This document shows positions 1 through 64,000 of a stretch of 64,000 bases of DNA, in pieces. The stretch is from contig WJYK01000003.1 in the NCBI GenBank assembly GCA_009668225.1, positions 62,001 to 126,000 of the forward strand. The letters are read 5' to 3'. A program made the position numbers and the translations under genes. The stretch is from Enterobacteriaceae bacterium RIT693. Lineage in GTDB: Bacteria; Pseudomonadota; Gammaproteobacteria; Enterobacterales; Enterobacteriaceae. The notes below the pieces were generated by a model that had not been told where the DNA came from, searched no databases, and worked only from the letters and a program-made list of their open reading frames with translations. How positions within the stretch are numbered: position 1 is the stretch's first letter; every line of letters starts with the position of its first letter.

Positions 1-8431: not shown

Positions 8432-9595
8432 TCAGCCATCGGGCGAACGAGCCTGCATCCACTGGCAAAGATTATCCAGCATCATCATGCACTTTTGCAG
8501 CTGTTCTGCCGTAACAAACTCATCGGGCTTATGTCCCTGCTCCATACTGCCAGGGCCACAAATCAGGGTGGCAATACCGGCTTCGTCAAAAAGCCCGCCC
8601 TCGGTGCCAAACGCAACGGTGCTGTAGTCATCGCTCCCGCACCATTGCCCCAGCCAACCGGCAAATTCGGACTGAGCATCCGTCAGTAGGCCGGGATAGT
8701 GGCTCAGGGGAACAAACCGAATCGCGCCTGTCGGGGAAACGCTCTGCATGGCGGGTTCCAGCGTTTGCCGCGCATAGCGTTGAATGTCATCCACTACTGC
8801 GGCGGCATCAACCTCCGGCAGGTAGCGGATTTCAAAATCAAACTGGCACTCCTGGGGGACAATATTTAATGCGCTGCCGCCACGGATCGTTCCCACCTGC
8901 AGGGTGCTGAACGGAGGATCAAAGCGGGCATCGGTCGTTTGCGTTAACGCCTCGCGAGCCTCGCCCAGCTTGCCGATGAGCCGGGCAGCATATTCAATGG
9001 CGTTCACGCCCTGCGGCGAATAGGCGGAGTGACAGGCGTGGCCGTGTACTTCGCAGCGCAGGGCGATTTTGCCTTTATGCCCGTAAACCGGGCGCATTTC
9101 CGTAGGCTCACCCACAATGCAGAGCGCAGGTTTCTCCGTTGAGGCGCGAAGGTAGTCCGCCATGCTACGCACGCCAAGGCAGCCAACCTCTTCGTCATAA
9201 GAAAAGGCGAGATGCAGCGGCATTCTCAGCGGTTGTGCGAGAAACGCCGGAACGGATGCCAGCACGCAGGCGATAAAGCCCTTCATGTCGGCGGCTCCGC
9301 GTCCGTAATAGCGGCCATCTTGTTGAGTCATTTGAAACGGAGGAAACGTCCACTCCTGCCCGTCCACCGGTACCACGTCGGTATGGCCGGACAGCATGAC
9401 GCCACCGCCGCCGGCAGGGCCGAACACGGCGTACAGATTGGCTTTGCTACCGTCTTCGCTATGGAATAGCTGCGAGTGAATGCCCCATTCAGCGAGATAA
9501 TCACGGATATCATGGATCAGCGCCAGGTTCGACTCGCGGCTGGTCGTGTCCCGCCTCAGTAGTTTGTCCAGCAGGGAAATCAGTCGGCTATTCAT
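8432..9595 (-). CDS. M20 family deacylase (ArgE/acetylornithine deacetylase-like)
   Basis: 387-residue metallo-aminoacylase of peptidase family M20, the family of ArgE and DapE, which removes an acyl group from an N-acyl amino acid. Metal-binding and catalytic motifs are present in order: SGHTDVVPV, GRGAADMKGF, YDEEVGC and a C-terminal GPGSMEQGHKPDEF. It is not the chromosomal arginine-biosynthesis gene by context: it ends a minus-strand operon with a DUF1028, a RidA-like and a flavin monooxygenase gene. The ATG at 9595 overlaps the stop of the preceding gene (ATGAATAG) and has GGGAG just upstream, so translation is probably coupled; an in-frame GTG at 9607 is an alternative. The likely substrate is an N-acylated amino acid taken up by the adjacent transporter, by inference. 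Confidence 0.85.
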   Translation of the reverse strand: MNSRLISLLDKLLRRDTTSRESNLALIHDIRDYLAEWGIHSQLFHSEDGSKANLYAVFGPAGGGGVMLSGHTDVVPVDGQEWTFPPFQMTQQDGRYYGRGAADMKGFIACVLASVPAFLAQPLRMPLHLAFSYDEEVGCLGVRSMADYLRASTEKPALCIVGEPTEMRPVYGHKGKIALRCEVHGHACHSAYSPQGVNAIEYAARLIGKLGEAREALTQTTDARFDPPFSTLQVGTIRGGSALNIVPQECQFDFEIRYLPEVDAAAVVDDIQRYARQTLEPAMQSVSPTGAIRFVPLSHYPGLLTDAQSEFAGWLGQWCGSDDYSTVAFGTEGGLFDEAGIATLICGPGSMEQGHKPDEFVTAEQLQKCMMMLDNLCQWMQARSPDG

Positions 9596-10262
9596 CTCCC
9601 GGCACACCGTATTTAGGGGCTTCTCTCGGATCGAGGGCGCGGGTAAGGTAATCCTGCATTTGCGGCTTGTAGGCCAGCCATAGCGAATGCAGTTCGGCTA
9701 TCGGGCTCTCGTCCGCCCAGTCCACGCGCAGGTCGATAACCGGCCAGGCGACGGTATCCACCACTTTTAGCGCCGCCGAATGTACCGGCCCGGCTTCGCC
9801 GCCTTTTTCCAGCGCCGCCTCAAGCGCGGCAAGCAGCCGGTCCGCCAGCGGGCCGCTGCTTTTTTCGAAGCGCTCGATCATGGCGTTAATCACCGTCTTA
9901 TCGGCCAGCATATTGCCCGCCGCAACGCAGTTATCCCCCTGTACGGCATGGTAAATGCCCAGTGATTTCTCGCCGCTGTGGCAGGCGGTTTTGCCGTTGT
10001 GGTCTATCACCGTGACCTGCCGGTAGTCGCCGTGCAGATGTTCGCTGACGACCAGCTTTAGCGCCTCCTGCGGCGCAACACCTTCACTCAGCTTTGACAG
10101 CACCATCGGCCCCAGCGCGGGGAGAGTGATATTCTGGCTCGACACCGCGCCGACGCCCGGCAACAGCCACGGGCAGCGTGCGCCGACCGCGATGCTGGAC
10201 GAGCTAATGGCGATGCCAAGCTGGCCGGTTTCCCGGCAGCGTGCGGCGATAGAAAATGTCAT
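9588..10262 (-). CDS. DUF1028 family protein
   Basis: 224 residues starting MTFSIAARC with ISSSSIAVGARCPW soon after, typical of the DUF1028 family, whose fold resembles Ntn hydrolases. The conserved GNMLAD segment is present near residue 115. The biochemical role of the family is not established. Its start overlaps the RidA-like stop by four bases and its stop overlaps the deacylase start, so the three are translated from one message. DUF1028 genes commonly travel with RidA-like and transporter genes in amino-acid-derivative catabolism loci, consistent with this setting. Confidence 0.82.
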   Translation of the reverse strand: MTFSIAARCRETGQLGIAISSSSIAVGARCPWLLPGVGAVSSQNITLPALGPMVLSKLSEGVAPQEALKLVVSEHLHGDYRQVTVIDHNGKTACHSGEKSLGIYHAVQGDNCVAAGNMLADKTVINAMIERFEKSSGPLADRLLAALEAALEKGGEAGPVHSAALKVVDTVAWPVIDLRVDWADESPIAELHSLWLAYKPQMQDYLTRALDPREAPKYGVPGDE

Positions 10263-10687
10263 TTGCCACCCTCAGTATCGTCGGGGATCACCGCGATAAC
10301 ATCGATTTCCATCAGCCACTGCGGCTGGCCGAGGGCGGACACCACAAGCCCGGTGGAGATTGGAAATACGCCTTTCAGCCATTTGCCCACTTCCTGATAC
10401 ACCGGCTCACGGTAGCGGGGATCGATAATATAGGTGGTGGTTTTAACGATATGCGAAAGGTCGCTTCCGGCCTCTTCCAGCAGTTGTTTGACGTTCTTCA
10501 TTGCCTGTTCGGCCTGAGCTTGTGGGTCGCCAAGTCCAATCAGATTGCCGTCAAAGTCGGTTCCCACCTGGCCGCGAACATAGACGGTGTTTCCGGCGCG
10601 AACCGCCTGGCAGAGGTCGTTGTTCAGCGACTGGTTAGGGTAGGTTTCTTTGGTGTTAAACATGCGAATACGCGTATGGGTAGGCAT
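10259..10687 (-). CDS. RidA/YjgF-like protein
   Basis: 142-residue member of the RidA (YjgF/YER057c/UK114) superfamily. RidA proper hydrolyses reactive enamine/imine intermediates released by amino-acid-metabolising enzymes; several subfamilies have other or unknown activity. Family features seen are VRGQVGTDFDGN, the QAEQAMKNVKQLLEEAGSDLSHIVKTTTYI helix-strand, and the C-terminal LMEIDVIAVIP strand. I do not see the canonical RidA arginine in its usual context with certainty, so the subgroup is left open. It lies 26 bases downstream of the flavin monooxygenase and overlaps DUF1028, suggesting it handles an imine produced by the oxygenase. Confidence 0.82.
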   Translation of the reverse strand: MPTHTRIRMFNTKETYPNQSLNNDLCQAVRAGNTVYVRGQVGTDFDGNLIGLGDPQAQAEQAMKNVKQLLEEAGSDLSHIVKTTTYIIDPRYREPVYQEVGKWLKGVFPISTGLVVSALGQPQWLMEIDVIAVIPDDTEGGK

Positions 10688-10713
10688 CGGTCAATTCCTT
10701 ATCGGCAAAAGGG

Positions 10714-11979
10714 TTAACGCTGGGCAGCGTCGGAATAGCGGCTGTAATTGCGCTGGGTTTCAATGTGGTCGGCAATGTATTTCGCGTCATGCCACACGCC
10801 CCAGATAAACGTTGATCCCCGGCGGGACAGCCACGGCAGCCCCAGGAAATAGACGCCAGCCTCGCTGGAAACGCCGCGCTGGTGACGGGGTTTGCCCTGG
10901 GCATCAAAAGCGTCCACCTGCAGCCAGCCGTAATCCGGCGCGTACCCGGTCGCCCAGATAATAGAAGTGATACCGGTCTCGGTAAGGTTCAGCTCAAGGG
11001 TTGGCTGGGTGACGCAAAGCGGGTCCGGCGGGAAGACGCGGGCCTGCGGTTCTTCCGGCAGATCAAGCCCGTTGCGGGCAATCCAGGCATCGGCGGCGTC
11101 CAGCAGGGCAAGGTAGCTTTCATCGCCCTGGCGGATGTTATGGGCGAGGTTATCTTCAAAAAAGACCTTCCCCTCGGCAAAACGCTGGGTCAGGCCGACA
11201 AGGTGAATGCCCTGATGCGCCAGGGCGCGAAAATCAACGGTGTGGCCGCCGCGTGCGCCGCTCACGGCAATGGTGACGTGCTCTTTGCCGGGCTGATTGG
11301 CCGCCGCATCCCACAGCCCTAGCACGCCCAGCCACCAGCAAAAATCACGATTGCGGTAAGCGCGAGGCGGCCGGTCGTGCGCGCCGACGGAGAGATAAAC
11401 CTGCTTACCCGAACGCTGGATCTCGTCGGCAATTTGCACCCCGGATGAACCCGCGCCCACCACCAATACGGCTCCGGCAGGCAGCTGGGCCGGGTTTTTA
11501 TACGCAGCAGAATGTATCTGGTAGAGCTTTCCCTCTTCCGGGGCAATAGTTGGCACGACCGGGCGCTGGAAAGGCCCCGTTGCGGCGACGATATGCTTCG
11601 CTTCTACGACGCCGTCGCTGGTTTCCACGGTGAACCCCGGCCTGCCGTGATTGCGCGTCACGCTTTTTACCTCTACGCCCGTTTTTACCGGAGCCTCAAA
11701 CTTGCGGGCGTAATCTTCGAAGTAGTTAGCTACCTCGTCTTTAGGGATAAAGCTGTCCCGATCGGCCTGGCTGAATTCCAGCCCAGGGAAACGGTCGTGC
11801 CAGGCCGGGCCGTTCGCCACCAGCGAATCCCAGCGTCCGCTGCGCCAGGCTTCGGCAATGCGGTTTTTCTCCAGCACCAGATGGGGAATACCGAGGCGCG
11901 TCAGGTGCTCGCTCATGGCGATCCCGGCCTGACCGGCGCCTATCACGAGGGTATCTGTCTGTGTTTTTATTACGGTCAT
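10714..11979 (-). CDS. flavin-containing monooxygenase
   Basis: 421-residue FAD/NAD(P)H-dependent monooxygenase of the FMO/YhiN-like class. The FAD-binding Rossmann motif is at residues ~12-17 (VIGAGQAGIAMSEHL). A second dinucleotide-binding motif (VVGAGSSGVQIADE) lies near residue 180, and an ATGPF element after the first Rossmann fold matches the class. It is the first gene of a four-gene minus-strand operon (monooxygenase, RidA-like, DUF1028, M20 deacylase). It probably hydroxylates nitrogen, sulfur or carbon of a small amino-acid-like molecule; the substrate is not inferable from sequence. Expression is likely under the neighbouring LysR regulator, since a palindrome sharing CAGGCTAT with the lysR upstream region lies about 120 bases before this start. 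Confidence 0.85.
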   Translation of the reverse strand: MTVIKTQTDTLVIGAGQAGIAMSEHLTRLGIPHLVLEKNRIAEAWRSGRWDSLVANGPAWHDRFPGLEFSQADRDSFIPKDEVANYFEDYARKFEAPVKTGVEVKSVTRNHGRPGFTVETSDGVVEAKHIVAATGPFQRPVVPTIAPEEGKLYQIHSAAYKNPAQLPAGAVLVVGAGSSGVQIADEIQRSGKQVYLSVGAHDRPPRAYRNRDFCWWLGVLGLWDAAANQPGKEHVTIAVSGARGGHTVDFRALAHQGIHLVGLTQRFAEGKVFFEDNLAHNIRQGDESYLALLDAADAWIARNGLDLPEEPQARVFPPDPLCVTQPTLELNLTETGITSIIWATGYAPDYGWLQVDAFDAQGKPRHQRGVSSEAGVYFLGLPWLSRRGSTFIWGVWHDAKYIADHIETQRNYSRYSDAAQR

Positions 11980-12097
11980 GTCTGTTTCCTTGGTGCCGGG
12001 AAAATAAGATTCAGCGCAGCTTCGCTATGGCACAAGGTTATTTGGCAGCAGCCATTCCGTAAAATATTATAAATCTAGGGATAAGGAATAAATAAAG

Positions 12098-12117
12098 TAG
12101 CCTCAATATACAGGCTA
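12098..12117. promoter_or_regulatory. candidate LysR operator upstream of the monooxygenase operon
   Basis: TAGCCT and AGGCTA form an inverted repeat with an 8-base spacer. The right arm context CAGGCTAT is found again upstream of the lysR gene (13128-13135). LysR regulators bind interrupted palindromes of this kind. Confidence 0.4.
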
Positions 12118-12155
12118 TGAATCACCTGTATTTTAAGGCTGTGTTTCACGTTTTT

Positions 12156-13079
12156 TTACTCTTCAATCACGGCCTCCGGCATCAGTTCAAAAGTACGGCA
12201 GTAATCCATAAATAAACGCGTCGGGCGCGTCGGTTCGTTATGGCGTAAATAAGCCATCACCAGCGTTGAGGCGGCCATTTCATCGACTATTTCCACCTGC
12301 GTAACGCGCTGGCCGTCATAGGTCACGTCGGTGCAGGGGCGGGTGACCAGCACTGAGAATCCCATCCCCTGGCCGACCATGCAGCGCACCATCTCTATCG
12401 ATGGCGAACTGTAGGCCACCTCAGGGTGCAGGCCTTTGTCGGTGAAAATGTTCATGAAGTAGCTTTTGCTGGGGATGACGTCCAGCAGGATCATCGGTTC
12501 ACGGCTGAGTTCTTTCAGCGTCACGGACGTTTTCTTCGCCAGCGGATGAGCCGCAGGCAGCAGGGCATAAGGTTTCTGCGGGGCGTTCAACTTTTCGGTA
12601 TGCAGCGTGCTCTCCAGCTCGAGGTTGTACATAAACGCCAGGTCAAAGCGCCCGCGATGCAGCCCGTGGGTCAGCTCATTTTGCTCGCCGTCGTACAGTC
12701 GGATGGTAATTTCAGGGTAAATCTTGCGAAACCCGGCGATGAGCCTCGGCAGGTAAAGCGGCGCCGCTGATTCGAAGCAGCCGATGGCGATGGTGCCGGA
12801 CACAAGGTCGTTATCCGCTTTGGCATTTTGCTCAAACTGGTATGAAAGCCGCAGCAGCTCGCGGGCTTTTTCATAAAAACGCAGCCCGCCGGGCGTGAGC
12901 GAGACGCCCTGGGCGTGGTGGCGGATGAAGAACTGCTGCTCAAAGGTGTCCTCCAGGTTCTTGATAGCAATGGAAACCGAAGGCTGGGCGATATGCAGCT
13001 GCCTTGAGGCTTCGGCGATGCTTTGCGCCTCAACGACGGTGACAAAGTACTTGAGCTGCTTGAGCGTGAAATGTGTCAT
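12156..13079 (-). CDS. LysR family transcriptional regulator
   Basis: 307-residue LysR-type regulator. Residues 1-60 are the winged helix-turn-helix (FTLKQLKYFVTVVEAQSIAE, then ASRQLHIAQPSVSIAIKNLE); residues ~90-300 form the periplasmic-binding-like effector domain. It lies between the monooxygenase operon (same strand) and the divergent ABC transporter genes, so it probably controls both in response to the transported compound. A GATAG-N7-CTATC dyad 41 bases upstream of its start may be its own operator. LysR family certain, targets inferred from position. Confidence 0.9.
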   Translation of the reverse strand: MTHFTLKQLKYFVTVVEAQSIAEASRQLHIAQPSVSIAIKNLEDTFEQQFFIRHHAQGVSLTPGGLRFYEKARELLRLSYQFEQNAKADNDLVSGTIAIGCFESAAPLYLPRLIAGFRKIYPEITIRLYDGEQNELTHGLHRGRFDLAFMYNLELESTLHTEKLNAPQKPYALLPAAHPLAKKTSVTLKELSREPMILLDVIPSKSYFMNIFTDKGLHPEVAYSSPSIEMVRCMVGQGMGFSVLVTRPCTDVTYDGQRVTQVEIVDEMAASTLVMAYLRHNEPTRPTRLFMDYCRTFELMPEAVIEE

Positions 13080-13119
13080 GGTGCTAACCCCGGTTTTTTA
13101 TTGGCAGTGGACCTTGCAA

Positions 13120-13136
13120 GATAGTTTCAGGCTATC
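13120..13136. promoter_or_regulatory. candidate LysR operator upstream of lysR
   Basis: GATAG and CTATC arms with a 7-base spacer give a 17-base dyad. It contains CAGGCTAT, shared with the palindrome upstream of the monooxygenase operon. The position is suitable for autoregulation and for control of the divergent transporter. Confidence 0.4.
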
Positions 13137-13139
13137 CAG

Positions 13140-13614
13140 TTATTTCTGTTAGTAGCAAAGCCTGTGCCAAATGCCGCCGTGGTAGGCGTTAACGGTAAAA
13201 ATGATGCTCAGAAAAAATATTTTCATTTTTATTGGTCACGAATTATCCCCAAAAAGTGGCAATAAAAAATAAGCTGCACTTTTTTGGTGCGGATAAGTAT
13301 TTTATGTCGCTATTATCTGCCTGAAATATGTCTCTATTCGCTTTCCTGTTGGGAATTTAAGTATTGCGCTGCGCTGGTGCAAAAAAATAGCCATTGCCTT
13401 AAAACAATTTTTTATAGAGGTAAGGCATATTTTTCGTCCTTTATCCCCGTGCCTTTCTCCTGCAGCATGGCTCAATCGCAAACGCTCACCGAATGATTAT
13501 CGTCCTGGCGAATATATTGCAAGGCAGTAGCCAGGGGGAAACCATAAGCTGTGAAAAGCGCCTCCGTTACGGAGCCAATAAAAAATGATTTATCACCTGC
13601 ACTGGAGTCATCGC
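13140..13614. other. intergenic region between lysR and the transporter genes
   Basis: About 475 AT-rich bases separating divergent genes. It must hold the promoter of the transporter operon, but no clear -35/-10 pair or further copy of the CAGGCTAT motif was found. No gene of convincing composition is present. Confidence 0.4.
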
Positions 13615-14442
13615 ATGTTTACATCTTCACATAGCAAGGCGTTATTTACCTGCATGGCGGCGGCGCTGCCTTTACTGCTCAGCGGCGGGGCTCAGGCCGC
13701 CGTGATGACCCCCGGCCAGCTTACGGTGGGCAGCGACATCACCTTCCCGCCTTACGAATATCTCGACGGCAAAACGCCCGCAGGGTTTGATATTGAATTT
13801 ATCAACGGCGTTGCCGAGGCGATGAAGCTCAAACCTAATTATGTGGATACCCGCTTTACCAGCCTGATCCCCGGCCTGCAGGCGAAGCGCTTCGAGCTGA
13901 TTGCCTCCGCGCTGTTTATCACCCCCGAGCGCCAGAAGGTTATCGACATGGTGCCGTACCTGAAAACCGGCGAGTCGCTGTTGACCCTCAGCAACGCCAG
14001 CTTTAAGCCGACCAAACCGGAGGAGCTTTGCGGACACAAAGTCGGGTCGATGCAGGGCACCTACTGGCTGGAAAAACTGCACACGCTGTCGGCCGATTAC
14101 TGCGTCAAGCAGGGGCTGAAGCCGATTGCGGTGAGCGAGTTTTCAACCGACCCGCAGACCACCCAGGCGTTACTTTCCCATGCGGTAGAAGTGCAGATGA
14201 CCGATGCCGCCGTGGCAAGCCAGGTGGTGGATAAAATGAATGGGCGGTTGGTCGTGACCTCCACGGAGCTACTGTACCCGGTGCTGGTGGGCCTGGGGGT
14301 GAGCAAAACCAACCCTGAGCTGAAAAAAGCGCTGAACGACGGGATTGCGGCCTTTAAGGCCAGCGGCAAGTACTCGGCCTTAGTGAAAAAGTATCACCTG
14401 GCGGAGCCGTCCGAAGCCGAAATTCAGGCCAGCAGTTTGTAA
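13615..14442 (+). CDS. ABC transporter periplasmic amino-acid-type binding protein
   Basis: 275-residue solute-binding protein of family 3 (polar amino acids and opine-like compounds). The signal peptide spans roughly residues 1-29 and ends at GGAQA. The mature protein opens with LTVGSDITFPPYEYLDG, followed by GFDIEF, the family-3 signature. The start at 13615 is chosen over an in-frame ATG at 13585 because GGAG lies seven bases before it and the signal peptide then begins properly. It is followed 24 bases later by the fused permease/ATPase, so together they make a complete importer. Opposite the LysR/monooxygenase operon, it presumably supplies that pathway's substrate. Confidence 0.9.
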   Translation: MFTSSHSKALFTCMAAALPLLLSGGAQAAVMTPGQLTVGSDITFPPYEYLDGKTPAGFDIEFINGVAEAMKLKPNYVDTRFTSLIPGLQAKRFELIASALFITPERQKVIDMVPYLKTGESLLTLSNASFKPTKPEELCGHKVGSMQGTYWLEKLHTLSADYCVKQGLKPIAVSEFSTDPQTTQALLSHAVEVQMTDAAVASQVVDKMNGRLVVTSTELLYPVLVGLGVSKTNPELKKALNDGIAAFKASGKYSALVKKYHLAEPSEAEIQASSL

Positions 14443-14466
14443 TCACCATCGCCGGGGAGTGCGGAT

Positions 14467-15999
14467 ATGTCTTTTGACTGGAACTATTTATTCAGCCTGT
14501 TTAGCAACGCTGATTTTTGGCAGGCGACCTGGACCGTGATTAAGCTGAGCCTGCTGAGCTGGATAATCAGTATTGGCTTTGGTTTTCTTCTGGCGCTGGG
14601 CAAACAGGCCGCCTCTCCCTGGCTCTCTTTACCGGCACGGGCCTATATCTGGCTGTTTCGCAGCCTGCCGCTGCTGGTGCTGCTTATCTTTGTCTACAAC
14701 CTGCCTCAGGCGCTGCCGGGTAGTTCGGCCCTGCTGAGCGATCCTTTCTGGGCGGGGCTTATCGCGCTGGTGTTGAGCGAAACGGCCTATATCGCGGAGA
14801 TCCACCGCGGCGGCCTGCTGGCAATTCCTCGCGGCCAGCGTGAGGCTGCCCATGCCCTGGGGCTGCGTTACGCCGGCATTCAGTGGCTGGTTATCGTGCC
14901 GCAGGCGCTGCGGGTGGCGCTGCCGTCGCTGGCCAACGAGTACATCTCCATCGTGAAACTTAGCTCGCTGGTCTCGGTGATTTCGCTGACCGAGATCCTG
15001 ATGGTCGGGCAGCGGCTTTACTCGCAAAACTTCCTGGTGATGGAAACCATGGCGGCGGTGGCTTTCTATTATGTGTTTATCGTGACGGTCTTTGACTTCT
15101 TGCTGAAGCTGCTGGAAAAACGGCTGGATGTCACCCAGCGTAAAACCGTCCGCCTTCCGGAAGTCGAACTGGAAGCGATGGCCGCCCAGGAAAGCGGGCA
15201 GGTATCACGCGCGCCGTTGGCATCAGACGTTCCCGCGCTGCAGGCTCGTAAGCTGCATAAAGCCTATAACAACGTGGAGGTGCTTGGTGCGGTTAACCTG
15301 GATATAAAGCCTGGCGAAGTGGTGTCGGTGATTGGCCCGTCCGGCTCCGGGAAAACGACGCTTATCCGCCTGCTGAATGGCCTGGAACAGCTGGATAACG
15401 GGGAGATCCTGATTAACGGGCAGCCGTTTATTCGCCTGGAAAAACAGGGGGCTCAGAAGCCTCAGTACGTGGAAAACGCCGCACACCGGCTGAATATTGG
15501 CATGGTTTTCCAGGGGTTTAACCTGTTCCCGCACTTAACGGTAATGAAAAACCTGATGCTGGCGCCGCACTACCATCGCCTGGCGACGGATGCAGAGCTA
15601 AAGCGTGAGGCCTGCGTATTGCTGCGCAAGGTCGGCATGCTGGAGCACGCTCACAAATATCCTCATCAGCTTTCCGGCGGGCAACAGCAAAGGGTGGCTA
15701 TCGCCCGGGCCCTGATGATGCGCCCGCAAATTATGCTGTTCGATGAGCCAACCTCGGCGCTCGATCCTGAAAAAGTGAATGAGGTGCTGCAGGTGATCGA
15801 GAACCTGGCGGGCGAGGGCATAACGATGGTGATCGTCACCCACGAAATGAACTTCGCGTTCAGCGTGTCGGACAGAATTGTGTTTATGGAAAAAGGACGC
15901 GTGGTTTGCGATGACTCCCCGCAGGCGCTGCGCAGCGGAGAGAATCCGCGTATTACCGAGTTCCTGAAAGACGTCAACCTTGCGCCCGTCGTGGCATAA
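14467..15999 (+). CDS. fused ABC permease and ATP-binding protein
   Basis: 510-residue protein joining two subunits normally separate. Residues ~1-215 are a HisM/GlnP-type inner-membrane permease with five or so helices and an EAA loop (EIHRGGLLAIPRGQREAAHALG). After a linker, residues ~255-505 form a GlnQ/HisP-type ATPase: Walker A GPSGSGKTT near residue 291, signature LSGGQQQRVAIARA near 402, Walker B IMLFDEPTSALD near 422-433 and a switch histidine (VTHEM). A homodimer would supply two permease and two ATPase domains. It works with the preceding binding protein and is followed by a bidirectional terminator. Confidence 0.92.
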   Translation: MSFDWNYLFSLFSNADFWQATWTVIKLSLLSWIISIGFGFLLALGKQAASPWLSLPARAYIWLFRSLPLLVLLIFVYNLPQALPGSSALLSDPFWAGLIALVLSETAYIAEIHRGGLLAIPRGQREAAHALGLRYAGIQWLVIVPQALRVALPSLANEYISIVKLSSLVSVISLTEILMVGQRLYSQNFLVMETMAAVAFYYVFIVTVFDFLLKLLEKRLDVTQRKTVRLPEVELEAMAAQESGQVSRAPLASDVPALQARKLHKAYNNVEVLGAVNLDIKPGEVVSVIGPSGSGKTTLIRLLNGLEQLDNGEILINGQPFIRLEKQGAQKPQYVENAAHRLNIGMVFQGFNLFPHLTVMKNLMLAPHYHRLATDAELKREACVLLRKVGMLEHAHKYPHQLSGGQQQRVAIARALMMRPQIMLFDEPTSALDPEKVNEVLQVIENLAGEGITMVIVTHEMNFAFSVSDRIVFMEKGRVVCDDSPQALRSGENPRITEFLKDVNLAPVVA

Positions 16000-16005
16000 A
16001 ACAAT

Positions 16006-16038
16006 CGGGCTGCGGTAGCTGAAACATGCCGCAGCCCG
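16006..16038. terminator. bidirectional terminator between convergent genes
   Basis: CGGGCTGCGG and CCGCAGCCCG form a perfect 10-bp stem with a 13-base loop, directly after the ABC gene stop and just beyond the stop of the opposing DUF2493 gene. T/A tails are short, so efficiency is uncertain. Confidence 0.6.
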
Positions 16039-16044
16039 TCTGCA

Positions 16045-16386
16045 TTAAATCTCGATCACCTTCACGCCGGAATTGCGCGCCATTCTTATGCACTCCGCCG
16101 TGTCTTCTCCCCCAGGAAAAGCCAGTAGAACGTCAGGGCGGCTGTCTTCCAGCATAAACAGGTTGCGCCTGGTTTCCGCATATTTACCGTGCAGCGCCCA
16201 GTTGGCCGGGTAGCGGATGACGTGCACGTCGGTGCCGCGTGCCCAGGTTTCAATGGCGCCGCCGAGCGACTGATGCCCCCCGTGAATCAGCACGTTGATC
16301 GTTTGCGTGCGGGCATATAAATCCAGCACGTGGGTGAGGGTATGGGTGTCGGCATAAAACCGACCTGAGCAGATTAAAACTCTCAC
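16045..16386 (-). CDS. SLOG-domain (DUF2493-like) protein
   Basis: 113-residue protein beginning MRVLICSGR, with a nucleotide-binding-like fold: strand, then GGHQSLGGAIETWARG, then AFPGGEDTAECIRMARNSGVKVIEI. The GGA and FPGG segments match DUF2493 and related SLOG/YspA families, which bind nucleotides or nucleotide-derived ligands. The function is unknown. The frame stays open upstream, but the start is placed at GTG 16386, where the conserved first strand begins and AAGG lies nine bases before. It follows the phosphate cotransporter gene on the same strand, with a 67-base gap. Confidence 0.75.
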   Translation of the reverse strand: MRVLICSGRFYADTHTLTHVLDLYARTQTINVLIHGGHQSLGGAIETWARGTDVHVIRYPANWALHGKYAETRRNLFMLEDSRPDVLLAFPGGEDTAECIRMARNSGVKVIEI

Positions 16387-16453
16387 TTTTCTGTACCTTA
16401 ACGTTGCTTTCCTTGAAAAAACTCTCGTCCGCACGACGGCGGTTATTGTTTTT

Positions 16454-18106
16454 TTAAACGTCCGGCGACGTGTCGATAAACCGCAGCGACTTATCGCCAA
16501 GGCGATCAATCACCGGGTAGGCCACGGCGGCAATATGATGATGCACGCGCCGGTAGTCCCGCAGTACACGCTGGAAAATATCGCCGGATTCCGCCCAGGC
16601 ATTTTTGTCCTCACGCAGCTTTTTGAAGTGTTCGCGGCTGGCGGAAGCCTCGAGCTGGCGAATGGTTTCTTTGCGCTGCACCAGCTGGTGGGCAGCAGAT
16701 AAATCTTCCCGCATAAAAGCGGCGATCCCCAGACGCAGGCTGGTGAGGATTTCCGCGTGCAGCAGGCGAATATTGTGTAGCTCAAAGTCGCTGAACAGTT
16801 CGCCCCGGCGCGCGCGGCGGGTTGCCAGTTGGGTCAGATTGCTGGAGAGAATGTCGCCCGCGTGCTCAAAGTTGATGATGAACATCAGGATCTCCTGGGC
16901 GCGATCGGCATCCGCATCATTCAGCCCGTCCTGACCAATGTCGGCCAGATAGGCGCGAACCGCCGCGCTGAGCAGATCGACCGACTGGTCAAGCTGGCGA
17001 ATTTCATCGGCGGCTTGTTTTTCCTGAGTCACAAACAGCACCAGCAGGCGATCCAGCATGATGGTGAGCATGTCGGCGGCGCGCAGCGACTCTCGAACCG
17101 AATTCGACAAGCCGATATAAGCGACTTCCAGGCCAGCATCGTCGAGGTACATCGGCATGCCGGGGTCGCCCACGCGCTCTTCTTCCGGGAACAGTCGCTC
17201 AAGGAACCGGGCCATCGGCGCGGTCAGGCCGATAAACAGCAGCGCAAGCACCGCGCTGAAGGCCGTGTGGAACCACACCACCAGCTGCGGCGTGCTCAGC
17301 CCTGATTTCTGTGCGAGATCCGTCAGCAGCGGCAGCAGTATTAATGCCAGCGCGCAGCCGGACAGGCGAACTATCAGGTTGCCCACCGGCAGGCGGCGAG
17401 CCACGGCGGACCCGGCATTCAGTACCGGCGGTAAGGCACCGCCGATATTCGCCCCAAGCACCAGCACCAGCGCGGTAGCTGGCGTCATCGTGCCGGTCGC
17501 GGCGAGGGAGGCTATCAGTAAAATAATCGCCACGCTGGAGTGGCACAGCAGCGTCAGGATAGCTGCCACCAGCAGGGCGATTAATACGTCCCCCTCTAGC
17601 CCCTGCATGACGGCATGAAATACCGGCGTGACCTCAATGTCCGCCAGCGTTCCGCTGAGCAAATGCAGCGCAAGCAGCATCAGGCCGAGGCCAATCAGCG
17701 CACAGCCCACGCTCTCAAAGTTGGAATGATCGCGCAGCTTAAAGACCCCAAAACCGGCCAGCAGAAGCAGCGGAATAGCTATCTCCATGTTAAAGCTCAT
17801 CAGCTGTACCACCAGCGTGGAGCCGATATTGGCGCCGAGCATCACCGCCAGAGCGGGAGCAAGGCTTAGCGTTCCCGCAGCGGTAAATGACGTCGCCATC
17901 ATGCTCACCGCGGTGCTGCTTTGCAGAATGCCGGTAATGCCAATGCCGGCAAGCAGGGCGGTCCAGCGGTTGGTGAGGTGGCGTCCCATCCAGTTGCGCA
18001 GCGGCGTGCCGAAGCCGCGCTGCAGCGCCGTTGAAATCATATGGCTGCCCCAGAGCAGCAACGCGATGGCGCCAGCCAGGTTAATTAACAGAGTAGTTCC
18101 GGACAT
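16454..18106 (-). CDS. Na+/phosphate cotransporter (NptA/YjbB family)
   Basis: 550-residue inner-membrane protein of the PNaS (Na/Pi-cotransporter II) family. Two inverted repeats carry the signature serines, QSSTAVSMM near residue 62 and CHSSVAIILL near 190, within ~9 hydrophobic helices up to residue ~310. The remaining ~230 residues are charged and helical, with a PhoU-like pattern. YjbB-type proteins export phosphate; other members import it with Na+. It lies on the same strand about 300 bases downstream of an MgtB-type Mg2+ ATPase, a combination that links Mg2+ and phosphate balance. Transport direction is not inferable. Confidence 0.88.
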   Translation of the reverse strand: MSGTTLLINLAGAIALLLWGSHMISTALQRGFGTPLRNWMGRHLTNRWTALLAGIGITGILQSSTAVSMMATSFTAAGTLSLAPALAVMLGANIGSTLVVQLMSFNMEIAIPLLLLAGFGVFKLRDHSNFESVGCALIGLGLMLLALHLLSGTLADIEVTPVFHAVMQGLEGDVLIALLVAAILTLLCHSSVAIILLIASLAATGTMTPATALVLVLGANIGGALPPVLNAGSAVARRLPVGNLIVRLSGCALALILLPLLTDLAQKSGLSTPQLVVWFHTAFSAVLALLFIGLTAPMARFLERLFPEEERVGDPGMPMYLDDAGLEVAYIGLSNSVRESLRAADMLTIMLDRLLVLFVTQEKQAADEIRQLDQSVDLLSAAVRAYLADIGQDGLNDADADRAQEILMFIINFEHAGDILSSNLTQLATRRARRGELFSDFELHNIRLLHAEILTSLRLGIAAFMREDLSAAHQLVQRKETIRQLEASASREHFKKLREDKNAWAESGDIFQRVLRDYRRVHHHIAAVAYPVIDRLGDKSLRFIDTSPDV

Positions 18107-18108
18107 GA

Positions 18109-18345
18109 TTAATTCCCCCTCTTAAGGGCGGGTGGTGTAACAAAACGCAGTAACCTGATCGAAAAACGATGTATGGCGCTGGCGAGGTTCAGTAATGCTT
18201 TAGCGTGTCGGTAGTTAATTTTCCCTCCGGCGAACCCTGCCAGGGCACGGACGCGAAGGACGCGGGTTATTTTCATTAAAAATAAGACAACCAACGCGAT
18301 GGTCTTATTTTTAATCAGGAAAATAAGGGAATGTCGCTTTTCCAT
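18109..18345 (-). CDS. possible small membrane protein ORF
   Basis: A 78-residue open frame between the Mg2+ ATPase and the phosphate transporter on the same strand, with one hydrophobic segment near its N-terminus and a basic remainder. GGA lies about nine bases before the ATG. It ends two bases before the next gene's start. Composition is not clearly that of a coding sequence and no family is recognised; it may be chance. Confidence 0.25.
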   Translation of the reverse strand: MEKRHSLIFLIKNKTIALVVLFLMKITRVLRVRALAGFAGGKINYRHAKALLNLASAIHRFSIRLLRFVTPPALKRGN

Positions 18346-18420
18346 GATGCTTTCCAGCTTGTGTTGCCTGCCTGAAAGGCACCGCCGAAGCGGCACCGAA
18401 TTACCGTACTTAACGCAGAG

Positions 18421-21114
18421 TTAGTGCCACTGTTTGAAGCGGCGCATGTAGAACGTTTTCATTGCCTGGGCCACGCAGCAGTAGGCCAGCAGGGTGCCGA
18501 CCAGCCACGGGAAGTACTGCCACGGCAGCGCCTGCAGCCCAACCAACGGCCCGAGTGGGGAGAACGGGACGTAAATACCGACCGCCATCACCAGCCCGGT
18601 CATCATCATCACCGGCCAGGCGGCGGTGCTCTGAATGAACGGGATCTTCTGGGTACGCAGCATGTGCACCACCAGCGTCTGCGACAGCAGGCCTTCCACG
18701 AACCAGCCGGACTGGAACAGGGTCTGCATGTGCTCGCTGTTGGCGCTGAACACAAACCACATCAGCGCGAAGGTGGTCATGTCAAAAATGGACGACGTTG
18801 GGCCAATCCAGACCATGAAGCGGCCGATGTTTTTGGCATCCCATTTACGCGGCTTGCTCAGGAACTCTTTGTCCGTTTTATCCCACGGCAGCGCGAGCTG
18901 GGAGATGTCGTACATCAGGTTTTGCAGCAGCAGCTGAATGGCAAGCATCGGCAGGAACGGGATGAACGCGCTGGCAACCAGCACCGAGAACACGTTGCCG
19001 AAGTTGGAACTGGCGGTCATGTTCAGGTACTTCATGATGTTGCCAAAGGTCTCGCGGCCTTTGATGACGCCTTCTTCCAGCACCATCAGGCTCTTTTCCA
19101 GCAGGATGATGTCGGCAGATTCCTTGGCAATATCGGTGCCGCTGTCGACCGAGATACCGACGTCGGCATCACGCAGGGCAGGGGCATCGTTAATCCCGTC
19201 GCCGAGGAAGCCGACGGTATGACCGTTAGCCTGCAGCGCCTTCAGCACGCGAGACTTCTGCAGCGGCGTCAGCTTGGCGAACACGGTGCGCTCTTCCACT
19301 AACTGCTGCAGGGAAGCGTCGCTCAGCTGCTCAATCTGCGGGCCGAGCACCGGCTCGCCCGGCTCCAGCCCAACCTGACGGCAAATACGCGTGGTGACAA
19401 TGGCGTTATCGCCGGTCAGCACTTTCACCGCCACGCCGATGTCCATCAGGGCGGCAATCGCCGGGCCTGCGCTCTCCTTCGGTGGATCGAGGAAGGTGAG
19501 GAAGCCACGGATAATCAGGTCGTGTTCATCGTCGGTGCCGTACTGCTTTTTCGCCTCGGCTTTAGGAATGTCACGGGTGGCCACCACGAGGACGCGGAAA
19601 CCGTCTTTGTTGTAGTCGTTGGTCATTGCCAGCATCGCCTCACGACGCTGCTCGTCCAGGGCGATAACTTTGCCGTTTTCTTCCATGTGGGTGGCAATGC
19701 TCAGCATCTCTTCTACCGCGCCTTTACACACCAACAGGTGATTGCTTTGGCTGTCCTTCACTACAATCGACAGGCGGCGGCGGACGAAATCAAATGGCAT
19801 CTCGTCGACTTTGCTGTAGCCCTGCGGTTTGACGAAGTTTGGCTCATTGTCAGAGAAGTAAATGACGGCCTGGTCCATCAGGTTTTTGATGCCGCTTTGG
19901 TGGTAACTGTTAAGCCAGGCCAGCCCCAGCACGGACTCGTTTTTCTGACCGTTGGTGCCAACGTGGTGCTCGAGGATGATCTTATCCTGCGTCAGCGTGC
20001 CGGTTTTGTCGGTGCACAGCACGTCCATTGCGCCCAGGTTCTGAATCGCGTTGAGACGTTTAACCACCACTTTGCGCTTCGCCATGGCCACCGCGCCTTT
20101 GGCGAGGTTGGCGCTGACGATCATCGGCAGCATTTCCGGCGTCAGTCCCACGGCGACCGCCAGGGCAAACAGCAGGGCATCCCACCATTCGCCTTTCATC
20201 AGGCCGTTGATCAGGAACACCACCGGCACCATGACCAGCATAAAGCGGATCAGCAGCCAGCTGACGCTGTTCACGCCGCGGTCAAACGCCGTTTGCGCCC
20301 GGGTGCCGACAATGGCTTTTGCCAGCGAGCCAAAGTAAGTCCGTGGCCCGGTCGCCACCACCACCGCCTGCGCGGTGCCGCTGACAACGTTGGTACCCAT
20401 AAAGCAGATGTTGGGGATATCCAACAGGTTCTCGCTGTCGACCGCCTTGTCGTGCGCGGATTTCTGCGCCACGTCGCCCAGGGTGTCGTACTTCTCAATC
20501 GGCAGCGCTTCGCCGGTCAGCACGGCCTGGCTGATAAACAGGTCGCGGGATTCGATCAGGCGAACGTCCGCCGGGATCATGTCGCCCGCATAGAGCTGTA
20601 CGATGTCGCCTACGACCAGCTCACGCATTGGGATCTCACGCGGGGTTCCTTTTTGCCCCGCGTGTTCGCGGCGAACGACGGTGGCGGTGGTGCGCACCAT
20701 GGCTTTCAGCGCTTCGGCGGATTTAGCCGAGCGGTGCTCCTGCCAGAAACGCACCAGGCCGCTGAGCGCCACCATGGTGCCGATGATAATTACCGTCGTC
20801 AGGTCACCGTCTTCGCCGTGGCTGGTGGGCAGCCAGTAGTCAGTAAAGAAGCTGATGCTGGCGAGAATAGCGAGCACGTAGATAAACGGGTTGTTAAACG
20901 CCATCAGCAGCTGGATCAGCGCGTGAGGCGGCTTGTCGTGCGCGACTTCGTTCAGGCCATCCCGCTCCAGCCGGGCACTGGCGTGAGCTTCCTGCAGCCC
21001 TTCCCGGGTAGTATTGAGGTTGACCAGGGTTTCTGCGATGCCGTTTTTGGCTTCCTGGGCCGCACGCATAGACAGCGTGCTTTTTTTATTACGGTTCTTG
21101 GTTTGTACAGTCAT
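18421..21114 (-). CDS. mgtB: MgtB-type magnesium-translocating P-type ATPase
   Basis: 897-residue P3B-type ATPase that imports Mg2+ across the inner membrane. Motifs are the phosphorylation site DKTGTLTQ, the actuator loop LTGEALP, the hinge GDGINDAPALRD, and a C-terminal helix bundle. The N-terminal LNEVAH...PPHALIQLLMAFNNPFIYVL and the C-terminal FYMRRFKQWH are closer to Salmonella MgtB than to MgtA; no mgtC is present nearby. Start ATG 21114 is chosen because AGGAG lies seven bases upstream; an in-frame start at 21153 lacks this. The 5' region is long and may hold a leader ORF, as in other Mg2+-regulated mgt genes, but this is not demonstrated here. Confidence 0.95.
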   Translation of the reverse strand: MTVQTKNRNKKSTLSMRAAQEAKNGIAETLVNLNTTREGLQEAHASARLERDGLNEVAHDKPPHALIQLLMAFNNPFIYVLAILASISFFTDYWLPTSHGEDGDLTTVIIIGTMVALSGLVRFWQEHRSAKSAEALKAMVRTTATVVRREHAGQKGTPREIPMRELVVGDIVQLYAGDMIPADVRLIESRDLFISQAVLTGEALPIEKYDTLGDVAQKSAHDKAVDSENLLDIPNICFMGTNVVSGTAQAVVVATGPRTYFGSLAKAIVGTRAQTAFDRGVNSVSWLLIRFMLVMVPVVFLINGLMKGEWWDALLFALAVAVGLTPEMLPMIVSANLAKGAVAMAKRKVVVKRLNAIQNLGAMDVLCTDKTGTLTQDKIILEHHVGTNGQKNESVLGLAWLNSYHQSGIKNLMDQAVIYFSDNEPNFVKPQGYSKVDEMPFDFVRRRLSIVVKDSQSNHLLVCKGAVEEMLSIATHMEENGKVIALDEQRREAMLAMTNDYNKDGFRVLVVATRDIPKAEAKKQYGTDDEHDLIIRGFLTFLDPPKESAGPAIAALMDIGVAVKVLTGDNAIVTTRICRQVGLEPGEPVLGPQIEQLSDASLQQLVEERTVFAKLTPLQKSRVLKALQANGHTVGFLGDGINDAPALRDADVGISVDSGTDIAKESADIILLEKSLMVLEEGVIKGRETFGNIMKYLNMTASSNFGNVFSVLVASAFIPFLPMLAIQLLLQNLMYDISQLALPWDKTDKEFLSKPRKWDAKNIGRFMVWIGPTSSIFDMTTFALMWFVFSANSEHMQTLFQSGWFVEGLLSQTLVVHMLRTQKIPFIQSTAAWPVMMMTGLVMAVGIYVPFSPLGPLVGLQALPWQYFPWLVGTLLAYCCVAQAMKTFYMRRFKQWH

Positions 21115-21344
21115 GGTGGTGCTCCTGTCGCCGGGCGGCAGCAGGCTTTTCACGGTGAATGCCGGATTAAAGGCGGCCGAAAATAGCCCGATGTCGCATC
21201 AGCGATCGGTTTTTAATTAATTTCGCACAGGGCTCCCCGCTATTTATTTTTAAAAATAAACAGGCGAGAAATTTATATTTTCTTTTATTTGGACGTGGTT
21301 ATTCCTGCCGATGTACAGGGATGAATACATCAGGGAATAAACAG

Positions 21345-21395
21345 CTACCAATAGTGACGTAACTCAGCGTGGCGCACGGAAGCGGGCTGCGGCAT
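21345..21395 (-). CDS. candidate leader ORF upstream of the Mg2+ ATPase
   Basis: A 16-codon frame (MPQPASVRHAELRHYW) lies 230 bases before the mgtB-type start on the same strand. E. coli and Salmonella mgtA leaders encode a short proline-containing peptide (MgtL), which makes this position interesting, but no good ribosome binding site is visible and the sequence does not resemble MgtL. Confidence 0.2.
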   Translation of the reverse strand: MPQPASVRHAELRHYW

Positions 21396-21429
21396 AGCGC
21401 GCAGACGAACCTACGGCGTAACGGCTGAA

Positions 21430-21675
21430 TCAGGCTACGAAGGGTCGACTTTGTGGGTCTTCGCTATCGGAGAAGCTGCAACGGCGCTCCAGCTGGCCGG
21501 TGACAGGACTGACACGCCAGTTAGTTATGCGTTGATTCAACTCACTGATTTTCGAAGAGAAAATTGAGTTTGACTGTTTTTTGCGTGCGGACAACACCCG
21601 ATCGCGGGGCGGCCGGACACGCAACGTTGATGTCACTGTTTTGACACCAGGAAAAAGGGTAGATTTGAAGTTCAT
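21430..21675 (-). CDS. small protein of unknown function
   Basis: 81-residue frame starting MNFKSTLFPGVKTV, basic N-terminal half and a C-terminal part containing LNQRITNWRVSPVTGQLERR. GAGG lies seven bases before the ATG, a good ribosome binding site; longer in-frame starts lack one. On the minus-strand message that GAGG sits inside a stem (CACCTCG/CGAGGTG, 21680-21712) and could be masked. I do not recognise the family. It lies between the Mg2+ ATPase and the structured region at 22.1-22.6 kb, on the ATPase strand. Probably a real gene, but this is not certain. Confidence 0.5.
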   Translation of the reverse strand: MNFKSTLFPGVKTVTSTLRVRPPRDRVLSARKKQSNSIFSSKISELNQRITNWRVSPVTGQLERRCSFSDSEDPQSRPFVA

Positions 21676-22064
21676 AACACACCTCGGGACCGTGAAAACC
21701 CTGGTCGAGGTGGGACAACACGAGAGCATCAGGCTCCGGCGAGACACACCAAAACGAAGAAGTGATCACAATCGATTTCATGTTTACTTTCCCGAACCGC
21801 CATTAAGGCCATGTTCGGGCAGCTACTAAATTCAGTATCCATTAGTCTCTTATGTCAGGTTAGGAAAGGCCGCAACTTCGGCCCGTGAAATCTACCCATG
21901 AGCAATACTATTGTCAACCCGGCAATGGAAATTAAATTCGTTCGTTTATATTTCAGTGAGGAAATATTGAGGGAAGGGAATAAAGGGTATTTTTATCTCT
22001 CTTCCCGAGCAGTTTCTTTTCTTAAGCGAGAGGCTGTCTCTTGGTCACAAATACCGGGTTTTAT

Positions 22065-22649
22065 GTAGGTTCGGTAAAGGTTCCGTTCACTTCCAGTCCT
22101 GTTTCATATGTCACCACCGAACCGGTGAACGACTCGGGGAAGTCACCGTCACTTCCCCGAGACCCCGGACTCCCGGCCAAATAAATCGCCGCAAGCGGTA
22201 AACCTCCGTTTTATCTCCCAGTCCTGGGTCGGCTGAGATGCGTTCCCGACGCTCTCAGCCTCCGGCCGTTCCCGACGTCCGGACCCTGGCCAGTCGGAGA
22301 GAAAACGGAGGCGATTTAAGCCGGAACCGAGCCTCGCTTCAAATCCGCAGCCACGCTGAAAGTCACAGGCGCTGCAAGTCCCACAGCCACACCCTTGTTC
22401 CCGGCTCTCATCGCCCCCGGTTATGACCCAACTCAGGCGGGGTTGAGCTGCCGGGAGCAGCGAAAGAGAGCGATCGTCGGGAACGAATCGCGAACGACCC
22501 CGACTGTTTGGGTGATGGCCGGTGGGTTTACCGCTTCAGCGGCGATGAGCTTGCCGGGCGCCGGGGCTGTTCGGGGGATGGCGTTATCCCCCGGACACGT
22601 TCACCGTGCTCTGAACGTGCAGGGAAAACAGACCTACGGGTGAACGGAA
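22065..22649. ncRNA. candidate large structured non-coding RNA
   Basis: About 585 GC-rich bases dense in perfect stems. Examples are CTCGGGGAAGT/ACTTCCCCGAG (22133-22143/22151-22161), a 15-bp helix with one mismatch (22203-22218 with 22296-22311), and two neighbouring hairpins inside it at 22231-22260 and 22261-22283 that share the tip CGTTCCCGACG with loop TCCCG. A third hairpin at 22471-22490 has loop CGGGA, complementary to both. Further hairpins are 22572-22593 and 22596-22619. The ends can pair (TTCCGTTCAC 22081-22090 with GTGAACGGAA 22640-22649). Frames here are short and biased. One stem extends by a U-G pair only if read on the plus strand, weak evidence for that orientation. No family is recognised. 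Confidence 0.55.
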
Positions 22650-22773
22650 TAACTGCGGAGCGACAGAATTCTCCCGGAAGATTTTGAAAGAACGTGGGAT
22701 AAGAGACAGAGAGAAAGATAAACGAACCCTCCGGCGGGAGGCACCTCCCCCGATTAAGAATTTTCCTTAAGCT

Positions 22774-22823
22774 AAATCAAACCCCACTGGCAAAGCTGAT
22801 TTATGCCCCACTGGCTTTGATTT
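22774..22823. repeat. inverted repeat enclosing two direct repeats
   Basis: AAATCAAA (22774-22781) and TTTGATTT (22816-22823) are inverted copies. Between them CCCCACTGGC occurs twice (22782-22791 and 22806-22815), 24 bases apart. It lies upstream of the small membrane protein gene and may be an operator or a transcript hairpin; function unknown. Confidence 0.5.
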
Positions 22824-22866
22824 GAAACAAAATTTAACGCTTATAGCGGTTCGCCTAATGCGTTAG

Positions 22867-22882
22867 TGTGATAAAAATCACA
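22867..22882. promoter_or_regulatory. candidate CRP binding site
   Basis: TGTGATAAAAATCACA is a perfect TGTGA-N6-TCACA core, the consensus for CRP. It is about 70 bases before the ATG of the small membrane protein, within activating range if the promoter lies between them. Confidence 0.6.
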
Positions 22883-22952
22883 TTCAGGCGGCAGTGGAAC
22901 TGTCGTCGACACCCGTTTTAGTTCCAGTTGAAAGAAAGTTAGGTCGAACGTT

Positions 22953-23225
22953 ATGGATGCGAAACCAACTCGCAGCCCCGGCGGAAAAATTGCGCTGTGG
23001 CTGTTTTATGCTTTTTGTTTGTACATCGTTTGGGCGATGGTGCGTTACTTTTGGGTCGTTAGCGGGGTCACCAGCGGCGATTTAGGCACCTTCAGCGGGA
23101 AACTCCTCGGGGCGCTGATGGGGTTACTGGTGCTCGGGTCCGTGGCGGCAGTGCTGGGCTGGGTAGCCTGGTACACAAGGCCGCGTGCTTATCCCGTTCG
23201 CGCCAGGGAAAATAGACTGCGTTGA
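22953..23225 (+). CDS. small inner-membrane protein of unknown function
   Basis: 90 residues with two hydrophobic helices (about residues 13-35 and 50-70) separated by a short Gly/Ser-rich loop, and a basic C-terminus. AGG lies ten bases before the ATG. A CRP-like site stands upstream, so expression may depend on carbon status. It is followed by ~720 bases before the PTS genes, so membership of that operon is doubtful. I do not recognise the family. Confidence 0.6.
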   Translation: MDAKPTRSPGGKIALWLFYAFCLYIVWAMVRYFWVVSGVTSGDLGTFSGKLLGALMGLLVLGSVAAVLGWVAWYTRPRAYPVRARENRLR

Positions 23226-23410
23226 ATCCAGATTGTCCGATGAGCCACCAGTCTTTGCGTGGCTCAGGATGTATACCTTCCAGCTTTAAAACTTTCCGCT
23301 GAACTCATCCTATTTATCTCATGTTTTTTCCTGGCATCATTTAATTTTCCCTGTGCACTTCAATGCTATTTTATCCTCATAAAAAAGAGGGTTTTTAGTA
23401 TTTATATAAC

Positions 23411-23426
23411 TGTGCGTAAAGTCACG
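23411..23426. promoter_or_regulatory. degenerate CRP-like site upstream of the PTS operon
   Basis: TGTGC-N6-TCACG differs from the TGTGA-N6-TCACA core at one base in each arm. It lies about 470 bases before the terminator that precedes the EIIB gene, consistent with a promoter near 23450 feeding a long leader. Confidence 0.35.
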
Positions 23427-23878
23427 TTTGTTATTTTTCGAACTGTCTACACTGCTGGGAGATTTATGGGGGGAACTATGCACGTTTATATTGTTCGAAT
23501 CATAACGCTTTATCGCTTTATGCTGCTGATGTTCGGCGGCAGGGCGCGCGTCTGGTTGAATAATAGCTGCTGGTTTAATAGCGTGAGCGAACTGGAAAAA
23601 GACGACTCCGTTTATTCCGATTCGCTGGATAACGTCTGTGTCGTAAATTGGTCCCGGCTCTGGTGTAGCGCAGAGGATCTATATCATTCGCTTCGGCATC
23701 CGCATTTCCCATTATTAAAAGCGAGGCATAGCGTTGTACGTCCGCGCCGCCTGGCCATCCGTAAACGCTATGAACTTGCTTTCTTGTTCCGTATTTCCAG
23801 CCTGCATCAGCTGCTGATGTGCCTCCACGCCAGCGGCGACTGTGGAGACGCCAGTATGCAGGAGACTGTTCTACCGCG
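23427..23878 (+). other. probable untranslated leader of the PTS operon
   Basis: About 450 bases between a CRP-like site and a strong terminator. A long plus-strand open frame crosses it, but continues out of frame into the EIIB gene and has atypical composition, so I do not call it a gene. A nested structure is visible at 23801-23862: CCTGCAT pairs with ATGCAGG and encloses CTCCAC/GTGGAG. This could be a regulatory leader, or decayed coding sequence. Confidence 0.35.
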
Positions 23879-23914
23879 AAGCACAATGCGCTTTTCAGCC
23901 ATTGTGCTTTTTTT
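23879..23914 (+). terminator. intrinsic terminator just before the EIIB gene
   Basis: AAGCACAATG and CATTGTGCTT form a perfect 10-bp stem with an 11-base loop, followed by a run of seven T. It ends 33 bases before the EIIB ATG, so it must either end an upstream transcript or act as an attenuator for the PTS genes. Confidence 0.8.
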
Positions 23915-23946
23915 ATTGCCTCAATTCAGCCTGATAAGGAGTTGTT

Positions 23947-24261
23947 ATGTATATCGTTTGTGTTGCAGCTTGTCCTACGGGCGTAGCCCATACCTACATG
24001 GCTGCCGAAGCGCTTGAAATCGTTGGTCAACAGCGCGGGCATAACGTCAAAGTTGAGACCCAGGGCGGCATGGGCGTTGAGAATGAAATCAGCGCCGACG
24101 ATCTCGCCCGTGCAGACGCGGTGATTATTGCCGCCGATGTAGCCATCACCGGGAAAGAACGCTTCGACGGCATGATAAAACTTGAATGCAGCGTGGCGGA
24201 TCCGATCAAGTTCGGCGATGCCGTTTTTGAAGCGATAGAGTCGGAGATAGCAAATGGCTAA
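23947..24261 (+). CDS. PTS fructose-type EIIB component
   Basis: 104-residue cytoplasmic phosphotransferase component of the fructose family (FrvB/FrwB/MngA-B type). The phosphocysteine is Cys9 in CVAACPTGVAHTYMAAEAL. It passes phosphate from EIIA to the sugar carried by EIIC. AAGGAG precedes the ATG at five bases. Its stop overlaps the EIIC start by eight bases, so the two are coupled. Together with the downstream GH38 mannosidase this points to a mannosyl substrate such as mannosyl-glycerate or a mannobiose-like sugar. Confidence 0.92.
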   Translation: MYIVCVAACPTGVAHTYMAAEALEIVGQQRGHNVKVETQGGMGVENEISADDLARADAVIIAADVAITGKERFDGMIKLECSVADPIKFGDAVFEAIESEIANG

Positions 24262-25369
24262 ATTTAAGCCTGAGGGGAGAGCCCCGGCCGGGACCGAAAT
24301 TAAGACCGCCATCATGACCGGAGTGTCATGGATGCTGCCGTTTGTGATTGCCGGGGCGGTTATCATGGGCATCGCACGTATCGGGGCTTCGCTGTACGGC
24401 ATCGATAATATTTGGGATGCCAGCCATGCGCAGGCGACGAGCATCGTCGTGCAGGTGCTGCATAAGTTTGACGGTTTTGGTGGCCTGGCGTTGTCGCTGA
24501 TGCTGCCGATTGTCGCCGGGTACATCAGCTTTGCCATCGCCAATAAGCCGGGGCTTGCGCCGGGAATGGTGGGCGGCTTACTGGCCAGCAGCCTCGGTAC
24601 CGGCTTCCTGGGCGCGCTGGCGGCGGGGTTTGTCGCGGGGTACATCGTGCGGGGGCTTGCAACCTATATCACGTTGCCTAAAGCCCTGGCTTCTGCGGGG
24701 CCGATCTTCATTCTGCCGGTCGGTGGAACGCTGCTTACCTGTATGGTGATGGCTTTTATCATCGGCAGTCCGCTGGCGGCGCTGAATCACGGCATGGAAA
24801 GTTGGCTGTTGGCGATGTCCGGCACCAACAAAATTATTCTTGCTGCCGTCGTGGGCGGGATGGTGGGTTTTGACCTGGGGGGGCCGGTTAACAAAGCGGC
24901 GGTGACTACTGCGATGGCCTTGCTGGCCTCCGGAATCTATGATCCTAACACCGCCGCGCAGGTTGCTATCATCGTGCCTCCGATCGGTCTTGGCGTTGCC
25001 ACGCTGATATGGGCGAAGCGTTTCCCACCGTCGCTGCGTGAAGCGGGCAAAGCTTCCACGCTGATGGGGCTTATTGGGGTTTCGGAAGGGGCGATCCCCT
25101 TTGCGCTGGCTAACCCGAAAATCATCATCATCAACGTGTTGGGGGCCGCAACCGGCGCGGCGATGGCCGTTGGGCTTGGTGCGGTAAATCACGCGCCAAT
25201 TTCTGGCTTTTACGGCTGGCTGGCGGTAGATAAATGGCCGATTTACGTGCTTTCTATCGTCACCGGTTCGGCCATTATCGCCGTCGGTTCCTTATTAGTT
25301 TTTCGTGGCGAAAATTTCGTTGAAAATAAGGTGGTGGCACCAACGCCGAAATTTAAAGCCGGGCGTTAA
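24254..25369 (+). CDS. PTS fructose-type EIIC membrane component
   Basis: 371-residue inner-membrane permease of the fructose PTS family, with about eight or nine hydrophobic helices and the conserved GGPVNKAA and EGAIPFALANP motifs. It transports and positions the sugar for phosphorylation by EIIB. It lacks the EIIA and EIIB domains fused in MngA; those are supplied by neighbours at 23947 and 28084. It is followed 110 bases later by the alpha-mannosidase. Confidence 0.93.
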   Translation: MAKFKPEGRAPAGTEIKTAIMTGVSWMLPFVIAGAVIMGIARIGASLYGIDNIWDASHAQATSIVVQVLHKFDGFGGLALSLMLPIVAGYISFAIANKPGLAPGMVGGLLASSLGTGFLGALAAGFVAGYIVRGLATYITLPKALASAGPIFILPVGGTLLTCMVMAFIIGSPLAALNHGMESWLLAMSGTNKIILAAVVGGMVGFDLGGPVNKAAVTTAMALLASGIYDPNTAAQVAIIVPPIGLGVATLIWAKRFPPSLREAGKASTLMGLIGVSEGAIPFALANPKIIIINVLGAATGAAMAVGLGAVNHAPISGFYGWLAVDKWPIYVLSIVTGSAIIAVGSLLVFRGENFVENKVVAPTPKFKAGR

Positions 25370-25479
25370 AGGCGCATCTAATTAATTTAAAGCAGTTCAG
25401 GATTTATTAACCACGGTATTTTATGCCGGGGGATCCTGCACCCAAAATTTATCCAAACTGCCGTAAGTAAGGTGGCGTA

Positions 25480-28062
25480 ATGAAGACCGTACATTTGATT
25501 CAACACACGCACTGGGATAGAGAATGGTATTTCACGGAGAACGATTCAAAGATCGTACTCTATTATTTTATGCTGGATTTACTGACGCGTATGGAGCAAG
25601 ACCCGTTGCTGGGGCCGTTTATTCTCGACGGGCAAACAGTGATGCTGGAGGATTTTTTGCAGGTCGCTCCTGAGCAACGTCAGCGCCTGCAACAACTGAT
25701 CGCCGATGGGCGAGTACTTATCGGCCCGTGGTATACGCAAACTGACTTTTTAGTGGTCGGCGCAGAGTCCATAGCGCGTAACCTGCTGTTCGGTCTGGCG
25801 GACTGCAAAGCATGGGGGAGCTACATGCCGGTTGGCTATGTGCCTGACTCCTTCGGGCAAAGCGCGCAGCTACCGATGTTTCTAAATGAATTTGCCATCG
25901 ACAACGCTGTTATCTGGCGCGGATGGTGTGAGCGCGACGTCGCCAGCAGCGAATTCTACTGGCATGCGCAGGGGGGCCAGCAGGTTCTTACCGCAGTTTT
26001 ACCCTGGGGCTACGGCTGCGCGAAGTGGTTACCGACCGAGCCAAATACGCTGGCGGAAACGCTGGTGCCCATTCTTGAAAAGCAGGGACGTTTTACCGCT
26101 ACGGACAATCTATTGCTACCGAACGGTAACGACCAGTCCCCGTTCGAATATGCTGTCCCCGGCGCGCTGACACAGCTTAACGCCGGTCAGCATGCGTACT
26201 ATTTTAAGCGCAGCAGCTTTAGCGAGTTCTTTGACGCGCTGCGCGCCAGTGAGCGTCGTTTACCGGCGTGGAGCGGCGAGCTGCTCAGCCCCAAATACAT
26301 GCGCATCCACCGCGGTATTTTCTCCACCCGCGCCGACATCAAGCAGCTCAATGCCTCGCTGGAACAGTTTGTCAGCCAGACGCTGGAGCCTTTACTGACC
26401 CTGGGCTGGCGTCTTGGTCTGCCTTATCCGCAGCATGCGCTTGAAAGCATCTGGCGGGAGGCAATGAAGTCCCACGCCCATGACAGCATTGGCGGCTGTA
26501 ATGCCGACCACGTTAACCAGAGAGTGAAAGGGCGTTTACAGTCCGGGAAAGAAAGCGCGCAGCAGCTGTTCGACCTGAATATGAAAATGCTGGCCGAAGG
26601 GATCGACGCGCGTCAGAAAGGTAAAAAAATCATTGCCTTCAACCCGCTTCCCCGCCAGCGCGATGCCCAGCTCAGCCTCACGTTGTATACCCCGGAGCAG
26701 GATTTCCGCATCGTCGACGAGGACGGCAACGCCTGCATCTGGCAGCTGTTGCATGAAGAGCCGCAGGATATGTCGCTGGTGGTTCAGGAGCTGTCAAACA
26801 GCACCCGCACAATCTGGTATCGCAAGTGCCACATCCTACTGGCGGCGAGGGATCTTCCGGCCTGCGGCTATCAAACCTTTTACCTTCAGGAAGGCAAATC
26901 CCCCGGGTTTGTGCCACCGGAGGCGCAGATCGAGCGCCTGGAAAACGAATGGCTGCGGCTGGACGTTAATGCCGGAACGCTGACGCTTATCGATAAGCGT
27001 TCCGGCGAGGTTTATCCCCACATTCTGCGGCTGGTGGACGGCGAAGACGCGGGGGATAACTACAACTATTCGCCGCCCGAGGTCGACTGGAAAATCAGCA
27101 ACAACGGCTGCCTGCATCACAGCGCGCTTGAACGTGGTCCACTGAAGGATACGCTGCTGCTGGACTGGCGTATTCCCGCACCGGCGGACTCGGCCTCCCG
27201 TCGCGCCCGTCGCCTGGATGCAATGCTTGAGGTGACGATGACCGTTTCTCTGCCGCACGACAGGGCGTGGCTGGACGTGGAAATAGAGGTCAATAATACG
27301 CTGCGCGACCACCGTTTGCAGGTTGAGTTGCCGACGGATATCCGCCATGCGTTTCACTTTGCCGACCAGCCTTTCGGCCTGATCCAGCGCGAAAACATCC
27401 CGGCGGCGTTACACGTCTGGCAGCAGGAAAACTGGACCGAAGCCCCTGCATCGCTTTGGCCGATGCAGAGCCTGGTGCTGATGCATGACCGGCAGCGCGG
27501 TCTCGGCGTGGTGACCGCCGGGCTACGGGAATACGAAATTCCCGTCGGGCAGCCTGATACTCTGGCGATTACCTTGTTCCGCAGCGTAGGGTGGCTCGGG
27601 CAGCCCGCGCTCCCGTGGCGGCCGGGGCGGGCATCCGGCATGGTTCTGCCGTCGCCAGACTCGCAAATACCGGGCCGCCATCATTTCTACCTCGCGGTGT
27701 TACCGATGAGCAACGGGCAAAGCCCGGCGTTCTGGGACGCGGTTGAGCAGTGGCGCACGCCCGCTTCTGGTTACCTTGATTCCGGCTGGTCCCGCTTCCG
27801 TACCAATGCGCACGCTCTGCGTTTCCCGTCGCACTTCAGCGTACTTAACTGGGAAAGCCAACTGCACTTCAGCACGCTGAAAAAAGCCCAAAACAAAGAG
27901 GCTCTGCTGCTCAGGGGCTGGAACCCGGGCCTTGTCCCGCTGGATAACCGTCCCCCGGAAACGGACGGCGAGCTTCAGCAGGTCACGCTGGCGGAAACAC
28001 GCTGCACCCACCCGGCCCGCACCGTGGCGGCAGGTACGCCTGTCTCCTGGCTCATCGGTTAA
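25480..28062 (+). CDS. GH38 alpha-mannosidase (MngB-like)
   Basis: 860-residue cytoplasmic glycoside hydrolase of family 38, close in length to E. coli MngB (877). The N-terminal HTHWDREW gives zinc and substrate ligands; PDSFGQSAQLP contains the likely nucleophile Asp123; HAHDSIGG near residue 330 completes the metal site. In the MngA/MngB system the PTS phosphorylates 2-O-alpha-mannosyl-D-glycerate and MngB releases mannose-6-phosphate. Here the same chemistry is likely, but the PTS is of split-domain type, so the exact mannoside is unsure. AAGTAAGGTGGCGTA precedes the ATG. The next gene starts 21 bases after the stop. Confidence 0.93.
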   Translation: MKTVHLIQHTHWDREWYFTENDSKIVLYYFMLDLLTRMEQDPLLGPFILDGQTVMLEDFLQVAPEQRQRLQQLIADGRVLIGPWYTQTDFLVVGAESIARNLLFGLADCKAWGSYMPVGYVPDSFGQSAQLPMFLNEFAIDNAVIWRGWCERDVASSEFYWHAQGGQQVLTAVLPWGYGCAKWLPTEPNTLAETLVPILEKQGRFTATDNLLLPNGNDQSPFEYAVPGALTQLNAGQHAYYFKRSSFSEFFDALRASERRLPAWSGELLSPKYMRIHRGIFSTRADIKQLNASLEQFVSQTLEPLLTLGWRLGLPYPQHALESIWREAMKSHAHDSIGGCNADHVNQRVKGRLQSGKESAQQLFDLNMKMLAEGIDARQKGKKIIAFNPLPRQRDAQLSLTLYTPEQDFRIVDEDGNACIWQLLHEEPQDMSLVVQELSNSTRTIWYRKCHILLAARDLPACGYQTFYLQEGKSPGFVPPEAQIERLENEWLRLDVNAGTLTLIDKRSGEVYPHILRLVDGEDAGDNYNYSPPEVDWKISNNGCLHHSALERGPLKDTLLLDWRIPAPADSASRRARRLDAMLEVTMTVSLPHDRAWLDVEIEVNNTLRDHRLQVELPTDIRHAFHFADQPFGLIQRENIPAALHVWQQENWTEAPASLWPMQSLVLMHDRQRGLGVVTAGLREYEIPVGQPDTLAITLFRSVGWLGQPALPWRPGRASGMVLPSPDSQIPGRHHFYLAVLPMSNGQSPAFWDAVEQWRTPASGYLDSGWSRFRTNAHALRFPSHFSVLNWESQLHFSTLKKAQNKEALLLRGWNPGLVPLDNRPPETDGELQQVTLAETRCTHPARTVAAGTPVSWLIG

Positions 28063-28083
28063 ATTGAATAAGGCGTAATCACT

Positions 28084-29637
28084 ATGCAGACACTTTTATT
28101 TCGTTGCCGGTTAGCCAATGGGCTCCACGCAAGACCGGCCTGCGAGCTTGAGCAACGGGCAGCCCGCTTCAGCGCGACGGTCACCCTGGTCAATCAAAGC
28201 AAGTCGCGGCAGGGCAACGCGAAAAGCGTGCTGGCGCTGGTGGGGGCTGATGTTGCCGCGGGGGATGAATGCCAGTTGCTGATCGAGGGGCCGGATGAGC
28301 AGGAGGCGCTGGAGGCGCTGCGGCATTTTATTGAACATGAATTTGAGCACAGCGATACACCGCTGGTCGACAGTACCGGGAACGAGCGGCAGCCAATACC
28401 GGTGTTTCTCTCCCGAAGTACTTCGCCGGTTTGGCAGGGGAATGGCGTCAGCGAAGGGAGCGCCCTGGCGAAGGCGGTGTATGTCGGGCGGGTAGATCTT
28501 CACGACCTTGCGCGGCAGTACGATGAGACGCCGCCTGCCGTTCAGCAACGGCAGCTGGCCGCGGCGTTGAGCGGAGCCAGGCGGAGGCTGCGGGAAGAAG
28601 CTGTCCTTAACAAAGGCGAGGTGGCGCAGATCCTTGATGCGCAAAGCCAGCTGCTGGAGGATGAGGCTATCGACGAATGCCTGCGGGAGGATCACCCGGC
28701 CCGGAATGCACTGGCCGCCCTGGCGCAGGCTATCGATATCCTGCGTGAACCTTTCCGGCAAAGCGGCAGCGAGTACCTGCGCCAGCGCGAGCTGGATGTC
28801 TACGATCTGGGGCTACGGCTGGCCAGCCAGCTCACCGGGCAGAGCCGGCTTTGGATGCCGGTCCTGGATGAGGCGGTAATCGTTATTTGCCAGAATGTTC
28901 TTACGCCCGGTCAGCTGTTGATGCTTCGCGGGCCGCATTTGCTGGGTATTGTTATGCCCGACGGCGGCGAAACCTCCCATACCGCAATATTGGCCAGAAG
29001 GTTTAAAACGCCGTTGCTGTGTCTTGCCTCTACGGACGCGTTATTTGCTGCTGGCGCCGACCCGTTTCTCCTGGCTGCCAGCCACGGTTTACTGCTGTCG
29101 GAGCCGGATGAGGTAGCGCGGCGTTGGCTGGCGCTTGAGAGCGTTAAACAGCGTAGTATGCCTGCTGGCGGGCCCAGTCGAGCAGATGAGGAGATGATTT
29201 CTGAGTCCCTGGTGTTTCTCGACGAAACGCTGGGTGATAAACACGAGGTGATTAAGCGGCTAACGGACAATCTCGACGTTCAGCAGCGGTCGGTTTCAGC
29301 CACGCTTGCCGAGCACGCCATCTGGCAGCGCGAAGCCGTGTTCACGACTGCGCTGGGTTTTTCTATTGCTATTCCACACTGTCAGTCGGCGGTGATTGCC
29401 CGCAGCAGCATCTCCGTCCTGCGGCTGAACGAACCGCTGGACTGGGGCAATAGCGTGGCGGTGAAGCTGGTTATTATGCTGACCCTCAGCGAGCATGAGC
29501 AGGCGCAGCATATGCGGATTTTCTCAGTTTTAGCCCGTCGGTTGATGCACGAATCTTTCCGTGAAAGGCTGATGGGGGCGGGTACGCCGCGGGAGATGGT
29601 GAACCTGCTGCGGGAAGAGGTCATATTATTGTCATAA
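28084..29637 (+). CDS. HPr-EIN-EIIA fusion phosphotransferase lacking the EI PEP-binding domain
   Basis: 517-residue fusion. Residues 1-90 are HPr-like with active His15 in GLHARPA. Residues ~115-345 resemble the N-terminal half of Enzyme I: GVSEGSALAKA start, the helical HPr-binding arm, and the swivel with active His299 in GGETSHTAILAR. Residues ~370-515 are a fructose-type EIIA with His432 in AIPHCQ. Multiphosphoryl proteins of the FrwA/FryA class have a full EI (about 830 residues) between HPr and EIIA; here the ~270-residue C-terminal PEP-binding barrel is absent with no frameshift visible. It therefore cannot start from PEP alone and must take phosphate from another protein. It is the last gene of the PTS operon. 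Confidence 0.85.
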   Translation: MQTLLFRCRLANGLHARPACELEQRAARFSATVTLVNQSKSRQGNAKSVLALVGADVAAGDECQLLIEGPDEQEALEALRHFIEHEFEHSDTPLVDSTGNERQPIPVFLSRSTSPVWQGNGVSEGSALAKAVYVGRVDLHDLARQYDETPPAVQQRQLAAALSGARRRLREEAVLNKGEVAQILDAQSQLLEDEAIDECLREDHPARNALAALAQAIDILREPFRQSGSEYLRQRELDVYDLGLRLASQLTGQSRLWMPVLDEAVIVICQNVLTPGQLLMLRGPHLLGIVMPDGGETSHTAILARRFKTPLLCLASTDALFAAGADPFLLAASHGLLLSEPDEVARRWLALESVKQRSMPAGGPSRADEEMISESLVFLDETLGDKHEVIKRLTDNLDVQQRSVSATLAEHAIWQREAVFTTALGFSIAIPHCQSAVIARSSISVLRLNEPLDWGNSVAVKLVIMLTLSEHEQAQHMRIFSVLARRLMHESFRERLMGAGTPREMVNLLREEVILLS

Positions 29638-29686
29638 ATCTGGTTATACTCAGACATGCGCTTTTCACGAGAAGGGGAGTATGTGT

Positions 29687-30382
29687 ATGCCGATTGCCCG
29701 CTGGCAGAAGCAGTTTGAGGAGTACCTGATTGAAAATTGGGCACAGGATGACAAAGCCCATGACGTGGCGCATTTTCGGCGCGTTTGGAAAACCGCTCAG
29801 CATATTATGGAAGGGACGGAGGCGGACAGGCTGGTAGTGCTGACCGCCTGCTATTTCCACGACATCGTTAACCTGCCCAAAAACCACCCGGAGCGGCATC
29901 TTGCCTCGACGCAGGCCGCACAGGAAACGCTGCACATTCTGGAAACACACTTCCCGGACTTTCCCCGCGAACGGTATGACGACGTAGCCCATGCGGTGCG
30001 AGCCCACAGCTTTAGCGCCGCCATTGTGCCGCAGACGCTGGAAGCCAAAGTCGTACAGGACGCCGACAGGCTGGAATCTCTCGGGGCGATTGGCCTTGCG
30101 CGGGTGTTTTACGTGTCGGGCGCGCTTGGGCGCTCCTTATTTGACAGTGACGATCCGCTCGCCGAGCGCCGTGAGCTGGACGACACGCTGTACTCGGTGG
30201 ATCATTTCCAGAAAAAGCTTTTGCGTCTACCGGACTCAATGCAAACTGAAGCGGGGCGCGCGCTGGCGCACCACAATGCGGACTTCCTCGTTGGCTATAT
30301 GGCAAAACTGTGCGCCGAGTTGAAAGGTGACTACCTGAACGTGGATGAGCAGGTCCTGCAGCGTTTTAAATCACAGGCTTAA
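29687..30382 (+). CDS. yedJ: YedJ, HD-domain phosphohydrolase
   Basis: 231-residue cytoplasmic HD-superfamily protein, the same length as E. coli YedJ. The HD motif is in CYFHDIV; other metal ligands are AHDVAHFRRV upstream and QDADRLE downstream. The family hydrolyses phosphate esters of nucleotides or similar; the physiological substrate is not established. ATG 29687 is chosen over ATG 29681 because GGGGAG is seven bases before it. It marks the start of conserved chromosomal core. A terminator follows. Confidence 0.92.
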   Translation: MPIARWQKQFEEYLIENWAQDDKAHDVAHFRRVWKTAQHIMEGTEADRLVVLTACYFHDIVNLPKNHPERHLASTQAAQETLHILETHFPDFPRERYDDVAHAVRAHSFSAAIVPQTLEAKVVQDADRLESLGAIGLARVFYVSGALGRSLFDSDDPLAERRELDDTLYSVDHFQKKLLRLPDSMQTEAGRALAHHNADFLVGYMAKLCAELKGDYLNVDEQVLQRFKSQA

Positions 30383-30388
30383 TCTTTT

Positions 30389-30415
30389 CAGCCCGCGCAT
30401 CTGCGGGCTGTTTCC
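30389..30415 (+). terminator. terminator after yedJ
   Basis: CAGCCCGC and GCGGGCTG form an 8-bp stem with a 6-base loop, followed by TTTCC, seven bases after the yedJ stop. Confidence 0.6.
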
Positions 30416-30475
30416 GTTCTCTCTGGGTCAAATCAGTGATACAGTTTCACTCCCTTTTCCCATATATGGTTCACG

Positions 30476-31885
30476 ATGAACGATCTTGACGCGATTGCAG
30501 AACACCTCTCCCTCCAGGCACAGCGCCACAAACAAACTCAGCAAGAAGAAGACCATGCGCTGGTGAGTCGCTTACTTGAAATCTACGATCAGAAAACCGT
30601 TGCCCTGCGCCTGCGACAGGTTGGAGGTGACTGGACGCGCGAGTCCCTGAACCGCTGGTATAACGGCAAATCTGCGCCAAGAGGATTAACTGAGGTTGAG
30701 GTGCAGATGCTACAAAGCATGCTGCCGTCGCCACCGGCTCACCATGGCCGCTATGCCTTTCGCTTTATTGACCTGTTTGCCGGTATCGGCGGCATTCGCA
30801 GCGGCTTCGAGGCAATTGGCGGGCAGTGCGTGTTCACCAGCGAATGGAATAAGCACGCCGTGAGAACCTACAAAGCAAACTGGTATTGCGATCCGGCTCA
30901 GCACCAGTTTAATGAAGATATCCGCGATGTGACGTTAAGTCATCGCAGTGACGTTACGGATGAGCAAGCGACGGCGCACATCCAGGCCACGCTGCCCGAT
31001 CATGATGTGCTGCTTGCCGGGTTCCCCTGCCAGCCATTTTCACTGGCTGGCGTGTCGAAGAAAAACGCCCTTGGGCGCGCGCACGGCTTTGCCTGTGAAA
31101 CGCAGGGCACATTGTTCTTTGATGTGGCACGGATCATCGCGGCAAAACGTCCGCCCGTTTTTGTGCTGGAAAATGTGAAGAACCTGAAGAGCCACGATAA
31201 AGGTAATACCTTCCGCATTATTATGCAGACGCTGGATGAGCTGGGTTATGACGTGGCTGATGCTGCTATCTCCGGGCGTGATGATCCTAAAATTGTTGAT
31301 GGTAAAAATTTCCTGCCGCAGCACCGCGAGCGCATTGTGCTGGTCGGCACGCGCCGCGACCTGAACCTGGGCTCGGCGGTGACGCTGACAAGACTCAGCG
31401 ACTACTATCCTGCCCGTCGCCCAACCTTTGGTGAACTGCTGGATGACGAAGTCGATGCGAAGTATGTCCTGACCCCGACGCTGTGGAAATATCTCTATAA
31501 CTACGCAAAAAAACATCAGGCCAAAGGGAATGGGTTCGGCTACGGGCTGGTTGACCCAACCAATCCGGCAAGCGTGGCGAGAACCCTGTCGGCGCGTTAC
31601 TTTAAAGATGGCGCGGAAATTTTGGTCGATCGCGGCTGGGATAAGGCGCTGGGAGAGGCCGACTTTAACGATCCCGATAATCAGTTGAACAGGCCGCGCC
31701 GCCTGACGCCGCGTGAATGTGCCAGGCTGATGGGTTTTGAATCCCCTCAGGGGAAAGCGTTCCGCATTCCCGTGTCCGATACCCAGGCCTATCGCCAGTT
31801 TGGTAACTCCGTCGTGGTTCCTGCTTTTGCCGCGGTGGCAAAACTGCTGGAGCCAACCATTAAACACGTGGTCAAAAAGCGCTAA
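30476..31885 (+). CDS. dcm: Dcm DNA cytosine methyltransferase
   Basis: 469-residue C5-cytosine methyltransferase (E. coli Dcm 472), which methylates the inner C of CCWGG. The SAM-binding [16 protein letters not shown] is at residue ~100; catalytic Cys185 lies in [24 protein letters not shown] and [10 protein letters not shown] follow; the C-terminal QFGNSVVVP closes the fold. The N-terminal ~80 residues are the Dcm-specific extension. Vsr follows at 12 bases. In E. coli vsr overlaps dcm; here it does not. Confidence 0.97.
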
Positions 31886-31897
31886 GCGGAGGCGGCA

Positions 31898-32425
31898 ATG
31901 GCGGACGTACACAGTAAAGCAATACGCAGTAAAAACATGCGAGCGATTGCCACCCGCGATACCGCCATTGAAAAACGCCTCTCCGCGCTTCTGGCCGAAT
32001 GCGGGTTTAGCTTCCGCGTTCAGGATGCCGCGCTACCGGGGAAGCCCGATTTTATTGTGGATGAGTACCGCTGCGTTATTTTTACCCACGGCTGTTTCTG
32101 GCATCATCATGATTGCTATCTGTTTAAGGTTCCGGCCACCCGCACTGATTTCTGGCTGAGTAAAATTGGCAGCAATGTTAAAAGAGACAAGCGCGATATC
32201 GGGCTGCTGCTGGAGCAGGGCTGGCGAGTGCTGGTGGTCTGGGAATGTGCGCTGCGGGGCCGCAAAAAAATGAGCGATCTGGCACTTTGCGAGCGGTTAG
32301 AAGAGTGGGTTTGCAGCGGTGGACGCAGCGCAGAAATCAACGTTACCGGCATCCATCAACGTCATGATGGCGGTCAGCAAACACTGGCCGCAGAGTCGCT
32401 TATTTTTCCACTTCGCAGGACGTAA
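31898..32425 (+). CDS. vsr: Vsr very-short-patch mismatch endonuclease
   Basis: 175 residues, longer than E. coli Vsr (156). Vsr nicks at T:G mismatches arising from deamination of 5-methylcytosine in Dcm sites and starts repair. Conserved features are IRSKNMRAIATRDT at the N-terminus, FRVQDAALPGKPDFI with the catalytic Asp, and the zinc/His region FTHGCFWHHHDC. GGAGG precedes the ATG at 31898, giving its own ribosome binding site. The extra C-terminal residues run into the end of the convergent yedA gene (26-base overlap). Confidence 0.95.
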   Translation: MADVHSKAIRSKNMRAIATRDTAIEKRLSALLAECGFSFRVQDAALPGKPDFIVDEYRCVIFTHGCFWHHHDCYLFKVPATRTDFWLSKIGSNVKRDKRDIGLLLEQGWRVLVVWECALRGRKKMSDLALCERLEEWVCSGGRSAEINVTGIHQRHDGGQQTLAAESLIFPLRRT

Positions 32426-33317
32426 TAACGGGTTTGGCCGGGAACAGATATTTGCCCAGCGTGACCAGCACCACGGCAAAAATAATGACGCCCAGCGCCA
32501 GCCATTCAATCGACGAAAGACTTTCCCCCGCGAAGGTGGTGCCAAGCAGCACCGCGACGACCGGGTTGACGTAGGCATAGCTGGTCGCCACCGCCGGGGA
32601 GACGTTACGAATCAGGTACATATAGGCGCTGATAGAAATCATCGAGCCAAACAGCGCCAGGTAGCCCAGCGCCAGCCAGCCTGAGGTGTCGGGCATCGTC
32701 GTCAGGCGTTCACCGGTTAGCGCCGCGAGGCTCAGGGCCACAATCCCTGCGGCCAGCATTTCAACCGCGCCGGCCATCATGCCCTCGGGCAGTTCAATGC
32801 GTGACCCGTAAACCGAACCAAACGCCCAGCTCAGGGAACCCATCAGAATTAAAATCGCGCCGGAGGGGTTGCCGCTGAGATTGCCGCCGCTGTTCAGCAG
32901 CACAATGCCCGCCAGACCAATTGCAATGCCGAGCCACTCAAGCTTGCGCGTTTTAATGCCAAACAGGCGGCTGAAGCAAAGGGTAAACAGCGGCACGGTG
33001 GCGACCATCACCGCGGCAATGCCGGAAGGAACATGTTGGTGCTCGGCCACGGTTACGCAGCCGTTGCCCACGGCGAGCAGAAGAACACCGATAAGCGCCG
33101 CGTTAAGGGTTGGGCGCAGCCGGGGAAGCTTGTGGCCACGAATAAGCAGAATGCCCATCAGCAAGGATCCTGCAAGCATAAAGCGCGTACCGGCGAGGAT
33201 AAACGGTGGCCAGGTTTTCACCCCGATAGCCAGCGCTAAATAGGTTGATCCCCAGATGATATACAACGCAAACAGCGCCGCTATCAGCGGCACTAATTGA
33301 CCAGAACGAGCACGCAT
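32400..33317 (-). CDS. yedA: YedA, EamA-family inner-membrane transporter
   Basis: 305 residues, ten hydrophobic helices in two EamA (DUF6) repeats, the drug/metabolite transporter superfamily. It opens with YIIWGSTYLALAIGVKTWPPF and the second repeat carries ISISAYMYLIRN and AYVNPVVAVLLG. Related proteins export amino acids or metabolites; the substrate of YedA is not known. It faces vsr and its last 26 bases overlap it. It is divergent from yedI. Confidence 0.93.
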   Translation of the reverse strand: MRARSGQLVPLIAALFALYIIWGSTYLALAIGVKTWPPFILAGTRFMLAGSLLMGILLIRGHKLPRLRPTLNAALIGVLLLAVGNGCVTVAEHQHVPSGIAAVMVATVPLFTLCFSRLFGIKTRKLEWLGIAIGLAGIVLLNSGGNLSGNPSGAILILMGSLSWAFGSVYGSRIELPEGMMAGAVEMLAAGIVALSLAALTGERLTTMPDTSGWLALGYLALFGSMISISAYMYLIRNVSPAVATSYAYVNPVVAVLLGTTFAGESLSSIEWLALGVIIFAVVLVTLGKYLFPAKPVITSCEVEK

Positions 33318-33489
33318 AATCCCTCACCAGATGCTAATTTCAGGCCGATAGTTAACGCCAAAAGGCGGAGGATAGCGAGTCTTTTACTTGTTGATAGAAT
33401 GTTAATTTACATTGACAAAGACGGGGAATTTTCGCGGCAGCGATTTTGCTTCATACTCTTGGGTAACTAAATCGATAAGGACGGATATT

Positions 33490-34410
33490 TTGGCTGGAAG
33501 TAGCTTACTCACTTTGCTCGACGATATTGCCACGTTGCTGGACGATATCTCCGTTATGGGCAAACTTGCGGCAAAAAAAACGGCGGGCGTTCTGGGTGAC
33601 GATCTCTCGCTCAATGCTCAACAGGTTTCCGGCCTGCGTGCAAACCGGGAGCTGCCCGTGGTATGGAGTGTGGCAAAGGGGTCGTTTCTCAATAAACTGA
33701 TTCTGGTGCCGCTGGCGCTGATTATTAGCGCCTTTGCGCCCTGGGCGATTACGCCGCTGCTGATGGTGGGCGGGGCGTTTCTCTGCTTCGAGGGCGTTGA
33801 GAAAGTGATCCACAGCCTGCATGCCCGTAAGCATAAAGAGAGCGCGGAAGAGAAACAGGAACGCCTGGAATCCATCGTCGCCCAGGACCCAATGGCGTTT
33901 GAAAAAGATAAGGTGAAAGGCGCGGTGCGTACCGACTTTATCCTTTCGGCGGAAATCGTCGCTATTACACTCGGCATCGTGGCCGAAGCGCCGCTGCTGA
34001 ATCAGGTGTTAATTCTGGCCGGTATTGCGATTCTGGTGACCATAGGTGTGTACGGGTTGGTCGGGATGATCGTGAAAATCGACGACCTGGGCTACTGGCT
34101 GGCGGATAAGCGCGCGGCGGTGGCTCAGGCGCTGGGCAAAGCGCTGCTGATCATCGCCCCTTGGTTGATGAAAATACTCACCGTCGTCGGGACGCTGGCA
34201 ATGTTCCTCGTGGGGGGCGGCATTCTGGTGCACGGCATCCCGGTACTGCATCATGGTATTGAGCACTGGACAGGGCAGTTTGGCGGCGTTGTTCAGCTTG
34301 TCGGGCCGACGCTTGTGAATCTGGTGCTGGGCTTTATCGTTGGCGGTCTGGTGCTGCTGGCGGTCAACGGCATAAATCGCCTTCGTGGTGGCGCTTCTCA
34401 TTCAGCGTGA
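33490..34410 (+). CDS. yedI: YedI, DUF808 inner-membrane protein
   Basis: 306 residues with five or six hydrophobic segments, strongly like E. coli YedI (305) of the DUF808 family; function unknown. The start is TTG at 33490, preceded by AAGGA at eight bases, so that the protein begins [20 protein letters not shown] as in E. coli; the longer open frame upstream (from 33412) lacks this. The next gene, yodC, follows after about 85 bases. Confidence 0.9.
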
Positions 34411-34496
34411 AAAGAAAAATCTCGCTTTAGTCAGGAAAAAACGCTGACCATTAGCTATAACTGTAGAGGTTTTCACCCCTGATACCGGAGGCGGCA

Positions 34497-34676
34497 ATGG
34501 TCTATGTGGTCAGCGATGAAGTCCGGCGTAAAAACGGTGGTCCACGCATGATTGTCACGGGTTATTCCAGTGGCATGGTGGAGTGCCGGTGGTACGACGG
34601 GTACGGCGTAAAGCGTGAGGCGTTCCGCGAGGATGATCTGGCGCCAGTAGAAACCAGAGTGCCTCACCAGGCGTGA
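34497..34676 (+). CDS. yodC: YodC, small conserved protein
   Basis: 59 residues, too short for common ORF cut-offs, but nearly identical through its middle to E. coli YodC: GGPRMIVTGYSSGMVECRWY followed by DGYGVKREAF. This belongs to the DUF2158 family, predicted to be a small beta-barrel-like domain; function unknown. GGAG lies six bases before the ATG. A terminator follows about 60 bases after the stop. Confidence 0.92.
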   Translation: MVYVVSDEVRRKNGGPRMIVTGYSSGMVECRWYDGYGVKREAFREDDLAPVETRVPHQA

Positions 34677-34735
34677 GGTTTCTGGTTTACCCCACACCCG
34701 GAAATATTTTTTTTCGGGTGTGTTATTTACCTGAG

Positions 34736-34757
34736 CCCGGTTGCGCCGGGTTTTTTT
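34736..34757 (+). terminator. terminator after yodC
   Basis: CCCGG-TTGCG-CCGGG followed by seven T. A second hairpin (ACACCCG/CGGGTGT, about 34693-34721) with an internal T run lies just before it. Confidence 0.85.
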
Positions 34758-34903
34758 ATGCCCCGAAGAAGAGGTATTCAGGGCAACTCGGCTTCGACAA
34801 CGTCGCCGCGTGGTGGCAAAATCTGTCATGACCTTATCCTTGCGGGTGTTTGCGGGGAGAATTGATAACAGCGGCCAGGGTCGCCCGCCAGGGAGCATCC
34901 CCA

Positions 34904-36616
34904 TTGATCGGTAACGCATTTGAACGGTTCTTAAGCCGCTATAAAAGACCGCAGTGGGTGGTAAATCTCTGTTTTATTGTGGTTTTTATTTTCTCAACCC
35001 TGCTGACCTGGCGTGAAGTGGCGGTGCTGGAGTCGGCCTATATCTCCAACCAGCGCAACAGCCTGGACAATGTCGCCACCGCCCTGGACCGACAGCTGCA
35101 GCACAGCATTGATAACCTGCTGTTTTATCGCAACACCATGCATTATGCGCTGCAGTCGCCAATCTCAACCGATGTCTCCCGCAAAGCGCTGGCCGATTTT
35201 GCTATTCAGCGGACGCAACCTTACTGGCAGCTGCGGCTCGATCTTAACCGTGGAATGCCGATTAACGGCGTGTCTGACGAGTTTGTCACCCATAATTCCC
35301 TCCTCGACCGCGACAAGAGTCTGCTCTACCCGGAGCTGGGGGCCGCGCTGGAGTTTAGTTACATCATGCAGCTTGCTGACGGTAAACGCGATCTACAAAG
35401 GCGCATGTTCTACGCCTCACGTGCCGGCTTTTTCCTCTCCAGCACGCCCCCGGAAAACGATCCGGGGATTGTTTCTCTCTATTATCGCCTGATTGATCAG
35501 CCCTATTTTGTTGCCCAGTCGCCGGAAAACAACCCAGACCGTGGCGTGCAGTGGACTCATACCTATAATCCTGGCAGCCGCAGCGGCCAGATTATCACCG
35601 CGGCGGTACCGCTGGATTTGAACGATCGCTGGTATGGCGTACTGGCGATGGATTTTCCCGTCAACGCGATGCATCAGTTTCTTCAAAGCCAGTCTCATGA
35701 CCGCTATGAGGGCACCGTTATGCTTTTTGATAAGACGTTTACGTTGATTGCCAGTGCGGCAGAACACGTTTCGCGGGCGCCGGTGTTTGACGTGAAACAG
35801 CAGGCTGAGATTGCCCGCTCCATGGAAAGTGGAGAAGCGGGAGAGCTGCGGATGGACAGCCGTTTTGTGACCTGGGCGAAGCTGATGAACTTTGATGGCG
35901 TACTGATCAAGGTGCACACCCTGAGTGAGGGCGTACAGGGTGAATTTGGTCGTATCAGCATTGTACTGACGATCCTTTGGCTGCTCTTCACGCTGATGCT
36001 GGGGATATCATGGCGAGTTATTCGTCGCCTGGTGAGCAATATGCTGACCCTACAGCAAACGCTGAGCTGGCGTGCAAACTACGATACCCTGACCCGCCTC
36101 TACAACCGTGGTGCCTTCTTCGACATTGCCCGCAACCTTGCGCAGGATTGCCAGCGCAAGGAGCAGCCTTTCTCCGTTATCCAGATGGATCTCGACTTTT
36201 TCAAAGGCATAAATGATCGCTACGGGCATCACGCTGGCGATAAAGTTCTTTCCCACGCGGCGGCGCTGCTCGGTTCTGTCATAAGAGAGGAAGATGTGGC
36301 CGGGCGCGTTGGGGGAGAGGAGTTCTGTGTCGTGCTGCCGGGAGCGAATCTTGCTGAAGCCGCAAGCATTGCTGAGCGGATCCGGGTGCGTATCAACACG
36401 AAGGAACTGTTATTGGTGGCCGGACAAACCATCAAAATCAGCGCCTCGTTTGGCGTAAGCTGCGCGCATGAACGCCATGATTATGACTTTGAACACCTGC
36501 AGTCGATTGCGGACGGTCGATTATATAAAGCCAAGGAGAACGGTCGTAACCAGGTCTATACGCGGGACCGATCGGTCCACCAGGGCAATTCCGCTATATC
36601 ATATAAGCATTGCTGA
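34904..36616 (+). CDS. dgcQ: DgcQ (YedQ) diguanylate cyclase
   Basis: About 570 residues, as in E. coli DgcQ (564). Two membrane helices (roughly residues 15-35 and 350-375) flank a periplasmic CHASE7-like sensory domain. The C-terminal GGDEF domain has an intact active site GGEEF at residues 470-474 and an inhibitory RxxD site (REED) at 461-464, so it should synthesise c-di-GMP with product feedback. In E. coli DgcQ promotes cellulose/biofilm. The start is a TTG at 34904 with GGGAG eight bases upstream; another TTG at 34850 is possible. It lies a few kb from the flagellar genes it is expected to oppose. Confidence 0.92.
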   Translation: MIGNAFERFLSRYKRPQWVVNLCFIVVFIFSTLLTWREVAVLESAYISNQRNSLDNVATALDRQLQHSIDNLLFYRNTMHYALQSPISTDVSRKALADFAIQRTQPYWQLRLDLNRGMPINGVSDEFVTHNSLLDRDKSLLYPELGAALEFSYIMQLADGKRDLQRRMFYASRAGFFLSSTPPENDPGIVSLYYRLIDQPYFVAQSPENNPDRGVQWTHTYNPGSRSGQIITAAVPLDLNDRWYGVLAMDFPVNAMHQFLQSQSHDRYEGTVMLFDKTFTLIASAAEHVSRAPVFDVKQQAEIARSMESGEAGELRMDSRFVTWAKLMNFDGVLIKVHTLSEGVQGEFGRISIVLTILWLLFTLMLGISWRVIRRLVSNMLTLQQTLSWRANYDTLTRLYNRGAFFDIARNLAQDCQRKEQPFSVIQMDLDFFKGINDRYGHHAGDKVLSHAAALLGSVIREEDVAGRVGGEEFCVVLPGANLAEAASIAERIRVRINTKELLLVAGQTIKISASFGVSCAHERHDYDFEHLQSIADGRLYKAKENGRNQVYTRDRSVHQGNSAISYKHC

Positions 36617-36891
36617 TGCTTTTATGGTGCGCATCGTGGCGTTGCCGGGTAACGTACGCATAAAGTTTTTCCGTGCTTTGAGGGTAAAAATGCGATCGGA
36701 TTTTCTGTCTTCGGCCTGGTCCGAGGGGAGAACAGGGCGACTTTGGTTTAGGATAAATCTTATTTTTATCAGGCCTGCCATTCCTTCAGGATACGGCCCG
36801 GAACCAAAAAGAATACATTTCATAAGGTATTGGCATCAAATTCCCTGCATCAATACCTACCCCTAGGCTCATTCTTCAAAAGAATATATCC
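36617..36891. other. intergenic region between dgcQ and dsrA
   Basis: About 275 bases. Open frames on either strand run across the end of dgcQ and look random. CCCCTAGGCTC and AT-rich sequence precede the dsrA promoter. No further element is recognised. Confidence 0.4.
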
Positions 36892-36919
36892 TTGTGTTCA
36901 ATAAAATTTAGGGTAATGT
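36892..36919 (+). promoter_or_regulatory. dsrA promoter
   Basis: TTGTGT (36892-36897) and TAATGT (36914-36919) are separated by 16 bases, and the known DsrA 5' end (AACACATCAG) begins five bases after the -10 box. In E. coli this promoter is more active at low temperature. Confidence 0.7.
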
Positions 36920-36923
36920 GGTC

Positions 36924-37010
36924 AACACATCAGATTTCCTGATGTAACGAATTTCAAGTGCTTCTTGCATTAGCAAGTTTTCATCCCGGCTCCCCGGCCG
37001 GGATGCTTTT
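36924..37010 (+). ncRNA. dsrA: DsrA small regulatory RNA
   Basis: An 87-base Hfq-dependent sRNA matching E. coli DsrA closely: it opens AACACATCAGATTTCCTG, continues GTAACGAATTT and AGTGCTTCTTGC, and ends in a terminator hairpin CATCCCGGC/GCCGGGATG with a CTTTT tail. DsrA activates rpoS translation by opening its leader hairpin and represses hns. The first region and the rpoS-pairing stretch are conserved; the terminator stem differs from E. coli. It sits beside yodD, dsrB and rcsA as expected. Confidence 0.95.
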
Positions 37011-37011
37011 C

Positions 37012-37245
37012 TTAGCGGTTAATTTCGTTCACGCTGAAATCACGAATATCCAGTTCAAAAGCATCCGCCAGTTCCTTGTAGCTATGCCACTCTCGGCCAT
37101 CCACGCTCACTCGCTGCGGATGTTCATCGCTGTTGGCGTGGCGGATATCGCTTTCGCTAATTTCATTGATCGCGGCCAGCAGTGCGTCAACATCAACCTC
37201 CGTTTCCTGATGCGCCGCGCTGCCGCTGATTTTCACGGTCTTCAT
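37012..37245 (-). CDS. yodD: YodD, small stress-induced protein
   Basis: 77 residues, matching E. coli YodD over VDVDALLAAINEISES and VSVDGREWHSYKELADAFELD (shortened here). In E. coli yodD is induced by acid, peroxide and other stresses; the molecular function is unknown. The start ATG 37245 has GAGGG seven bases before it; an in-frame ATG at 37269 is less likely. It is convergent with dsrA, with one base between the sRNA end and the yodD stop, so the sRNA terminator may serve both. Confidence 0.9.
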   Translation of the reverse strand: MKTVKISGSAAHQETEVDVDALLAAINEISESDIRHANSDEHPQRVSVDGREWHSYKELADAFELDIRDFSVNEINR

Positions 37246-37374
37246 CACTTTGCCCTCGCTGACTACCACCCTTAAGTATAGTCGTTTCAGATAATGCGCC
37301 AGTCTGCCCGGAGTAAGGGCGTTCAGGGGGTTTTTGATCTACAATGGCAAGCAATATCTTTGGAGGAAATAACC

Positions 37375-37563
37375 ATGAAAATCAATGATCGGGTGACCGT
37401 GAAGACCGATGGCGGCCCGCGACGTTCGGGCGTAGTTCTGGCGGTAGAGCCGTTTAACGAGGGGACGATGTATCTCGTCTCGCTGGAGGATTATCCGCTG
37501 GGGATCTGGTTCTTTAATGAGTCCGGTCACCCGGACGGGATTTTTGTCGAGAGCGAAGAGTAG
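37375..37563 (+). CDS. dsrB: DsrB, small conserved protein
   Basis: 62 residues, same length as E. coli DsrB, starting [17 protein letters not shown] and ending [19 protein letters not shown] lies seven bases before the ATG. The function is unknown; in E. coli expression is sigma-S dependent and repressed by H-NS. It is divergent from yodD, with ~130 bases between. Confidence 0.93.
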
Positions 37564-37594
37564 GCTTTTGAGGCTGAGACTTGCTCTGGACAGT

Positions 37595-37619
37595 CCCCTC
37601 TCCTGTTTGGGGAGAGGGG
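37595..37619. terminator. hairpin between convergent dsrB and lpxO
   Basis: CCCCTCTCC and GGAGAGGGG form a perfect 9-bp stem with a 7-base loop. It is similar in sequence to one stem of the intergenic palindrome after yedD (56295-56317), so it may derive from the same repeat family; it lacks a T run. Confidence 0.5.
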
Positions 37620-37626
37620 CAATCTT

Positions 37627-38553
37627 CTACACCACGCTTGGTACGATAATCGCCGCAAAAATCAGCGTGATCGCCGAATACTTCATCGCGTAATACACCT
37701 TCCGATTGCGTTTCTTCAGATTTTGCCCGCTGTCGCGCAGCGCGTGAACGTACTTAAATACGCGGTTCAGGGCGCCGGTACGGTCGCTGTCGCTGTTTGG
37801 CGAGCTGGCGGCAGACATCAGGGTGGTGCCTACCCAATGGTTCACGGCCTGCGCCCAGCGCCATTTCATCGGCCGCTCAATATCGCAGAACAGAATGATT
37901 CGGGTCTGTTCGCTCTTATTTTCGGCCCAGTGCACATAGGTTTCATCAAAAATAACCGCCTCGCCGTCACGCCAGCTATGGCGTTGCCGATCGACCTCAA
38001 TAAAGCAACGATCGTCGTTTGGCGTGGCCAGGCCCAGGTGGTAACGCACCGATCCGGCATAGGGATCGCGGTGCTTACCCAGATAAGCGCCCGCCGGTAA
38101 TTCGGCAAACATTGCCGCTTTCACGGAAGGGATCTCACTGACCAGCTTTGTCGTGACTGGACAAAGCTCGTGCGCGGAAGGGTGCGCATCGCTATACCAC
38201 TTAAGATAAAAGCGTTTCCATCCACGCTTAAAGAAGGTGTTAAAACCGGCATCGTTGTGGCTTTCTGCCGCTTTGATATGACCCTGCAGGCGCAGCGCTT
38301 CTTCACGAATGACTTCCCAGTTATCCGTCAGCTTTTGTAGTTCCGGGAAGTCACTGGTCGGGAAATAAGGCTGTTCAGGCGGCAGGCGCGAGAAACGCGT
38401 CATGAACATATTGACCGGAGCCATAAAGGTCGAGTGGTCAAAAAGCTGGCGTGAAAACTTTTGTTTTTCGACGCCGCGGGAGTGGGCGTAGAAGACGCTG
38501 ATAATGAAAATGCCAAGAATAATAACGGCTACCATAGCGACAAATCTCTCCAT
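37627..38553 (-). CDS. lpxO: LpxO-like lipid A hydroxylase
   Basis: 308-residue aspartyl/asparaginyl beta-hydroxylase family protein, anchored by an N-terminal helix (residues 5-22) with another hydrophobic stretch at the C-terminus, the layout of Salmonella LpxO (302). The Fe(II)/2-oxoglutarate site is seen as GKHRDPYAG (His and Asp ligands) and YVHWAENKSEQTRIIL (second His, Arg for 2-oxoglutarate). LpxO adds a 2-hydroxyl to the secondary myristate of lipid A, which aids envelope stability and stress survival. E. coli K-12 lacks it at this position, so this is a lineage-specific insertion between dsrB and rcsA. Confidence 0.87.
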   Translation of the reverse strand: MERFVAMVAVIILGIFIISVFYAHSRGVEKQKFSRQLFDHSTFMAPVNMFMTRFSRLPPEQPYFPTSDFPELQKLTDNWEVIREEALRLQGHIKAAESHNDAGFNTFFKRGWKRFYLKWYSDAHPSAHELCPVTTKLVSEIPSVKAAMFAELPAGAYLGKHRDPYAGSVRYHLGLATPNDDRCFIEVDRQRHSWRDGEAVIFDETYVHWAENKSEQTRIILFCDIERPMKWRWAQAVNHWVGTTLMSAASSPNSDSDRTGALNRVFKYVHALRDSGQNLKKRNRKVYYAMKYSAITLIFAAIIVPSVV

Positions 38554-38644
38554 GTATAAATGTACGGAGTAAGTTTAGTGAGATTTTTCTGCTTTTTTTT
38601 GCAAAGGTTGCGGTTTTGTTACGGTTGTGGGTGTCGTTGAGCTT

Positions 38645-38680
38645 GTATTTAATCTCTGACAGCCGTCAGAGATTAAATAC
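38645..38680. repeat. perfect 16-bp inverted repeat between rcsA and lpxO
   Basis: GTATTTAATCTCTGAC and its exact reverse complement are separated by AGCC. It lies 43 bases beyond the rcsA stop and 92 bases before the lpxO start, so it can serve as the rcsA terminator hairpin (AT-rich flanks) or as an operator of lpxO. Confidence 0.6.
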
Positions 38681-38722
38681 CACGGCCAAAAAGGCGTAGG
38701 GGACGGGACGCAAGTAAAAAAA

Positions 38723-39346
38723 CTACCGAAGATTGACAAAAATACCGTTGGTGACGTTATCGGTAAGGCGCACTACATGATATATCACCTGTTTGTTGTG
38801 GGTCTTGATTTTGCGTTTAATATTCCCTTTATGCGATGAAACGGTTTTTGCTTTGATGTTCATTTGATCGGAGATTTGAATCGTTCCCTGTCCTGACATC
38901 CACATTTTCAGCATGCTGGACTCTGTGCGACTTAGCGAAAGCGTGGGCAAATTAATATGTCCAATACATTGTGCATTTTTTGCTAAGTATTCCGCTAAAA
39001 TATCGTCTAAAGATTCAGGCTTGATGGATTTTGAGCTGATCAGGAGATTTTCTCTGACCAGCAGATATTCATCAAAATGAATATTGGCAATAGCCATAAA
39101 GACTAAAAAGAGCGTACCTGGGTGTTGATTAATGATCTGCTTTATTTGCTGACTACTTTGCGGGTCATGAATAAAACAGTCTTCATTAATAAACACCACG
39201 CTGGGTGCCTGCACCCGGCATGCCTGTGCCAGCTGTTCCACCGTCTCTACATCCGTAATATGCCGTTTTCTAACCCCGCGGCTGGCTAAGTAGCCGACAA
39301 GCCCCAGCCGGGTATAGCTGCATAAGTCCATAATAATCGTTGACAT
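38723..39346 (-). CDS. rcsA: RcsA, capsule transcription co-activator
   Basis: 207 residues, same length as E. coli RcsA. The N-terminal half is a receiver-like domain ([16 protein letters not shown]). The C-terminal LuxR-type helix-turn-helix is at residues ~135-195 ([34 protein letters not shown]). RcsA binds DNA with RcsB at RcsAB boxes to induce capsule genes and its own gene and to repress flhDC. It is a Lon substrate in E. coli. A box-like element lies about 200 bases upstream. Confidence 0.96.
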
Positions 39347-39549
39347 AGCAAACCCTCACTAAGCGCGTTATACCCGTAATAGCCCGGAGCGCAGATTGAA
39401 AGCCGTACTGGTTTAACCAGTGATTGACCGTGTCAGTCCCAGGCAAAGCCAGACCGCCGCATTTTCCGCAGTTCGAATTATTTGGGGTAACCCATTATTA
39501 ATAATTTAAAAGGCGAAATCACTATCCCGTAAAGTTGCCTATAATTTGC

Positions 39550-39563
39550 CAGGAATGTTCTTA
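39550..39563 (-). promoter_or_regulatory. RcsAB-like box upstream of rcsA
   Basis: On the minus strand the element reads TAAGAACATTCCTG, two differences from the consensus TAAGAATATTCCTA. In E. coli rcsA is autoactivated through such a site; the position 200 bases before the start fits. Confidence 0.6.
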
Positions 39564-39693
39564 AAGTAAAGTGAATGTTGTGTATTGTGAACCAGGTAAA
39601 ATCATATATTCCGCGCCAGATATATCCTGGCGAATGATATTTGAAATTATTTTTAGGAATATCCTCAAAGAGGTATCATAAAAGGTATGGTTA

Positions 39694-40479
39694 TTAATTT
39701 GTGGGGATTTCGCTGACTATATCTGCAAGCAGATCAAAAATCTCGCCGAATAAATGCTCGGTGAAAGGGGCGATAAGCGGCATGAGTGCCATAAGAATTA
39801 GCATACCGATCGACAAGGTTACCGGAAAACCGATAACAAATACGGATAGCTGCGGTGCCATTCGGTTTAGCAGGCCAAGCGCGATGTTAAGCGTGAGTAA
39901 CAAAGTGATCAAAGGCAGTGCCAGCATCAGGCCGTTCAGGAAGATGAGTCCGCCCGCCCGCGTCAGCGCCATAAACGCATTGCTGTTGATAGGGTGGCCG
40001 CCGATGGGCAGCGTATGAAAAGTATCGACCAGCATCGAAATAAGCCATAAGTGGCCGTTAAAAGTGAGAAACAGCAGCATCGCCAGAATATCAAGGAAGC
40101 GTGCCAGCACCGGCATGTTAAGGCGGCTACCCGGGTCAAAGAAAGTGGCAAAGGACAACCCCATCTGCAGGCCAACAATTTCGCCGGCGGTACGCACGGC
40201 GGAAAAGGCAAACTGCATGGTAAAGCCCAGGGCCACACCGATAAGAATTTGTTGTATTGCCAGCCAAAAGCCAGCGGCGGAAAAAATCGTCACGCCGGTT
40301 AACGGCAGCGAAGGCGCGATGGTGAAGGTTATCATGAGCCCAAGCGCCACTTTTACCCGTTTGGGAATCGTGCGCTCGTTCAGAATAGGGGCCGTCATAA
40401 TTAGCGCCAGCACCCGCAGCAGTGGCCAGAAATAGAGGCTTAGCCAGTCAAGCCACTGGTTGCTGTCAACGTGGATCAT
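39694..40479 (-). CDS. fliR: FliR, flagellar export gate protein
   Basis: 261 residues, six hydrophobic helices. FliR forms the inner-membrane export gate of the flagellar type III secretion apparatus together with FliP and FliQ. Characteristic stretches are [25 protein letters not shown] and [15 protein letters not shown]. It is the last gene of the leftward fli operon; its start overlaps the fliQ stop by four bases. Confidence 0.96.
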
Positions 40480-40745
40480 CCAATGGTATTCGGTAGATTG
40501 GTCAGTAAAGAACGCATGTAATCAAGCAGCAAATTGAGCATCCACGGCCCGGCAATGACCATGGTGACGAACACGGCCAGAATCTTGGGAATGAACGACA
40601 GCGTCATTTCGTTAATCTGCGTTGCCGCCTGCAGCAGGCTGATAATCAGGCCGCTTATCAGCGCGACCAGTAGCAGAGGGGCCGCAAGGGCAAGGGCGAC
40701 CTTCATCGCTTCGGTGCCCATCATCATGACCGATTCTGGCGTCAT
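40476..40745 (-). CDS. fliQ: FliQ, flagellar export gate protein
   Basis: 89 residues with two transmembrane helices ([18 protein letters not shown] start), the usual size. FliQ packs around the FliP/FliR core of the export gate. The start lies 12 bases after the fliP stop and its stop overlaps fliR. Confidence 0.96.
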
Positions 40746-40757
40746 TCACTTTCTCCG

Positions 40758-41501
40758 CTAGCTGTAAAAGCTTTGTGCTAATGAACCCACTAACAGCTGC
40801 CAGCCGTCTACCAGCACGAAAAGCATCAGCTTGAAGGGCAGGGCAATGGTCGCGGGGGGAACCATCATCATCCCGAGCGCCATCAGTACGCTGGCAATAA
40901 CGAGGTCAATAATCAGGAACGGAATAAAGACAGTAAAGCCAATCTGGAACGCCGTCTTCAGCTCGCTGGTGACGTAAGCAGGCAGCAGGATGCGCATAGG
41001 AACGGCTTCCGGCCCCTGCAGCGGCTGGGTATTGGCAAGGCGAGCAAACAGCGCAAGGTCGGCTTCGCGCGTCTGGCGCAGCATAAACTCCCGCAGCGGC
41101 TGAGCGCCTTTATCAATAGCCACGTCCATTGAGATTTTATCTTCGCTGAAAGGCTGGTAAGCGTCGGTATAAATTTTGTCGAACACCGGCGACATAATAA
41201 AAAAGGTCAGAAACAGCGCCAGGCCGACCATCACCTGATTCGGTGGTGCAGAAGGCGTACCGAGGGCGTTTCGCAGCAGGCCAAAGACGATGATGATGCG
41301 CGTAAAGCTGGTCATCATCAGCAAAATGGCCGGCAGGAAGGTTAATGAAGTAATAAAGACCAGCGTTTGCACCGGCAGCGACCAGCTCTGCCCGCCGTTA
41401 GCGAGGGGCTGGCTTATCAGGCCAGGTAATTGTGCAAAGGCGGCGGCAGGGATCAGCAATAATGCGCTAAGTAACGAGAGCGGCAGCAAACGTTTCATCA
41501 A
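40758..41501 (-). CDS. fliP: FliP, flagellar export gate protein
   Basis: 247 residues. A cleavable signal peptide (about residues 1-22, ending AAAFA) is followed by four hydrophobic helices, including [27 protein letters not shown], the FliP hallmark. It forms the pentameric core of the export gate. Its start overlaps the fliO stop. Confidence 0.97.
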
Positions 41502-41878
41502 TCTTTCCCGTTACGTTTAAGCAGGTTCTTCATCAATTTCTGGAAATCGGCAGGGGCGGGCGCTTTTTCAGTGACGTCTGGCGCGGACACAGGCGGTAGC
41601 GTATGCAAATGGGTGATTTGGGCGGAGGTAATGCCGAGAACCAGACGCGCATCCTCAACATCTACCACCACCACGCGCTCGCGCGGGCCTACGCTTACGC
41701 TGGCGCTAATGTTCAGCGACTTTTTTGCGCCGACGCCTGCGCCGGTAAACCCAAAGCGTTTTGCCAGCCAGGCGGCCACCAGAATAAAAATAACGATCCC
41801 GGCTAACGCCCCGCTCACCTGGACAAGAGGCGAGCTGGCGTTAACGGTCGGTTGGGCAACGGTGGCCTGGGTTTTCAT
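41498..41878 (-). CDS. fliO: FliO, export gate assembly factor
   Basis: 126 residues with one transmembrane helix (about 22-40, [17 protein letters not shown]) and a cytoplasmic tail including [20 protein letters not shown]. FliO aids assembly and stability of FliP in the basal body. It immediately follows fliN; stop and start are adjacent. Confidence 0.94.
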
Positions 41879-42289
41879 TTAGCGGCTCAGGCGACGCATA
41901 CGTTCTGATGGGGTAATGATGTCGGTAATACGCACGCCGTATTTGTCGGCCACCACCACCACTTCACCCTGGGCAATCAGGTAACCGTTGATCAGAATAT
42001 CCAGCGGCTCGCCGGCCAGACCATCCAGCGCAACCACGGAACCCTGCGTCAGGCGCAGCAGCTCTTTGATGGTCATGCGGGTGCGGCCCAGCTCGACGGT
42101 CAGCTTGACCGGAATATCCATAATCAGGTCGATATCCTGCACGTTACCGGCGATATCATTGCCTTCCAGCGCACGGAATACGTTGTCCGCGGCGCTTTTT
42201 CCGGAACTTTTCTGCTCGTTTAACGCATCAGCCCACAGATCGTCCACTGAGCCTGCATTGTCATCGGACGGTTGATTAATATCACTCAT
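41879..42289 (-). CDS. fliN: FliN, flagellar switch protein
   Basis: 136 residues. The C-terminal SpoA/CheC-like domain (residues ~55-135) shows IPVKLTVELGRTRMTIKELL and NGYLIAQGEVVVVADKYGVR. FliN forms the lower part of the C-ring with FliM and docks the export ATPase via FliH. Its start overlaps fliM by four bases. Confidence 0.97.
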   Translation of the reverse strand: MSDINQPSDDNAGSVDDLWADALNEQKSSGKSAADNVFRALEGNDIAGNVQDIDLIMDIPVKLTVELGRTRMTIKELLRLTQGSVVALDGLAGEPLDILINGYLIAQGEVVVVADKYGVRITDIITPSERMRRLSR

Positions 42290-43290
42290 TTGGGCTGTTC
42301 CTCATTCAGCGAATTCAATATCGGGTTGATCAAATGTTCGACGCGCAGGGCATACTGGCCGTTGACCGTGCCGTACTGGCTGGTCAATACCGGCACGCCG
42401 TCGACATGCGCGATAATACGATCTGGCTTTTCGATGGGCAGCACATCGCCAGGTTTCAGTTTTAGGATTTGGGACAACCGCAGCGGGATATCGGCGAAGT
42501 TCGCCACCAACTCCAGCTCGGAATGCTGCACCTGACGCACCAGGGTGTCGCGCCAGCTTTGATCTTCCTGACGTGAATTCTCCAGCGGAGGATTCACCAG
42601 CAGCTCGCGCAGCGGCTCAATCATGCTGAACGGCAGACAGATGTTGAACTCACCGGTCAGGTTGCCAATTTCGACGTGGAACGGGGTGTTAACCACGATG
42701 TCGTTAGGCGACGTGGTAATATTGGTAAACTTGACCTGCATTTCCGAACGAACGTATTCCACGTCCAGCGGATAAATCGCCTTCCACGCGTCGCTATAGG
42801 ATTCCAGGGCCAGCTTTAGCATGCGGTTAATGACGCGCTGCTCGGTGTGGGTGAACTCGCGGCCTTCCACTTTGGTCGGGAAGCGCCCGTCACCGCCGAA
42901 CAGGTTATCTACCGCAATAAATACCAGGCTAGGCGAAAAGACGAATAGGCCGGTACCGCGCAGCGGCTTCAGGTGGATCAGGTTCAGGTTGGTCGGCACC
43001 GGCAGGTTGCGGGCAAACTCATGATACGGCTGAATGCGGATTGCCCCGACGGTAATATCCGGGCTACGGCGCAGCAGGTTAAACAGCCCCATACGGAACT
43101 GACGAGAAAAACGCTCGTTGATGATTTCCAGCGCCTGCAGACGCTCGCGCACGACGCGGCGCTGGGTGTTCGGGTCATAGGGACGAATATCGCTTTCGCC
43201 CGTCGCCCTTGCCTTCGGCTCGTCGTTATTCTCACTGTCGCCGTTTAACAGCGCATCGATTTCGGCCTGAGAAAGAATACTGTCGCCCAT
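42286..43290 (-). CDS. fliM: FliM, flagellar switch protein
   Basis: 334 residues. The N-terminal SILSQAEIDALLNG is the CheY-phosphate binding segment; a CheC-like middle domain with the GGXG-type loop (FGGDG) follows; the C-terminal SpoA domain binds FliN. It controls direction of rotation. It starts four bases after the fliL stop. Confidence 0.98.
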   Translation of the reverse strand: MGDSILSQAEIDALLNGDSENNDEPKARATGESDIRPYDPNTQRRVVRERLQALEIINERFSRQFRMGLFNLLRRSPDITVGAIRIQPYHEFARNLPVPTNLNLIHLKPLRGTGLFVFSPSLVFIAVDNLFGGDGRFPTKVEGREFTHTEQRVINRMLKLALESYSDAWKAIYPLDVEYVRSEMQVKFTNITTSPNDIVVNTPFHVEIGNLTGEFNICLPFSMIEPLRELLVNPPLENSRQEDQSWRDTLVRQVQHSELELVANFADIPLRLSQILKLKPGDVLPIEKPDRIIAHVDGVPVLTSQYGTVNGQYALRVEHLINPILNSLNEEQPK

Positions 43291-43294
43291 GGAG

Positions 43295-43762
43295 TTACCG
43301 CAAAATAAAGGCGGTATACAGCACGTCGCTGACTACCTGTTGAGGTTGCCCGGCTACCAAAGGGGGTGCCAGAGTAGTTTTAATCGCTTCCACCAGCTTC
43401 TGCTTACCGGCATCGGTTGCCAGCTGGTTTGCATCCTGACGAGAGAACAGCAGCAGCAGACGGCTGCGGACTTCCGGCAGGAATTCGCTCAGGCGCTGGC
43501 GAGTCGCTTCATCTTTTAATCGCAGCGTCACGCCGATGTACAGGACGCGATCCGCATCACCCAGATTGACGGTAAAGGTATCCAGAGCGAAGAACACAGG
43601 CGCAGGCGGTGGCTCAGGCGCTTTGGCCTGGGCAGTGGCTGGCGTTTGCTGCATGCGCCAGTAGCTATAGCCTGCGGTCGCGCACGCGGCGAGTGTGATA
43701 AGAACCAGTATCGGCACCCAGATGGCGCGCTTACGGCCTTTCGTGATAGCGGTATCAGTCAT
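43295..43762 (-). CDS. fliL: FliL, stator-associated basal body protein
   Basis: 155 residues: short basic cytoplasmic tail, one transmembrane helix (about residues 15-35), and a periplasmic stomatin-like domain ([20 protein letters not shown]). FliL surrounds MotAB stators and supports torque, mainly under load. The start ATG 43762 matches the E. coli N-terminus (MTD); an upstream in-frame ATG at 43801 is rejected. A 121-base gap separates it from fliK, where the class-2 promoter of fliLMNOPQR is expected, though none is clear to me. Confidence 0.94.
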
Positions 43763-43883
43763 TGAACGCTTTATTCCTGTATCGGTACTGCTGAAAAGCA
43801 ATTATCCCGTGTCTGCGGGCGGTCAAAGCCCGGAAAACACACGTTTATTGTCGCTAGCTCTGGCGTTTACCCGTAAAGGGGGC

Positions 43884-45119
43884 TCAGGCAAAAATGTCCA
43901 CGGCGCCGTTGCTGCTTGCCAGACGCTGCAGACTATCGGCCACCGGCAGCGGTTCGGCATCGCTGCCGCTAAGAGAGAAACGCTCTCCGCTGCGGGCGCT
44001 TTGCTGCTGTTGCTGCTGTCCGGATTGCTGCTGGGCAAAGCTTTCGCTGCTGATGTTGCTCTGGCCAAGCTGGATACCGCTCTCCGCAAGTGCGGTACGG
44101 AGCGTGGGGAGCGCGGCTTCCAGCGCGGCACGCACGTGGCCGTGGGGCGACATCATCTGTAGCTGCGCCTGGTTATCTTCTAGTTTTAGACTAATTTGCA
44201 CCTGACCGAGATCTTCCGGATGCAATCTCAGCTCGGCGCTATGCTGGCCCTGACGGGTAAACAACGTCACGTTCTGAGATATCTGCTGTTGCCATTCGTG
44301 GCTTCCCAACTGGGCGCTGATCGTTGGTGCCGTTGGGGTGGCGATGTGCGTTGTGGTTGGGGCGGCAACGGTCACGCTGCTAATAGCGGGCGTCATCTGA
44401 GCGGTGACCGGAGCGGTATTGTTCACCTGTGGCGCAGGGATGTCGCGGCTGTCGCCACCGCTGTTGTTGGCTGCCAGTTGAGCTTTATCGTCAACGTGCT
44501 GTTGGGCGACCGCTGCGGGGGCTATCTTGCTATCGACAAGTGTAGTGGAGGCCGCTGGCGCTGCTTTTTTCGCATTGCCGTCGGCAGTCAACAGACTGTC
44601 TGGCGCGCTTTTACCTGCGGCATTGCTTGCCGTGCTGAGGGCAGATAACGGTGAGGAATCAGTGCCGGTTTTATTCAGCGTCACGGGCTGCGTGGCGGTG
44701 ACCGGCTGCGGCAGCATGGCAAACAATGCGCTTAGCGTTTGCAGCTCGGCGTCGCTCAGCGGCTTGTCGCTTTTGGCGTCTTTGTCCTCCAGGTCTGGCT
44801 TGTTGCCCGCGTCGATTTTGCCAATGGAGGCGAGCAGGGTGGAGAGTGCCTCGGGCTGCTCCGGCGTATTAAGCAATTCATTCAGCACCGCCTGGCCGTC
44901 TTTGGCGTCGCCTTTGGCTGCGTTAGTGGCGGCGACTTTGCTTAAGGCCGCGCCCAAAGGCAGAGATTTGCCGTCTTCCAGCTCGACTTTGCCCGGCAGC
45001 GCTTTGCTAAGAAGATCCAAAAAGCCTTCGCTGAAGCCTTTGCCATCCGCACCTTTTACATCCCCGGTCGCAGCGGTATCGGCCCCGTTGTTTAACAGAA
45101 TTTGTGGCAATGTGATCAT
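43884..45119 (-). CDS. fliK: FliK, hook-length control protein
   Basis: 411 residues, low complexity and rich in Ala, Thr, Pro and Gln. The conserved C-terminal domain (about residues 270-370, [20 protein letters not shown]) switches FlhB specificity from hook to filament substrates; the long middle acts as a molecular ruler. Near the end lies a Gln-rich run ([12 protein letters not shown]). Its start overlaps fliJ. Confidence 0.94.
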
Positions 45120-45565
45120 TCGCCTTTCCTCAATGTGGCCCGCTGGGCGTATTCATCCATCTGTTTCTGATCGAGCCTGTTCTCCGCGAGCAACAGCTCC
45201 GCTGCCTTTCTGTCCTGCAGGGTTTGCCATGCCTGCAGGCGCTTTTGTTTTTCCTGCCAGAAACTCAATGCCTGGTCGACTTTATTGGTCCACTGCATCA
45301 ACTGCTGACGATGCTGGTCGATGGCTTTTTCCAGCGTGCGTATAAACTGCTGGTAGTTTTGCCAGCGCGTGCTGGCAATACCCTGACTCATGTTGTTATT
45401 CAGGCTGTTGCTGTACTCAAACTGATAGTTGATCAGCATGTTGAGCTGCTCTTCCGCTTGCTGGCAGCCCCGGCGCATCTCACCTAAACGAATCGCTGCT
45501 TTCTCTACTTCCTGGGCGGCGAGTTCACGCAAAGTATCCAGTGCGCTGTTTTGGTTCATGGTCAC
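45116..45565 (-). CDS. fliJ: FliJ, export apparatus coiled-coil protein
   Basis: 149 residues, almost entirely alpha-helical coiled coil. FliJ sits in the pore of the FliI hexamer and couples ATPase and proton-driven export. The start may be the first Met or Met3. It lies six bases after fliI and overlaps fliK by four bases. Confidence 0.94.
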
Positions 45566-45571
45566 CTCTTA

Positions 45572-46930
45572 TCAAACCGTCGGGAAGAGCGCCTCCAGTG
45601 CGAAGCAGGCTTCTTCCCAGCTTGAACGTTCAAAAATGCCTTGCTGCAGGAATGCTTCCAGATGCGGCCACAGTTCAATGGCTTTATCGAGCATCGGATC
45701 GCTGCCTTTGGCGTAAGCCCCCACGCTGACCAAATCACGGTTGCGCTGGAAGCTGGATAACAGCTGTTTGAAACGACGTACCCGGGCGTAATGCTGCTCG
45801 GTAATCAACGATGTCATGGCTCGGCTGATAGACGCTTCGATGTCGATGGCCGGGTAGTGGCCCGCTTCTGCCAGGCGGCGCGACAGCACAATGTGGCCGT
45901 CAAGAATGGCTCGTGCGGAGTCGGCAATCGGGTCCTGCTGATCGTCGCCTTCGGTGAGTACGGTATAAAAAGCGGTAATCGAGCCGCCGCCGTGAATGCC
46001 GTTGCCCGCGCGTTCAACCAGCGCCGGAAGCTTGGCGAACACTGAAGGCGGGTAGCCTTTGGTGGCCGGTGGCTCACCGATGGCGAGAGCAATTTCACGC
46101 TGCGCCATTGCGTAACGGGTCAATGAGTCCATGATCAGCAGCACGTGCTGACCGCGGTCGCGGAAGTCTTCTGCGATACGCGTGGCGTAGGCGGCGCCCT
46201 GCATGCGCAGCAGCGGGGAAACGTCCGCCGGAGCGGCAATCACTACCGAACGCGCGCGGCCTTCGGCACCGAGAATGTTTTCGATAAAGTCTTTTACTTC
46301 GCGCCCGCGCTCGCCGATCAGGCCCACGACAATGACGTCGGCTTGGGTATAACGCGCCATCATGCCGAGCAGGACGCTTTTACCGACGCCGGAGCCTGCA
46401 AAGAGGCCCATACGCTGGCCACGACCTACGGTGAGCAGGGCGTTAATCGGGCGTACGCCAACGTCGAGGACATGTTCAATCGCCGTACGCTGGAGCGGGT
46501 TAAACGGTGCTGCACCCAGCGCGCCCATCAGGTCGGAATCCGGAGAAGGCAGGCCGTCGAGCGGGCGGCCGCTGCCGTCAAGCACGCGGCCCAGCAGTGC
46601 CGGGCCAAGCGGCAATTTTTTACCGCTATGCAGGCCTTCCGCCGTTGCCGAACGGGCATAAACTCGGGCGCCGGGCAGAATACCTTCGACTTCCTCCAGC
46701 GGCATCAGAAACAGCTTGTGGCCATTAAAGCCGACCACTTCACATTCGACTTCACGGTCGTGCTGCTCAATGATGCAGGTTGCCCCCAGAGGCAGCTGCA
46801 GGCCGGTGGCTTCCAGCACCAGCCCGGTGGCGCGGGTCAGGCGGCCGTAGCGGCGCACGGACGGCAGTTCTACCATCCGCGCTTCAAAATTATCGAGCGT
46901 GTTCAGCCAACGGGTGAGGCGGGCGGTCAT
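45572..46930 (-). CDS. fliI: FliI, flagellar export ATPase
   Basis: 452 residues, homologous to the F1-ATPase beta subunit. Walker A is AGSGVGKS at residues 178-185; [13 protein letters not shown] and [15 protein letters not shown] follow. The hexamer releases chaperones and unfolds export substrates. The start is the ATG sharing one base with the fliH stop (TGATG), where the E. coli protein begins (MTxRLTRWL); the open frame extends 10 codons further upstream. Confidence 0.97.
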
Positions 46931-47625
46931 CAGAGGACTCCCGGGGCTGCCAGGCGGCAAAGCTCTTGCCAGCGGGTCGCCACGCTGGCGTCGAGATCGC
47001 CTTCATCGGCGGAGACTTTGCAGCCGCCCTGATGCAGGCTTGGGTCACCACGAAGACGCCAGCCGTGCAGGCTTAGCGTGGCGCCCAGCATCTCTTCTAC
47101 CCGCTGCAAGTCATCCGGGTGTACGCGAAGCTGTGGTTTGCCGCTGAACAGCGGCTCCTGCATCAGCAGCCCCTGAATCTGTTTGATCAGCGCGTTGTTA
47201 TCAACGGCTGGCGTCTGGCCGATGACCTGGCGTGCCGCTTCCAGCGCCATCTGCATCAGGCGGGAGGCGATAACGCTATCCAGCGCGTCCAGCGTGTACT
47301 GAAACTCGCTGACCAGCTGCTGCATACGTGCGTGAACCGGCGCCTGCTGCTGGCGGGCTTCGTTGATGCCTTGCTCAAGCCCCTGTTGGAACCCTGCCTT
47401 GCGGCCTTCTTCTACGCCCTGATCGTGTCCGGCGGCAAAGCCCGCGCTGTGGCCTTGTTCCCGAGCCTGCGCCTGCATCATCGCCAGCGTTTGCTGAAGG
47501 TCCGGCTCGCTTTCTTGTTCTTCCTGCTCCGAACTGGCTTCCGGCATCACTATCTCTTCGAAAACCGGCGTCGGGAAGGCCAGGTCGTCAGGCGTCCAGC
47601 GTTTCCATGGCAGCGAATTAGACAT
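46930..47625 (-). CDS. fliH: FliH, regulator of the export ATPase
   Basis: 231 residues. The N-terminus ([13 protein letters not shown]) is the conserved Trp-containing segment that docks at FlhA/FliN; a helical GxxxG-rich middle ([20 protein letters not shown]) follows, then a V-ATPase E-like C-terminal domain. It forms a FliH2FliI complex. Its start overlaps the fliG stop by eight bases. Confidence 0.95.
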
Positions 47626-48610
47626 AGGTATCCTCGCTGGTGCCGATTACCATCTCGCCGGTTTCGGCCAGGCGGCGTACGATAAGCAGGATGGCTTTCT
47701 GTTCGTTCTCGACCTGCGACAGACGCACCGGGCCACGGTTGGCAAGGTCGTCGCGCAGGATATCCGCAGCGCGCTGGGACATGTTGCGCAGGAACTTCTC
47801 GCGCAGCGCCTGCTCTGCGCCTTTGAGGGCAATCAGCAGGGACTCGGACTCCACTTCCTGTAGAAGACGCTGAATGCTGCGGTCGTCCACGGCAACGAGG
47901 TTTTCGAACAGGAACATCTCGTCGATGATTTTCTGCGCCAGCTCGCCGTCGAAGTCGCGCACGGCGGTAATAACGGCTTCTTCCTGCTGGGTTTTCATCA
48001 GGTTGATAATTTCCGCTGCGGTTCTTACGCCGCCCATTTTGCTCCGCTTGAGATTCTGGCCGTCGAGCAGGTTGTTCAGCACTTCGGTCAGCTCTGCCAG
48101 CGCGGCAGGCTGGACGCCGCCAAAGGTGGCGATACGCAGCATTACGTCGTTGCGCAGACGCTCGTCGAACAGCGCCAGAATATCCGCCGCCTGGCCACGC
48201 TTGAGGTGAACCAGAATGGTGGCGATGATCTGCGGGTGTTCGTCGCGAATAAGATCCGCGGCGCTCTGCGGTTCCATAAAGTTGAGCGTTTCGATGCCGC
48301 TCGTGGTGTCGCGCGTTTCGAGAATATCTTCCAGCAGGCTGGAGGCGCGTTCTTCGCCCAGCGCTTTGATCAATACGGTACGCAGGTAGTCGTTGGCGTT
48401 GATGCTCAGCGCCGCGAACTGTTCGGCTTCCTGTTCAAATTCCGCCAGCACTTCGGTCAGGACTTTGTTAGAGATCTGATGGGTGTTTGCCATCGCCGCA
48501 CTTAAATGCTGCACTTCACGCGGGCTGAGGTGCTTGAACACCTCAGCGGCGCGGTCTTCGCCAATGGTCATCAGCAGGATGGCGCTCTTTTCGGTTCCGG
48601 TCATACTCAT
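47618..48610 (-). CDS. fliG: FliG, flagellar motor switch protein
   Basis: 330 residues. Three armadillo-like domains; the C-terminal torque helix contains the charged residues that meet MotA ([13 protein letters not shown] and [19 protein letters not shown]). FliG links the MS ring to the C-ring. Start overlaps fliF by four bases. Confidence 0.97.
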
Positions 48611-50295
48611 ATTTCAGTACTCATCCATTGGCGGATCACCAGCGCAACTACGCGAGGATCGTTATCGGACATATCACGAATTCGCTGACTCATGACTTCG
48701 GCGCTCAGGCGCTGGTTAGCTTTGCGCTGCTGCTGTTGCTCGTCACGGCTAAGCGTAACGGCCACGGCTTCTTCCTCGGCTTTCACGCTCTGCTTAGCCT
48801 CGTTAGCGGCTTTCAGGATTTCCGCGCGGCGAGTCAGCTGCGGACGAATCGCTTTACGCCACAACAGCCAGGCAACAATCAGCACAATCAGCCAGCGCCC
48901 CGCGGAGAGCAGCATGTCGAAGAAGGCCGGGGACTTCCAGAATGGCAGGCTGCTGCCGCTGTCGTCATCGGTGGCGGTGAACGGCGAGTTGACCACGTTC
49001 AGGGTGTCACCACGGGTTTCTGAATAGCCCATCGCTTCACGCGTCAGGTTCTCTATCTGCTTCATCTGGTCGGCCGTCAGCGGCAGCGGCTTGCCGTCGG
49101 CAAGCGCACGGTAGTTAACGACCACCGCGACGGACAGGCGCTGAATATCGCCGACGTTCAGCTTGGTATGACGAATGGTGCGGTCCACTTCATAGTTGGT
49201 GGTTTCGTCACGTGAGGTGTTGCTGCTGCCGTTCTGGCCGGAGGTGCTGGTCTGGTTCTGCTGGCCGTTATTAGCCTGGCCGTTTGGGTTGTTCTGCGGC
49301 GGCGTGGAAATCGGCGCCGTGTTCGCTGGCGCAGGCTGGTTGGATAGCGCGCCCGGCACGCCGCCAGGGAACTGGCCGTTAACCTGAGACGTCTGGTTCA
49401 GCTGACGGGAACGAATGGCCGTCTGCGCGGGATCGCCGTTCGGGCGATACTGCTCTTCGGTCTGCTCTTTATTGGCGAAATCAATCTGGGCGGTGACCTG
49501 GGCGTGAACGTTACCGTTGCCGACAATCGGGCCGAGGATCGATTCAATGCGGCGCTGGTAGCGGCTCTCTACGTCGTTTGCGTACTTCAGCTGCGCGTCG
49601 TTAAGGTCGCGTCCTGCGGTATTGGACTGGGTCAGCAGATGCCCCCCCTGATCGACCAGCGTGACGTTACCCGGCGGTAAACCAGCGACGGCGCTGGAAA
49701 CCATATGCACAACGGCGTTGATCTGCCCTTCATCCAGCGCGCGGCCAGGCGCAAGGCTGAGGGTAACGGAAGCGGAAGGCGATTTTTGTTCACGAACAAA
49801 CAGCGAAGGTTTTGGCATAGCAAGGTGAACGCGGGCGCTTTTCACCGGACCGAGTGTTTCAATAGTGCGGGCCAGTTCGCCTTCAAGTGCGCGCTGGTAG
49901 TTAACCTGCTCGCTAAACTGGCTGATACCAAACTTTTCCTGATCCAGAAGCTCGAAGCCCACGGCCCCGCCTTTTGGCAGGCCCTGCTGAGCCAGGCGCA
50001 GGCGCAGGTCATAGACATTATCTGCCGGCACCATAATGGCGCTACCGTTATCGGAGAAGCGGTAGGGGATATTCATTTGCTGAAGCTGAGTCACAATCGC
50101 GCCACCGTCCTGATCGGCGAGATTGCTGTAAAGCACACGGTAATCCGGAGATTTTGCCCACAGTACCAGGGCCACCAGCACGGCGACGGCGGCGGCTCCG
50201 CCCATCATCAGCGGGATTCTTGGATTTGCACGAAGGCGATTCAACCACTCAAGAGTCTTGTTTTGCGGCGTTTGTGCCTGAGCAGCAGTGGTCAT
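48607..50295 (-). CDS. fliF: FliF, MS-ring protein
   Basis: 562 residues with two membrane helices (about 30-48 and 450-475) flanking a large periplasmic ring-building domain. A low-complexity Asn/Gln/Pro/Ser stretch (about residues 305-360) lies in the periplasmic loop, as in other FliF proteins. The C-terminus binds FliG. It is the first gene of the leftward operon, divergent from fliE. Confidence 0.97.
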
Positions 50296-50524
50296 TCCAC
50301 ACCTCGCGGCTTAGCGTTGACAAAATATTCTGAGTAAAGAGTGAACAAGACAGACTCCCGGGTCGACAAACACGACAAAAGTTCCATATGGATGGCAGTG
50401 TCATTATTTTCGTTTCGGGAAATTTCGATGGCTGAATTAGCTCTATTTTTTACGTCTATTTAGCGCCTTTATCCTATTGACAAGGTGGTAATCTTCATTC
50501 GCTTAACACAAATGGGGCTAAAAA
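50296..50524. promoter_or_regulatory. divergent fliF/fliE promoter region
   Basis: 229 bases between the divergent starts. In enterobacteria this region carries FlhDC-dependent class-2 promoters for both operons. The sequence is AT-rich towards fliE; I could not delimit FlhDC boxes by eye. Confidence 0.5.
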
Positions 50525-50842
50525 ATGGCTATTCAGGGTATCGAAGGCGTATTGCAACAACTTCAGGCGACCGCGCTGTCGGCGACCAATCCCGCGGCAT
50601 CGGCTGCCGCTGCGCCGACGGTAAGTTTTGCCGGTGAGCTGCAGGCCGCTTTAGGTCGCATCAGTGAAACTTCTACTACCGCGCGTACTCAGGCAGAGAA
50701 ATTTTCTCTGGGTACCCCCGGCGTGGCGCTGAATGATGTGATGGTCGATCTGCAGAAATCTTCCGTTTCTCTGGCAATGGGCGTGCAGGTTCGTAATAAG
50801 CTGGTTTCCGCCTACCAGGAAATCATGAACATGCAGGTGTAG
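50525..50842 (+). CDS. fliE: FliE, hook-basal body junction protein
   Basis: 105 residues. FliE joins the MS ring to the proximal rod and is the first substrate of the export gate. The C-terminal [33 protein letters not shown] is characteristic. It is a single-gene transcript with a terminator 14 bases later. Confidence 0.96.
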
Positions 50843-50855
50843 CGCATGGCGAGTG

Positions 50856-50878
50856 AAAGGCCAGGTGAAAGGCCTTTT
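50856..50878 (+). terminator. terminator after fliE
   Basis: AAAGGCC and GGCCTTT form a 7-bp stem with an 8-base loop ending in TTTT. Confidence 0.65.
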
Positions 50879-50982
50879 ACTTGATTCTGGTAAAACGATT
50901 AAATGTAATAATCATTCTTATTTCAATTTCATTTATGGCCTACAACAAAACCTTTCAATAATATTAAATTAACAACTCCTCG

Positions 50983-50994
50983 TTTCATATGAAA
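50983..50994. repeat. palindrome TTTCATATGAAA, copy 1
   Basis: A perfect 12-base palindrome in the region upstream of the autotransporter. A second exact copy is at 51273-51284. It could be a regulator binding site; none is recognised. Confidence 0.45.
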
Positions 50995-50999
50995 CTCAT

Positions 51000-51013
51000 T
51001 AAGAATATTCCTG
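51000..51013 (+). promoter_or_regulatory. RcsAB-like box upstream of the autotransporter
   Basis: TAAGAATATTCCTG differs from the RcsAB consensus TAAGAATATTCCTA only at the last base. It lies 435 bases before the autotransporter ATG and about 160 bases after fliE. The distance is long, so the target is uncertain. Confidence 0.5.
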
Positions 51014-51180
51014 CTTAAAGTTAAATAAACGCTAAACTGCATGATGTAGATCAAATTTCTTTCCCTTCTTGCAATGCATATTCAGCGCATCAATTATCAC
51101 ACGATATTACTATTTCATTTTGTTACTGCGAGATAGTTGTTCGCAGATGAAATCTGTTGATTATAATAATTAAATAAACT

Positions 51181-51240
51181 AAAGCGCCTTAATAAAAGGC
51201 GTATTACTTCAAGGTGTTACCCTTGTGGTGTTTTTTTTGT
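51181..51240 (+). other. hairpins and T run upstream of the autotransporter
   Basis: CGCCTT/AAGGCG (51185-51190/51196-51201) and CAAGG/CCTTG (51210-51214/51221-51225) are followed by eight T at 51231-51238. It may end a short transcript, but the T run is five bases away from the stem. Confidence 0.35.
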
Positions 51241-51272
51241 TTTTTAGAGAGGTGTGAGAATTGGATTATTAA

Positions 51273-51284
51273 TTTCATATGAAA
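51273..51284. repeat. palindrome TTTCATATGAAA, copy 2
   Basis: Exact copy of the element at 50983, here extended to AATTTCATATGAAATT (51271-51286). It lies about 150 bases upstream of the autotransporter start. Confidence 0.45.
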
Positions 51285-51348
51285 TTATTGATGGCTTTTT
51301 TATTAATTGGCGAGATCTGGTGGTGATTGATAAAAAGGACTGAAGGCG

Positions 51349-51378
51349 ATAGTTAACCGGTTGCAGCCGGTTAACTAT
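51349..51378. repeat. perfect 12-bp inverted repeat before the autotransporter
   Basis: ATAGTTAACCGG and CCGGTTAACTAT are separated by TTGCAG. It ends 56 bases before the autotransporter ATG, the place for an operator or a 5'-UTR hairpin. No regulator is recognised. Confidence 0.6.
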
Positions 51379-51434
51379 CAATTTGATCGGATTTTACTAA
51401 ATCTTCACAAGCAAATATATAGTAGGTTTTTAGT

Positions 51435-52994
51435 ATGAAAAAGGCAACTTTGGCGTTAGTTATTGGTGTTTTTATTAGCCATCTTTCCTATGCTAACGAA
51501 ACTTCTTATGAAATACAGGGCAATAATGGTAATTTCACTTTAGTCGCAGATACTCTCGATGGAAATACTGTGGCGGGGGGGCCTGGTATCTATAGTCTTG
51601 AACAATTTAATATTGATGTAAAAAGAAATGCGGCAGGGTTGCTTGCAACAAAGGCGGATATTAGCACGAACCAAAATGCGATTACCTCGCTGAACTCAGG
51701 CTTAAGCGCGAACCAAAATGCGATTACCTCGCTGAACTCAGGCTTAAGCGCGAACCAAAATGCGATTACCTCGCTGAACTCAGGCTTAAGCGCGAATCAA
51801 AATGCGATTAACACGCTGGACTCAGACGTCAGCGCGAATAAAAGCGCGATTAACACGCTGAACTCAGGCTTAAGCGCGAATCAAAATGCGATTAACACGC
51901 TGGACTCAGACGTCAGCGCGAATAAAAGCGCGATTAACACGCTGGGCTCAGACGTCAGCGCGAATAAAAGCGCGATTAACACGCTGGGCTCAGACGTCAG
52001 CGCGAATCAAAATGCGATTACCTCGCTGAACTCAGGTTTAAGCGCGAATCAAAATGCGATTAACACGCTGGGCTCAGACGTCAGCGCGAATAAAAGCGCG
52101 ATTAACACGCTGGGCTCAGACGTCAGCGCGAATCAAAGCGCGATTACCTCGCTGAACTCAGGCTTAAGCGCGAATCAAAATGCGATTAACACGCTGGGCT
52201 CAGGCTTAGGCGCGAATAAAAGCGCGATTAACACGCTGGGCTCAGACGTCAGCGCGAATAAAAGCGCGATTAACACGCTGGGCTCAGACGTCAGCGCGAA
52301 TAAAAGCGCGATTAACACGCTGGGCTCAGACGTCAGCGCGAATAAAAGCGCGATTAACACGCTGGACTCAGACGTCAGCGCGAATAAAAGCGCGATTAAC
52401 ACGCTGGGCTCAGACGTCAGCGCGAATAAAAGCGCGATTAACACGCTGGGCTCAGACGTCAGCGCGAATCAAAACGCGATGAAATCGCTTGGCTCAGACG
52501 TCAGTGCGAATCAAAACGCGATGACATTCATGCACTCAGATGTACAGGTAGCAAAAAATACAGGCACCTATGCTCGCTCCAGGGCCGATGCCGCAATCGC
52601 CAACGCCGAAACCAATAAAATGGCGCTGGAGAAAACAAATCAAGCTGTAGCAGCCCATACGGCCGAGCTGGCTAATCATGAGTCGCGAATTAATGCCCTT
52701 GAAACCCAGGCTGTTAACAGCAACAGTTTTTCCAGACTTAAAAGCCAGGTGGATGAGAATCGTCAGAGAGCTTCCGCGGGTATTGCAGGCGTTGCTGCGA
52801 TGGCTAATATCCCACAAGTCACTCAGGGGGCCACTTTCTCCGTAGGCGCAGGGGCGGGTACAACAGATGGTGAAAGCGCTATGGCCGTTGGTTTCTCCGC
52901 TCGTGCTACGGAAAGCACGATCATCAAAGCTTCTGTATCGGATGATTCGCAGCAGAATTTTGTTATAGGCGCAGGTGCTGCTTATCAGTGGTGA
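51435..52994 (+). CDS. trimeric autotransporter adhesin (YadA-like)
   Basis: 519 residues. Signal peptide 1-20 (cleaved after LSYA), a short N-terminal segment, then residues ~79-372 made of twenty-one 14-residue repeats (consensus NKSAINTLGSDVSA), hydrophobic at positions that suit a trimeric coiled-coil stalk. A non-repeated helical neck follows, and the last ~65 residues (ATFSVGAGAGTT to GAGAAYQW) are the YadA-type membrane anchor ending in an aromatic residue. No globular head domain is obvious, so it would be a stalk-like surface fibre. AGG lies nine bases before the ATG. It is not part of the flagellar cluster in E. coli; repeat identity at DNA level suggests recent expansion. Confidence 0.9.
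   Translation: MKKATLALVIGVFISHLSYANETSYEIQGNNGNFTLVADTLDGNTVAGGPGIYSLEQFNIDVKRNAAGLLATKADISTNQNAITSLNSGLSANQNAITSLNSGLSANQNAITSLNSGLSANQNAINTLDSDVSANKSAINTLNSGLSANQNAINTLDSDVSANKSAINTLGSDVSANKSAINTLGSDVSANQNAITSLNSGLSANQNAINTLGSDVSANKSAINTLGSDVSANQSAITSLNSGLSANQNAINTLGSGLGANKSAINTLGSDVSANKSAINTLGSDVSANKSAINTLGSDVSANKSAINTLDSDVSANKSAINTLGSDVSANKSAINTLGSDVSANQNAMKSLGSDVSANQNAMTFMHSDVQVAKNTGTYARSRADAAIANAETNKMALEKTNQAVAAHTAELANHESRINALETQAVNSNSFSRLKSQVDENRQRASAGIAGVAAMANIPQVTQGATFSVGAGAGTTDGESAMAVGFSARATESTIIKASVSDDSQQNFVIGAGAAYQW
51669..52550 (+). repeat. twenty-one tandem 42-bp repeats in the autotransporter
   Basis: Each unit encodes 14 residues. Units differ in a few positions only (NQNAITSLNSGLSA, NQNAINTLDSDVSA, NKSAINTLGSDVSA), and several adjacent units are identical at DNA level. 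The last two units have diverged. The unit length is a multiple of three, so copy-number changes keep the frame and alter stalk length. Confidence 0.95.
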
Positions 52995-53042
52995 TATAAA
53001 CGGATAAAGCCTCTGAGCAGGCTTTATTTATAGAGAGTGGCG

Positions 53043-53153
53043 ATGCGATCCTATTTCATGTTTATTCTGTCAACGTGCCTGATCATGGGAATATGTGCGG
53101 GTCTGATGTTCTGGCTCTCACGGATCTTTGAGACATATATCTCCGTTTGTTGA
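53043..53153 (+). CDS. candidate 36-residue membrane miniprotein
   Basis: MRSYFMFILSTCLIMGICAG begins a 36-codon frame that is mostly one transmembrane helix, ending FETYISVC. GAG lies about seven bases before the ATG. It follows the autotransporter by 48 bases on the same strand. No family is recognised. The size and composition are typical of enterobacterial small membrane proteins. Confidence 0.45.
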   Translation: MRSYFMFILSTCLIMGICAGLMFWLSRIFETYISVC

Positions 53154-53296
53154 GCGAAGTATCGTTTTTGCCAGTAACATCAGCATGATGCGCGCATTTG
53201 TTTGACGACGAAAGCAATCTCACTGCAAAATCAGGATGATACCGTTAAGATACCGGAAGGGATTTCCGGTCAAAACTGGGAGCATCTTATCAGCCT

Positions 53297-54151
53297 ATGA
53301 CCCCGCAACAGACGATAGAAAACAATTACGATGTATTAACGCCCGAGCTGCAGCGTGCTGCCGATTTAACGTTGCACAACACCAGGGACCTGGTTGCGTT
53401 GTCGATGCGTGCTTTTGCGTCCCGCATTGGGGTCAAGCCGGCAACGCTACTGCGTTTGGCCCAGCGTCTCGGGTATGTGGGCTGGCGGGAATTTAAAGCC
53501 GCTTTTATCCAGCAGCTTGGGCTGAGTCATGAAACACATCAGGCCAGAGCGGAAAAGCTGGTGGATAAGGGCAGCACGGCTTCGCTCTATCAGGAAGTGT
53601 TTGATGCCCATGCGGTCAACCTGTCCCATACCGAGGCGGAAAACCAACAAACGATTGGAAAAGCGGTGGAAGTGTTGGATGCGGCCGAACATGTTTATGT
53701 TTGTGGTTTCCGCGCCAGCTATTCGGTGGCCTACACGCTGTTTTATATCTATCGCCTGTTTAATAAGAACGTGTCGCTTATCGACGGCCAGGCGAGTAAC
53801 TACGAGATTTTCACCCGTGAGCTGACGCCAAAAGATGTGGTATTAATGATAGGGTTTGCCCCTTATTCTCGTGAGTCGCTTGATGTGCTGGGTGCCGCAC
53901 GACAGGCGGGTAGCAAAATTGTGGCGCTGACGGATTCCCCGCTTTCTCCACTTGCAGAACATGCCGCCAGTACGCTTTATTTCTCCGCGCATAGCCCGTC
54001 GTTCTTTCCTTCCGTGGTGTCGGCGATGGGCATTGCTGAATGTTTGCTGGCCATGCTGGTGGCTAAACACGGTGAGAGGGCGGTGGAGAAGATTGCCAGC
54101 GCGGAACGTTTCCTGTTGGACTCGGGCGCGTGGCTGAAGCCGGTGAGCTAA
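53297..54151 (+). CDS. RpiR/MurR family transcriptional regulator
   Basis: 284 residues. Residues 1-80 are the RpiR helix-turn-helix (IGVKPATLLRLAQRLGYVGWREF); residues ~110-270 form a SIS sugar-phosphate-binding domain (VYVCGFRASYSVAYTLFYIYRLF and ALTDSPLSPLAEHA). Members sense phosphosugars or related metabolites. The neighbours do not form an obvious sugar operon, so the target is unknown. GGGAG precedes the ATG by eight bases. Confidence 0.9.
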   Translation: MTPQQTIENNYDVLTPELQRAADLTLHNTRDLVALSMRAFASRIGVKPATLLRLAQRLGYVGWREFKAAFIQQLGLSHETHQARAEKLVDKGSTASLYQEVFDAHAVNLSHTEAENQQTIGKAVEVLDAAEHVYVCGFRASYSVAYTLFYIYRLFNKNVSLIDGQASNYEIFTRELTPKDVVLMIGFAPYSRESLDVLGAARQAGSKIVALTDSPLSPLAEHAASTLYFSAHSPSFFPSVVSAMGIAECLLAMLVAKHGERAVEKIASAERFLLDSGAWLKPVS

Positions 54152-54178
54152 TAAAACGGCCGTTTATCCTCCATGGGA

Positions 54179-54196
54179 GGGGCATTAATTTGCCCC
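54179..54196. terminator. hairpin between the RpiR gene and yedF
   Basis: GGGGCA and TGCCCC with a TTAATT loop lie between the converging stops. The tails are not T-rich, so only weakly supported. Confidence 0.35.
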
Positions 54197-54208
54197 CCGA
54201 TTGGATGA

Positions 54209-54445
54209 TTAACGCTGGATAAGGTAGCGAATAGTGGGGCCATCCTGCTGAATATCCAGCACCGTATAACCGTGGTTTTTGGCGTCCAGCGGGATGTTAT
54301 TGATAGACTGCGGGCAGTCGCTCACCACTTCCAGAATCTCGCCTTTTTTCAGCTGAGGCATCGCCTCAAGCGTGGCGACGGCCGGGTAAGGGCAGGGCTC
54401 CCCCACCATGTCCAGGCGGTAGTCAGGGACGATATTCTGGCTCAT
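54209..54445 (-). CDS. yedF: YedF, TusA-family sulfur-carrier-like protein
   Basis: 78 residues, nearly identical to E. coli YedF, with the TusA/SirA CPxP motif GEPCPYPAVATLE (catalytic Cys). Family members relay sulfur as persulfide. The start overlaps the yedE stop by four bases, linking it to the transporter, as in YeeE/YedE-TusA thiosulfate uptake pairs. Confidence 0.94.
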   Translation of the reverse strand: MSQNIVPDYRLDMVGEPCPYPAVATLEAMPQLKKGEILEVVSDCPQSINNIPLDAKNHGYTVLDIQQDGPTIRYLIQR

Positions 54446-55656
54446 ACGATTTCTCCTGTTGTGGCGTTAATGGCCTGGTTTTTACGGCGGAAGAAGCGTT
54501 TTTCCCAGCCGACAATCAGCAGATAAGCGGCCAGCAGCATCAGATAGGTGACCAGCAGCCCACCGAGCGGGCCAAAGATATTCAGCAGGTTTATTTTATC
54601 CCAGCGGGTCGCCAGCGCAGGGGAGATATCATCCCAGAACCAGGCCAGCAGCGTTGAGCCGATAACGTTGCCGAGACCAACCCACCAGTAATGCACCTGA
54701 CCTTCAACCGCGCGGTACATCCAGCCGGTTTCACACCCGCCTGCCAGCACGATGCCAAAGCCAAACAGCAGGCCGCCGATAACCGCGTTCGGCCCTGCCC
54801 ACATGATTTTGGCTTCCACGCCAAGCTGCACATAGCTGAAAATGCCGATGGCGCTGACCGCCATCCCCAGAATAATGGCTTTGGCCATGTGGGTTCGTCC
54901 GGTTATCCACATATCGCGGAAGGCCGAGGTGAAACAAATTTGGGCGCGTTCAATGAGTAGCCCAAAGCCGACGCCAAACAGCATGGCGAGGCCGAGTTTC
55001 GGCTGGTTTATGGCGGTGAGGCCCGCCCAGCCGAGCATGCCGATAAACACCAGCATTCCGATGCGGAAGCGGCGCTTAGCCCGTCCTGGCTGCTGCGTGA
55101 GCGGGGAGGCGGCGGAGACTTTTTGCAGCTTGACCGGAATGCGGAACATCGGCAGCAGCGTGAAGCGCGCGCCAAACCAGCAACCGATGGCGGTCGCAAG
55201 GGCGAAGAACCAGGCGTGCAGTGAGAACTGAGGGATCCCGGTAAAGAAAGCCGCGAGGTTACAGCCCATCGCAAGCCTTGCACCAAAGCCTGCAATAATG
55301 CCGCCAAGTACGGCCTGAAGGATGCGAATGCGGTGCTGCGGTAGGCGCAGTTTTACATTATTGGCCCACAGCGCCGCGGCGAAGCAGCCGCCGAACATGC
55401 CGATAATCATCATGCCATCGATGCGGGTCAGTGGGCTGCCGTCGAGATGAATCAGCTTGTAGTAACCCCATTCTTCGGCGTGAACGCCCATTAGCTGGAG
55501 GAGCTGGCCGCCCCAGCGGGTGAATTCCCCGGTGACGGCCCAGAACGTGCCGGTAATGCCGAAGTAGTAGGTGGAGAGGATCCCGGCCGCAATCACGGCG
55601 GGCATTGGTTTCCAGAAGGTTACCAGGTATTGCTGTTTAAAGGAGTGCCAGGTCAT
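54442..55656 (-). CDS. yedE: YedE, YeeE/YedE-family membrane transporter
   Basis: 404 residues, many hydrophobic segments in the internally duplicated YeeE/YedE fold. Conserved Gly-Cys motifs are present (LAMGCNLAAFFTG and LAGGCETGWMYRA). Homologues (TsuA) import thiosulfate through conserved cysteines; YedE has been linked to selenium or sulfur metabolism. It is co-transcribed with yedF. The ligand is not proven. Confidence 0.92.
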   Translation of the reverse strand: MTWHSFKQQYLVTFWKPMPAVIAAGILSTYYFGITGTFWAVTGEFTRWGGQLLQLMGVHAEEWGYYKLIHLDGSPLTRIDGMMIIGMFGGCFAAALWANNVKLRLPQHRIRILQAVLGGIIAGFGARLAMGCNLAAFFTGIPQFSLHAWFFALATAIGCWFGARFTLLPMFRIPVKLQKVSAASPLTQQPGRAKRRFRIGMLVFIGMLGWAGLTAINQPKLGLAMLFGVGFGLLIERAQICFTSAFRDMWITGRTHMAKAIILGMAVSAIGIFSYVQLGVEAKIMWAGPNAVIGGLLFGFGIVLAGGCETGWMYRAVEGQVHYWWVGLGNVIGSTLLAWFWDDISPALATRWDKINLLNIFGPLGGLLVTYLMLLAAYLLIVGWEKRFFRRKNQAINATTGEIV

Positions 55657-55851
55657 GGTTTTCGCCTCTGAACTCAGAAGAACGTGCCGCTATGGGCAGA
55701 AGAAGGCGCAATCATACGCCCATCTTTTTAGCTTAACAGGCTGAAAAGATGAAAAAACAATCTGGATCAATTTTCATACCCCGGGAGGAATAGCTGGCGA
55801 GGGCAGGGCTTTAATGCCAAAATTATTTTTTCTCCGCAGTCAGGATAGACG

Positions 55852-56271
55852 ATGAAGAAGGTTTTACTTTTGGCAGCGCTGGTAGCACTGAGTGGCTGCG
55901 TCGAGGTTAGAGATTATGGGCAGGTCGTGCGCACCGAAGCGCCTGCTGGTCTGGCAGGTTTCTGGCAGTCAACCGGCCCACAGAGCGAGTTGGTTAGCCC
56001 GGAGGCGATTGCCTCGCTGGTGGTGACGGCGGAAGGCGATACGCTTGACTGTCGCCAGTGGCAGCGGGTGATTGCGGTTCCAGGAAAACTGACGCATCTG
56101 TCTGGCGACCTGCGCAACGTAACCGTTAAGCGTGAAATTTATGCTATTGGGCGTAACGGCGATACGCTGGAGTACGCTGGAATGACGTTAAAGCGTGTTG
56201 ATCGTTTGACGACGGAGTGCGCTGATTTCCTCGCCAAACACCCTTTGGACAGTAAGTTAACCAAAGAGTAA
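55852..56271 (+). CDS. yedD: YedD lipoprotein
   Basis: 139 residues with a lipoprotein signal (MKKVLLLAALVALSGC; lipidated Cys16). The mature domain matches E. coli YedD (137); function unknown, an envelope-stress-related lipoprotein regulated by Cpx in E. coli. It is divergent from yedE. Confidence 0.92.
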   Translation: MKKVLLLAALVALSGCVEVRDYGQVVRTEAPAGLAGFWQSTGPQSELVSPEAIASLVVTAEGDTLDCRQWQRVIAVPGKLTHLSGDLRNVTVKREIYAIGRNGDTLEYAGMTLKRVDRLTTECADFLAKHPLDSKLTKE

Positions 56272-56281
56272 GAGAAGAACG

Positions 56282-56375
56282 CCCCTCACCCTAACCCTCT
56301 CCCCAAAGTGGAGAGGGAATTTATCGAAGGCCTGATTACCCGCTCTCCCTCCGGGCGAGGGGCCGGGGTGAGGGG
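56282..56375. repeat. imperfect palindromic intergenic repeat
   Basis: CCCCTCACC and GGTGAGGGG pair across the element; inside lies CCCTCTCC/GGAGAGGG. The element CCCTCACCCTAACCCTCTCCCC is a widespread bacterial intergenic repeat. It lies between convergent yedD and amyA and can act as a bidirectional terminator. Confidence 0.75.
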
Positions 56376-56379
56376 TTAT

Positions 56380-57867
56380 TTACAGCACATCCTCAAGTAC
56401 CCAGACGCTGACGCTGCCGCCGTTACAGGTAAAGGTTGCGGTGCCGGCTGAATCGGTGACAACACTCTCTTCGCGGTTGCTGAGATAATCACGCCAGCTT
56501 TTCTCACCGAAGTTTTCGCCTAAGGTCAGCGTTTTTTCGCCGTCATCTCCGTTAGTCATGATGACCACACAGCCCGGCGCCTCAGCAGTACCGCTGCGGC
56601 TAAAGGCGATGCAGTTAGGATGATCGAACCACAGCGTCTGTACACCATGGGCGAAGCGCTCGCGGGCGTGAATCAGGTCATCCAGTTGTTCAATGACCGG
56701 CATATCAATGTGATAATTCTGGCCGTCCCCGCCTTCATCGTCGTAGCTCGCACCGAAGAGATCGGGGTAGAACACCGAGGGAACGCCGTTTTCACGCAGC
56801 AGGATTAGCGCATAGGCCAGCGGTTTAAACCAGGCCTCGACGGGGGCTTCAAGCGCCTGTAACGGCTGTGTGTCGTGGTTAGCCACCAGCGTGACGGCGT
56901 GGAACGGATCGGCCTCAACCAGCGTGCCGGTGAAGATCTGACTCATGTCATAGTCACGCCCAAGCCTTGATGCTTCGTGGAATTTCATCTGCAGCGGGGC
57001 GTCAAACAGCATCGTTTTGCCCTCAACCTGGGTAATGTATTCCTGCAGTTTGTCCACCTCATGTGACCAGTATTCGGCGACGATAAACAGCGGCTCCTCC
57101 GCCACCTGCTGCACGTGCTCAATCCACTCTTTATAAAACCAGGCGGGAATGTGTTTGACCGCATCCAGTCGGAAACCGCTGCAATGGGTTTGCTCCATAA
57201 CCCAGCGCGCCCAGTACTTCAGCTCTTCAGTCACCGCATGGTTGCGAAAATCAATATTTTCGCCCATCAGGTAGTCAAAGTTGCCGAGCTCGTCGTCAAC
57301 CTGGTCGTTCCAGCCTTCGCCGGTGTAATCATTGATGATTTTAAAGATGCCGTCTTCATCGGGATTTTCAATATGGTCGACGCCGCTAAAGCATTTGTAA
57401 TCCCAGATAAACTGCGAGTATTGTCCGGCCCGTGCGGGGAAGGTGTAGCGTGTCCAGGCCTCGCATTCGATGACCTCTGATGAGATCTCGTTTCGGTTCT
57501 CTTCGTTGACGCGGTTGACGCGAATCTTCTCCTTTTCGTCAGCGCCCATTTTGTGATTCACCACGACGTCCAGCAGTACCGCGATATTGTTCTCCCGCAG
57601 GGCCTGAATGGCCGACAGCAGCTGGGCTTTATCGCCGTATTTGGTGGCCACGCTGCCTTTTTGGTCAAATTCGCCCAGGTCAAAAAGATCATAACAGTCG
57701 TAGCCAACCGAATAGCCGCCCGCGCTTCCTTTATAAGCGGGAGGGAGCCAAACCATATTGATGCCGATGTCGCTGAGGCTGGTTGCCCGGTTTGCCACTT
57801 CTGACCAAAGCTTACCGTCGCCGGGGGAATACCAGTGGAAAAACTGTAATAGGGTGGGGTTTGTCAT
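56380..57867 (-). CDS. amyA: AmyA, cytoplasmic alpha-amylase
   Basis: 495 residues, the length of E. coli AmyA. A GH13 barrel without signal peptide: [16 protein letters not shown] start, [19 protein letters not shown] with the nucleophile Asp, and [14 protein letters not shown]. It hydrolyses maltodextrins and glycogen inside the cell. It lies between the flagellar genes fliT and yedD as in E. coli. Confidence 0.97.
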
Positions 57868-57934
57868 CTCGTCCGTGCTCCAGAAGTCATTTAGCTGACC
57901 TCTGGAGTATGGTGCAAATCATCAAAAACGTAGT

Positions 57935-58297
57935 CTATTGATTAAAATCCAGCGGGAAAAGAACATTCCCGGAGAGTTCTCCATAGGCACTGGTCAGTGA
58001 TTTTTGCCTTCCGGATTGGTCTATCAACTCGCGTAATTCTTCCATTCGTCCCTTCAGGAGAACCTTTAGCTCGGCTTCATTCGCCAGAATGCTGGCGAGG
58101 ATCTCTTTAGCCTTATCCTGATAATAAGTATTACCCGGAGAAAGAGGATGACGGGCAATCTCCTCCACCAGCGTAATGTACTTAATTTCCTGTTCGATCA
58201 GCTCATCCCATTTCCCGGAGTGAGCCAGGTTGAGCATCGTGTAACTTAGCGCCTGAAGCGCCTGCCAGTGATTAAGGGATGAGATGAAATCATTCAT
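57935..58297 (-). CDS. fliT: FliT, flagellar chaperone for FliD
   Basis: 120 residues, helical. FliT is the export chaperone of the cap protein FliD and, when free, antagonises FlhDC. The start coincides with the fliS stop (one-base overlap). It is the last gene of fliDST. Confidence 0.93.
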   Translation of the reverse strand: MNDFISSLNHWQALQALSYTMLNLAHSGKWDELIEQEIKYITLVEEIARHPLSPGNTYYQDKAKEILASILANEAELKVLLKGRMEELRELIDQSGRQKSLTSAYGELSGNVLFPLDFNQ

Positions 58298-58707
58298 CAG
58301 AAAGAATCCTGCGTGGGTGAGGTTCCAGGGCCAATTTGCTTCCAGGCACTCGCAATATTGTTCAGCAACGCCTCAACTTCATTGATGATGCTGACGTCGT
58401 TATAGAGGTTCGCCTGCAGCAGGCGTTGAACCATATACTCATAAAGCGCCGAGAGGTTGTGCGGAAGTTCACCACCCACTTCCATGTTAAGCCCAGCCTT
58501 TAGCCCATTATCAATAATGTTAATTGCCCTGGTGATGGCCTGCCCTTTGGCAGCGGTCTCATTTTGCTCAATAAAGAGGCGTGCCCTGATCAGGGCACTG
58601 AGTGCCCCATCAAAAAGAATGACCACCAGTTGATGTGGACTGGCGCTCAAGACCGCCGTTTCAAGCCCTACGCTTTGGTAAGCCTGAACACCAGAGTTGC
58701 TATACAT
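58297..58707 (-). CDS. fliS: FliS, flagellin chaperone
   Basis: 136 residues, helical bundle (YQSVGLETAVLSASPHQLVVILFDGALSALIRAR is typical). FliS binds the FliC C-terminus and prevents early polymerisation. It lies nine bases after fliD. Confidence 0.96.
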   Translation of the reverse strand: MYSNSGVQAYQSVGLETAVLSASPHQLVVILFDGALSALIRARLFIEQNETAAKGQAITRAINIIDNGLKAGLNMEVGGELPHNLSALYEYMVQRLLQANLYNDVSIINEVEALLNNIASAWKQIGPGTSPTQDSF

Positions 58708-58716
58708 ACCAGCTCC

Positions 58717-60141
58717 TTAGCTGCTCTTATTAAATTGTTGAGTCAGGTAGCTTGACGTGTTGTTCAGCTGGTTGACCAACGTGTTAAGACTGGTGAACTG
58801 AGCCTTGTAGCGAGCCATGGTGGCATCAATCGAGGCCGACATTTTGTCGTAGTTGTCGCTCAGGGTTTTCAGCGTACTGTTGATCCCGTCTTTTGCGTTC
58901 TGGATAACGCCGCTGCTGCCTGACGTGGTGCTTAACATGGCGGTCAACGTGTTATTCATTTGGGTTGCAAAGCCGGTGGTTTTTCCGTCACCAATAAAAT
59001 AGGCCTGTACCGCCTGAGGGTTGTCGGACAGCGCTTTGGTTAATGCCGCGTCGTCGACTTTCAGGTTGCCCAGCGTGCCGTCTGCGCCGGTCATCGTGTC
59101 CTGGTTCACGCCAATCTGGCTCATGATAGCTATGGCGCCACTTTGTACGTTGGTCAGCTGGCTGCGAAGCTGAGACTGAACCGAACGTACGGTACTGTCG
59201 CCCAGCAGCGCGCCGTTGTTGGAAGACTGATCGTTGCCCGGATCGACCTTGACGTACTTAGTCAGGCTGGTAATGGTTGACTGCAGCGCGTTGTAGGCGG
59301 TGACCCAGTTATTGATGGCCTTTTTGTTTGCGTCTGTTGCGCGATCAACGGTCAGCGTTTCGTCTGCAGTACTTTGTGATTTCAGGGTGAAGGTCATACC
59401 AGGGAAGGCGTCAGAAATGGTGTTTGACTGACGTTCAATCTTGATATTGTTCACCGTTACCACGGCATTCTGTGAATTGGTTAAGACGTTCAGCGCGCCA
59501 GTTTTGCTGGTAGAGTCGTAGCCAATTTTGCCCTGAAGGGTGTCGTCCCCGGTCACTTTGACCGTCATATCGCTGTTCTGACCCGTGGTTTTTGAGGTCA
59601 GCATCAGGCGGTAATCGCCGTCGCTGGCTTTTACCACGCTCGCGGTGACGTTGCCGTTGGCCTTATTAATGGCACCAGCAATCCCGTTCAGGGAGGTATC
59701 CCCATCGGCCAGGTTTACCGTCAGCGGGGTAGTGGTTCCCGGTTGCGTAATGGTGAGCGTGCGCGTACCGCCGGTTGTGCTGCCCAGCTGCTCGGTCCCG
59801 GTAGCGTAGCTGCCGGACGTCAGCACCTGTGCTTTGGCAATCTGATTTACGTTGACGATAAAGTTGCCTGGCGTAGCGCTACTGTCTGTCGTGACGTTAA
59901 ACGCTGTATTGGTGCTGCTGACAGTTGTTGAGCTCCAGGTGTCTTTGTTGCCCAGTGCAGCGGTCGCCGTCTGCAGACTTTGCAATGCACTCTGCAGTTT
60001 CCCATAAGCGCTCAACTGGGCATTATAGGTCGCTTGCTGATTGGTAATTGTGGTCAGTTTGGTTTTTTCAGCAGCTTCCAATTTGTCGTAGAGATCGGAC
60101 AATCCCAGACTGTTCCCTGCGTTGAGATTACTGATTCCAGC
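58717..60141 (-). CDS. fliD: FliD, filament cap protein (HAP2)
   Basis: 474 residues. The N-terminal MAGISNLNAGNSLGLSDLYDKLEAAEKTKL and C-terminal coiled coil are conserved; the middle is variable. FliD caps the filament and helps flagellin fold. ATG 60141 is chosen because the protein then starts as in E. coli and GAGGA precedes it; six codons further upstream are open. A sigma-28 promoter lies 42 bases upstream. Confidence 0.96.
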   Translation of the reverse strand, partial: AGISNLNAGNSLGLSDLYDKLEAAEKTKLTTITNQQATYNAQLSAYGKLQSALQSLQTATAALGNKDTWSSTTVSSTNTAFNVTTDSSATPGNFIVNVNQIAKAQVLTSGSYATGTEQLGSTTGGTRTLTITQPGTTTPLTVNLADGDTSLNGIAGAINKANGNVTASVVKASDGDYRLMLTSKTTGQNSDMTVKVTGDDTLQGKIGYDSTSKTGALNVLTNSQNAVVTVNNIKIERQSNTISDAFPGMTFTLKSQSTADETLTVDRATDANKKAINNWVTAYNALQSTITSLTKYVKVDPGNDQSSNNGALLGDSTVRSVQSQLRSQLTNVQSGAIAIMSQIGVNQDTMTGADGTLGNLKVDDAALTKALSDNPQAVQAYFIGDGKTTGFATQMNNTLTAMLSTTSGSSGVIQNAKDGINSTLKTLSDNYDKMSASIDATMARYKAQFTSLNTLVNQLNNTSSYLTQQFNKSS

Positions 60142-60182
60142 CATACATGTCTTCCTCAAAGTCGATGGGTAGTTTCAGTCAG

Positions 60183-60209
60183 TTATCGGCGAGCTGATGA
60201 AAAAGTTTA
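60183..60209 (-). promoter_or_regulatory. sigma-28 (FliA) promoter of fliDST
   Basis: On the minus strand TAAA, 15 bases, then GCCGATAA, an exact match to the FliA consensus spacing and -10 box. It lies 42 bases before the fliD ATG. Confidence 0.9.
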
Positions 60210-60453
60210 CTGTGAAATAAAAAAAATAATCAGCGGAATAGGCGGGTGGGATTGAGGCTTATAAAGCGATTGTGTCATCTTCTTGCCTTAATATATGTCT
60301 ACTTGCCCTGGCGGACGAAATATATTGTCACAGACGTTCCGTTCGTATCCTGTTTCTAATATTAGTCCGACACAGTACCTTGTTGATAAAGTCGTTCTTT
60401 GAAGTTTTAATTCCTTTAAAATCATTGTGTTGAAATTTTTTTATGATTAATTC

Positions 60454-60480
60454 TAAAGTTGGAACAGAGGACGTCGATAA
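60454..60480 (+). promoter_or_regulatory. sigma-28 (FliA) promoter of fliC
   Basis: TAAA (60454-60457), 15 bases, then GTCGATAA (60473-60480), one base off the GCCGATAA consensus. It lies about 75 bases before the fliC ATG. Confidence 0.9.
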
Positions 60481-60554
60481 CCTTGTTGACGGTGAGAGAC
60501 GCCGTGAGTGTTAGGCACCGAACCTAAACCCCAAATTTTTAAGGAATTAAAACT

Positions 60555-61403
60555 ATGTCAGTTATCAATACTAACCTGCTGTCCCTGAGCACTCAGAACA
60601 ACCTGAACAAATCTCAGTCTGCACTGGGTACTGCTATCGAGCGTCTGTCTTCCGGTCTGAAAATCAACAGCGCTAAAGATGATGCAGCAGGCCAGGCGAT
60701 TGCCAACCGTATGACCGCTCAGATCAAAGGGATGACTCAGGCTTCCAGCAACACCAACGACGGTATCTCCCTGATTCAGACTACCGAAGGTAACCTGAAC
60801 GAAATCAACACCAACTTACAGCGTATCCGTGAACTGTCTGTTAAAGCAGCGAACGGCACGAACCAGCAGAGCGACCTGGATTCCATCAACACGGAAATCA
60901 ACCAGCGTCTGCAGGAAATCAACCGTATCTCTGGCTCCGCTAACTTCAACGGCAAAAACCTGCTGGACGGTTCTGCAACCGGCGGCGTGAGCATTCAGGT
61001 TGGCGCAAACACCTCGGCTAACGACCGTATCTCTATCGGTAGCGACTCCCTGATCAACGCCAGCGCAAGCGGCCTGGCTTCTGGCACCGTTCTGACCGGT
61101 ACCGTTAATATTGCTACCTCCGGTGGCGCAAGCGATGTAACTAAAGCTGTTGATACCGCTCTGACCGCAGTGAACAACGCACGTTCTAACCTGGGTGCGC
61201 TGCAGAACCGCTTCGAGTCTACTATCAACAACCTGAACAACTCCATCACCAACCTGTCTGCCGCACAGTCCCGTATTCAGGATGCTGACTACGCGACCGA
61301 AGTTTCCAACATGAGCCGCGCGCAGATCCTGCAGCAGGCGGGGACTTCCGTGCTGTCTCAGGCAAACCAGGTTCCACAGGCGATGCTGTCCCTGCTGCGT
61401 TAA
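60555..61403 (+). CDS. fliC: FliC, short flagellin
   Basis: 282 residues, much shorter than E. coli K-12 FliC (498). The N-terminal (residues 1-140, AQVINTNLLSL-type start and SGLKINSAKDDAAGQAIANR) and C-terminal (about 190-282, NNARSNLGALQNRFESTINNLNN, MSRAQILQQAG) D0/D1 segments are complete. Only about 50 residues lie between them, so the outer D2/D3 domains are essentially absent. Codon use is strongly biased, as for a very abundant protein. AAGGAATTAAAACT precedes the ATG. Expressed from a sigma-28 promoter and followed by a terminator. Confidence 0.97.
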   Translation: MSVINTNLLSLSTQNNLNKSQSALGTAIERLSSGLKINSAKDDAAGQAIANRMTAQIKGMTQASSNTNDGISLIQTTEGNLNEINTNLQRIRELSVKAANGTNQQSDLDSINTEINQRLQEINRISGSANFNGKNLLDGSATGGVSIQVGANTSANDRISIGSDSLINASASGLASGTVLTGTVNIATSGGASDVTKAVDTALTAVNNARSNLGALQNRFESTINNLNNSITNLSAAQSRIQDADYATEVSNMSRAQILQQAGTSVLSQANQVPQAMLSLLR

Positions 61404-61434
61404 TTTTAACGCCAGACGCAGTTCTAAGAAAAAA

Positions 61435-61455
61435 CCCGGCATCTGCCGGGTTTTT
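61435..61455 (+). terminator. terminator after fliC
   Basis: CCCGGC-ATCT-GCCGGG followed by TTTTT, 32 bases after the fliC stop. Confidence 0.92.
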
Positions 61456-61499
61456 GTTTCACACTCGCGACATCGTTCTTATGATTAAAAACGGAAACT

Positions 61500-64000
61500 A
61501 TGAAAAGCATCCTGATTTGCATTGATAAATTCGAACATTTTAATCAAATCGAAACGACGTTCTGTGATGTTATCGAATACTTCCTCCAGCAAAACTGGCG
61601 GGTCGATGTTGTTGCCAATAAGGTAGGGCGCTACTGGTTGACGCGTCTGGAAACCCATGCACAGCATCAACATATCCGTTTTGTTCTCCCTTCAGAACAT
61701 GAGCTGCATGCTGAATACGGGCTTATCTGGATTTTTCAGGGCTATGTCAGCGAGCAGTTGAATCTTGCGATGCGCAAGGGCGCGATTAAAGGCAAAATTG
61801 TTTTCCAGCACTTTGATTATTATGCGGATATTGATTTACCCTACGGCGCGGGTCTGGAAAACCATTTAGCCTGGCAAAGCCTTTATTGCTCTGCACAGAT
61901 GCATTTTGTGCTGGCGGACAAAGGCATACATTCCAATAAACTCAGGCCGCTTCCGCTGTCGGTGCCCCATGAATACTGGGCGAGTAGCCATACCCCACGC
62001 CAGGAAAATGCGCTGAAAACCGCGCTGGTGATCCACTCGGGGATCATTCCTGATAGCGAGCGCCAGATTGCCGCCTTCAAAGCTCGTGGTATTGAGCTTC
62101 ACTATTTTAATCTCGATTTTGCCGTTGGCCCCGTCAGCGCGGAGCTGATGGCTAATTATCAGCTGATTATCACCACGGGCAGGTTCGCCGTACAGGCAAT
62201 GAGTCTGGGCATACCGGTGGTGCTTTCCAATGGTTATTCGACGTCGGGATACCTGAACCAGACCAATTACCCAAAGTTAGCCGACGTCGCGTTCAGCGTC
62301 CGAGACGGCGTAGCAATTACCGAACCGGCTGAGTGGGCAGGTGCCGTTGCAGTAGGTTATCCACGCGCGAATAAGTGGGCGCGGGAATTACAGAAACGGG
62401 TCAATAACCAGTGCAACCTCGATCGGTTGCTCGAAGGCATTGTGGAAGGACTTCCTCAGCCAGGAACGCTGTTCATTAATGACGAAGAAAGCCGCAGCCT
62501 GGAGTTGCACAGAAAGGTGATGGAAGGGCTGGATCATGAAAGTGTCTCCATACAAGGTTGGCTGGCCGACAGAAAGCCTTCGCCAACCCGTATGGCCATT
62601 CTTCACTCCTTTATTCAGTCGTACCCGGAGTTTGGGCAAATTGCGGTTGCCGTTATCGATACTCATGGTGACACGGCCAGCCTGGCGAAAACGGTTAACT
62701 CGTTAAGCGTGCAGCACTTAGCCGCACACAGCATCACCGTTATTGGCGACAGACCTGCCTCCGCTGCCGCGGGCTTAGGGTTCATCAGCAGCAAAGCGGG
62801 CGTCAATAAAGCCCTTAACCAGCTGGCAAATGAAACGGATGCCCGCGGAATTTTAATGCTTAATGCCGGTGCAACCCTCGAGTCGCATGCGTTATTAATT
62901 TACGCCGAATACAGCCTCAGAGAACCGCAGGTACCGGCCTGGTATTGCGACGAACATGTTGTTGATGAAAGCGGTGAATCCCAGATCTGCTTAAAGCCGG
63001 ACTGCGATATCGATTTATTGCGTAGCATTCCCTATATCGGCAGCACCCTGTTTATTACCGCGGACAGCTGGCGGGAGAACGGCGGGCTGTCGGAGGCGTA
63101 TCCGCTGTTTGCCGGACTGGATCTCTGCTGGCGGATTATTGAAAAGCAGGGGCCTGCAAGCCTGGGTCATATCAATGACGTGCTAATTAATGTGCCGTAT
63201 ACAGTAGAAAGCCTGATCAAACAGCCGGAAATTAGTGCGGAGATGGCGCGGATGACGACTGCGCATCTGCAACGCTGCCGCCTGGCTGCCCATGCTGAGA
63301 CAGACGGCTACAATGGCGCACTGCGTATTGTTTATCCACTCTCCGTTGAGCCTTTGGTTTCCATTATTATCCCGACGCGAGACCAACTGCCGTTGCTCAG
63401 GCAATGTATAGAGTCGCTGGTTGAGGTGACTCGCTACCCGCACTACGAAATTATTCTCGTTGATAATGACTCACAGGATGAAAGCTGCCGCGATTATCTT
63501 AATCAGCTGGCTGAGTTCTCACCTGACAGTATCCGCGTCCTTCGCTGGAACAAACCTTTTAATTTCTCGGCGATGAATAACCTTGCGGCAGCGCAGGCGC
63601 GTGGTCAGGTGCTGCTCTTCTTAAATAATGATACTCAGCTGGTGGAAACAGACTGGTTGACCAGCCTGCTTCGACACGCTCTGCGCCCTGAGGTCGGGGC
63701 CGTGGGGGCCCGTTTAGAATACCCTGACGGGCGAGTGGAGCACGGCGGGTTTATCAATGGCCTCGGGCAGGGGACGCAGGTGGCAAACCAGGGGGCAGGC
63801 GCCGAAGACGCTGGCTTCTTGTTGCGGCTGAAAACGACCCGTGGAGCAGCGGCATTAAGTGCTGCCTGCATGATGGTCCGCGCGGATGTGTTTGCGGAGG
63901 TCGGCGGGTTTGATGAGCAGAACTTCCCGGTTTATCTTGCCGATGTCGATTTTTGTTTGCGCATTCGCGAGCTTAATTATTTAACCGTCTGGACACCGGA
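61500..64000 (+). CDS. large glycosyltransferase, probably for flagellin glycosylation (3' end missing)
   Basis: Open from ATG 61500 to the window edge, at least 833 residues. Residues 1-~370 look like a glycosyltransferase-B-type region (HSGIIPDSERQIAAF, LIITTGRFAVQAMSLGIPVV). Residues ~620 onwards are a GT2-type domain: VSIIIPTRDQLPLL, EIILVDNDSQDES, and a metal-binding NNDT motif near residue 708, continuing VRADVFAEVGGFDE. It directly follows the fliC terminator. Large multi-domain glycosyltransferases in this position are part of flagellin modification islands in several enterobacteria. Acceptor and sugar are not determined. A short out-of-frame ATG at 61481 is not used. Confidence 0.85.
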   Translation, partial: MKSILICIDKFEHFNQIETTFCDVIEYFLQQNWRVDVVANKVGRYWLTRLETHAQHQHIRFVLPSEHELHAEYGLIWIFQGYVSEQLNLAMRKGAIKGKIVFQHFDYYADIDLPYGAGLENHLAWQSLYCSAQMHFVLADKGIHSNKLRPLPLSVPHEYWASSHTPRQENALKTALVIHSGIIPDSERQIAAFKARGIELHYFNLDFAVGPVSAELMANYQLIITTGRFAVQAMSLGIPVVLSNGYSTSGYLNQTNYPKLADVAFSVRDGVAITEPAEWAGAVAVGYPRANKWARELQKRVNNQCNLDRLLEGIVEGLPQPGTLFINDEESRSLELHRKVMEGLDHESVSIQGWLADRKPSPTRMAILHSFIQSYPEFGQIAVAVIDTHGDTASLAKTVNSLSVQHLAAHSITVIGDRPASAAAGLGFISSKAGVNKALNQLANETDARGILMLNAGATLESHALLIYAEYSLREPQVPAWYCDEHVVDESGESQICLKPDCDIDLLRSIPYIGSTLFITADSWRENGGLSEAYPLFAGLDLCWRIIEKQGPASLGHINDVLINVPYTVESLIKQPEISAEMARMTTAHLQRCRLAAHAETDGYNGALRIVYPLSVEPLVSIIIPTRDQLPLLRQCIESLVEVTRYPHYEIILVDNDSQDESCRDYLNQLAEFSPDSIRVLRWNKPFNFSAMNNLAAAQARGQVLLFLNNDTQLVETDWLTSLLRHALRPEVGAVGARLEYPDGRVEHGGFINGLGQGTQVANQGAGAEDAGFLLRLKTTRGAAALSAACMMVRADVFAEVGGFDEQNFPVYLADVDFCLRIRELNYLTVWTP

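Follow-up and report, generated by a model that had tools for sequence, protein, structure and literature searches.

TwoAYGGAY (RF01731) is an RNA motif that was listed in 2010 and whose function was still counted as unknown in 2014 (PMC2864571, PMC4333381). Weinberg et al. judged that it is likely to be an RNA and unlikely to be cis-regulatory (PMC2864571); CsrA-binding motifs have been found in it, and a sequestration of CsrA has been proposed (PMC4333381). Among repeats, YPAL shows target duplications and targets at sites of dyad symmetry, and both YPAL and ERIC have been reported or proposed to affect upstream mRNA (PMC2229807). REP and BIME sequences are palindromic and intergenic and lie mostly between convergent or unidirectional genes, a REP measuring 20–40 bp (PMC3733652).

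The locus described here lies in the window, by which we mean the whole 64,000-nucleotide stretch analysed. We conclude, with a probability of about 0.72, that it is a MITE with Tn5/IS50-like ends that carries two TwoAYGGAY-like RNAs in inverted arrangement, which may be ligands of CsrA; the anatomy of the element given below is held with high confidence. Like TwoAYGGAY, each unit has two hairpins with GGA loops in a multibranch, but the units extend past the Rfam motif, are arranged in inverted pairs within a mobile element and have mostly C-N-GGA loops. Several GGA hairpin loops are also found in the CsrB/CsrC/RsmZ sponge RNAs, and csrA is present in the genome; the element differs from these RNAs in being dispersed at ~40 loci on a MITE, in that its binding is putative and in that its loops depart from A-N-GGA, the consensus context of CsrA. 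Compared with YPAL/RU-2 (~168 bp) and ERIC/RU-1 (127 bp), which are likewise non-coding, repeated and intergenic, the element is ~4 times longer, is bounded by Tn5-like ends and bears a conserved multi-domain RNA in either arm. It is palindromic, intergenic and mostly located between convergent genes like REP/BIME, but each arm takes up ~250 nt against the 20–40 bp of a REP; a REP/RAYT origin, raised by GTAG and CGTC strings, was set aside on size and ends. Tn5/IS50 (IS4 family) shares with the element 9-bp duplications and a terminal repeat near the mosaic end, whereas the element has no internal transposase and none was found in the Cedecea genomes searched. No description of the element was found in the literature searched, mostly outside subscription journals and supplements.

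Extent, ends and copies of the element

The preliminary description had marked 22065–22649 as a single ornate RNA. An end scan and the conservation across 38 copies indicate that 22034–22709 is one copy (676 bp) of a dispersed element, so that the borders lie ~31 and 60 bp further out and the multi-copy nature of the region had been overlooked. The features of the window copy are as follows.

22034–22709, no strand: whole mobile element, with Tn5-mosaic-end-like termini on both sides
22034–22052, plus: left terminal repeat CTGTCTCTTGGTCACAAAT, Tn5 mosaic-end-like (end scan; consensus)
22078–22330, minus: left RNA unit, read outward (minus-strand fold, G-U/A-C bias; unit alignment)
22133–22161, minus: long covarying hairpin of the left unit (double change at 10/11 pairs)
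22203–22311, minus: multibranch helix of the left unit around two GGA hairpins (covariation, unit alignment)
22241–22251, minus: GGA hairpin tip of the left unit, minus-strand letters CGTCGGGAACG (sequence, loop tally, alignment)
22267–22277, minus: second GGA hairpin tip of the left unit (sequence, loop tally, alignment)
22332–22395, no strand: variable centre between the two units (paralog identity 0.72 vs 0.92 and 0.97 in the cores)
22398–22652, plus: right RNA unit, read outward (plus-strand fold, G-U/A-C bias; unit alignment)
22447–22461, plus: hairpin A of the right unit, loop CGGGA at 22452–22456, GGA invariant (unit alignment)
22470–22491, plus: hairpin B of the right unit, loop CGGGA at 22478–22482, GGA invariant (unit alignment, loop tally)
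22568–22597, plus: long covarying hairpin of the right unit (double change at 10/12 pairs)
22598–22646, plus: terminal hairpin CGTTCAC...GTGAACG of the right unit (helix 9; mirror at 22084–22131)
22691–22709, minus: right terminal repeat, plus-strand letters AACGTGGGATAAGAGACAG (end scan; consensus weakly conserved)

The element is multi-copy, ends in terminal inverted repeats and is non-coding as judged from the two ORFs of the region that were scanned, neither of which gave a Pfam match. The consensus ends over 38 copies are GGGCTGTCTCTTAGTCACA and a weaker near inverse, and the consensus ends in Buttiauxella approach the Tn5 mosaic end. In the end scan (124 loci, ≤4 mismatches of 16 per end, rows with identical left flanks dropped), exact 9-bp target duplications flank three of 35 candidate end pairs, all in copies other than that of the window, where the 9-bp duplication has 3 mismatches of 9. 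Clear-ended insertions were often seen by eye within CCCTCTCCC...GGGAGAGGG-like palindromes. The Tn5-type transposase (PF02281) was matched in 0/8 Cedecea genomes, in a search whose controls were likewise silent, and the Tn5 transposase DNA-binding domain (PF14706) was absent from the two Cedecea genomes sampled; PF14706 has matches in 8/149 family genomes. One 3.1-Mb genome (G177) contains 17 PF14706 matches, an expanded Tn5-like family.

An HMM search found 38 near-full copies in the window's own genome, in which a 29-mer of the right half occurs 44 times (41 exact; reversed-pattern control, 0) and a 28-mer of the left half 40 times. Using 22050–22670 as the query, matches were obtained in 12/59 genomes, among them the own genome and all seven others of the genus. 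A 21-base core was present in 46 named stretches, 45 of which belong to Buttiauxella, Cedecea or two Enterobacter-labelled strains; the remaining one, a Thermomicrobiales MAG, is probably a chance match. Copies close to the window copy were searched for on plasmids and in E. coli, with no match.

Some details of individual copies and of the surroundings were also recorded. Two tandem copies lie ~840 bp apart in one relative (L026 of G007, 1464–2071 and 2308–2915), and two Buttiauxella agrestis copies (L056, L064) are lengthened by ~77 nt, inserted between positions 245 and 247 of the model. In the window, a P-type cation ATPase gene occupies 18421–21153 on the minus strand, with ~880 bp from its start to the element, and a small ORF at 22953–23225 on the plus strand has a DUF6223 match below the cut-off (20.8 bits vs 27.4).

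The two units, their GGA loops and TwoAYGGAY

On either strand, HMM matches cover almost all of the element, which is therefore an imperfect inverted duplication, and it consists of two inverted ~250-nt units, each read outward. The left and right arms match each other in an opposite-strand self-comparison (E 3e-5), and the 38 near-full copies share this architecture; in the same comparison, the hairpin at 22133–22161 stands above chance (E 7e-7). All the features listed in the preliminary description could be read in the window at the positions given, including the helix 22203–22218/22296–22311 with its two enclosed hairpins ending in CGTTCCCGACG, the reverse-complement tip CGTCGGGAACG at 22475–22485, and the stems 22133–22161 and 22572–22593. 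The proposed end-to-end pairing 22081–22090/22640–22649 is also present, and 22081–22091/22639–22649 is conserved across copies. The stem 22596–22619 exists, but by eye its 3' arm varies without compensation and its 5' arm is conserved; likewise, the crossing GTAGGT/ACCTAC is present in the window copy, but its letters are not conserved in other copies (by eye).

We aligned 46 arms from 23 of 36 copies; L064, with its longer left arm, was among those dropped, and partial copies (24 loci) were excluded from the fold counts. The resulting structure of a unit comprises 57 pairs in nine helices, 96.4% paired, and the pairing drops to 29.7–42.9% when the alignment is slid by 1–3 columns. The preliminary description had named homologues without compensatory changes as evidence against it; instead, double compensatory changes were found at 29/57 unit pairs, with 332 cells changed on both sides vs 94.5 in shuffles. 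The observed pairing, double changes and covariation score were reached by 0/500 shuffles, but the count of further pair types was not above shuffles (61 vs 64.2). Among 36 diverse copies, the double changes cover 10/11 pairs of 22133–22143/22151–22161 and 12/22 pairs of 22204–22229/22283–22310. The CGTTCAC...GTGAACG hairpin is nearly invariant and hence falls outside covariation testing.

GGA is invariant in both hairpin loops of all 46 arms, and the base preceding it varies. Over 78 copies, in a tally that covers the commonest strings and does not capture the right hairpin A, the loop strings are mainly CGTCGGGAACG, then CGTCTGGAACG and CGCCGGGAGCG, with rarer forms having A before GGA; the sole exception among the strings listed is CGTCGCGAACG. 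The loops in Cedecea and Buttiauxella are mostly C-N-GGA (C-N-GGA-R). By eye, the loops of relatives include CAGGGATG and CATGGATG, and A-N-GGA loops are present among them.

Membership of the OLE, GOLLD or ROOL style of large RNAs, to which the region had been likened, found no backing in the Rfam models, which were unmatched; no known family reaches its gathering score in the region. DsrA, at 36924–37007 on the plus strand (74.9 bits, gathering 60), is the only family in the window that does so. The units are related to TwoAYGGAY through intermediates. A covariance model of the right-half module, R1, built from 21 of 36 copies, matches 32/149 family genomes, Cedecea and Buttiauxella included, often as opposite-strand pairs, and six of ten fetched RF01731 loci have an overlapping R1 match on their own strand (E ≤ 0.001); of the other four, two gave weak matches and two none. 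Conversely, when eight such loci of relatives were scanned with the Rfam TwoAYGGAY model, two gave scores (36.7 and 31.5 bits), both below the cut-off of 43, and among the 149 family genomes it matched 21 at E ≤ 0.001 and 12 above the cut-off. Its gathering score is not reached by the Cedecea/Buttiauxella units: no match was obtained in three genomes with such copies (G000, G007, G026), and an Rfam scan of three loci (L016, L057, L058) gave no TwoAYGGAY match and nothing convincing up to E 5. The two hairpins within a common stem that mark TwoAYGGAY are present in the units; AYGGAY terminal loops are absent.

L182 (G104) contains, at 1366–1769 and inside a CTCTCCC...GGAGAG palindrome, a half-element of ~400 bp that has Tn5-like ends of its own, and a Citrobacter plasmid copy is located between the convergent genes yeiP and torD. 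The half-element query from a relative matches part of 5375/5426 complete E. coli genomes at a median of 3 places, mostly at 60–80% identity, with 80% of the query covered at no place. One of these places lies between the convergent genes asmA and yegH, where MG1655 has a truncated version (by eye). At three E. coli asmA–yegH loci (L183, L184, L187), the half-element appeared by eye to be flanked by REP-like sequences. The idea that the E. coli copies are RSA repeats found no confirmation in the literature searched.

Gene context and a possible role

Among the 38 near-full copies of the own genome, 28 lie between convergent genes, 8 between tandem and 2 between divergent genes, as judged with a simple ORF picker. 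At the convergent sites, the left ORF ends ≤60 bp away in 23/28 cases and the right ORF in 20/28. In E. coli K-12, 16/89 adjacent gene pairs were convergent (two stretches, 100 kb, by eye); the excess has a Fisher p of 5e-9 against this background of another species and another annotation method. The convergent placement may reflect target choice alone.

A tentative scheme for the element would start from this placement. Downstream of two convergent genes, the element would be crossed by read-through from either gene, which would yield one unit in sense orientation, in the distal half. The paired GGA loops could then bind CsrA and turn the 3'-UTR into a CsrA ligand, which would tune the stability of that mRNA or titrate CsrA. 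Given the mirror symmetry, the element would function in either orientation. The family may spread CsrA-binding RNA modules, mirror-image and orientation-proof 3'-UTR cassettes between convergent genes, of which TwoAYGGAY would be the visible fragment; we put this forward as a reading that is less likely than not. The part assigned to CsrA itself, slightly better placed though still below even odds, is suggested by the GGA in both loops of all arms; the A-N-GGA context is mostly replaced by C-N-GGA in Cedecea and Buttiauxella, so that binding may be weak or absent. No sigma-70-like promoter was found in 22000–22750. The copy in the window has divergent genes on its two sides and therefore does not fit the read-through model. 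The loop context, the lack of a promoter-like site and this divergent setting weigh against a simple version of the scheme, and the rating of TwoAYGGAY as probably not cis-regulatory (PMC2864571) also speaks against it.

The strongest competitor, which we consider unlikely but to be reckoned with, is that the element serves as a bidirectional terminator or protector of mRNA 3' ends between convergent genes, with CsrA uninvolved. The convergent sites with their nearby ORF ends, the palindromes that often surround clear-ended insertions, and the precedents of YPAL and ERIC (PMC2229807) all suit such a role. However, a terminator scan of the window copy gave 2 sites vs 1.2 expected, neither at the long hairpins, and a terminator needs neither two invariant GGA loops nor a 57-pair fold.

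Strand preference and copy history

The fold could also act at the DNA level, as a cruciform or single-stranded-DNA hairpin of a selfish palindromic MITE, and the whole-element fold gives this some room, being strand-symmetric in both energy (-169.0 vs -166.3 on the two strands) and wobble pairs (G-U 29 : A-C 30). For this parity, DNA-only structure was at an earlier stage the main reading; it was dropped after the arms were separated, just as an early impression from 38 copies of an RNA on the minus strand only gave way to the two-unit reading. The whole-element symmetry follows from the opposite orientation of the two units, and each arm by itself favours the outward strand, with energies of -80.4 vs -68.2 antisense for the right arm, -84.1 vs -76.1 for the left, and -83.9 sense vs -69.4 antisense for both arms together. 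In shared pairs, the outward strand has 48 G-U against 12 A-C cells (15 vs 7 pairs), an excess weaker than that of RNase P and counted over cells and sequences that are mutually dependent; RNase P from 30 genomes (30 loci out of 58 genomes with a match) gave -114.7 vs -71.5 and G-U 19 : A-C 0. Partial copies and inversion in place suit an unstable palindrome, but the strand preference of each arm and the invariance of the loop GGA beside varying stems make a purely DNA-level structure improbable. Covariation and strand bias thus support each unit being a structured RNA, although the strand bias is weaker than that of RNase P; this part of the preliminary description stands, and the single 585-base RNA does not.

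Orthologous copies were compared in 13 pairs that have a full copy on both sides and both flanks in common with a copy of the own genome (G000). In 6/13 pairs, the orientation of the element is reversed with respect to the flanking sequence. Of the seven collinear pairs, six have a left end, and five a right end, whose nearest match is its own ortholog, but the variable centre is closest to its own ortholog in 0/13 pairs; the locus is therefore tracked mostly by the ends, and inner segments have been exchanged between copies. Among the G000 copies, the cores have mean identities of 0.92 and 0.97; the value falls to 0.80 for the right hairpin and to 0.36–0.76 for the ends and three variable segments. 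The core consensus of G000 and of its relative G003 differs at 1/211 and 0/165 sites and the centre at 6/116, with flanks at nine common sites 88.9–97.5% identical; it is more divergent in three genomes with one copy each (G001, G006, G007), up to 26/211. In another genome, G004, seven of ten loci have partial copies only, so that this genome can do without the element. Site-specific inversion at TTCCGTTCAC/GTGAACGGAA is not favoured, since the outer ends are inverted too in L022/L099 (by eye). Independent insertions into the same target in either orientation, instead of inversion in place, are a less probable source of the inverted pairs.

The shuffling of inner segments, with ends mostly tracking the locus, would also be expected if the compensatory changes were a by-product of quasi-palindrome correction during replication together with gene conversion, in the absence of selection. 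We regard this as very improbable, in view of loops that are conserved while stems vary, the strand bias of each arm, and the near-identity of the G000 and G003 core consensus despite diverged flanks. Last, the complementary tips and conserved long-range pairs such as 22081–22091/22639–22649 lend themselves to the first proposal of a single large ornate RNA with kissing loops, but this is barely tenable, as the region consists of two units in opposite orientation, the sequences concerned find local partners inside each unit, half-elements occur alone in L182 and E. coli, and the tips show no covariation between arms. The complementarity of the tips arises from the arms being inverted copies, a global inverted duplication that the preliminary description had missed. 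In the kissing test, in which hairpin B represented the right arm, T precedes GGA in the right loop of 9 copies, of which 2 also have T in a left loop, and six copies have T on the left and G on the right.

For the pair of TwoAYGGAY-like units on a MITE, the inversion in place with the fold kept would clearly exemplify an RNA element that can work bidirectionally, and the proposed orientation-independent working fits an element found inverted in place. That relatives of TwoAYGGAY are carried as inverted units on a mobile element with Tn5 ends accounts for the repetition of the motif in genomes and gives it a testable role; with half-element matches in nearly all of the complete E. coli genomes, such tests are feasible in a laboratory strain. 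If the cassette reading is true, TwoAYGGAY in Enterobacteriaceae would be part of a transposon family that reaches from Cedecea to E. coli.
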